NCBI GenBank assembly: GCA_020846655.1
Contig: JADLDL010000245.1
Span: forward strand, 1 to 34,991
Source: Saprospiraceae bacterium
Lineage (GTDB): Bacteria; Bacteroidota; Bacteroidia; Chitinophagales; Saprospiraceae
Length of the DNA: 34,991 nt
Direction: 5' to 3'
Shown: piece after piece, positions 1-34,991 of the stretch
Numbering within the stretch: position 1 is the first letter of the stretch
How the letters are laid out: the number at the start of each line of letters is the position of its first letter
Program-made: the position numbers and the translations under genes
Notes under the pieces: model-generated
The model's database searches: none
Told to the model about the DNA's origin: nothing
Seen by the model: the letters and a program-made list of their open reading frames with translations, nothing else

Positions 1-130
1 GGTTAGAAGGTTAGAAGGTTGGAAGGTTAGATGGTTAGAAAGAAAAGAGTCAGCCCATCCAACACTCCAACCTTCTAACCATCCAACCTTCTAACCATCC
101 AACCTTCTAACCCTCCAACCTTCTAACCTT
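1..130. repeat. Inverted array of GGTTRGAD octamers
   Basis: Tandem 8-bp units of the form GGTTAGAA/GGTTGGAA run from 1 to about 44. After a short spacer, the reverse complement (CCAACCTT/CTAACCAT) runs from about 56 to 130. The two arms can fold into one long imperfect hairpin. The array ends 3 bases before the TAA stop (134-136, minus strand) of the TonB-dependent receptor, so it forms that gene's 3' flank. The left end is cut by the window. The same family recurs near 15061, 28132 and 34953. Confidence 0.9.
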
Positions 131-133
131 CCC

Positions 134-2533
134 TTAAAATTCGACGCGATACAAAATGTCTGGGAAGAAGCCGATCTGGTCGACGCGGCCGATTTCCTGG
201 CGCACTGTGTTGTAGCGCATGGCGAAGATATTGCGGTGGTTGGTTACATTTTGGAAATCGAGGAAAAAGGTCTGCGAGAGCTTGCGGTGGCGGCTGTTGA
301 CGCGCATGCCCAGTTTCACGTCCCAGCGGAAGTAGGGGTCGAGCCGTTGGCTAAAGGCCTGGCCTTCGTACAGTACTTCCTTGCCGGCGGCGCGGCTGGC
401 TTCCAGGTTGACCGGCGTGTAGGGGCGGCCGCCGGCGGCGGTCAGTTTGGTGTCGAGGGTAAAAAAGCGGCGGCCCGTGCTACCCAGGGCAAATTCGCGG
501 CCGGCCAGTGCGTTGGCCACGTATTGGCCGTTGAAGGCCGTGCTGCGTTCGACCCCGTCGGAGCCCTGGTAGCGGGCTTCAAACAGGCTGAGCGAGAACA
601 GGCCGTACCAGCCCCGGCTGAAAAACTTTTCGATGGTCAGTTCGAAGCCGTAGTTGGTGCCGGTGCCGGTATTGAGCAGCGAACCGCGCTCCGGGAAAAT
701 AAAATCGGCACCGCTGTTCAGCATCGAAAAACTGCTCGGCGTGGCGTCTACCGGCACATCGTCGAGCCACTGGTAGTAGGCCTCCGCCTTGATCCGCCAG
801 TTGGCGCCAGGTTTGAGGTCGTAGCCCAACACCAGGTGCTGGCTGCGGGTGAAGCCCAGGTCCTTGTTGGTTGGGATGGAAGAGCCGTCGGGCAATTGTT
901 CGCGGTATAAAAACACAGGCAGCGGCTGGTTCTGGTGGTGCATACCGTAGCCCAGGCTCAGCGTATTTTTGGGGGCAAACTGCCAATTGACGGCGCCGCG
1001 CGGCTCCAGTGCCAGCTCGTCTATTTGGTCAAAATACAGGCCATGCAAGCCGGCGTTGAGGGTCAGGCGTTCGCTGAGGCGGTATTGGGCCTGGCCATAG
1101 GCTTCGAGCAGGCTAAAGGCCCCGTCGAAGTCGCGCTGGGTCCACCAGTCGGGTTTGCCGTCGCCGTCGAAATCGGGCGTGCTGAAACGGGTATCGTACC
1201 GGGTGTCGAGGGTAAAGATTTGCGCCAGGGCGCCGGCGCGCAACGTGAGGCGCTTGTTGATTTTGGTGTTGTAAAACGACGACAGGCGGTAGGTCACGGC
1301 ATCGTCCTGCACGTCGTTGGTGCGAAACGGCTGGCCGTCGTCGATGAGCAGGTCGTCGGATTGGTACGTATTGCCCGAATAGGAAACCGAGGCGATGCTG
1401 CGTACATAGGCGTGGTCGTTCAGGAGCAGGTTATGTTTCAGGCCCAGCACGCCGAATTTGGAAGTGTTGTAGGCATTTTCATTGGGGTTGGCAAACAAGT
1501 CGGTGGTGTCGAGTTCGGCGGCCAGAAAGTCAATGGTACTCCAGCCCCCGATACCGAAGAAGGAGAATTTGCCCGCTTTGGCGTTGCCGAAATCGACGTT
1601 AAAACTCAGGTCGCGGTATTTTGGCGTGGCTTGCGTACCAAAGTTGAGCCCTACCGCCGAGGCCAGTTCGGTAAATGAATTGCGAAAGGCCACCACATAA
1701 GAGCCGTTGTTTTTGCGGTTGAGCGGGCCTTCGGCCAGGGCTTCAATGCCCGAAAAGGCGCCCAATTGGGCCGTAAACTCCGGACGGTCTTTGTTGCCCG
1801 TGCGCAGGGCGATGTCGAACACCCCCGCCATGGCGTTGCCGTATTCGGCGGGAAAAGCGCCGGTGAGGAAGTCGGAGGTGGCAATCAGGTTGGGGTTGAG
1901 CGCCGATACCGGGCCGCCCGTTGTGCCGAGCGTGCTGTAGTGGTTGGGGTTGGGAATGGGAATGCCTTCGAGGCGCCAGAGCACACCGGTGGGCGAGTTG
2001 CCCCGGATGATGATGTCGTTGCGGGCGTCGTTGTTGGCGGCCACGCCGGCAAAGTTGGCCACCATTTTGGCTACGTCGTTGCGGCCACCCGAGTAGCGCA
2101 GCACTTGTTCGGTATCGAACTGCCGGGCGCTGATCGTGGCCAATTCGTTGACGGGCTTGTCTTTGTCGGCCCGGCCATTGATCACCACTTCGCCCAAAGC
2201 CGCAAAAGCCTCCTGCATCCGCAGGTTCAGTTGCACTTCTTTGCCCGCCGTCACCAGAATATTGGGCACCTGCATGGGCTCGTAGCCGAGGTAACTCAGT
2301 TGGAGCACCTGACGCCCGACGGGCACGTTGCGCAGCACAAAGCGGCCATCAGCATCCGTCATGGCGCCGACCGGAGGGGCGTCTGTTTCGACAAGCAATT
2401 GGATGGTAGCCCCGATCAGCGGGCTTTCCGATTGCTGGTCCAGCACCTGGCCACGGATAGTTTGGCTCTGGCTGTGCAGGAGCAAGGGGAGCCAGAAGAG
2501 GGGAAAAATCAAAAGTCGAAGGAGCATTTTCAT
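134..2533 (-). CDS. TonB-dependent receptor with N-terminal carboxypeptidase-like domain
   Basis: This 799-aa outer-membrane receptor would import a bulky ligand using TonB energy. It starts with a signal peptide (about residues 1-22, Leu-rich, ending near HSQSQ). A CarboxypepD_reg-like beta-sandwich follows (about 25-105, with GQVLD, PLIGATI and ADGRFVLRNVPVG). Next come a plug domain (about 125-250, with DIIIRGNSPTG and GIPIPNPNHY) and a beta-barrel that ends in the terminal aromatic typical of outer-membrane barrels (YRVEF). The reading frame is open further upstream, to a TTG at 2761. I chose the ATG at 2533 because a good promoter lies inside that extension and because the signal peptide starts there. 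No SusD partner is next to it, so the ligand is unknown. The divergent neighbour is a lipoprotein. Confidence 0.9.
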   Translation of the reverse strand: MKMLLRLLIFPLFWLPLLLHSQSQTIRGQVLDQQSESPLIGATIQLLVETDAPPVGAMTDADGRFVLRNVPVGRQVLQLSYLGYEPMQVPNILVTAGKEVQLNLRMQEAFAALGEVVINGRADKDKPVNELATISARQFDTEQVLRYSGGRNDVAKMVANFAGVAANNDARNDIIIRGNSPTGVLWRLEGIPIPNPNHYSTLGTTGGPVSALNPNLIATSDFLTGAFPAEYGNAMAGVFDIALRTGNKDRPEFTAQLGAFSGIEALAEGPLNRKNNGSYVVAFRNSFTELASAVGLNFGTQATPKYRDLSFNVDFGNAKAGKFSFFGIGGWSTIDFLAAELDTTDLFANPNENAYNTSKFGVLGLKHNLLLNDHAYVRSIASVSYSGNTYQSDDLLIDDGQPFRTNDVQDDAVTYRLSSFYNTKINKRLTLRAGALAQIFTLDTRYDTRFSTPDFDGDGKPDWWTQRDFDGAFSLLEAYGQAQYRLSERLTLNAGLHGLYFDQIDELALEPRGAVNWQFAPKNTLSLGYGMHHQNQPLPVFLYREQLPDGSSIPTNKDLGFTRSQHLVLGYDLKPGANWRIKAEAYYQWLDDVPVDATPSSFSMLNSGADFIFPERGSLLNTGTGTNYGFELTIEKFFSRGWYGLFSLSLFEARYQGSDGVERSTAFNGQYVANALAGREFALGSTGRRFFTLDTKLTAAGGRPYTPVNLEASRAAGKEVLYEGQAFSQRLDPYFRWDVKLGMRVNSRHRKLSQTFFLDFQNVTNHRNIFAMRYNTVRQEIGRVDQIGFFPDILYRVEF

Positions 2534-2579
2534 GACGAGTATTGAGTTGTTGTGCAGTTGTTTCCAAAACCGGATGCTG

Positions 2580-2609
2580 CAAAAGTGCCGCCTGGCGCCG
2601 CCCTGCAAA
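2580..2609 (-). promoter_or_regulatory. Bacteroidota promoter for the TonB-dependent receptor
   Basis: On the minus strand a TTTG (-33 box, 2609-2606) is followed after 18 bases by CACTTTTG (-7 box, 2587-2580). This is one base from the TAnnTTTG consensus. Predicted transcription starts near 2573, giving a leader of about 40 nt to the ATG at 2533. The position rules out the longer upstream start. Confidence 0.6.
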
Positions 2610-2772
2610 AGCAAAATGCCGTGAACCGTGGATTGCCCGCCCTGAACCGTAGAATCGGGCGGGCGAGCCTGAGCGGATGTTTTAAAATATTTCTTCTCCC
2701 GGCACCCAACCTCAGGCCAGCCACTTGTCGTGATAAGGGCATTCAAACATTTTTTACACAACCATGCTGCTT

Positions 2773-4482
2773 ATGAAAAATTGGAAATTGCCCCTGCTAC
2801 TGCTGCTGCTCAGCAGTGCGACCTGGTTTGCCTGCGACCGCGACGACCTTCAGTCGGCGGGCCCAATGGCCGACGTTACCTTCACCGGCCGGATCACCAA
2901 CGAAAGCGGAGAAGCCCTCTACGGCGCTACCGTGCGTGCCGGCGACCAAAGCGCCACGGCCGACGTCAACGGCGTATTTCAACTGAAAAAAGTGCGCCTG
3001 TCATCGCGCAATGCCATCTTGTATGTGAGCCAACCGGGCTATTTTGAATTCTCCCGCGCCTATGTCGTCGAAAATGGCAGCCTGCAAACCGTCAGCATAC
3101 AACTCCTGAAAAAAAACCCGGTCCATTCCTTCCTGGCTTCCCAAAGCAGTGTCGCCCAAACAGCCGGCGCCAAACTTAGTTTCCCGGCCAACAGTATCGT
3201 CAAAGCCGACGGCAGCGCCTACTCAGGCATCGTCGATGTGTATGCCCGCTACCTCGATCCTACTTCGCCAGACTTGCACCAGCAGATGCCCGGCGACCTG
3301 CGCGGCATCAGCGCCGGCGGCGAAGAACAAACCCTGGCCACCTTCGGGATGCTGGGCGTGGAACTCATAACGCCCGGCGATGAACTGCTGAACATAGCCC
3401 CCGGCCAGGAAGTCGAAATCAGCATGCCGATTCCCGCCGAAAAACTGGCCGCAGCGCCGGCCGAAATCGCACTCTGGCACTACGACGTCGAAACTGCCCG
3501 CTGGATCGAAGAAGGCGCTGCTCAAAAAGTGGGCAACAACTATGTAGGCAAGGTCAAACACTTCTCTTTCTGGAACTGCGACGACGGGATGCCGCTCGTC
3601 AACCTGAGTGGCAAAGTGTTCCTCGGCAACAACGAAACGCCGCTGACCAATGCGCAAGTGCGGCTTACCATCGTCTCGAGCGGTTATGTCGGCTTTAGTT
3701 ATACCGATGCCAACGGCTGCTTCGGTGGTGGGGTGCCGAAAGACGAAACCTTCGTTTTGGAGGTTTTGATGTACGACCAGTGCGGCTATCAAAGCATTTT
3801 TACCCAAACCATCGGGCCGTTTTCGAGCGACGCTACCCTCCCCCCGATCATTGTCCCAACGATAAACATCAACTATGTGACCCTTTCAGGCCGGTTGGTC
3901 GACTGCAACCAGCAGCCGCTGGCTACTGGATATGTCCTGTTGAGTTCCAACAATTACGACCAGTTTGTGCCCGTCGCCAATGACGGCACCTTCAGTAAAA
4001 CCTTGGTGCTCTGCAGCACCAACCCGCTGAGTATTATCGGCTACGACCCCGTGACGCAGAAAGAAAGCGTCGCACTCAATTACCCCAACCCAACGGGCAC
4101 GATCCAAACCGGCGATATCCAGGTATGCACCAACATATCCGAGTTTGTCAACGTGGTGATAAACGGCCAGAACTATTCCTTTATCAGTGCCATTGAGGCT
4201 TCCAAAGATGGGGAATGGTTCCTGGTGTGGGCACAAACGGACCAGAAAAGCGTCAACTTCAGCCTGAAAAACTATGGGCAAACCGGTACGTTCCCGCTCG
4301 AATATTTCAACTTCTATCCGGTTGCCGATTCTGTGGCAAATTTCAATATCAACACCACCATAAGCACCTTTGGCCCCAATGTCGGCGACAAAGTCATCGG
4401 CACCCTGAGTGGCAGCATCGAATACCAGAACGGGCAAACCGTACCGGTATTGGGCACCTATCAGGTGAACCGCGACCATTAA
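2773..4482 (+). CDS. Putative surface or outer-membrane lipoprotein with carboxypeptidase-like domains
   Basis: The protein is about 569 aa from the ATG at 2773; an ATG three codons upstream (2764) is equally open. It opens with a Leu-rich signal peptide and a loose lipobox ending WFAC, with the acylated Cys at about residue 21, followed by acidic residues (DRDD). A CarboxypepD_reg-like fold follows (VTFTGRITNESGEALYGATV), with a second possible one near LSGKVFLGNNETPLTNAQV. A central part with FPANSIV and HFSFWNCD resembles domains common in uncharacterised Bacteroidota lipoproteins. No catalytic motif is visible and the function is unknown. It is divergent from the TonB-dependent receptor across about 240 bp. 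A run AGTAGCAG followed by seven T lies directly after the TAA. Confidence 0.8.
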   Translation: MKNWKLPLLLLLLSSATWFACDRDDLQSAGPMADVTFTGRITNESGEALYGATVRAGDQSATADVNGVFQLKKVRLSSRNAILYVSQPGYFEFSRAYVVENGSLQTVSIQLLKKNPVHSFLASQSSVAQTAGAKLSFPANSIVKADGSAYSGIVDVYARYLDPTSPDLHQQMPGDLRGISAGGEEQTLATFGMLGVELITPGDELLNIAPGQEVEISMPIPAEKLAAAPAEIALWHYDVETARWIEEGAAQKVGNNYVGKVKHFSFWNCDDGMPLVNLSGKVFLGNNETPLTNAQVRLTIVSSGYVGFSYTDANGCFGGGVPKDETFVLEVLMYDQCGYQSIFTQTIGPFSSDATLPPIIVPTININYVTLSGRLVDCNQQPLATGYVLLSSNNYDQFVPVANDGTFSKTLVLCSTNPLSIIGYDPVTQKESVALNYPNPTGTIQTGDIQVCTNISEFVNVVINGQNYSFISAIEASKDGEWFLVWAQTDQKSVNFSLKNYGQTGTFPLEYFNFYPVADSVANFNINTTISTFGPNVGDKVIGTLSGSIEYQNGQTVPVLGTYQVNRDH

Positions 4483-4639
4483 AGTAGCAGTTTTTTTACC
4501 GGGTTTAGCTGGGCTGTCCTGAAACGGTGCGTAGTATCCTCTTCCGATGCAGGATGCCGCCTACCCTTCGGGATGGCCCTTTTTAGGTAAACAAAAATGA
4601 AAGGCTGGCGTTTAGTGTTAAAACATTTATCTTCGCCTC

Positions 4640-5095
4640 ATGAATATCGAAGCCGAACTAAAGAATACCAAACCCATGCCCCCCCGCCAGCGGGCCATGC
4701 TGAATATCTTGTTCACCGCCAGTTGGTTGGATTGTTTTTTACAACGAAAACTCCGGCCCTTTGGCCTGACCCACCCGCAGTACAACATCCTGCGCATCCT
4801 CAACGGCAGTTTCCCGCAGGGGCTATCCGTGCTCGACATCAAGGGCCGGATGATCGACCGCAGCAGCAACGTCAGCCGGCTGGTCGAAAAACTGCGCGAG
4901 CACGACCTGGTCGAGCGCGTGCCACACAGCGGCGATCGCCGCATGGTAGTGGTCACGATTTCAGAAACCGGGAAAAAACTGCTGGCGGATATCCAGAACG
5001 CCGGGTTTGTCGACCCCAGTGGCATCCCCGGAGGCAAACTCAGCGAATCGGAGGCCGCTGAACTGGCGCATTTGCTGGATAAATTTCGGGACTAG
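4640..5095 (+). CDS. MarR-family winged-helix transcriptional regulator
   Basis: A 151-aa DNA-binding regulator. MarR features are an N-terminal dimerisation helix, then FGLTHPQYNILRIL (helix 1-2), a recognition region with DRSSNVSRLVEKL, and the wing HSGDRRMVVVTISETG with the conserved D-R-R. The length is typical of the family. MarR proteins usually repress efflux or stress genes in response to small aromatic ligands; the target here is not evident because the neighbours are unrelated. A weak -7-like TATCTTCG lies at 4628-4635, implying a very short leader. The TAG stop (5093-5095) leads directly into a GCAGT repeat array. Confidence 0.9.
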   Translation: MNIEAELKNTKPMPPRQRAMLNILFTASWLDCFLQRKLRPFGLTHPQYNILRILNGSFPQGLSVLDIKGRMIDRSSNVSRLVEKLREHDLVERVPHSGDRRMVVVTISETGKKLLADIQNAGFVDPSGIPGGKLSESEAAELAHLLDKFRD

Positions 5096-5170
5096 GCAGT
5101 TTGCAGTAGCAGTTTGCAGTAGCAGTTTGCAGTAGCAGTTTGCAGTAGTAGTGGCAGTGGCAGTGGCAGT
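5096..5170 (+). repeat. GCAGTTTGCAGTA tandem array, left arm
   Basis: Four 13-bp units (GCAGTTTGCAGTA) are followed by 6-bp GCAGTG units. The array starts at the base after the MarR TAG stop and ends 13 bp before the ATG of the four-helix-bundle gene. The reverse complement of the family lies on the other side of that gene (5573-5690). Confidence 0.9.
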
Positions 5171-5183
5171 AAAATAGTATTTT

Positions 5184-5564
5184 ATGAAAAACTCCGAACC
5201 TGACTTTCGCTCTCTGAAGGTATACCAACTTGCTTATGAGTTGGCGATGGAAATATTTGAGATCACCAAGACATTTCCAAAGGAAGAAACCTATTCGCTG
5301 GTAGATCAAATACGCCGCTCTTCGCGCTCCGTTTGCGGAAACATCGCAGAAGGCTACCGGAAACGGCAGTACCCAAATCATTTTCGCAGTAAAATGTCTG
5401 ATGCCGACGGCGAATGCAGCGAAACCTCCGTGTGGGTCGATTTCGCCAGGGATTGTCTGTACATCCTTCCTGAGCAACATTCCAGGTTGTTGGCTGGCTA
5501 CGCAGAAGTTGGTAAAATGTTAGGCAGCATGATCCTCCACCCGGAAAAATTTCTCCCCAAATAA
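5184..5564 (+). CDS. Four-helix-bundle protein (S23/IVP family)
   Basis: A 126-aa all-helical protein of the family named after proteins encoded in 23S rRNA intervening sequences, also structurally related to the Avd accessory protein of diversity-generating retroelements. The family signature is clear: LKVYQLAYELA in helix 1, QIRRSSRSVCGNIAEG (about residues 42-57), then a helix with ECSETSVWVDFA. The molecular role of free-standing members is not established; nucleic-acid binding is suspected from the Avd relatives. Here it is not in an rRNA gene. It sits between MarR and rlmN, bracketed by inverted GCAGT-type arrays, and is AT-richer than its neighbours. Both points suggest a small mobile or acquired cassette. 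The ATG at 5184 gives the family's usual length. Confidence 0.9.
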   Translation: MKNSEPDFRSLKVYQLAYELAMEIFEITKTFPKEETYSLVDQIRRSSRSVCGNIAEGYRKRQYPNHFRSKMSDADGECSETSVWVDFARDCLYILPEQHSRLLAGYAEVGKMLGSMILHPEKFLPK

Positions 5565-5572
5565 CTCTATCC

Positions 5573-5690
5573 CGCAAACTGCCCCCTGCAAACTGCCCCC
5601 TGCAAACTGCTACTGCTACTGCTACTGCCCACTGCAAACTGCCCACTGCAAACTGCCACTGCAAACTGCCCCCTGCCACTGCAAACTGCT
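5573..5690 (-). repeat. GCAGT-family tandem array, right arm (inverted)
   Basis: The plus strand shows repeated GCAAACTGCCCCCT, TGCTACTGCTACTGC and CACTGCAAACTGC units. These are the reverse complement of the left array at 5096-5170. The array lies between the convergent four-helix-bundle gene (stop 5564) and rlmN, whose TAG stop (5691-5689) is read as part of the repeat (GTAGCAGTTTGC on the minus strand). Confidence 0.9.
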
Positions 5691-6732
5691 ACTTGTTCGC
5701 CAACTGCCCGCAGGCCGCATCGATATCTTTGCCCCGGCTGCGGCGCACCGTCACGGTTACCCCGCTTTTGGCTAGGCTGGCGGCAAAGGTATTGAGGCGC
5801 TCCTCGCCGGTTTTGGTAAACGGCGCCCCGTCGATGGGGTTGTATTCGATGATATTTACCCGCACGGGGAATTGGCGGCGGCAGAGCCGCACGAGTTTGG
5901 CCGCGTCTTCGTTGCTGTCGTTGAAGCGCTCGAACGCGATGTATTCGTAGGAGATCCGGTTTTTCGTTTTCTGGTAAAAATACTCGAGGGCTTCCATGAT
6001 CGCCGTGAGGTGGTTGCTTTCGTTGATGGGCATGATCTCGTTGCGCTTCGTATCGTCGGCGGCGTGCAGGCTGAGGGCGAGGTTGCTGCGGAAGCCGTCA
6101 TCGGCCAGTTTGCGGATCATTTTGGCGATGCCGGCGGTGCTCACAGTGATCCGCCGGGCGGCCATGCCGAGGCCCAGGGGCGGGGCGGTGGTGAGCCGGG
6201 CGACGCTTTCCATCGTGTTGGCGTAGGTGAGCAGGGGTTCGCCCATACCCATGTACACCACATTGGTGAGGGGTCGGCCAAAGGATTCGATGCATTGTTT
6301 GTTCACCAGCGCCACCTGGTCCACGATCTCGTAGGCTTCCAGGTTGCGTTTGCGGCCCATGCGGCCGGTGGCGCAAAAGGCGCAGGTGAGGCTGCAGCCC
6401 ACCTGGGTACTCACGCAAACGGTAAAACGCTCGTCGTCGGGCACCGGAATGAGCACGCTTTCGATGCGGTGCCCGTCGTGGGTCAGAAACCGGGTTTTGA
6501 TGGTGCCGTCGGCGCTGTGCTGGACCGTGTCTTCCCGAAGGGTGTGCAGGCTAAACTCCTCGCGGAGGCGCTGGCGCAGTTCTTTGGAGAGGTTGCTCAT
6601 GGTCTCCAGGTCGGTGACCGACTTGGCCCAAAGCCACTCGTACAGCTGCTTGGCGCGAAAACGCGGTTCGCCCCAGTTGGCAAAGAGCAGTTCAAGTTCG
6701 GGTAAGGAGTGGGTACGGAGATCCTTTTGCAT
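5689..6732 (-). CDS. rlmN: 23S rRNA (adenine2503-C2)-methyltransferase RlmN
   Basis: A radical-SAM enzyme that methylates C2 of A2503 in 23S rRNA and A37 in some tRNAs. At 347 aa it has the family's length. The cluster motif CxxxCxxC is at C113/C117/C120 (CSLTCAFC), and C341 (DAACGQ) is the likely C-terminal catalytic Cys that carries the methyl group. Other family blocks are MGMGEPL, ITVSTAG and LALSLHA. The ATG at 6732 starts MQKDLRTHSL, consistent with relatives. It lies about 150 bp downstream of ftsK on the same strand, separated by another GCAGT repeat copy. It ends in a TAG that merges into the right GCAGT array. Confidence 0.96.
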   Translation of the reverse strand: MQKDLRTHSLPELELLFANWGEPRFRAKQLYEWLWAKSVTDLETMSNLSKELRQRLREEFSLHTLREDTVQHSADGTIKTRFLTHDGHRIESVLIPVPDDERFTVCVSTQVGCSLTCAFCATGRMGRKRNLEAYEIVDQVALVNKQCIESFGRPLTNVVYMGMGEPLLTYANTMESVARLTTAPPLGLGMAARRITVSTAGIAKMIRKLADDGFRSNLALSLHAADDTKRNEIMPINESNHLTAIMEALEYFYQKTKNRISYEYIAFERFNDSNEDAAKLVRLCRRQFPVRVNIIEYNPIDGAPFTKTGEERLNTFAASLAKSGVTVTVRRSRGKDIDAACGQLANK

Positions 6733-6839
6733 GGTTATGTAGTAGAGGTTTGGCGCCCACAGGAGCCGGTATGAAGCAAACTGACCCAGCTGATCAGCGC
6801 CTGATTGACAATTATTTTAACAAGATAACTCCCTCCTTG

Positions 6840-6882
6840 AAAACTGCTACTGCACTCTGCCACTGCAAACTGCCACTGCTAC
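6840..6882 (-). repeat. Short GCAGT-family repeat between ftsK and rlmN
   Basis: The plus strand shows CTGCTACTGCACTCTGCC and TGCAAACTGCCACTGCTAC, the same family as at 5573-5690 and in the same orientation. The TAG stop of ftsK (6881-6879) falls inside the GTAGCAGT unit. No second arm is seen near this copy. Confidence 0.8.
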
Positions 6883-9383
6883 TTCCCGCTTCGCGTGCGC
6901 AATTCTGCCAGGAAACGGTCCAGTTCCATCACGTCGTAGTACAGCACTTCGCGGGGTTTGGAGCCTTCGGCAGGGCCCACGATGCCGAGGCCTTCGAGTT
7001 GGTCCATGATGCGACCGGCGCGGTTGTAGCCCAGTTTGAGGCGGCGCTGGATCATGCTGGTGGAGCCGTGTTGGGTTTCTACGACCAGTCGGGCGGCGTC
7101 GTCGAGCATGTCGTCGAGGTCGGCCAGGCGCACTTCTTTGGCGCTGCTGCCGGGGTCGTCGCTGTGGAACTCGGGCAGGAAGAACGGATCGGGGAAGCCG
7201 GTTTGGTTGGCAATAAAATCGATGACGCGTTCCACTTCGGGGGTATCCACGAAGGCCGATTGCAGGCGAATGACATCGCCACCCACCGAGAGCAGCATAT
7301 CGCCTTTGCCTGTCAGTTGTTCGGCGCCGCCGGCGTCGAGGATGGTACGGCTGTCTACTTTCGACACGACTTTGTACGCGATCCGCGCCGGGAAGTTGGC
7401 TTTGATCACCCCGGTGATGATGTTGACCGAGGGGCGCTGCGTGGCGATAATCAGGTGAATGCCCACGGCGCGGGAGAGCTGCGCCAGACGGCCGATCGGG
7501 AGCTCTACTTCTTTGCCGGCGGTCATGATGAGGTCGGCAAATTCGTCAATGACCAGCACGATATAGGGCATAAAACTGTGGCCTTTGAGCGGGCTGAGGC
7601 GGCGGGCCACAAATTTGTCGTTGTATTCGGAGATGTTGCGCACTTCGGCCTTTTTCAGCATGTCGTAGCGCGTTTCCATCTCGATGATGAGCGAGTTCAG
7701 GGTTTGCACCACCTTGGAGGTATCGGTCACGATGGGCTCCACCTGGTCGGGCAAAAAGCCCAGGAAGTGATTTTCCAGGCGGGCGTAGGGGAATAATTCC
7801 ACCTTTTTGGGGTCGATCAGGATGAGTTTGACCTGCGAGGGATGTTTTTTGTACAACAGCGACATCACCACCACGTTGATCCCCACGGATTTGCCCTGCC
7901 CGGTGGCGCCGGCAATGAGCAAGTGCGGCATTTTGGCCAAATCGGCCACAAACACCTCGTTTTGGATGTTTTTGCCCAGGGCGATGGGCAGTTCCATTTT
8001 GGCGCGCTTGAAGCGGTCGTCCATGAGCGTCTCGCGCATGCCTACCGTTTGGCGCTTTTTGTTGGGCACCTCGATCCCGATGGTGCCTTTGCCCGGGATG
8101 GGCGCAATGATCCGGATGCCCAGAGCCGAGAGGTTGAGGGCGATGTCGTCTTCCAGGTTTTTGATTTTCGAGATCCGGATACCGCGGGCGGGCACGATTT
8201 CGTAGAGCGTGACCGTTGGGCCGATGGTGGCCTTGATTTTTTCGATATCGATCTTGAAATTCATCAGGGTGTGGAGGATCTGATTTTTGTTGGCCTCCAG
8301 TTCTTCCCGGTCAATTTCCAGGTTGGTGTTGTCGTATTCGTGCAGCAGTTGCAGGTGCGGGTACTCGTAGTGCGAGAGTTCGAGTGTGGGGTCGTAGGGC
8401 TCGCTGAGGTTGGGGCTATCGGCCTGAATGGCTTCCACCGGGGGTTTGTAAGCGTTGGCCTCTTCGGGCATGACCGGCGCCGGCGGAGCGGGGGGCAGGC
8501 TGATTTCCAGTTCGGTATCCTCGGCGGGCGCGGCGGATTTTTTGGCCGGCTTGTCGTCGGCAAACAAGGCGCTGCGTTTGGAGAGGTCAAACGAGAGTTG
8601 GTCGCCGGTGGCCAGGGCCTCGGCTTCGGTGGCCGCCGCTGCGGGGGCTTCTGCCGGGCTGCTGAGCAGGTCTTTGGCGTTGGTCCAGAGGGGCGGCAGG
8701 CCTTCGGTGTTTTCTTCTTTTTTCCGAACGGGCGCCGGGATCGCGGCGGCGCGGCGGCGTTTGCCGTAGGTGCCGTTGCGGAGGTCGCGCCAGGCTTGCT
8801 GGGTCTCAAACCAGAGTTTGCGCCAGGTAAATTCGGTGAGGTCGGGGTTGTTGTTCCACACAAACACGGCCACCAGGCTAAACACCAGCAAGGCCAGCGT
8901 GCCGGGGATGCCCAGGAATTTTTGAATCCACTCGCTCACCGCTTGTCCGAACACGCCACCGACGGGAAAGTCGAGGGTTTGCAAAAAAAACGAGGACACG
9001 ATGGACACGATCACCATCCAGACGACGGCGCGTTGCAGCGTGGCGGAGAGGTAGCCTGCGGGCACCCGGCGCACCATAGCCAGGCCGTATTGGTAGAGCA
9101 GGTAGACGAAGCCGAAAGAGGCGATGCCAAAACCCCAGTAGATGATGCTATCGGCCAGGAAGGCGCCGAGGCGGCCCAGCCAGTTGTCGACCTCCACATC
9201 GCCCAGAAACATTTCCCAGGAGAACCGAAACACGATGTCGTGGTCGTTTTCCCAGGTAAAAAAGTAGGAGGTGAAGGCGACGAGAAAATAGAATGCCAGG
9301 AAGAGCAGGAACATCCCGAAAAGTTTCGAGAGCCGCTCATCGTCAAAGCCTATGCTTAATTGTCCGCGTTTGCTCTTGGTCAT
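6879..9383 (-). CDS. ftsK: DNA translocase FtsK
   Basis: An ATP-driven motor that clears chromosome DNA through the division septum and activates XerCD at dif. From the ATG at 9383 it is 834 aa. The N-terminal part (about 25-190) holds hydrophobic segments typical of the FtsK 4TM domain. A Pro/Ala-rich linker follows (about 200-330). The motor domain has Walker A GATGQGKSV near residue 490 and Walker B LVIDEFADL near 610, with TQRPSVNIITG downstream. The C-terminal gamma winged helix (HGSTSMIQRRLKLGYNRAGR) is present. An upstream TTG at 9404 is less likely because the ATG gives MTKSKRG and a promoter leader of fitting length. It has its own promoter at 9436-9443. Confidence 0.96.
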   Translation of the reverse strand: MTKSKRGQLSIGFDDERLSKLFGMFLLFLAFYFLVAFTSYFFTWENDHDIVFRFSWEMFLGDVEVDNWLGRLGAFLADSIIYWGFGIASFGFVYLLYQYGLAMVRRVPAGYLSATLQRAVVWMVIVSIVSSFFLQTLDFPVGGVFGQAVSEWIQKFLGIPGTLALLVFSLVAVFVWNNNPDLTEFTWRKLWFETQQAWRDLRNGTYGKRRRAAAIPAPVRKKEENTEGLPPLWTNAKDLLSSPAEAPAAAATEAEALATGDQLSFDLSKRSALFADDKPAKKSAAPAEDTELEISLPPAPPAPVMPEEANAYKPPVEAIQADSPNLSEPYDPTLELSHYEYPHLQLLHEYDNTNLEIDREELEANKNQILHTLMNFKIDIEKIKATIGPTVTLYEIVPARGIRISKIKNLEDDIALNLSALGIRIIAPIPGKGTIGIEVPNKKRQTVGMRETLMDDRFKRAKMELPIALGKNIQNEVFVADLAKMPHLLIAGATGQGKSVGINVVVMSLLYKKHPSQVKLILIDPKKVELFPYARLENHFLGFLPDQVEPIVTDTSKVVQTLNSLIIEMETRYDMLKKAEVRNISEYNDKFVARRLSPLKGHSFMPYIVLVIDEFADLIMTAGKEVELPIGRLAQLSRAVGIHLIIATQRPSVNIITGVIKANFPARIAYKVVSKVDSRTILDAGGAEQLTGKGDMLLSVGGDVIRLQSAFVDTPEVERVIDFIANQTGFPDPFFLPEFHSDDPGSSAKEVRLADLDDMLDDAARLVVETQHGSTSMIQRRLKLGYNRAGRIMDQLEGLGIVGPAEGSKPREVLYYDVMELDRFLAELRTRSGK

Positions 9384-9391
9384 ATATGTAG

Positions 9392-9410
9392 GGCGAATTT
9401 TCAATTCGCC
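9392..9410 (-). other. Small hairpin in the ftsK leader
   Basis: GGCGAATT (9392-9399) and AATTCGCC (9403-9410) form a perfect 8-bp stem with a 3-base loop. It ends 8 bases before the ftsK ATG (9383), where it could affect translation initiation. Function is not shown by sequence alone. Confidence 0.5.
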
Positions 9411-9435
9411 TTGTCAAAAAGGGGAAGGTTCTGCG

Positions 9436-9443
9436 CAAAAGTA
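9436..9443 (-). promoter_or_regulatory. Probable -7 box for ftsK
   Basis: The minus strand reads TACTTTTG, an exact TAnnTTTG match. Predicted transcription starts near 9429, with a leader of about 46 nt. A TTTG lies upstream at only 12-bp spacing, so the -33 box is uncertain. It suggests ftsK can be transcribed independently of the Fic gene. Confidence 0.5.
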
Positions 9444-9502
9444 AGGGGATACGGGCAAATGCCGGTGATTTTGTGGAAAACTCATCCGGGTATGCGACGC
9501 CA

Positions 9503-11053
9503 TTAAAATTCACTGGCAATCTGTGCAAGAACAGCTGTCAGTGTGTCCTCCAGATATCGTCGAATATTGGCTTCTTTTCCGGCTCCGTTTGTGTAAGCCG
9601 AAACCACATGCGGCGGAATGCCCAGCGGTAAAACGATGTTGGGAGTATCTTCTTCATGTTCCCCCTTGTGTTCTAAAAAAACGCCTATTGCCAATGCGCC
9701 ATCTTCATACCCAAAGTGGTGAATGGTAAAACCTATGTGGTATTTTTTCTCCGCAGAAAAGTCAAACCCAAGAATCAACCACGCTTTAGGCAAATTCCGG
9801 TTGAAGAAGTAGTTATGCTTTTGCGCATAGGTAATAATTTGGTTGAAATAAAAATCTTGGCGTGGCCGCTGTGTGGGTTGGAACACCTCTCTATCGTCAA
9901 ACGAACATTTTTTGAGGTAAATGCCCGCATCTTTCCCGTATTTCTTTTTCAGGTTTTGTTCTACTTCTTGCAAATAGGTATGACAAACAGAGAATATCTT
10001 CCTTCTCCCAATGGATAGTTGTTCTTCTTTTTGTTGCAGAATACTCTGTTTATGTTCCCGAATTTTCTCTAACAACGCATTTTGAACAACCTCAAAAGAG
10101 GATGTCGGAGAAACCTCCTGCACATTTAGCGCTTCCTGAATATTTCTTTTTTGTATTTCCCCAAGATAGTTTACAAATGGTTGAACATCTCCGGCATCTG
10201 CCTTTTCAAGTGCCTCGATGTACCTGGATTTAGCCTCTTCCCGAAGTACTGTCAAAGGGAAAAAACCCTCTTTGACCAAAATAAGACTGGCAAGGAGGCG
10301 CACCACCCGGCCGTTTCCATCTTGAAAAGGATGAATGGCAGTGAAAGCGTGGTGTACCCAGGCTGCTACAATTAGTGGATGAACGCCTTCTTCTCTGAGT
10401 TGGTTGAAAATGGCGATAAGATTGTCCATTTCAGCATCAACATGATCCGGAGGGCAATAGTAAATCTTGACGCCATCGGGCCGTGTTGGGTTATTCTCCG
10501 TTTTTTTAAACTCCCCTTTTAGTAACCTGATTTTCAACTTCCGGCCTTCTGCATCCCGTCCTTCCGCAGTATCCTGATGTCGGGTGACCAGTTGATGCAG
10601 TTGCTTGATCATAGAAACTGAAAACGGGCGATCCTCCTTGATAATATCAAATACCCAATTTACAGCTTCCAGATGATCATTTAGATGTTGCATCAGCGTC
10701 TTGGGGTCTATGTTCGTATCATTATGGCTTAGCAAAGAACCCTTAAATCCTTCCTGGACAAATATTTCGGTCATCCCCGTACTCAAATCATACATCCTTT
10801 CGACGATCCCCGTTTCAATGGCGTGTCGCCGTTTTAATTGCTCCATAAACTCTTTGAACTCAACAGAACTCCCCTGCAATTTTTGACGCCGTATGAACCA
10901 CGATTCAGCAATATCATCTAAAACGGAGGTATCGCAATTCCGCCAGTTTGCAGTAAATGCAATATGCTTCCAGATGCGGAGCTCTTTTGATGCTTCGCCT
11001 TCTGCCGCAACGGATGCCGTGGGGTCTGGAGTGAAATCATCCTGGTCTTGCAT
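9503..11053 (-). CDS. Fic-family protein (probable AMP-transferase)
   Basis: A 516-aa protein with an intact Fic active-site motif HPFQDGNGR (about residues 239-247; consensus HPFxDGNGR), which binds the nucleotide and transfers AMP or a related group to a target hydroxyl. Residues just before it (VAAWVHHAFTAI) also fit. The N-terminal helical region contains AIETGIVERMYDLSTG, in the place where many Fic proteins hold an inhibitory helix, but I see no clean (S/T)xxxE(G/N) motif. The C-terminal ~200 residues are of unknown fold. The gene starts 33 bp after the ileS stop. Its DNA is clearly AT-richer than ileS and ftsK around it, which suggests recent acquisition. The substrate is unknown, and no small antitoxin gene is adjacent. 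Confidence 0.88.
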   Translation of the reverse strand: MQDQDDFTPDPTASVAAEGEASKELRIWKHIAFTANWRNCDTSVLDDIAESWFIRRQKLQGSSVEFKEFMEQLKRRHAIETGIVERMYDLSTGMTEIFVQEGFKGSLLSHNDTNIDPKTLMQHLNDHLEAVNWVFDIIKEDRPFSVSMIKQLHQLVTRHQDTAEGRDAEGRKLKIRLLKGEFKKTENNPTRPDGVKIYYCPPDHVDAEMDNLIAIFNQLREEGVHPLIVAAWVHHAFTAIHPFQDGNGRVVRLLASLILVKEGFFPLTVLREEAKSRYIEALEKADAGDVQPFVNYLGEIQKRNIQEALNVQEVSPTSSFEVVQNALLEKIREHKQSILQQKEEQLSIGRRKIFSVCHTYLQEVEQNLKKKYGKDAGIYLKKCSFDDREVFQPTQRPRQDFYFNQIITYAQKHNYFFNRNLPKAWLILGFDFSAEKKYHIGFTIHHFGYEDGALAIGVFLEHKGEHEEDTPNIVLPLGIPPHVVSAYTNGAGKEANIRRYLEDTLTAVLAQIASEF

Positions 11054-11086
11054 CTATGAAATTGTTTTGGTGAAATCAATAGGTTT

Positions 11087-14000
11087 TCACATCACCACCA
11101 CCTCGATCCCCAGACTAATCTCGTCGTTCAAGTCCACTTTTTCGCCGGCCATTGTATCAGCCAACACCAGGTCGGTGGCCAGGGTTTCGCCCTTGATGTA
11201 CTCGCGAAACTGAGCCACGGCCGGCAAAATAGCCGGGTGTTTTTCCAGGGTGATGACCACGCGGTCGGTGACACTGAAATCCTGTTCCTTGCGGATGTTC
11301 TGGATGCGGTTCACCAGGTCACGGGCCAGGCCTTCGGCCAACAGTTCGTCGCTCAGGTGCACGTCGAGGGCTACCGTGAGTGCGCCGTCGGAAGCCGTTT
11401 TCCAGCCCGGCAGGTCTTCCGTGGTCACGATCAGATCCTCCGGCGTGAGCGTGTAGTCCGTGCCGTTGAGGTGGAGCGCCAGCGCTCCGCTTTGTTCCAG
11501 GGCGGCAATTTGTGCGTTGTCAAAGGTTGCAATTTGTGCGGCGGCGTCTTTCATGTCCTTGCCGAGTTTGGCGCCCAGGGTTTTGAAATTGGCCTTGGCT
11601 GATTTGATGAGCAGCCCGCTCGCATCGGTGATGTATTCCAGTTCTTTCACGTTGATCTCAGCGAGAATCAGCGCTTTTACCGCTTCCACTTCCGCCTGAA
11701 AAGAGGCGTCGAGCACCGGTAGCAGCAGTTTTTGCAGCGGCAGGCGCACGCGGATTTTTTCCTTTTTCCGGATGCTGAGCGCCAGCGAACAGATGCGCTG
11801 CGCGTAGTCCATGCGTTTTTCCAAGGCCTTGTCCACCTTTGCGGGGTCGGGCTTCGTAAGGTCGGTGAGGTGCACAGAATCGTGGCGCAGCGGCGTGTTG
11901 TTGGCTTTGGCGGTGTCCTTGATCGGGGCCGTCAGGTTGCGGTAGAGCCAGTCGGAGAAAAACGGCGCGACGGGGGCGGAGAGCTGGCCCACCACCATCA
12001 AGCACTCAAAAAGCGTTTCGTAGGCCGATTGCTTGTCTTGGCCTAACCCCACCCCCGGCCCCTCCCCCCCAGGGAGGGGAGAAGATTTCCAGAAGCGGCG
12101 GCGGCTCAGGCGCACGAACCAGTTGGACAAATGCTCGTCGACAAATTCCTCAATCGCCCGGCAAGCCTTGGTGGGCTCGTAGTCGTCGAAGGCTTCGTGT
12201 ACTTCGGCGACGAGGCTGTAGAGTTTGGAAATGACCCAGCGGTCCAGTTCGGGGCGGCGCTCGTAGGGTAGTACCTTGGACTCGTTCATCCGGAAGCCGT
12301 CGAGGTTGGCGTAGAGGGCGAAGAAGTTGTAGGTATTGAAGAGCGTCCCGAAAAATTTGTTCCGGCTTTCCACGATCCCGGCGGCGTCAAACTTGAGGTT
12401 TTCCCAGGGCGCGGCGTTGCTGATCATGTACCAGCGGGTGGCATCGGCGCCGTGGGTGTCGAGGGTTTCGAAGGGATCAACAGCGTTGCCCAGGCGTTTG
12501 GACATCTTGTTGCCGTTTTTATCGAGCACCAGGCCGTTGGACACCACGTTTTTGTAGGCCACCGAATCGAAACACATGACGGCGATGGCGTGCAGGGTGT
12601 AAAACCAGCCCCGGGTTTGGTCGACGCCCTCGGCGATAAAATCGGCCGGGTAGTTGCGTTTCCACTGCTCCTGGTTTTCGAAGGGGTAGTGCCATTGGGC
12701 ATAGGGCATGGCGCCGGAGTCGAACCACACGTCGATGAGGTCGGCTTCGCGCTGCATCGGCCGGCCGCTGGGCGATACAAGTACAATGCGGTCGATGTAC
12801 GGGCGGTGGAGGTCAACCCCACCCCCAGCCCCTCCCCCCAGGGGGAGGGGGGCCTCTTTGTGGCTTACGGTTTGTTTTCGTTGAGCGATAGCCAATTTGA
12901 TGTCGTCGAGTACTTTTTGAGTACGGTTCAGGACATCGGAATTACTGAAGCGAATGACTTCAAATCCTGCGAGGTTCAACAACTCCGTTCGCAGTGCATC
13001 ATATTCAGGTTGCACATCGTGGATGGAGCCATCTACTTCGATCACGAGGCGTAGTTCCAGGCTCACAAAATCGGCTATGTACTCCTCAATTGTATGTTGC
13101 CTTCTGAATTTGACATCCTCTATTTTTTTGTCGCGTAAGGCTTCCCACAAAACAGCCTCGGCCTCCGTAGGATTTTTCCGATTTGCTTGAGCAAATTCTT
13201 TTAAATACTTCCATCGTTCGGCGTCTGTTTTATAGACCCTGCGGGAATAGCCCGTCGCGGCGATTGACCCCACCCCCAGCCCCTCCCCAGGAGGGGAGGG
13301 GAGCATTGGAGTCGCTGGTGCGACTCCCCTCCCCCCCAGGGGAGGGGCCGGGGGTGGGGTCAACGGATTTTCCGCCATCAACCCTGCCGCTACGGCCTTG
13401 TCCACCTCCCGGCTCAGGTCTGCCACCGAGGCGATACAAATTTCCTCCTCGCCATCTTCTGTACGCCAGATAGGCAGCGGTATGCCCCAAAACCGCGAGC
13501 GGCTGAGGTTCCAGTCTTGCAGGTTTTCCAGCCACACGCCGAAACGGCCGGTGCCGGTGGAAGCCGGTTTCCAGTTGATGGTTTTGTTCAGTTCGGCCAT
13601 GCGCTCTTTGGCTGCCGAGGCGCGGATAAACCACGAATCCATCGGGTAGTAGAGCACCGGCTTGTCAGTCCGCCAGCAGTGGGGGTAGTTGTGTTTGTAT
13701 TTTTCAATTTTAAACGCCTTGTTGTCGTCCTTGAGTTTCAGGGCGATCAGCAGGTCAGTGGGTTTGAATTCTTTGTCTTGCTGTACTTCCACGGAATAGT
13801 ACTCGGCTTTGACGTAGCGGCCGGCAAAGTCCGTGACTTCGGGCAGGAAACGACCCTGCTTGTCGACCAGCGGGAAGGGTTGCCGGGGGTCTTTTTCGTT
13901 GGGTGCGCCGATCATGGGCACCCCATGCTCGCGGGCGGCGCGCATGTCGTCGGCGCCGAAGTAGGGCGCCGTGTGTACCACTCCGGTGCCGTCTTCGGTG

Positions 14001-15055
14001 GTAACCCAATCGCCGGGGATGACGCGGAAGCCCTGCTCTTCGAGTTCGGGCGAGCTAACGTAGGGCAGTAGTTGTTCAAAATGCAGGCCCACCAACTGGC
14101 TGCCGCTAAGGGTTTGCTCCACCCGGAAGGGGATATTTTTATCGCCCGGCTGGTAAGCCTCGAAGGGCAATTCGGCGTTTTCCGAAGGAAAATAGGCCGG
14201 CACGCGCTCTTGCGCGAGGATCAGGCTAACCGGCGCACCGGTGTAGGGACTGAAGGTGCGGACTTTTGCGTAGCGGATGTTGGGGCCCACGGTGAGCGCC
14301 ACGTTGCTGGGCAGGGTCCAGGGCGTGGTGGTCCAGGCGAGGATGCGCAGGTCTTCTCCGGGCTGCTCGAACAAAAACGCGGAGGCCGCCTCGTGTTTCA
14401 CCTTGAACATGGCCACCACCGAAATATCCGTCACCTCGCGGTAGCAACCGGGCTGGTTGAGTTCGTGGGTGCTGAGGCCGGTGCCGGCGGCCGGGCTGTA
14501 GGGTTGGATGGTGAAACCTTTGTAGAGGTAGGATTCGCCGGCTGCGGTTTTTTTGTCGTACAACTGCCGCAGGAGCCACCAGCAGGATTCGATGTAGTCG
14601 TTTTCAAAGGTGATGTAGGGCTTCTCCAGGTCGACCCAATAGCCCATTTTGCGGGTGAGTTCGTCCCACAGGTCTTTGTAGCGCATCACCGTGGCGCGGC
14701 AGGCAGCGTTATATTCCTCGACCGTTATTTTTTTGCCGATATCCTCTTTCGTGATGCCCAGTTCTTTTTCCACGCTCAGTTCGATGGGCAGGCCGTGGGT
14801 ATCCCAGCCGCCTTTGCGTTCCACGCGGTGCCCCTTGAGGGTTTGATAGCGGCCGAAAATATCTTTCACGGCGCGGGCCATCACGTGGTGGATGCCGGGC
14901 TGGCCGTTGGCCGAGGGCGGGCCTTCGTAAAACACAAAGGAGTGGGCCGGGTCGCGTTGCTCAACGGATCGTTCAAATATCTTTTCATCTGCCCAAAATT
15001 GCAGGATTTCAGCATCGATGGCGGGCAGGTTCAGGTGTTTGAATTCGCGGTACAT
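11087..15055 (-). CDS. ileS: Isoleucyl-tRNA synthetase with in-frame DUF559 nuclease insertion
   Basis: Charges tRNA-Ile with isoleucine and edits mischarged Val. Class I motifs are present: the HIGH variant GIHHVM at residues 54-59, WFDSG near 776, and NKMSKRLGNAVDP near 850. The editing region (TTPWTLPSN) and the anticodon-binding C-terminus are also present. At 1322 aa it is about 180 aa longer than relatives. The excess is residues ~565-746, between AENPL and DLHRPYID, a point where relatives carry only a short loop. It encodes Pro/Gly-rich peptides flanking a DUF559 endonuclease domain. A second extra peptide (about 990-1004, SSPLPGGEGPGVGLG) derives from another copy of the same DNA repeat. 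The frame stays open across both and the enzyme is essential, so it is presumably functional. An octamer repeat lies directly upstream of the ATG. Confidence 0.95.
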   Translation of the reverse strand: MYREFKHLNLPAIDAEILQFWADEKIFERSVEQRDPAHSFVFYEGPPSANGQPGIHHVMARAVKDIFGRYQTLKGHRVERKGGWDTHGLPIELSVEKELGITKEDIGKKITVEEYNAACRATVMRYKDLWDELTRKMGYWVDLEKPYITFENDYIESCWWLLRQLYDKKTAAGESYLYKGFTIQPYSPAAGTGLSTHELNQPGCYREVTDISVVAMFKVKHEAASAFLFEQPGEDLRILAWTTTPWTLPSNVALTVGPNIRYAKVRTFSPYTGAPVSLILAQERVPAYFPSENAELPFEAYQPGDKNIPFRVEQTLSGSQLVGLHFEQLLPYVSSPELEEQGFRVIPGDWVTTEDGTGVVHTAPYFGADDMRAAREHGVPMIGAPNEKDPRQPFPLVDKQGRFLPEVTDFAGRYVKAEYYSVEVQQDKEFKPTDLLIALKLKDDNKAFKIEKYKHNYPHCWRTDKPVLYYPMDSWFIRASAAKERMAELNKTINWKPASTGTGRFGVWLENLQDWNLSRSRFWGIPLPIWRTEDGEEEICIASVADLSREVDKAVAAGLMAENPLTPPPAPPLGGRGVAPATPMLPSPPGEGLGVGSIAATGYSRRVYKTDAERWKYLKEFAQANRKNPTEAEAVLWEALRDKKIEDVKFRRQHTIEEYIADFVSLELRLVIEVDGSIHDVQPEYDALRTELLNLAGFEVIRFSNSDVLNRTQKVLDDIKLAIAQRKQTVSHKEAPLPLGGGAGGGVDLHRPYIDRIVLVSPSGRPMQREADLIDVWFDSGAMPYAQWHYPFENQEQWKRNYPADFIAEGVDQTRGWFYTLHAIAVMCFDSVAYKNVVSNGLVLDKNGNKMSKRLGNAVDPFETLDTHGADATRWYMISNAAPWENLKFDAAGIVESRNKFFGTLFNTYNFFALYANLDGFRMNESKVLPYERRPELDRWVISKLYSLVAEVHEAFDDYEPTKACRAIEEFVDEHLSNWFVRLSRRRFWKSSPLPGGEGPGVGLGQDKQSAYETLFECLMVVGQLSAPVAPFFSDWLYRNLTAPIKDTAKANNTPLRHDSVHLTDLTKPDPAKVDKALEKRMDYAQRICSLALSIRKKEKIRVRLPLQKLLLPVLDASFQAEVEAVKALILAEINVKELEYITDASGLLIKSAKANFKTLGAKLGKDMKDAAAQIATFDNAQIAALEQSGALALHLNGTDYTLTPEDLIVTTEDLPGWKTASDGALTVALDVHLSDELLAEGLARDLVNRIQNIRKEQDFSVTDRVVITLEKHPAILPAVAQFREYIKGETLATDLVLADTMAGEKVDLNDEISLGIEVVVM
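12046..12080. repeat. GC-rich palindromic repeat translated inside ileS (no cargo)
   Basis: The plus strand carries the core ACCCCACCCCCGGCCCC, then CTCCCC and AGGGAGGGG, which pair into a hairpin. It is translated in frame as a Pro/Gly-rich peptide in the anticodon-binding half of IleRS. It is the same family as the repeats that bound the DUF559 insertion 0.8-1.3 kb away. Confidence 0.85.
12816..12852. repeat. GC-rich palindromic repeat, left boundary of the DUF559 cassette
   Basis: ACCCCACCCCCAGCCCC followed by TCCCCCC-AGGGGGA-GGGGGG on the plus strand. It forms a hairpin and is translated on the minus strand as APLPLGGGAGGG. The core matches the copies at 12046, 13267 and 13326. Confidence 0.9.
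13267..13360. repeat. Head-to-head pair of GC-rich palindromic repeats, right boundary of the cassette
   Basis: Two copies lie face to face: 13267-13301 in plus orientation (ACCCCACCCCCAGCCCC...) and 13326-13360 in minus orientation (...GGCCGGGGGTGGGGT). Between them is a spacer that is itself palindromic in part (AGTCGC-TGGT-GCGACT). Both are translated in ileS as Pro/Gly-rich stretches (TPPPAPPLGGRG and PSPPGEGLGVG). Confidence 0.9.
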
Positions 15056-15060
15056 GCTAT

Positions 15061-15121
15061 GGTTGGGAAGGTTGGAAGGTTAGAGAGTTGGAGGGTTGGA
15101 GGGTTAGAGAGTTGGAGGGTT
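15061..15121 (+). repeat. GGTTRGAD octamer array (single arm) between SUKH-like gene and ileS
   Basis: About seven or eight units of GGTTGGAA/GGTTAGAG/AGTTGGAG fill nearly the whole 68-bp gap. It starts 3 bases after the SUKH-like TAA (15126-15124) and ends 5 bases before the ileS ATG (15055-15053). Unlike the arrays at 1 and 28132 it has only one arm. No promoter or ribosome site for ileS is visible in it. Confidence 0.9.
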
Positions 15122-15123
15122 TT

Positions 15124-15726
15124 TTACCAGAATTTCCACCAGGGTTTGGGGCGGTAGGCCAGGCGGTTGGCGTGTAGGGTTTCCAGTTCTTCTTTCCAGA
15201 AGCCCTGCTGGAGGGCCAGGCTATCGGCTTGCTGGATTTGGCTTTTTAGGGTATTGAAATGGGCGTCTGAAAAATGGGCGTCCAGGTAGGCGTCCTCGCC
15301 GTTTTCAGCTATGATTGTTTCAATAAACGTACGGTAGGCCAGCAGGCAGGCGGCCAGTGCCATGACGGAGGCATTCATGTAGTGGGCGCGAAACTGATCT
15401 TCGTGGTCGAGCCAGTCTACCCGGTCTTGGTGGGCCGAATCGATGACGATGGGGTTGCCGTCGCCGTCGGAGCCAATCAGCACATAGGGATCAAAGGCTG
15501 GCCCCAGAAAATTGAGTTGCTCGCGCAGCGGGATGGTTTCCTCGGCGGCAGCGGGTGTGTCGGCGATAAAATTGAGCAACGGTGCCGCATCTTCCGGCAA
15601 ACCCGATTCGGCCAAAAATTCAACCGTGGGTGCCGACAAGCCCAGTGCTCTCGTGCGCTCGCGGGGCAAGGGCACGGTGACGAACTCCCCTTTGGTCCAA
15701 TTTTGCTTAAACTCGGCTGCTGTCAT
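15124..15726 (-). CDS. SUKH-like (SMI1/KNR4 superfamily) protein, possible immunity protein
   Basis: A 200-aa cytoplasmic protein without signal peptide. The pattern VEFLAESGLPEDA near the N-terminus, then YVLIGSDGDGNPIVID, then VDWLDHEDQFRAHYMNASVMALAACLLAY, follows the SUKH layout, closest by eye to the SUKH-4 type. SUKH proteins often act as immunity proteins against secreted nuclease toxins, but many are standalone with unknown roles. It starts 20 bp after the stop of the GIY-YIG-like gene, so the two are probably co-transcribed. Its stop is followed at once by an octamer repeat array and then ileS. The assignment rests on pattern reading only. Confidence 0.6.
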   Translation of the reverse strand: MTAAEFKQNWTKGEFVTVPLPRERTRALGLSAPTVEFLAESGLPEDAAPLLNFIADTPAAAEETIPLREQLNFLGPAFDPYVLIGSDGDGNPIVIDSAHQDRVDWLDHEDQFRAHYMNASVMALAACLLAYRTFIETIIAENGEDAYLDAHFSDAHFNTLKSQIQQADSLALQQGFWKEELETLHANRLAYRPKPWWKFW

Positions 15727-15746
15727 GGTGATGACTGTTAAAAAAT

Positions 15747-16163
15747 TCAGTGCACCGCATTTAAGGGCGGGACTTCTCCAAATCGTTGAAAATATTGGCT
15801 TAACATCTCTTTTTCCAGTAGCTCCGGCTGATCACTTGGAAAAAACTGAAGATGTAACAACTCATATGGAAATTTGAGGGCGATCGCAGGATTACTTTTA
15901 TAGCGCCGTCCACAGGTATGTGCTTTTCCGGCATATTGAGGTGAAATTGATTTTTTTAGTTGAATCACCCGGTCCAAATAAGAGTCGGCTTTTCCAATAT
16001 ACAACACCCCCTCAACGTCGGCGCCGAGAAACCGCTGAACGACGACCGGCTTTTCATATTCAAGCGCCACCAATTGGTATGCTCCACCGGCAGGTCCATG
16101 TTCTTGCCTGATTTGTTCCCAAAAACCGGGATCTGCCAGTTTAAAAAAGGTCATTTTTAGCAA
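15747..16163 (-). CDS. GIY-YIG-nuclease-like small protein
   Basis: A 138-aa protein. The sequence AYQLVAL (28-34) stands for the GIY strand and VLYIGKA (53-59) for the YIG strand. R65 in YLDRVIQL and E119 in LLEKEMLSQYFQRFGEVPPLN fall where the family has its catalytic Arg and Glu. The His/Cys-containing HTCGRRYK insert is typical of small standalone members. The expected activity is a DNA-nicking fold, but a non-catalytic role is possible because the GIY half is divergent. A second Met at 16154 could also start. It is immediately followed by the SUKH-like gene, which raises the idea of a nuclease and immunity pair. No secretion signal is seen. Confidence 0.65.
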   Translation of the reverse strand: MLKMTFFKLADPGFWEQIRQEHGPAGGAYQLVALEYEKPVVVQRFLGADVEGVLYIGKADSYLDRVIQLKKSISPQYAGKAHTCGRRYKSNPAIALKFPYELLHLQFFPSDQPELLEKEMLSQYFQRFGEVPPLNAVH

Positions 16164-16219
16164 TTGAATGTGATTGTACTGGTTTTCAGTGCGACACTTG
16201 CGACCGCAAAAATACCCAA

Positions 16220-16259
16220 ATCAAAAACCCCGGCAAGTTTTAGACACCTGCCGGGGTTT
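16220..16259 (-). terminator. Rho-independent terminator after the DUF2177 gene
   Basis: AAACCCCGGCA (16225-16235) pairs perfectly with TGCCGGGGTTT (16249-16259) around a 13-nt loop. On the minus strand the stem is followed by TTTTTGATTT. It lies about 110 bp past the DUF2177 stop, so it would separate that gene from the GIY-YIG-like gene. Confidence 0.75.
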
Positions 16260-16368
16260 CTGTTTCCAAAAACAGTATTCCACGCGTCAGGTACTTGGCC
16301 CGGTGCGAATAATAATGCTGCTGGAAATAATCTGTATGGTAAACATGCGGCAAAGATAAATGCTTTTT

Positions 16369-16755
16369 TCAAATGTAGCGCCCCAACTTCCAGGCGCCCC
16401 AACTCACAACAGCGCCCACCGCTACGCCCCAAGCCAGGTCTACCCACACCAGGGGCCAGGGCCAGCGGTCGAGCAGCGATTTGTTTACCAGCTCGTAGGT
16501 CGCATAGGTGACCAGGCCAAAAATGGCGCCGTTTTGCAGGGCTTTGGTAGCCGTAGCCGCCGGCCAGATGCAGAAATACAACAAACCGCCCACAAAAATC
16601 AGGTAGAAGAGTGCAGCGGCCTTTAGATCGGGCTGCGGCGCCAGCAACCAGCCCACCTGCCGGGCGATGAAACCTTTGGCAAACAGGTTGATAAACGCCA
16701 GATCCAGGGCGGCATAGAGCAAGAGGGTAAGGACGAACCACGAGAGTGTTTTCAT
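16369..16755 (-). CDS. DUF2177 family integral membrane protein
   Basis: A 128-aa protein with about four transmembrane helices. DUF2177 features are LDLAFINL in helix 1, KAAALFYLIFVGGLLYFCIWPA in helix 2, a glycine-rich GAIFGLVTYATYELVNKSLL, and VWVDLAWGVAVGAVVS at the C-terminus. The family is widespread but has no established biochemical function. I chose the ATG at 16755 (MKTLSWF); an in-frame ATG at 16773 would add six residues. It is divergent from the ABC ATPase gene, with about 160 bp between them. Confidence 0.85.
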   Translation of the reverse strand: MKTLSWFVLTLLLYAALDLAFINLFAKGFIARQVGWLLAPQPDLKAAALFYLIFVGGLLYFCIWPAATATKALQNGAIFGLVTYATYELVNKSLLDRWPWPLVWVDLAWGVAVGAVVSWGAWKLGRYI

Positions 16756-16853
16756 GAGGTAAATATAAGTCATTCAAAAACAGGGCAAGCCCCCCTTTTG
16801 TCTCCATTCATCCTGTTTTTGGGGTCGTATTTCGATTGTTTGTCGCCAGATTG

Positions 16854-16861
16854 TATCTTTC
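16854..16861 (+). promoter_or_regulatory. Possible -7 box for the ABC transporter genes
   Basis: TATCTTTC is one base from TAnnTTTG. A start near 16868 would leave a leader of about 47 nt to the ATG at 16915. The -33 box is weak (TTTC about 20 bp upstream). Confidence 0.4.
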
Positions 16862-16914
16862 TGCGTCCATTTGACAACACTTTTCTTCAACCATCCAGTC
16901 CCGTACCCTGTGCC

Positions 16915-17790
16915 ATGCAACTGACCATTCGCCAGCTCAACAAAACATACCCCAACGGCGTGCGTGCCCTCCAGGACGTGTCGCTCGACATTCCCACCGG
17001 CATGTACGGCCTGCTCGGCCCCAACGGCGCCGGCAAAAGCACACTCATGCGCACCCTCGCCACGCTGCAAGACGCCGATTCCGGCTCGGCGATGCTCGGC
17101 GACATTGATGTGCTCAAAGACAAAGACGCCCTGCGCCGCGTGCTGGGTTACCTGCCCCAGGAATTTGGCGTGTATGCCCGCATCAGCGCCTACGAAATGC
17201 TCGATCACCTGGCCGTGCTCAAAGGCATTCCCGGCGCGCAGCGCAAAGCCGTGGTGAGCGCCCTGCTCCAGCGCGTCAACCTCTGGGAACACCGCAAAAA
17301 AGCCGTTTCTTCCTACTCCGGCGGCATGCGACAGCGCTTCGGCATCGCCCAAGCCCTGCTCGGCGACCCACAGCTCATCATCGTCGACGAGCCCACCGCC
17401 GGCCTCGATCCCGGCGAGCGCAACCGGTTTTACAACCTGCTCTCCGAAATCGGCGAAAACGTGATCGTCATCCTCAGCACCCATATCGTGGAAGATGTGA
17501 AGGAACTCTGCTCCAACATGGCCATCATCAACAATGGCCAGGTGTTGTTTGCGGGCACCCCCGACGATGCGCTCCGCGCCCTCGACGGCAAAGTTTGGGA
17601 AAAAGCCATCCTCAAAGCCGAAGTCGGCGATTACCAGCAACGCTACCGCGTGATCTCCAGCAAACTCGTGGCCGGCAAACCCATCATCCACATCCTCAGC
17701 GACACCGACCCCGGCGATGGCTTCCGCCACACCGAAGCTGGCCTGGAAGATGTGTTTTTTGCAAAAATCGGAGCAGAAGAAGTGAGGTAA
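16915..17790 (+). CDS. ABC transporter ATP-binding protein
   Basis: A 291-aa nucleotide-binding subunit that powers the adjacent permease. Walker A GPNGAGKST is at residues 35-43, the Q-loop follows (YLPQEFG), the signature SYSGGMRQRFGIAQALLG is near 136, Walker B LIIVDEPTAGLDP near 156, and the switch His in ILSTHIVED near 190. I chose the ATG at 16915 (MQLTIRQLNKTYPNG) over an in-frame upstream ATG at 16798, which would add unconserved residues. It is followed on the same strand by the permease/M1-peptidase fusion about 80 bp later, and the two surely work as one complex. Confidence 0.93.
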   Translation: MQLTIRQLNKTYPNGVRALQDVSLDIPTGMYGLLGPNGAGKSTLMRTLATLQDADSGSAMLGDIDVLKDKDALRRVLGYLPQEFGVYARISAYEMLDHLAVLKGIPGAQRKAVVSALLQRVNLWEHRKKAVSSYSGGMRQRFGIAQALLGDPQLIIVDEPTAGLDPGERNRFYNLLSEIGENVIVILSTHIVEDVKELCSNMAIINNGQVLFAGTPDDALRALDGKVWEKAILKAEVGDYQQRYRVISSKLVAGKPIIHILSDTDPGDGFRHTEAGLEDVFFAKIGAEEVR

Positions 17791-17872
17791 AAGAGGCGGG
17801 CAAAGTCCCCATGCCTCCGGAAATACCCTTCTGACTTTTCTATTTTACATTCTACATTTTGCCTTGCCTCCT

Positions 17873-20800
17873 ATGTTCGGTACCTTTTTTTCTTTTGAAC
17901 TCAAGTCCTGGTTGCGCTCACCGATGCCCTGGATTTTTATGTACGTCATCGGCTTGTTGTGCTTTTTCGGCACGATCTCCGACGAAGTAACCATCGGAGG
18001 CAGCTACGGCAACGTCTGGAAAAATGCGCCTTTCGTGGCGCAAAACTGGTATGCTGTCTTTTCGATGCTCAGTGTGTTGCTCACCACCGCGTTTCTCAAT
18101 ACGGCGGCGATTCGCGACTTTGATCGGCAAACCCACCAGATTGTTTTTTCCAAACCGGTCAGCAAATCGGCCTATTATTTCGGCCACTACTGGGGTGCCA
18201 TCCTGGTGTCCATCCTCCCGATGCTGGGCATTTCGCAGGGCATGTGGGCCGGCGTTGCGCTGAACGGCGCTTTCGAGTGGCTCGACGCCAACCGTTTCGG
18301 CCCCTTCGAACTCAACGGCCACCTGATGGGCCTGCTGGTGTTTGCTATTCCCAACACGCTTTTTGTCGGCGGCATTTTGTATGCTGTGGCCATCAATACC
18401 CGTTCCACGCTGTATTCCTTTGTGGCGGCTACCGCTTTGCTGGTGGGCTATATCATAGCCGGCAACCTCATCCAGGATATGGAAAATGAGCAATTGGCAG
18501 GGCTACTCGACCCCTTCGGGTTTCAGGCCTTTGGCACCCTCACTAAGTATTGGACGGTGGCCGACAAAAACACCCAGGCCACCGCCCTCGTAGGTGGCCT
18601 CCTGCTCAACCGCCTGCTCTGGATGGGCATTGGTTTCCTGGGGCTGGGCATCGGGTACCGCTTGTTTCATTTTGGAGAAAAAAGCGGCTCCCGCCGCAAA
18701 AAACAGGAGGCTGAAACCACAGATACGCTGGGCCTGCAAGTACTCGGCGAACTGCCAAGGGTAGCGCCGGCCAAAGGCTGGCGTGTTGCCCTGGCACAGC
18801 TCTGGAGTCAGTTCCGGACCGAATGGTTTGGCATTTTGCGCAGCACAGCCTTCATCCTGGTCAGCATTCTGGGCCTGCTCAACTGCATCCCCAGCCTTTT
18901 CTTTGCCAATGAATCATACGGCACCCACGAGTTGCCGGTCACCTACACGATGATCAACGGCATACGCGGCGCCTTCTACCTGTTTACCATGATCATCATG
19001 GTGTATTTCAGCGGGGCTATTCTTTGGCGGGAGCGCAATGCCCGGATGAACGAAATCGTGGATGCCCTGCCCACCCGCAACTGGACCACCTGGCTGGGCA
19101 AATACGGCGCGGTCCTGAGCATCATGCTCGTCCTGCAGGTATTAGCGCTTGGCATGGCGGTTTTCGCCCAATGGACGATGGGCTATCACCGCTACGAAAT
19201 TGGCATTTACCTGCGCGAACTGCTGCTGATGGATATGCTGGGGTTTGCCTTTCTGCTCGCCCTGAATTTCCTGGTGCAAGCCCTGTCGCCCAACATGTAC
19301 CTCGGGTTTTTCCTCGTCACGATCATTGTCATCGTCAATAGTTTTGCCTGGGGCGCCATGGATATCGAGAGCAATATGCTCAAATTCAACGGCACGCCGG
19401 GGTACACACTTTCCGATTTTTATGGCTACCAGCCCTATGCCAAAGGTTTGTTTTGGTTCAATACGTACTGGGGCTTGTTCAGTGTATTGCTGGCCCTGGT
19501 GGCCATTTTGTTCTGGCCGCGTGGCAAAGAAACGTATTGGAAAAAACGCCTGAAACTCGCCCGATTGGAATGGCCAGGGTACCGCCTGGCAACCCTGATC
19601 GCCCTGGGCGCCTGGTTGGGCACCGGCGCCTGGACCTTCTACAACACCCAAATCCTGAACCACTACGACACCACGCAGCGGCAGAACAACTTGCAGTCCA
19701 AGTACGAAAAACAATACAAAACCTACGCCGGCCGGCCCCAACCCCGGGTGTACGACGTGAAATACGAAATCAACCTGTTTCCGGAAACACGCCACCTGTA
19801 CGTCGACGGCAAGTTTTGGGCCCGCAATACCTACCGGCAAGCCATCGACACCCTGTTCGTCAATGTGCCTTCCAGTGGCAGCTTCGACCTGCGCAACAGC
19901 CGGCTCTCGCTGCTCCTCAACGATTCCACGCTCCGCTGGCGGATGTACCGCTTTTCGCCGGCCCTGCAACCCGGCGACTCAGTGCTGCTGGAGTTTTCTA
20001 CCCGTTTCGAACCCAAGGGTTTTGAAAACGAAGTCACCCGGGGACGCATCGTTCAAAACGGCACCTTTTTCGACAACACCGACATCATCCCGATCTTTGG
20101 CTACCAGGACGGCAATGAACTAACCGACAAAAACACCCGGAAAAAATTCGGCCTGCCCGAAAAAAGCCGCCTGCCTGCCCTCAACCGCCAGGACACCCTG
20201 CACCGCATGGACGCCTACATCGGCCTGAACAGCGATTGGGTGAACGTGGAAACCGTGATCCGGACGGCCCCCGACCAGATCGCAATCGGTCCGGGCTCGC
20301 TCCTACGCGAATGGACAGAGAACGGCCGCCGCTGTTTCCACTACAAACTCGACCACGCCTCCTTCAATTTTTACTCTTTCCTGAGCGCCCGCTACGAAGT
20401 GGCGCGCCGCGATTGGAACGGCATCAGCCTGGAAGTTTATTACCAAAAAGGCCACGAATACAACGTGGAACGGATGTTGAAGGCCATGCAAAAATCGCTG
20501 GAATACTACACCACGCATTTTGGACCCTACTACCACAAACAATGCCGGATCATTGAATTTCCGCGCTATGCGGGATTTGCCCAGTCCTTTCCGGGCACTA
20601 TGCCCTATGCCGAAGGCATTGGCTTTGTACAGGATTTCAAAGACCCCGACGCCGACCTCGACATGGTGTTTTACGTATCGGCCCACGAGATCGGACACCA
20701 GTACTGGGGCCACCAGGAGTGCGGCGCCCAGATGCAGGGCGGTGAAATGCTGGTCGAAACCTTTGCCCAATGGAGCGCACTTATGGTCATGGAACACGAA

Positions 20801-21460
20801 TACGGCCGGGATCAGATGCGCAAATTCCTGTCGTATGAAATGGATAAATATTTGCGCGGCCGGGGCCGCGAAACCCTGAAGGAGCGGCCTTTGATCAGTT
20901 GCGAAAACCAGGGCTATATCCACTACAACAAGGGCAGCGTGGCCATGTACTACCTCAAGGAAATGATTGGCGAACAACAGGTAAACGCCGCGTTGCAGGC
21001 ATTTTTACAAAAATTCCGCTACGCCCCGCCCCCCTACCCCGTCAGCCTCGATGCGCTCGATGAATTTTACGCCCATACCCCCGACTCGCTGAAGTATGTG
21101 GTGAAGGATTTGTTTGAGGACATTACGCTGTTTGAAAACCGCTGCCAGGAGGCCACGGTGAAAGAACTTGCCAATGGCAAATGGGAAATCACGCTACAGG
21201 TAGACTGCCAGAAACTCAAATCCGACTGGTACGGCAAAGAAACCACAGTGGCCCTGAACGACTACATCGAAATCGGCGCGTTTGCCAAACCGGAATCTGG
21301 CAAGAAATACGGCAAAACCCTCTACCGCCAACGCGTCAAGGTGTCGGCTGCCAAAAATACCTACACGTTCACCGTCGATGAAAAACCCGCCGAAGCCGGT
21401 ATCGATCCGTTCTCACTGCTGGTGGACCGGAACCCGGAGGATAACCTGAAGAAGCTGTAG
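17873..21460 (+). CDS. ABC transporter permease fused to M1-family aminopeptidase domain
   Basis: A 1195-aa membrane protein. The first ~580 residues hold two sets of ABC-2-type membrane helices (for example MPWIFMYVIGLLCFFG and SIMLVLQVLALGMAVFA). The rest is a gluzincin peptidase domain with HEIGH at residues 938-942 and a second Glu about 19 residues on (MLVETFAQWSALM). A GxMEN-type substrate loop is not obvious; in its place is GFAQSFPGTMPYAEGIGF. The ABC-2 permease/M1 fusion is a known architecture in Bacteroidota, but what it transports or cleaves is not established. A TTG at 17864 is an alternative start. It ends just before a long palindrome shared with the convergent gene. Confidence 0.93.
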   Translation: MFGTFFSFELKSWLRSPMPWIFMYVIGLLCFFGTISDEVTIGGSYGNVWKNAPFVAQNWYAVFSMLSVLLTTAFLNTAAIRDFDRQTHQIVFSKPVSKSAYYFGHYWGAILVSILPMLGISQGMWAGVALNGAFEWLDANRFGPFELNGHLMGLLVFAIPNTLFVGGILYAVAINTRSTLYSFVAATALLVGYIIAGNLIQDMENEQLAGLLDPFGFQAFGTLTKYWTVADKNTQATALVGGLLLNRLLWMGIGFLGLGIGYRLFHFGEKSGSRRKKQEAETTDTLGLQVLGELPRVAPAKGWRVALAQLWSQFRTEWFGILRSTAFILVSILGLLNCIPSLFFANESYGTHELPVTYTMINGIRGAFYLFTMIIMVYFSGAILWRERNARMNEIVDALPTRNWTTWLGKYGAVLSIMLVLQVLALGMAVFAQWTMGYHRYEIGIYLRELLLMDMLGFAFLLALNFLVQALSPNMYLGFFLVTIIVIVNSFAWGAMDIESNMLKFNGTPGYTLSDFYGYQPYAKGLFWFNTYWGLFSVLLALVAILFWPRGKETYWKKRLKLARLEWPGYRLATLIALGAWLGTGAWTFYNTQILNHYDTTQRQNNLQSKYEKQYKTYAGRPQPRVYDVKYEINLFPETRHLYVDGKFWARNTYRQAIDTLFVNVPSSGSFDLRNSRLSLLLNDSTLRWRMYRFSPALQPGDSVLLEFSTRFEPKGFENEVTRGRIVQNGTFFDNTDIIPIFGYQDGNELTDKNTRKKFGLPEKSRLPALNRQDTLHRMDAYIGLNSDWVNVETVIRTAPDQIAIGPGSLLREWTENGRRCFHYKLDHASFNFYSFLSARYEVARRDWNGISLEVYYQKGHEYNVERMLKAMQKSLEYYTTHFGPYYHKQCRIIEFPRYAGFAQSFPGTMPYAEGIGFVQDFKDPDADLDMVFYVSAHEIGHQYWGHQECGAQMQGGEMLVETFAQWSALMVMEHEYGRDQMRKFLSYEMDKYLRGRGRETLKERPLISCENQGYIHYNKGSVAMYYLKEMIGEQQVNAALQAFLQKFRYAPPPYPVSLDALDEFYAHTPDSLKYVVKDLFEDITLFENRCQEATVKELANGKWEITLQVDCQKLKSDWYGKETTVALNDYIEIGAFAKPESGKKYGKTLYRQRVKVSAAKNTYTFTVDEKPAEAGIDPFSLLVDRNPEDNLKKL

Positions 21461-21466
21461 TATTTA

Positions 21467-21540
21467 TTTTTAAACCACTAAGGGCACTTAGAGCACTAAA
21501 AAAAACCTTAGTGCTCTAAGTGCCCTTAGTGGTTTAAAAA
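21467..21540. repeat. 33-bp perfect inverted repeat, probable bidirectional terminator
   Basis: The left arm 21467-21499 and right arm 21508-21540 are exact reverse complements (33 of 33), with an 8-base loop. Each arm ends in an A/T run, so on both strands the stem closes into U-rich RNA. It lies between the stops of two convergent genes (21460 on + and 21545 on -). Core words are CACTAAGGGCACTTAGAGC. Confidence 0.9.
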
Positions 21541-21544
21541 CAAA

Positions 21545-23239
21545 CTACCACTGCAACACCACTTGCCGCACCTTCGGCTTGCCCGTCGGCGGAATGATTT
21601 TGATCCAATACAGTCCGGCATCCAGGCCTGCCGGCAGGCTAAAGTGATAGGGCTGGGTTTCTGCATCGATACTCATGAGTTGCAGTACTTTGCCCATCGG
21701 GTCGATAAACAGGAATTGCACCGTTTGACCTGCCCAATCGGAAAGATCCACTTTCACATGATCCACCGTCGGGTTGGGGTACACGGTAAACTGTTCCGTA
21801 TCCGGGCCCTGGAAATGCACGATGGTATCCAGTTTGGTCGGAGGAGCCTGCACATTGGGCAGCAACTTTTTCGGCTTCATCACATTCGTAGGCACCACCA
21901 TGCAGTTGAACGTATTCAGGTGTGCCTCATAGAAGATTTTGGGATACACCCGCACAATCGTATGGATATACGTGGGTTCTGACTGGGCCGGCAAGGTGTA
22001 TTCGAACACATCGGATTGCCCGTCGCTGATGCTGTCGACTACCGGTTTGAAGCGGATCGAATAAAACGGGCTGAAGTTCGGGTTGCGCACCGTGTATTCC
22101 CGGCCGCTGGGTGCCACATAGGTGGTATTGTCCCAGGGATCATCAGCCTCCACGCCGTCGGGCAATTGGAAGGCCGCATAGATCAGTTTGTTGGAGCACT
22201 TGTTGGTCACCTGGATTTTGTACCGGCGGTTGCTGGCCGAGTCGATAGTAATACCCAACAATTCAAATTTGATACACCCGATTTCCTTCACATCACAGGC
22301 CATGGTGGGCACCGAACAGGGCGCCGGTGGCGTCACCGTCACTGTATCCTGGCAGAGGGCGTTGTCGTTGTCGGTCAGGATTAGGGTTAGCGGGCCGCCG
22401 CTGATGGGAAATGGCCCAACCACATAGGACGAATCGTAGAGGTACTTGGTCGAATCCGGTAGGAGGCTCCAACTGCCTGTGCCACCCGTGGCCAGGAGTT
22501 GCAGGGTAAAGGTGTCGTCGAGCGAGTCCTGCGAGGTGCCGTTGTCGTCGCAGGTGATCATGGAAAACGAGGCGGAAATGGGGGCGGTGCAAACTGGCAC
22601 CGAACAGGGCGCCGGCGGCGTCACCATCACGGTGTCCGTACAAGCCAGGGTATCGTTGTCGAGGACAATCAGGGTCAGCGGACCGTCTTTGATCAGCAGC
22701 GGTCCAAAATTGAACGTAGAATCATAAGGGAAATCGAGGGTGTCGTTTTGAATACTCCATGTGCCCGTGCCCCCCGTGGCCAGCAATTTGTAGGTGTAGG
22801 TGTCGTCGAGGGAATCGAGCGGCGTGCCGTTGTCGTCGCAGGCGATGGCCGAGAGCGTGACCGTAATCGGCGAGGAACAAGGTGGCGCAACCGAGCAGGG
22901 CGCCGGCGGCGTCACCTGCACGGTGTCGGCACAACTGAGCGTATCGCTGTCCGTCAGGATCAGCGTCAGCACGCCCCCGGCGATGGGAAACGGTCCGAAC
23001 TGGAAGGTCGTGTCGTAGGCGAAATCCAGGGTATCAACCCGCCAGGTACCCGTGCCGCCGGTGGCCGACAGCAGGAAGGTAAAGCGGTCGTCGGTGGAGT
23101 CATTGGGAGTGCCGTTGTCGTCGCAGGCAATGCTATCGACCGTTCCGGAAAGGGCACAGGGTGTTTGAGCACTGCCCGCCATAGGCAAGCCCAGGCTCAG
23201 GCATAGCCCGAGTAGCAGTGATAGTGTCTTGTTTGTCAT
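21545..23239 (-). CDS. Secreted protein with three tandem repeats and T9SS sorting domain
   Basis: A 564-aa exported protein. The signal peptide is residues 1-24 (ending GSAQ). Three repeats of about 85-90 residues follow (roughly 33-117, 125-213 and 222-310). Each opens with a Cys and ACDDNGT, carries ATGGTG(T/S)W, and closes with DTVxVTPPAPCSV, so a disulfide per repeat is plausible. A further domain (about 315-460) is unrecognised. The C-terminus is a type A T9SS domain (VYPNPTVDHVKVDL ... GLYWIKI), which sends the protein across the outer membrane via PorU. It is likely a cell-surface or matrix protein; no enzymatic motif is seen. A terminator and a -7 box lie upstream. Confidence 0.88.
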   Translation of the reverse strand: MTNKTLSLLLGLCLSLGLPMAGSAQTPCALSGTVDSIACDDNGTPNDSTDDRFTFLLSATGGTGTWRVDTLDFAYDTTFQFGPFPIAGGVLTLILTDSDTLSCADTVQVTPPAPCSVAPPCSSPITVTLSAIACDDNGTPLDSLDDTYTYKLLATGGTGTWSIQNDTLDFPYDSTFNFGPLLIKDGPLTLIVLDNDTLACTDTVMVTPPAPCSVPVCTAPISASFSMITCDDNGTSQDSLDDTFTLQLLATGGTGSWSLLPDSTKYLYDSSYVVGPFPISGGPLTLILTDNDNALCQDTVTVTPPAPCSVPTMACDVKEIGCIKFELLGITIDSASNRRYKIQVTNKCSNKLIYAAFQLPDGVEADDPWDNTTYVAPSGREYTVRNPNFSPFYSIRFKPVVDSISDGQSDVFEYTLPAQSEPTYIHTIVRVYPKIFYEAHLNTFNCMVVPTNVMKPKKLLPNVQAPPTKLDTIVHFQGPDTEQFTVYPNPTVDHVKVDLSDWAGQTVQFLFIDPMGKVLQLMSIDAETQPYHFSLPAGLDAGLYWIKIIPPTGKPKVRQVVLQW

Positions 23240-23370
23240 TTTGCTGAGTATTTGGTAAACGGATGAAGCGCCCGACCAGTACAGTACCGACCGGCCAGGG
23301 AAATGGATGGGCTAAAATCACGTGTCGAAACAGGTTACAGAGCACGGAAAATACCCTGCATTGGAGTTCT

Positions 23371-23378
23371 CAAAAATA
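23371..23378 (-). promoter_or_regulatory. Possible -7 box for the T9SS repeat protein
   Basis: The minus strand reads TATTTTTG, an exact TAnnTTTG match. No clear TTTG is seen 18-19 bp upstream. The leader to the ATG at 23239 would be about 125 nt. Apart from this box and the terminator at 23416-23459, I see nothing in the 321-bp gap 23240-23560. Confidence 0.4.
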
Positions 23379-23415
23379 ACAACAGTTTTGTATGTGTCTT
23401 TGCGGGTTTTCCCTG

Positions 23416-23459
23416 AAAAATAAAAATCCCGGATTTTTCCTGTTTGGAAAAATCCGGGA
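23416..23459 (-). terminator. Rho-independent terminator after the M4 metalloprotease
   Basis: A perfect 14-bp stem (23427-23440 with 23446-23459; TCCCGGATTTTTCC) has a 5-base loop. On the minus strand it is followed by TTTTTATTTTT. It sits about 100 bp after the protease stop and isolates it from the T9SS repeat-protein gene downstream. Confidence 0.88.
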
Positions 23460-23560
23460 GCACAGCCTTTCGGCAAAAATTGATGTATTGAACTGGCTAT
23501 GAATGGATTGAAAAACAACAACCCAGCCTTGCCAGCCTCAAATGGTCTATTTTTGCTGGC

Positions 23561-26500
23561 CTACAGTTTGCTTATTTTCAGCGTTGCGCCGGTGCCGCCT
23601 GCCTGCACGCGCAGGGCATAGGTGCCGGAAGGCAGGCCTTGCAGGTTCAGGTCGAGTTGGTTGTTGCCGGCCGGCAGTTCCCAGTCGCGGCTCAGCAGGG
23701 TCTTGCCCAACAGGTCGCTCAACACGAGCCGGACGGGGCCCGATTGCGGTGCCGCAAAGGAGATCTGAACGGTTTCGGTGGCCGGGTTGGGTGCAGCCCT
23801 TAGTTGCAAGCGTTCGGCGGCGGGCTCATCCGCATCCACCAGCAGGCTGCGTACGCCATTGGCCAGCCAGGCACCCCAGTTGCGGCTCGGGATAAATTGC
23901 GAAACCGCACCCTGTCCGGTAATTTTATTGGCGGCGAGTCCGCGTTTATACACGTTGGTGACGCTGCCGGACACGCGGTCAAAAATCAGGGTATTGTCTT
24001 GTTTATTGAAACTGGGCCAGCCGAGCACGCCGTTGTCCTTCACAATAAAATCGGCATCCCCGGTCTCTGTATTGGCGCCGAGAATATCGCGGGTGTTGTT
24101 CAGGTCGTCGATGACGTCCAACGCAATGACGTAGGGCGATTTTTTAGCAAACGAAGGGTCGGCAACGCCGGTTTTTTCTGGCAGGCCGCTGAAAAGTTTG
24201 CTGATGAACGCGTTGGCGCCATCCACAATTTGTCCGTTTTCCAAAAATCGCAGGAAACCAATATCCCAGTAACTCAGGTCTTCGCCGTTGTCGTTGCTCA
24301 GGTCGTTGTAGGCATCATACATGATGTACTCGCCCGTGTAGTCAAAATCCAGTACGTCGGCATACTGCACCTCGCCGGTGATCTGGCCGGTAGAATACGT
24401 AGGGTTGTACAAAAAGAACGTGTGTTTGGTCAGGAAAACATCGTTCAGGTCATACACATGAATCCGGTTCTGTTGCACGCTGGTCAGTGCTGCCAGGTAC
24501 CGGCCATCTTTGGAAATCGCTACGCTGCGCCATTCGGCAAAATCGCTAAGAATGGTGGCCTGGCTCACAATCGCACTGCCGTCGTACAAGATATCAATAC
24601 CTACGATGTGCCCTTCTGTATTGACAAACGCCACCTTTGTACCGTCGTCGCTCACGCTCGGGCGGCTGGCCACGCCTTCTGTATACAGGGTTTTGAGCAC
24701 CTGCCCGTTGCTGTTGGTAATATCCAACTTGCTCAGGTCTTCCGTAACGCACACGATATACTCCGTGCCGGGATTGACGCTGAGTTCGCCCAGGTAATTG
24801 CCACCCTGGCTGCCCACAATACCTACGGTGGTAAACGCATCGGCTGCCGCATTGGCTACCGTGCCGCCATACAGATCATTGGCCGCCTGGATAACCGCCA
24901 GGCGGCAGTCGATAAACTGACTGGATTTTACCAGGTAATCGCGCAGCGCCTTGTAATACACTTTTTCGGCTTTGGCGATGCCGACCGCTGCATTGGAGGC
25001 AAACAAGTAAAACGCCCGGTTGGGAATGCCGCTGTTGATGTGTACGCCGCCATTGTCCTGGTTGCCGGTGTATTTTTCAGAGACGTGGTTGGGTTGGGCC
25101 GGGTCGCTTTTGTGGGGGTCCTGCATGTCGCGCAGGCAGTTGTTGGTGGTAGCGCCGGGTTTCACCACGTCTTCGCCGATTTTCCAGTCGGCCGGGTCAA
25201 TAAACACCGCAAACACGTCGGCAAAGGATTCGTTGAGGGCGCCACTTTCGTCCTGGTACTCCAGGTTGGCGGTTTTTTCGATCACGCCGTGCGTCATTTC
25301 GTGGCCACCGACATCGATACCCCGGGCCAGTTCATAAAACGTGGAACCGCCGTTGCCATACCACATCGCTGCGCCGTTCCAGTAGGCGTTTTCCATCGAG
25401 GTGCCGTTGCTTTCGGAGACGTTGAAAAACGAAATGATATTGCCACCGACACCGTCAATGGAGTTGCGCGTGTGTTTGCTCAGGAAATAATCGTAGCTCT
25501 GCACAGCGTTCCAATGGGTGCTGACCGCATTTTTGTTATTGAATGTAGTAGTAGCAGAGGTAACGAAGTCGTAATCAAAGGTGCTTTGGATCTCCGGCGA
25601 GGTGTTTAGGGCATTCAGGGTTACAACAACACCTACCGGATCGCTCGGCATTTGCGAGGCGCCGCTGTTGAACATTTGTTTGCTGGCGTCTTCCATCACC
25701 ACTGTGGAGCCTACCAACCAGGCGCCAAAAGAGCGGTTCTGGTTCAGCAAATCCAGGCCGGAAGCCGGTACCGGGCCATCCAGCAATGCCGGGGCCAGAA
25801 CAGGCGCCGGGGCATCCGTGTGTTCGCCCGGGAGTTCGTGCGGCATGTCGTGCCGGGCCTTGCCGCTCAGCGGCAAAATTTCGCAGGTATGGTCGTAGTG
25901 GTGAATGATCGCACCCGATTGGGCATCCACGAAATAGACTTCGCGGCGCAGCAGGTTCGGGTAGATGATCACCTGCCAGGCCAGGCGCTCGGCGCTGAGC
26001 TGGCGATTGGCGTGGTACACGACCAGTTCGGTGGTCGATTCGGCGCCGCCCACGAGCAGGCGCTCCTCGGCGCTCCAGTTCGTTTTGACGCGATCGGCGC
26101 CAATGGCTTGCACCGCAGCCTGAATAGCCGCAGCGGCATCCATCGCTGGCACAGTAGTAGCCAGTTGGGGCGTGGGGTAGTACCGGCCGTTGAGCAGGCT
26201 AAAGGCGCCGTTTTTTGTGTGGGCGATGAGTTCGCCGCCATACACCGGCACCCCCTGAAACTGTTGTTCCAGGTGGACGTGTTGTTCGCCTTGCTCGTCG
26301 GTGTCCACGCGTTTTACCATAAATTCTGCGGCTGGCGCAGTCAGGCCGTCGGGCTCCAGGCTGGCCAGGTAGTCAAGGGCGCGCGCACCGACGGGCCGGT
26401 TGGCATCGGCGCTGAGGGAGGCGGCTGTTTTGCCTTGGAAAAAAATGGGCAGCCCCTGCTCGCCGTTGACGGTTTCATAGCCGCCGTCCGGGTTGGCGCT

Positions 26501-26716
26501 GCGGGTCAGGGGGTTAAGGGGTTTGAACGTAGCGCCAGACAAACCGAATGGGTTGCGCGTTTGCGGAACGGCCGATTGGCCAGGCCAGCCACGGAGTGTG
26601 AGGCGTTCGGGAGCAGGCGAAGGGCCGGGGGCGGGAGGATGGGTTTTGGCACTTTGTGCCGTAGCCAGGTTGAGGCTGCACACAGCGCATACCATCCAGA
26701 AGAGGATTCTTTTCAT
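23561..26716 (-). CDS. Secreted M4 (thermolysin-like) metalloprotease with T9SS sorting domain
   Basis: A 1051-aa extracellular zinc protease. A signal peptide (1-20, ending ATAQ) is followed by a propeptide with FTP/PepSY character (WQVIIYPNLLRREVYFVDAQSG). The M4 catalytic domain carries HEMTH at residues 472-476 and the third ligand in GALNESFADVF. PNHVSEKYTGNQDNGGVHINSGIPNRAFYLFA holds the M4 active-site His block (split here: NQDNGGVHINSG). After the protease come repeated blades like a TolB/WD40 propeller (DGTKVAFVNTEG, DGRYLAALTS, NTLIFDRVSG), then a T9SS type A domain (AAPNPATETVQISF ... GTYALRVQAGG). I chose the ATG at 26716 because it starts the signal peptide; upstream ATGs are open but unsupported. 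Confidence 0.93.
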   Translation of the reverse strand: MKRILFWMVCAVCSLNLATAQSAKTHPPAPGPSPAPERLTLRGWPGQSAVPQTRNPFGLSGATFKPLNPLTRSANPDGGYETVNGEQGLPIFFQGKTAASLSADANRPVGARALDYLASLEPDGLTAPAAEFMVKRVDTDEQGEQHVHLEQQFQGVPVYGGELIAHTKNGAFSLLNGRYYPTPQLATTVPAMDAAAAIQAAVQAIGADRVKTNWSAEERLLVGGAESTTELVVYHANRQLSAERLAWQVIIYPNLLRREVYFVDAQSGAIIHHYDHTCEILPLSGKARHDMPHELPGEHTDAPAPVLAPALLDGPVPASGLDLLNQNRSFGAWLVGSTVVMEDASKQMFNSGASQMPSDPVGVVVTLNALNTSPEIQSTFDYDFVTSATTTFNNKNAVSTHWNAVQSYDYFLSKHTRNSIDGVGGNIISFFNVSESNGTSMENAYWNGAAMWYGNGGSTFYELARGIDVGGHEMTHGVIEKTANLEYQDESGALNESFADVFAVFIDPADWKIGEDVVKPGATTNNCLRDMQDPHKSDPAQPNHVSEKYTGNQDNGGVHINSGIPNRAFYLFASNAAVGIAKAEKVYYKALRDYLVKSSQFIDCRLAVIQAANDLYGGTVANAAADAFTTVGIVGSQGGNYLGELSVNPGTEYIVCVTEDLSKLDITNSNGQVLKTLYTEGVASRPSVSDDGTKVAFVNTEGHIVGIDILYDGSAIVSQATILSDFAEWRSVAISKDGRYLAALTSVQQNRIHVYDLNDVFLTKHTFFLYNPTYSTGQITGEVQYADVLDFDYTGEYIMYDAYNDLSNDNGEDLSYWDIGFLRFLENGQIVDGANAFISKLFSGLPEKTGVADPSFAKKSPYVIALDVIDDLNNTRDILGANTETGDADFIVKDNGVLGWPSFNKQDNTLIFDRVSGSVTNVYKRGLAANKITGQGAVSQFIPSRNWGAWLANGVRSLLVDADEPAAERLQLRAAPNPATETVQISFAAPQSGPVRLVLSDLLGKTLLSRDWELPAGNNQLDLNLQGLPSGTYALRVQAGGTGATLKISKL

Positions 26717-26953
26717 ACGTAATCGTTTTTGGATAACGGAATGAAGCAAAAAGTGAATTGAGTGAAACGACATATGGTCCATTGGGAGCGTATTAGTAGC
26801 CTTGTCAACAGGGAAAGGAATTGCCTTGGAAGTCGGTAAAGGTCGGATTTTTTCTTTTTTTCATATCAGACAAATTCTCGATACGCCGGAATAAGCATCC
26901 TGCGGCTGCATGGGGACAATGGGCATTGTATGGCTACGCCCTCCCCCAAACAA

Positions 26954-26995
26954 GCGCTGCCACACTTTTTCCCAAGGGGAAAGGTGTGGCAGCGC
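26954..26995. repeat. Hairpin-forming palindrome between the M4 protease and DUF4349 genes
   Basis: GCGCTGCCACAC (26954-26965) pairs with GTGTGGCAGCGC (26984-26995), with partial pairing inside. On the minus strand no T-run follows, so it is not a standard terminator; it may be a dispersed REP-like unit. In the rest of the 322-bp gap 26717-27038 I see no gene and no clear promoter. Confidence 0.75.
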
Positions 26996-27038
26996 AAAAA
27001 AGAACAAGCAAACTTGGCGCCATGCAATGGGTAAAACC

Positions 27039-28073
27039 TTACCCCAATTGTGGCCACCATTTCTTTTTGTAGGTCCATACGCCGCCCGCCAACAAGATCC
27101 ACAGGGGCCAAAAACGCAGCACCAGGAGCAGCAAGCCAAGTGCCATGTCCCAGCCGCCCAGCAACGCCTCGCCCAAACGGGCGCCCATACCCGGCCGCCA
27201 GGCGACCTCAGGCTTCCGGTTGGGGAGCATTTCTTTCCGGACGAGGGGCTGCTGCCGCAGGTCGACCTGCACAGTGCTGAGGGCCACCGCGTCTTCGAGT
27301 TTCAATTGTTCCAACTTGGCGGCATCGGCAGCAGCACGGCTGACCAAGGCCTTATCCTGTGCCGCGGTGATATCGCCCAGTTTGGCCTTGGTTTGGCCGA
27401 TGGCATCTTCCACCTGCTGTTGGTGGAGGCGGGTGCGCAAGTCGATCAGTTGTTGTTCGAGGTGTTCCAGGCTGACATCCCGGGCGTGCACGCGGCGGTA
27501 CTCCAACAGGTCCACATAACGGCCTATGGACCGGAGTGTGGTGTCCAATTGTGCCGCCGGCACCCGAAAGGTAAGCGAATTGGCCACGATCAGCACGGTG
27601 GTTTGCAATACCGAATCCGGACTGACCTGCGTCGTGTACTGCTCGCTCACGGAGTTTTCCAGCTTGTTTTCCAACACAAAACCGCCGTTTTGCCGCACAA
27701 TATCCTCGATGGCCAGGGTGGTGCGGGCCACATCCGGTGTCCGGAACTTGACTTCCGAGGTTCGCACGAGTTTTTTAAGCATGTCCCAGTCGCTTAAGGC
27801 GGCAGCGGCGCTACTCATTTGGCCCGGCTGAACGGGAGCCTCCTCCGGGCTCTGCGGCCCGGTTTCATCGGCTGCCACTGACACCGCATCGCGTTGAGCC
27901 CTTTCTGCCGAAGGCGCCGCACTCGTCGTGGGTTCGGGCGCGCTTTGCCGGGGCGCCTGGCGCTCGGCGGATTGGCAGGAAAAAAGAAGGGACAAGAGCA
28001 GCAAAAGGCTGAAGGGTAGCCGGTGAGAGCTGGGGGCAAGTGGATTTGGCAGGAAAAAGGATGGCTTGGTCAT
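27039..28073 (-). CDS. DUF4349 domain-containing lipoprotein
   Basis: A 344-aa protein. The signal peptide has lipobox LLFSC with the lipidated Cys at residue 33, followed by a Pro/Ala/Glu-rich linker. The DUF4349 core runs from about 100 to 330: VRTSEVKFRTPDVARTTLAIEDIVRQNGGFV, then LTFRVPAAQLDTTLRSIGRYVDLLEYRRVHARDVS, then a coiled coil (about 215-275) and a C-terminal membrane helix with a basic tail (TYKKKWWPQLG). The family is membrane-anchored and of unknown role. I chose the ATG at 28073; ATGs at 28091 and 28121 are in frame. A large octamer palindrome lies just upstream. Confidence 0.88.
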   Translation of the reverse strand: MTKPSFFLPNPLAPSSHRLPFSLLLLLSLLFSCQSAERQAPRQSAPEPTTSAAPSAERAQRDAVSVAADETGPQSPEEAPVQPGQMSSAAAALSDWDMLKKLVRTSEVKFRTPDVARTTLAIEDIVRQNGGFVLENKLENSVSEQYTTQVSPDSVLQTTVLIVANSLTFRVPAAQLDTTLRSIGRYVDLLEYRRVHARDVSLEHLEQQLIDLRTRLHQQQVEDAIGQTKAKLGDITAAQDKALVSRAAADAAKLEQLKLEDAVALSTVQVDLRQQPLVRKEMLPNRKPEVAWRPGMGARLGEALLGGWDMALGLLLLVLRFWPLWILLAGGVWTYKKKWWPQLG

Positions 28074-28131
28074 ACGGATCGTTTTTAGCATCAGGATGCG
28101 CCACACACCCAAAATACACAAAACGAGATAT

Positions 28132-28316
28132 GGTTGGAGGGTTGGATGGTTAGAAGGTTGGATGGTTAGAGGGTTGGAGAGTTAGAAGGTTGGAGGGTTG
28201 GAGAGTTGGAGAGTTATACTTATGGCTTGCGACAGCCAGTCATTCTCCAATTTTCCAACTCTCCATCCAACCTTCCAACCCTCTAACCATCCAACCTTCT
28301 AACCATCCAACCTTCA
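28132..28316. repeat. Large inverted array of GGTTRGAD octamers
   Basis: The left arm 28132-28215 (GGTTGGAG, GGTTGGAT, GGTTAGAA and related units) faces a right arm 28244-28316 (CCAACCTT, CTAACCAT) across a ~28-bp spacer. On the minus strand the right arm begins at the TGA stop of the RelA/SpoT gene, which reads TGAAGGTTGG. The left arm reaches to about 60 bp upstream of the DUF4349 start. Confidence 0.92.
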
Positions 28317-30566
28317 TTCCATGCGGCTCACGTTGGCTACAAATTTGAATTGTTTGAGGGCCAGGATGGCCTGGTTCAGTTGGTCGGTATTGGACACGAC
28401 CAGAGAGATCCGGCCTTCGAAGTATCCGCCTTCGCCGGTGATCGAGAAGGAGCGGATATTGATGCCCAGGTTTGAGATCCGGTCGGTCAGTTGCTGGATG
28501 ACGCCGGGGCCGGCGTCGATGCCGGTGACCAGTATAGTGGCAACAAAATCGGCTTTCACCGTAGCCCCCCACTCGGCTTTGAGCACGCGGTATTCGTAGT
28601 TGGCCAGCAGAATAGGGGCATTGGGGCAGGTGGTACGGTGAATTTTGACGCCTTCTTTAGCGCCGACATAGGCAAAAATCGGGTCGCCCTGCACAGGGTT
28701 GCAGCAGGTGGCAAAGGAGAACACATAGTAGTTGCCGGGCTCGCCGTTGATAAAGACGTCGGCTTTGTTGATGGCCTGTTTCAGGGGTTTGGCGCCGGTC
28801 AGCGGTTCGGCGGGCTTGGGTTCGCCGTCGCCGGACTGAGGCGCTTTTTCGCCTTCAATTTCTACCAGCCGGGAGCCATCTGCCCGGAACGATTTGAGTC
28901 CCGACAAATCTACTTGTTCCAGGGCGATGGCGCTCAGGAACTCGAGGCGGTTGGGAAAGCCGAACCATTTGGCCAGCATATCGGCATTTTCCTCGACGGG
29001 GGCTTTGAACTGGTTTTGCAGTTTGCGCTCCAGGGTTTCGCGTCCCAGGGCAGCCAGTTGGCGTTTTTCTTCCTTGAGCGCCGCGCGAATCCGGTTTTTG
29101 GCTTTGGCGGTGATGACGTGGTGCATCCAGTCTTCGCTCGGCCGTTGGTTCCGGTCGGTGATGACCTGGATCTGGTCTCCGTTTTTTAGTTTGTAATTGA
29201 TGCGCTCCACCCGGTGGTTGATTTTGACAGCCCGGCAGGTGCAGCCGACGTCGGAGTGGATGCTGAAGGCAAAATCGAGCGCGGTGGCGCCTTCCGGCAA
29301 AATTTTCATTTCCCCTTTGGGCGTAAACACGTGCACCTCTTCAGAAAACAGGTTGCTCTGGAAATCGGCCAAAAACTCCACGGCACTGCCGGAAAGTGCG
29401 TTTTCCAGTGTTTCCCGCACCTGGTTCAGCCAGTTTTCAAATACGTTGGCGTTGTTGCCCACGCCGCGCACGCCTTTGTATTTCCAGTGGGCCGCAAACC
29501 CGTGCTCGGCAATATCGTCCATCCGCGCCGAGCGGATCTGCACTTCCACGTACAGGCCCTTGGGGCCGATGACCGAGGTGTGCAGCGATTCGTAGCCGTT
29601 GGCTTTGGGGTTGGTGATCCAGTCTTTGAGCCGCTCGGGGATGGGTTTGTAAAAATCGGTCACGATGGCGTAGGCCTGCCAGCAGGTCACCTTTTCGCGC
29701 TCCAGCGGCACATCGACAATGATGCGGATAGCAAACAGGTCGTAAATATCCTCGAAGGCCACCAGTTTGGTGCGGATTTTACTCCAAATGGAATAGATGC
29801 TTTTCGGCCGGCCGATGATTTTCACCTCGATGCCCAGTTGTTCTTCAAGGGCTTTCTGGATGGGGCGTTTGAATTCTTCGATATACAATTCGCGGGCCCG
29901 GCGGGTTTGGGCGAGTTGTTCGGCGATGTCGTGGTATTCTTCCGGGTGCGTGATTTTGAGGCAAATATCCTGAAACTCGCTTTTGATCTTGTAGAGCCCG
30001 AGCCGGTGTGCCAGGGGAGCGTAAATCGTGCTGGTTTCAGCCGCGATTTTGAGTTGTTTGTGTTGCGCCATGCTCTTGATGGTGCGGAGGTTGTGCAGGC
30101 GGTCGGCCATTTTAATCAGCACAACCCGCACGTCGGTAAGCATGGTGCGGAGTACTTTGGTCAGGTTTTCGGCCTGCGGGCTTTCCGAATCGTGGAGGCT
30201 GTCCAGTTTGGTCAGGCCGTCGACGATGAGGGCAACGCGGTCGCCAAACTGGCCGTGTATTTCCCGCAGGGTAACATCGGTATCTTCGACAACATCGTGG
30301 AGCAGGGCACAGACAACGGCGGTGGGGCCCAGGCCGATTTCTTCCACACAGATGCGCGCCACTTCGATGGGGTGCAGGATGTAAGGCTCGCCCGATTTGC
30401 GCCGTTGCTGCTGGTGCGCTTTGGCGGCCAGTTCGAACGCTGCCCGGATGTTGTGTTTGTCTTCCGCATTGAGCGGACCGGGCAAGGATTTCAGCAAATT
30501 TCGATAGGCCCGCTGGATGATCGCGGTATCGTCGTCGTTTCCTTCCGGAATGTTAGCCTGCAACAT
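28314..30566 (-). CDS. RelA/SpoT-type (p)ppGpp synthetase/hydrolase
   Basis: A 750-aa stringent-response enzyme. The order is HD hydrolase (ALLHDVVEDTDVT near residue 90, with HPIEVARI before it), synthetase (about 235-345: GRPKSIYSIWSKIRTK, YDLFAIRI, NGYESLHTSVIG, EVQIRS), TGS (about 400-460: VFTPKGEMKILPEGATALDFAFSIH), then a zinc-finger/helical part with FATCCNPVQGD, and a C-terminal ACT domain. The HD residues are intact, so hydrolysis is likely as well as synthesis. I chose the ATG at 30566, which has a strong ribosome site (GGAGGGAA, rare in this window) and a consensus promoter upstream; the frame is open to 30701. It is divergent from tRNA-Leu. It ends directly on an octamer array. 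Confidence 0.95.
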   Translation of the reverse strand: MLQANIPEGNDDDTAIIQRAYRNLLKSLPGPLNAEDKHNIRAAFELAAKAHQQQRRKSGEPYILHPIEVARICVEEIGLGPTAVVCALLHDVVEDTDVTLREIHGQFGDRVALIVDGLTKLDSLHDSESPQAENLTKVLRTMLTDVRVVLIKMADRLHNLRTIKSMAQHKQLKIAAETSTIYAPLAHRLGLYKIKSEFQDICLKITHPEEYHDIAEQLAQTRRARELYIEEFKRPIQKALEEQLGIEVKIIGRPKSIYSIWSKIRTKLVAFEDIYDLFAIRIIVDVPLEREKVTCWQAYAIVTDFYKPIPERLKDWITNPKANGYESLHTSVIGPKGLYVEVQIRSARMDDIAEHGFAAHWKYKGVRGVGNNANVFENWLNQVRETLENALSGSAVEFLADFQSNLFSEEVHVFTPKGEMKILPEGATALDFAFSIHSDVGCTCRAVKINHRVERINYKLKNGDQIQVITDRNQRPSEDWMHHVITAKAKNRIRAALKEEKRQLAALGRETLERKLQNQFKAPVEENADMLAKWFGFPNRLEFLSAIALEQVDLSGLKSFRADGSRLVEIEGEKAPQSGDGEPKPAEPLTGAKPLKQAINKADVFINGEPGNYYVFSFATCCNPVQGDPIFAYVGAKEGVKIHRTTCPNAPILLANYEYRVLKAEWGATVKADFVATILVTGIDAGPGVIQQLTDRISNLGINIRSFSITGEGGYFEGRISLVVSNTDQLNQAILALKQFKFVANVSRME

Positions 30567-30596
30567 AGTTCCCTCCTGCTTATGTTTTGATCTTAA

Positions 30597-30626
30597 CAAA
30601 ATTACCGCAAAGTTTCGGACAGCAAA
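30597..30626 (-). promoter_or_regulatory. Bacteroidota promoter for the RelA/SpoT gene
   Basis: The minus strand has TTTG (30626-30623), 18 bases, then TAATTTTG (30604-30597): exact matches to the -33 and -7 boxes. Predicted transcription starts near 30590, with a short leader that carries the GGAGGGAA ribosome site. Confidence 0.75.
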
Positions 30627-30690
30627 GGTCATTTGAGGCTTGTTAACGGATTTTTCTTTTGTGGCGGCCTTTTTATTCAGCAAAAGAGCG

Positions 30691-30698
30691 TACTTTTG
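30691..30698 (+). promoter_or_regulatory. -7 box for tRNA-Leu and possibly trigger factor
   Basis: TACTTTTG matches TAnnTTTG exactly, 39 bp before the tRNA. The -33 region is a T-run rather than a clean TTTG. Confidence 0.55.
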
Positions 30699-30736
30699 CA
30701 CTCCTTTTTTCCAGGGCTTTGCCCTGACAATACCCT

Positions 30737-30818
30737 GCGGGCGTGGCGAAATTGGTAGACGTACCAGACTTAGGATCTGGCGCCGCGAGGCATGGGGGTT
30801 CGAGTCCCTCCGCCCGCA
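30737..30818 (+). tRNA. tRNA-Leu (anticodon UAG)
   Basis: An 82-nt class II tRNA. The acceptor stem is GCGGGCG with CGCCCGC, the D-loop is AAATTGGTAGA, the anticodon arm is CCAGA-CTTAGGA-TCTGG (anticodon TAG), there is a long variable arm, and the T-loop is TTCGAGT. The discriminator is A and the CCA end is not encoded. It lies 113 bp upstream of the trigger factor ATG, so tRNA processing may free the downstream mRNA. Confidence 0.95.
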
Positions 30819-30931
30819 CCCTGTTTTTAGAGCACGAGGACATGAAAGCCAGAGTCAAATCTCCGCTGTTCATGTACTCACCGGTATCTGTGCCGCTCAT
30901 CTCGCCGTCCAATTTATATTCGACTAATATC

Positions 30932-32347
30932 ATGCCTACTGTACAACGCAAAGACCTCGATAACACCTCTGCTATTATTTCCGTAACCCTTACCCGGGAC
31001 GACCTCAAACCGAAACTGGACGCCGAACTGAAGCGTTTCCGCACCCGCGCGGCCATCAAAGGTTTCCGGCAGGGTCAGGCGCCGATGCCCTATATCCGTC
31101 GTATGTACGGCCCCAGCATTTTTGGCGATACACTCAACGATATGTTGTCGCAAGAACTGTACAACTATCTCCGCGAGAGCAAACTCGACGTACTGGGCCA
31201 GCCCTTGCCCATCGAAAACCAAACCCAATATTCGTTCAAGATCGACAACCCCGAAGACGAATACAAAGTTGAATATGAAATTGGCTTCGTGCCTGCCTTT
31301 GACATCCAAGGACTTGACAAAAATCAATCCTTTGAACGTCTGACCGTTTCCAACCTCGAGCAATTGGCTGCCGACGATCTGGAATACGCCCGCAAACGTA
31401 TGGGCAAACGCAGCAATGTCACGGAAGATATCCAGGATAACGATATGCTCAAAATTGCCGTCCGCGAATTGGACGGCGACCAACCCAAAGTCGGTGGCTG
31501 GGAAACCACCATCTCGGTACTCGTCAACACGGTTGCCGATGAAGCCCTGAAATCGGAGTTGCTGAGCAAAAAACACGGCGACAGCATCCGCTTGAACGCC
31601 CGCAGCCTCGAAGCCCCGAAAGAAGAACCCACGTACCGCAAGTATATCCTTAACCTGCCGGAAGACGATGACCGGGAAGTAGGCGACTGGTTTGATGGCG
31701 TGATCGAAGAAGTGGCGCGCGTAGGCGTGGCCGAACTCGATGAAGAGTTTTTCACCAACTACTTTGGCGGCCGGATCAATACCCGCGAAGAAGCCATTGA
31801 AGAGTTGAAAAAGGGAATTTTGAGTTTTTACGACGTGCGGTCCAATGCCCTTTTGATGCGCGAGTTTCAGACCCGTTTGATGGAACTCAACCGCTTTGAC
31901 TTGCCCAACACCTTCCTGAAACGCTGGCTGGGCGTCAACAACGACAAACTTACGCCCGATCAAATCGACGCAGAATTTCCCGCATTTGCCGACAATCTAC
32001 GCTGGTCCCTGCTGCGCGACCGGCTGAAGGAGCGTTTTGCTATTGAGGTGACCGACGAAGAACTGCGGGAAGAATACGGCCGAAAAGTGCGCAATTATTT
32101 TCAGGCCGAATTGCCCGCTCATATCATCGACAGCAGCATCGACCGCCTGATGCAGGATGAAAAAGAAGTGGAAAACACTCGCCGTGACCTGGAAACAGAC
32201 AAGGTTTTTGAAGCCATCCGGAGCCTGATTACCGTGACCGATAAAGCCGTGCCGTCTGAAGAGTTTCACCAGATTCTGGACGCTGTGACCAAGAAGTCGG
32301 AAACCGAACAATCTGCTGATGCTTCCCTTCGGGAAAGTGTTGAATAA
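30932..32347 (+). CDS. tig: Trigger factor (ribosome-associated chaperone)
   Basis: A 471-aa chaperone that binds nascent chains at the ribosome exit. The ribosome-binding signature GFRQGQAP is near residue 45, in the N-terminal domain that also has AIISVTLTRDD and DTLNDMLSQELYNYL. The middle part lacks an obvious FKBP-type catalytic motif, as is usual in Bacteroidota members. The C-terminal helical arms are highly charged. The frame is open back through the tRNA to 30743, but the ATG at 30932 begins the conserved N-terminus. It heads a folding and proteolysis block with clpP and clpX, the classical tig-clpP-clpX order. Confidence 0.9.
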   Translation: MPTVQRKDLDNTSAIISVTLTRDDLKPKLDAELKRFRTRAAIKGFRQGQAPMPYIRRMYGPSIFGDTLNDMLSQELYNYLRESKLDVLGQPLPIENQTQYSFKIDNPEDEYKVEYEIGFVPAFDIQGLDKNQSFERLTVSNLEQLAADDLEYARKRMGKRSNVTEDIQDNDMLKIAVRELDGDQPKVGGWETTISVLVNTVADEALKSELLSKKHGDSIRLNARSLEAPKEEPTYRKYILNLPEDDDREVGDWFDGVIEEVARVGVAELDEEFFTNYFGGRINTREEAIEELKKGILSFYDVRSNALLMREFQTRLMELNRFDLPNTFLKRWLGVNNDKLTPDQIDAEFPAFADNLRWSLLRDRLKERFAIEVTDEELREEYGRKVRNYFQAELPAHIIDSSIDRLMQDEKEVENTRRDLETDKVFEAIRSLITVTDKAVPSEEFHQILDAVTKKSETEQSADASLRESVE

Positions 32348-32536
32348 GGCCTGTTGGGGTATTGCAGCGCGCGTTTTGCTTTTTTGGGCCAGGATTCCTG
32401 TCTTTTGTTCAAGGCCTGACGAGGTAAGCACTGCTTTTCATATGGAAATACAAGCCGTTGATCGGCCAGAATCGTCTATACATCCAGCAGTACAGTTCCA
32501 TTTTGTTGGGTTTTAACCTTAGGCTGAAAACGTTGT

Positions 32537-32544
32537 TATACTTG
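32537..32544 (+). promoter_or_regulatory. Possible -7 box for clpP
   Basis: TATACTTG is one base from TAnnTTTG and lies 22 bp before the clpP ATG. The -33 box is not clear. It would let clpP be made without trigger factor. Otherwise I see nothing in the 218-bp gap 32348-32565. Confidence 0.35.
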
Positions 32545-32565
32545 CCTCAAAAAAAAGGCTTTCTT

Positions 32566-33276
32566 ATGTTCGACAAAAATGAGTTTATGAAGTATGCCAC
32601 CAAGCACTTGGGTATGAGTGGCATGCACCTCGAAAAGTACATCAACACCTCGACCCAGGTAGCCGCTCCGAACATCCGGGCATTCACCCCTGCGGTGATT
32701 GAAGAGCGCCAGATGAACGTTGTTGCCATGGATGTATTCAGCCGCCTGATGATGGACCGGATCATCTTCATGGGTGTACCGGTGACGGAATATGTAGCCA
32801 ACGTCATTCAGGCGCAGTTGCTGTTCCTGGAATCCAGCGACCCAAAGCGCGATATTCAGTTGTTCATCAACAGCCCCGGCGGCTCGGTGATTGATGGCTT
32901 GGGTATCTACGATACGATGCAGTACGTTGCCCCCGACGTAGCCACCATCTGTACCGGGCTTGCCGCCTCCATGGGCGCTGTCCTGTTGGCAGCAGGCACC
33001 AAAGGCAAACGCAGCTGCCTGTACCACAGTCATGTGATGATCCACCAGCCGATGGGGGGCGCGCAGGGCCAGGTTTCGGATATTGAGATTACGTACAAAC
33101 TGATCAAGAAAATGCAGAAATCCTTGTACGATATTCTGGCCCACCACACCGGCCAGTCGTACGAAAAAATTGAGGAAGACTGTGACCGCGACAACTGGAT
33201 GAGCGCCGAAGATGCCAAAGCCTATGGCTTGATTGACGAAGTACTGGACCGCAACAATCCGCGGAAAGAGAAATAA
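32566..33276 (+). CDS. clpP: ATP-dependent Clp protease proteolytic subunit
   Basis: A 236-aa serine peptidase that forms the tetradecameric chamber used by ClpX. The catalytic triad is Ser135 ([10 protein letters not shown]), His160 (HVMIHQP) and an Asp near 205 (EEDCDRDNW). Other family features are [20 protein letters not shown] and [15 protein letters not shown]. The ATG at 32566 ([11 protein letters not shown]) gives an N-terminal extension of about 38 residues relative to E. coli, likely including a propeptide. An open frame to 32458 is probably not used. clpX follows after about 118 bp that contain a hairpin. Confidence 0.96.
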
Positions 33277-33298
33277 GGGTACGCCCCCGAAGTTGTAT

Positions 33299-33343
33299 GA
33301 AGCAAACAGGAGTTACCCAAGCCGGATGACTCTTGTTTGCTTC
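33299..33343. other. Hairpin between clpP and clpX
   Basis: GAAGCAAACAGGAGT (33299-33313) pairs with ACTCTTGTTTGCTTC (33329-33343): 15 bp, with one G-U pair. The next bases are T-rich (TTGTTTGATTC) but not a run of T, so it may stabilise, attenuate or process the clpP-clpX transcript. Confidence 0.65.
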
Positions 33344-33394
33344 TTGTTTGATTCAGATGCTTTTTTGCTTTCCACACATCAACCCATTTTCAAC

Positions 33395-34678
33395 ATGAAA
33401 CGCGGTCGACTCACTCCCCATCAATGTTCTTTTTGCGGTCGGAATAAAGAGGATGTCATGATCCTGATTTCCGGCATGGAAGCACAAATCTGTGAAATGT
33501 GTGTGGAAAAAGCCCAGGAAATCATCGACCAGGAAATACACCGGCAAGGTGGTACTGGCACTGGCGAAGCCTCAGCTTCTAAAAGTTCAAAATACAGCAG
33601 CAATATCCGGCTGGTTCCGCCACGCGAAACCAAAGCCTTTCTCGACGAATATATTATTGGGCAGGATGATGCCAAGAAAATCCTGGCCGTAGCCGTGTAT
33701 AACCATTACAAACGGCTGCAACAACTTGGAAAAGCCAATGACAGCGATGTGGAAATTGAGAAATCCAACGTCCTGTTTATCGGTCAAACCGGAACCGGAA
33801 AAACCTTGCTCGCCAAAACGATCGCCAAATTGCTCAATGTGCCGTTTGCCATTGTAGATGCCACTGTTTTTACAGAGGCCGGGTATGTAGGTGAGGACGT
33901 GGAGAGCATTTTGGCCCGCCTGCTACAAGTGTGCGATTACGACGTGCAAGCCGCTGAGCGGGGCATTGTTTATATCGATGAAATTGACAAAATCGCCAGA
34001 AAACAGGACAATCCTTCGATTACCCGGGATGTGTCCGGAGAAGGCGTTCAGCAAGCCATGCTGAAAATGCTGGAAGGCGCCGAGGTACTGGTGCCTCCCC
34101 AAGGCGGTAGGAAACACCCGGAACAAAAACTCATCAAAGTAAACACCCAAAACATCCTGTTCATTTGCGGTGGCGCCTTTGATGGCATCGATAAAATTAT
34201 TGCCCGCCGGGTTAATACCCAGGTCATTGGCTATACAAAGCAACAAGACCAGCAGGAAATTGATCGCGACAACCTGCTTCAGTATGTGAACCACCAGGAT
34301 GTCAAACATTTCGGGATTATTCCGGAATTGGTCGGTCGCATGCCCGTTGTAGTACACCTGGATCCGCTTGATTTGTCTGCCCTGCGTCGCATTCTCACCG
34401 AGCCGCGCAACGCCCTGATCCGTCAATATCAAAAACTATTTGCGCTGGAAGGCCTGGATTTACAATTTACACCAGATGCCATCGACCTGATCGCCGAGAA
34501 AGCCCTGGAGTACAAACTCGGTGCCCGGGGCCTGCGCTCGCTCTGTGAAGCGATTCTCACAGATGCCATGTTTGAATTGCCATTGGGTAAAAAAGACAGC
34601 AAAGTGCTGGTCGTCGACCGTGCTTATGTGGCGGAGAAACTGGAACGCTCGCGGGTAGCACGCCTGAGAGCAGCTTAA
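33395..34678 (+). CDS. clpX: ATP-dependent Clp protease ATP-binding subunit ClpX
   Basis: A 427-aa AAA+ unfoldase that feeds substrates to ClpP. The N-terminal zinc-binding domain has Cys11, Cys14, Cys33 and Cys36 (CSFCGRN, ICEMC). Walker A GQTGTGKT is at residues 130-137, Walker [12 protein letters not shown] near 190, the pore-loop motif GYVGEDV near 160, sensor regions follow, and the IGF-type ClpP-binding loop region lies around [11 protein letters not shown], though the tripeptide itself reads VIGY here. I chose the ATG at 33395 because it begins just before the zinc finger; ORF extension to 33233 overlaps clpP and is not supported. Confidence 0.96.
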
Positions 34679-34868
34679 AAAAACATTCTTACAACATCCC
34701 GGCTATTACTCTTCACCTTGCGCCAGACTCACGGCAGCAGGGCTTGATCCGTTTGCTACTGGTCTCTGTTTCCCTCACAGCCTGGCCTCCAGGCCTATCG
34801 CTTCATTACTGAGGGGCGGTTGCTACGTAAACGGTCCAACTCCGCTACCCCTACCTACCCTTCCCCAA
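34679..34868. other. Non-coding stretch with internal pairing, unidentified
   Basis: No convincing gene after clpX. The segment 34770-34815 contains short complementary words (CCTCA...TGAGG around GCCTGG-CCT-CCAGGC) that could fold. Its composition differs from the repeat arrays and from coding DNA nearby. It could be a structured RNA, a decayed mobile element end, or neither; I do not recognise it. Confidence 0.35.
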
Positions 34869-34869
34869 T

Positions 34870-34903
34870 AAAAAAAGCCCCCCTCCACATTCTGGAGAGA
34901 GGC
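34870..34903 (-). terminator. Rho-independent terminator on the minus strand
   Basis: GCCTCTCTCCA and TGGAGGGGGGC pair on the minus strand (11 pairs, two G-U) around GAATG, followed by seven T (34876-34870). It would end a leftward transcript from a gene beyond the right edge, convergent with clpX. Confidence 0.7.
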
Positions 34904-34915
34904 CATCCCAAAAAC

Positions 34916-34939
34916 CGATTTTAAAGTATGTTAAAATCG
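34916..34939. other. AT-rich perfect palindrome
   Basis: CGATTTTAA (34916-34924) and TTAAAATCG (34931-34939) around AGTATG. It could be an operator or a small hairpin; nothing else supports either. Confidence 0.4.
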
Positions 34940-34952
34940 ATTCCCAGTATGA

Positions 34953-34991
34953 GGTTGGAAGGTTAGAAGGTTGGAGAGTTAGAAGGTTGAA
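34953..34991 (+). repeat. GGTTRGAD octamer array, cut by the window edge
   Basis: GGTTGGAA, GGTTAGAA, GGTTGGAG and AGTTAGAA units, the same family and orientation as the left arms at 1 and 28132. A facing arm probably lies beyond the edge. Confidence 0.85.

Follow-up and report, generated by a model that had tools for sequence, protein, structure and literature searches.

In-frame DUF559 nuclease cassettes in isoleucyl-tRNA synthetase and other conserved Bacteroidota proteins: a probable mobile element family with no recognisable splicing domain

The entry of selfish DNA into the middle of conserved proteins is a long-standing question, on which the locus described here bears. In a Saprospiraceae bacterium, the gene for isoleucyl-tRNA synthetase (IleRS) carries a block between GC-rich palindromes, and this block encodes a nuclease domain of the DUF559 family in the reading frame of the synthetase. 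Two questions arise immediately. What kind of element is the inserted block, and how could it come to reside in an essential gene? The window, meaning the whole stretch of DNA analysed (34,991 nucleotides), is one whole contig of the source assembly (genome G000; 6.4 Mb, 96.7% complete, 398 contigs).

The features of the window ileS are collected in Table 1. Pfam recognises tRNA-synt_1, DUF559, Anticodon_1 and DUF5915 in the encoded protein. The block occupies residues 566–747, is flanked by AENPL and DLHRPYID, and has a length divisible by three. DUF559 (PF04480) is complete at residues 617–723, with 117.1 bits against a curated cut-off of 20.6. The first-pass annotation of this DNA had described an in-frame DUF559 block between GC-rich palindromes in a 1322-codon ileS and had proposed that a nuclease cassette entered an essential gene while keeping the frame. 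The block is confirmed (Pfam E 4.2e-34; 546 bp), and the proposal is supported, with no splicing domain recognisable by Pfam. A second intact ileS, which that annotation had named as a sign that the frame is a pseudogene, was not found in G000: among nine synthetase matches, the window gene is the only full-length ileS, and the other matches, among those listed, are weak (E 1e-11 or worse).

Table 1. Coordinates of the window ileS and of the elements inserted in it
Feature	Position	Strand	Remarks
ileS, isoleucyl-tRNA synthetase, host gene	11087..15055	-	1322 aa, no stop in frame; Pfam
Whole inserted element	12815..13360	-	546 bp = 182 codons in frame; ends AACCCCACCCC...GGGGTGGGGT, inverted
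DUF559 nuclease domain, PD-(D/E)XK/Vsr-like	12887..13207	-	six putative active-site residues present; model pLDDT 85.8
Terminal palindrome, C-terminal border	12816..12853	+	translated as PLPLGGGAGGGV
Terminal palindrome, N-terminal border	13326..13360	-	translated as TPPPAPPLGGRG; inverted relative to 12816-12850
Third palindrome copy	13267..13304	+	direct to 12816-12853 (87%); N-side border is a compound inverted pair of ~94 bp
Second, solo palindrome insertion	12045..12079	+	in frame, without nuclease; translated as SSPLPGGEGPGVGLG

The outer ends of the element (12816–12850 and 13326–13360) are inverted and 89% complementary over 35 nt. The compound pair at the N-side border (13264–13303/13324–13363) has 40-nt arms (93%); this border resembles a mini-element, and mini-elements of similar make are found in the congener G006. 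At up to 3 mismatches, the palindrome motif has 5 copies in the window against 0.29 expected. Four of them are exact and all lie within ileS, and the fifth, at 26617 with 3 mismatches, may be a chance match. Genome-wide, G000 gives 22 matches at up to 1 mismatch (four in the window) versus 1 for the reversed pattern. The solo palindrome had not been mentioned in the first-pass annotation; at its position the congener locus L071 reads RRRFWKGQLNEDK. An AlphaFold model of IleRS residues 1–989 is poor (mean pLDDT 57.8, pTM 0.38), although the DUF559 stretch is predicted better (block means of 61–88) and lies between stretches below 50, and for this reason we make no claim from it on the surface position of the insert. 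Judged by length variation among congeners, the insertion site is a candidate surface loop.

The putative active-site residues of the nuclease, namely the E of TxAE, the D of ADF, the E and D of IEVDG, an H and an R, are present in all 138 copies found in long frames (described below). The dN/dS of the domain is 0.07, 0.03 and 0.04 in three pairs versus 0.02–0.03 for the host part, these three being the pairs that count, as dS in the domain is saturated in 6 of 9 pairs. Such values point firmly to purifying selection on the nuclease. A profile of the cassettes matches the PDB entries 3HRL (E 1e-34) and 3R3P (E 1.5e-5), the latter being the catalytic domain of the homing endonuclease I-Bth0305I. 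When the predicted fold was compared with the PDB by Foldseek, 3HRL (E 3e-8) and 3R3P (E 6e-4) were the only two matches at E ≤ 0.001; mitoribosome proteins stand directly below 3R3P, and PvuRts1I and Vsr are also among the lower matches. In a viral fold library, models of DUF559, Vsr and homing endonucleases are matched, among others. Profile, fold and residues thus agree on a catalytic fold related to that of the EDxHD/Vsr-like homing endonucleases and on a putative active site, and the profile and the predicted fold place the DUF559 domain beside I-Bth0305I. The EDxHD family and the homing mechanism are covered in the accessible part of a review (PMC3943268). For the Caulobacter DUF559 protein VsrA, the available portion of one report describes a genetic link to DNA damage and a predicted role in mismatch repair (PMC12907096).

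To see where the ileS site stands in the genus, 42 congeneric genomes were taken, 40 of which gave a readable site. A nuclease cassette is present in nine (G000, G005, G011, G016, G017, G024, G028, G032 and G040), palindromes alone in two (G006 and G007), and nothing in 29. The empty sites that the first-pass annotation had suggested looking for in close relatives therefore exist, and its counter-scenario, in which most orthologues carry the domain at the same site, is contradicted by the same 29 of 40 sites. An ileS tree built without the insert (40 rows, 1121 columns) requires no fewer than 7 changes to explain cassette presence, and the AU test rejects the grouping of all occupied sites in one clade (p 3e-7). 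In the closely related pairs G028/G015, G016/G008 and G000/G002, one site is occupied and the other is empty, and further sites with a cassette or palindromes likewise have close empty relatives (G011 with G010 and G001, G032 and G005 with G023, and G007 with G019).

The cassettes themselves tell a similar story. A single clade for the nine ileS cassettes is rejected (AU p 0.0026), and they are of two kinds. Type B forms a starred clade of its own and has, by eye, palindromes on the C side only, without the N-side one. A starred set (97/95) unites the window cassette and the three type-A ileS cassettes with the helicase (5), MutS and HemD cassettes of congeners; a single clade for the window and type-A ileS cassettes is not rejected (p 0.28), and these may share one origin. 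The nearest relative of the window cassette is the helicase cassette of G006, with 59–60% identity. Vertical descent of one ancestral insertion at the ileS site is rejected by the ileS tree and the AU tests, and the phylogenies argue strongly for more than one origin at the same site. A cassette stands at this site, too, in the assembly labelled Emticicia agri (L124).

The ileS loop is naturally variable. The DNA flanking the insert was compared in ten occupied/empty pairs, using fixed anchors, no gaps and 30-nt bins. In the bin adjoining the insert, 60–90 nt after IWRT, the identity is 0.37–0.53 in all ten pairs, while it is 0.53–0.77 in the preceding bin and 0.67–1.00 in the five bins ahead of IWRT. 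The drop is cleanest in G011/G010 and G007/G019, which have identities of 0.93–1.00 upstream, 0.40 and 0.37 beside the insert, and 1.00 from DLHRP. Some pairs are also low 30–60 nt after DLHRP (0.57 in G016/G008, 0.53 in G017/G030). A gapped comparison gives the same drop in identity, less cleanly, with the gap often placed inside the insert. It is most mixed next to the insert in G032/G023 and G005/G023. The loop ends in xNP[YFL] in 11 of 11 occupied or palindrome alleles, and a like loop is present in 3 of 29 empty ones (Fisher p 1.6e-7). The replaced flank and this loop together mean that the element travelled with its flank, of which some 60 bp were evidently transferred. A patchy allelic distribution and a co-converted flank are both present here; the replaced flank could result from homing by break repair, and ordinary homologous recombination without the nuclease fits it too and is a possible cause of both features.

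Is the cassette confined to ileS? The first-pass annotation had suggested that other host genes of the same genome might carry DUF559 between the same palindromes. In G000 itself this did not hold, since a search of the whole assembly at E ≤ 0.001 gave a single copy and many DUF559 copies within one genome were thereby rejected, but it did hold for congeners and across Bacteroidota. Within the genus, cassettes stand in frame in MutS (G021), HemD (G041) and an AAA helicase (G006, G025, G031, G036 and G041), where they are inserted just before the Walker A motif, the one in G036 starting at a contig end. Within the family, in-frame cassettes were found in IleRS (at another site), MetH (at two sites), MnmE, HsdR and a restriction methylase.

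The scan of named genomes covered the best 80 of 576 relatives, and hosts were named by NCBIfam, Pfam and blastp. As the loci were selected as best matches to a profile built mostly from in-frame copies, the in-frame share of all DUF559 is not derivable from these counts. Over all loci 161 domains were collected, of which 138 occupy frames 300 aa or longer (one duplicate included, L165 and L105 reading alike), and 125 of the 138 match 25 host labels. These are LeuRS (30), MetH (25), IleRS (15), RecG (7), HsdR (7), helicase (5), MetRS (5), restriction methylase (5, two rows of which rest on weak host matches of 57 and 67 bits), MnmE (4), IcmF (4), PurQ (3), UvrA (2) and, with one copy each, HemD, MutS, Ade, AroC, ValRS, MazG, RecJ, LeuB, LeuC, CCA-transferase, CaiB, Acs and carboxynorspermidine synthase. 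Thirteen copies have no blastp host; eight of them were scanned with Pfam, which named seven (two UvrD helicases, HsdM, two type ISP enzymes, an N-formylglutamate amidohydrolase neighbour and an M23 peptidase neighbour) and left one without a name. Some N- or C-terminal neighbours may be no true insertions (LeuB, LeuC, carboxynorspermidine synthase, PurQ and FGase), and a safer count than 138 is the 124 copies with more than 60 aa of open frame and more than 150 nt of flank on both sides.

Several sites are used within one enzyme in MetH, LeuRS and IleRS, and at two Flavobacterium loci (L169 and L196) a single MetH holds two cassettes. Isolates are among the carriers (L134, L136, L142, L168, L187 and L190), and those with the same arrangement include Cellulophaga baltica, Flavobacterium cucumis and Aequorivita todarodis. 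In all six genomes tested, no leuS was matched besides the one bearing the cassette, and the fused LeuRS should therefore work. The cassettes of different host genes are, by sequence comparison, clearly kin, and they are found in frame in a wide range of unrelated conserved genes. Of 395 genomes drawn evenly over Bacteroidota, 155 contain a relative at E ≤ 1e-20, stand-alone genes included; such stand-alone DUF559 genes are common. The domains cluster strongly by host gene (52 changes versus 115.6 when shuffled), and much of the cassette history should therefore be vertical or allelic. Among 50,697 phage and 72,556 plasmid records, only 3 and 37, respectively, hold a relative of the window domain at E ≤ 1e-5, so few that a phage or plasmid vector was rejected.

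The ends of the cassettes are a further common trait. The inverted flanks of 51 of the 124 copies beat every one of 124 shuffles, whereas those of 73 do not; in a control in which the partner flank was taken from a different host gene, 9 of 124 did so. In G006, 24 elements with like inverted ends are located in 22 loci, one being the helicase cassette and 23 having no nuclease. These mini-elements were sampled where two opposite palindromes stood close, and for that sample 17 of 23 have at least 60 aa of open frame to either side, unlike the other six. Twelve of the 17 are in recognised hosts and five have no Pfam hit, an open frame alone being no proof of a gene. The hosts are two glycosyltransferase-1-type proteins, a family-2 glycosyltransferase, two UvrA-like proteins, KDO transferase, 4-alpha-glucanotransferase, methylmalonyl-CoA mutase, IcmF, a helicase (which holds two) and IleRS, and the IcmF mini-element shares its site with nuclease cassettes of other Bacteroidota (L123, L190 and L217). 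G000 has in-frame palindromes without nuclease in EPSP synthase, an FG-GAP protein, methylmalonyl-CoA mutase and a frame with an MMPL match. Among 13 genomes, the mutase loop holds an insert in four (G000, G006, G025 and G041), reads as empty in four (G002, G015, G028 and G031) and is unmatched by the pattern in five. By eye, the mutase site has no clear target-site duplication, and at ileS the flank is replaced.

Of the congeners that have a type-A cassette, whatever its host, 9 of 10 contain palindromes, versus 6 of 32 of those without one (Fisher p 9e-5); on independent pairs, of which there are only 4, the p value of this association is 0.25. Using one pattern, palindromes were counted in three isolates, giving 14 in F. 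cucumis (control 3), 55 in A. todarodis (control 21) and 2 in C. baltica (control 1), and since the last count is near its control, the pattern is not general. We read the nuclease-less copies with like ends as probable non-autonomous, MITE-like derivatives.

With a probability of roughly 70%, we propose that these cassettes belong to a mobile element family with autonomous and MITE-like forms, which resides unspliced in conserved Bacteroidota proteins and spreads by homing-like copying. Mobility over evolutionary time is well supported by the comparisons, as is the finding of no recognisable splicing domain in the element; nuclease-driven homing is what we infer, and the term "without splicing" is presumptive in that it stands on the absence of a recognised splicing domain. 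In the full element, GC-rich, stop-free inverted hairpin ends, read as Pro/Gly linkers, would surround the DUF559 nuclease, which the host would translate as an internal domain of its own protein. The nuclease would nick or cut either the empty allele or the hairpin ends, after which repair templated by the occupied copy would install the element plus some flank. Homing of this sort would take place at allelic sites, and rarer ectopic transposition would found sites in new genes. Loss of the nuclease part would leave mini-elements, possibly moved in trans. Residence in essential genes would guard the element against loss, and the flexible linkers encoded by the hairpins would make its insertion survivable. 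Several observations weigh against this proposal: the domain is without a separate DNA-binding module, unlike I-Bth0305I; the inverted ends are within the shuffle range in 73 of 124 copies, and no target duplication is clear by eye; the domains cluster by host gene, and stand-alone DUF559 genes are common; and a role in mismatch repair is predicted for VsrA in the available portion of its report (PMC12907096).

The palindromes could instead be the only mobile part, moved by an unrelated enzyme as passive coding MITEs like the Rickettsia palindromic elements, with DUF559 a captured passenger that has a cellular role. It would account for the nuclease-less copies in G006, which are more numerous than the nuclease copy and frequently lie in frame within genes, for those in G000, for the palindromes of the 6 congeners (of 32) without a type-A cassette, and for the type-B ileS cassettes without an N-side palindrome. 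A mere passenger, however, sits poorly with a DUF559 that turns up in frame in some 25 host families, has discernible inverted ends in 51 of 124 copies and intact putative active-site residues in 138 of 138, and has a fold common to a homing endonuclease. Nor is there a Y1/RAYT transposase in G000: mobilisation of the RAYT/REP type was rejected, with 0 matches to Y1_Tnp (PF01797) in this genome and control matches in 5 of 14 genomes. We consider the passenger scenario unlikely. It is still less probable, in our judgement, that DUF559 is an accessory domain useful to the host in repair, defence or regulation, which was rarely inserted and then spread or was replaced at fixed sites by homologous recombination. 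The strong purifying selection, the clustering of domains by host gene, the flank included in the replaced tracts, and the action of a VsrA-type DUF559 protein in DNA damage biology, as given in the accessible text (PMC12907096), would all suit such a domain. Against it, related domains are found in functionally unrelated enzymes and at several sites per enzyme (MetH, LeuRS and IleRS), 29 of 40 congeners have no domain at the ileS site, and palindrome-only forms occupy the same sites.

In-frame residence in conserved essential genes and a patchy presence are also what an atypical intein, removed from the protein after translation, would display. We rejected it as highly improbable, for Pfam gives no Hint/intein domain in the window protein or in 17 other frames scanned, the window borders (TPPP.../...GGGV, then D) are Pro/Gly repeats with no splice-junction residues, and the MITE-like forms have the same ends. 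An assembly or gene-calling artefact, or a pseudogene, might be suspected from the fragmented source assembly with its 398 contigs; its probability is close to negligible given the 1322-codon frame with no stop, the occupation of the same ileS site in 9 species, the isolates with the same arrangement, the low dN/dS, and the sole ileS or leuS copies.

If the proposed element family is real, a homing element needs no splicing machinery to persist in essential proteins, provided that its ends code for tolerable linkers, and coding MITEs gain a candidate autonomous partner. How such DNA enters conserved proteins would become testable in cultured Bacteroidota, e.g. Cellulophaga baltica (LeuRS) and Flavobacterium cucumis (MetH). 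For annotation, overlong LeuRS, IleRS, MetRS and MetH with DUF559 need be neither functional fusions nor errors. The elements would also mark natural insertion-tolerant sites in many enzymes.

How does the element compare with known systems? Like inteins with homing endonucleases, it stands in frame in conserved essential genes with a sporadic distribution; unlike them, it has no splicing domain that was found, and the host protein seems to retain the insert. In REP/RAYT systems, dispersed palindromes are served by a Y1 transposase. The present palindromes are likewise dispersed and would be served by a nuclease, but G000 has no Y1_Tnp and the enzyme is DUF559, encoded between the palindromes inside genes. 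Among open-access papers retrieved by full-text search, no title or opening of an abstract pointed to such an element.

The Rickettsia palindromic elements, 105–146 bp long and found in 19 protein genes, are described with no nuclease mentioned in the available part of the source, which also tells of in-frame fusions for enterobacterial MITEs (PMC2229807). To judge from that part, they share with the present family inverted ends, freedom from stops, in-frame placement in conserved genes, apparent tolerance and dispersed copies, and differ from it in that the latter has a nuclease-coding full form with like ends and extends across Bacteroidota. Coding MITEs are short and without an enzyme of their own, which is true of the mini forms and untrue of the full form. 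The accessible part of the review on I-Bth0305I presents this enzyme as a multi-domain protein that comes from a mobile intron and has a target of around 60 bp (PMC3943268; structure 3R3P). As far as that account goes, the related catalytic fold, the patchy allelic distribution and the replaced flank are held in common, whereas the present element is without an intron or an extra DNA-binding domain and its nuclease forms a domain within the host protein. Among unspliced homing insertions, the closest precedent is the ShiLan domain, a homing-type insertion in the coding frame of a phage DNA methylase, in which no splicing domain was detected and which is thought to be retained in the protein; similar cases are told for other phages and prokaryotes, and the HNH nuclease lies in another frame (PMC11855218, available portion). 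In our elements, by comparison with that portion, the nuclease is of another family, lies in the host frame and is found in many bacterial housekeeping genes, and the string "palindrom" is absent from the ShiLan text. The element thus joins two known kinds, and we give about even chances that an autonomous unspliced element, with a homing-type nuclease encoded in the host frame between stop-free hairpin ends, sheltered in conserved single-copy genes across the phylum, moving both allelically and between genes and feeding a swarm of in-frame MITEs that provide proteins with linker peptides, would form a categorically new class of its own.

Related DUF559 cassettes, in-frame inserts with a nuclease domain, often have restriction-modification genes as their hosts, including HsdR, HsdM, type ISP and Eco57I-like genes. 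Two Flavobacterium assemblies each have a MetH with two DUF559 cassettes (see the table below).

Coordinates and loci of the features described
Feature	Locus	Position
MetH with two DUF559 cassettes, domain spans	L169	421-546 and 835-961
MetH with two DUF559 cassettes, domain spans	L196	65-187 and 485-604
Restriction-modification hosts	L111, L113, L114, L225, L229, L230, L236; L112, L227, L231, L234, L241	
Second palindrome in ileS	window	12045-12079
Gene with HPFQDGNGR motif	window	9503-11053 (-)

The ileS of the window also carries a second palindrome insertion, without a nuclease, which follows the cassette at a distance of about 735 bp. Downstream of ileS lies a gene that encodes HPFQDGNGR, a putative Fic motif.

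The elements in the window's own assembly seem to be accompanied by a second repeat family. Palindromes on three of its contigs (L011 on C252, L018 on C59 and L028 on C79) are interleaved with a different repeat, which reads approximately ILDIR.SIFDI...VE.RISNSEYP..KYQNPE in translation and lies in frame in methylmalonyl-CoA mutase as well as in an MMPL-matching frame.

Another assembly of the genus, G017 (contigs C614 and C185), contains an occupied ileS together with a partial second ileS that lacks the cassette and is 74% identical to the window protein. This partial gene may be contamination, for which the assembly's figure is 4, or the two copies may both be real.

Related DUF559 domains are also present in assemblies named as Chloroflexi-type bacteria (L141, L154, L175 and L193), some of them flanked by similar palindromes.
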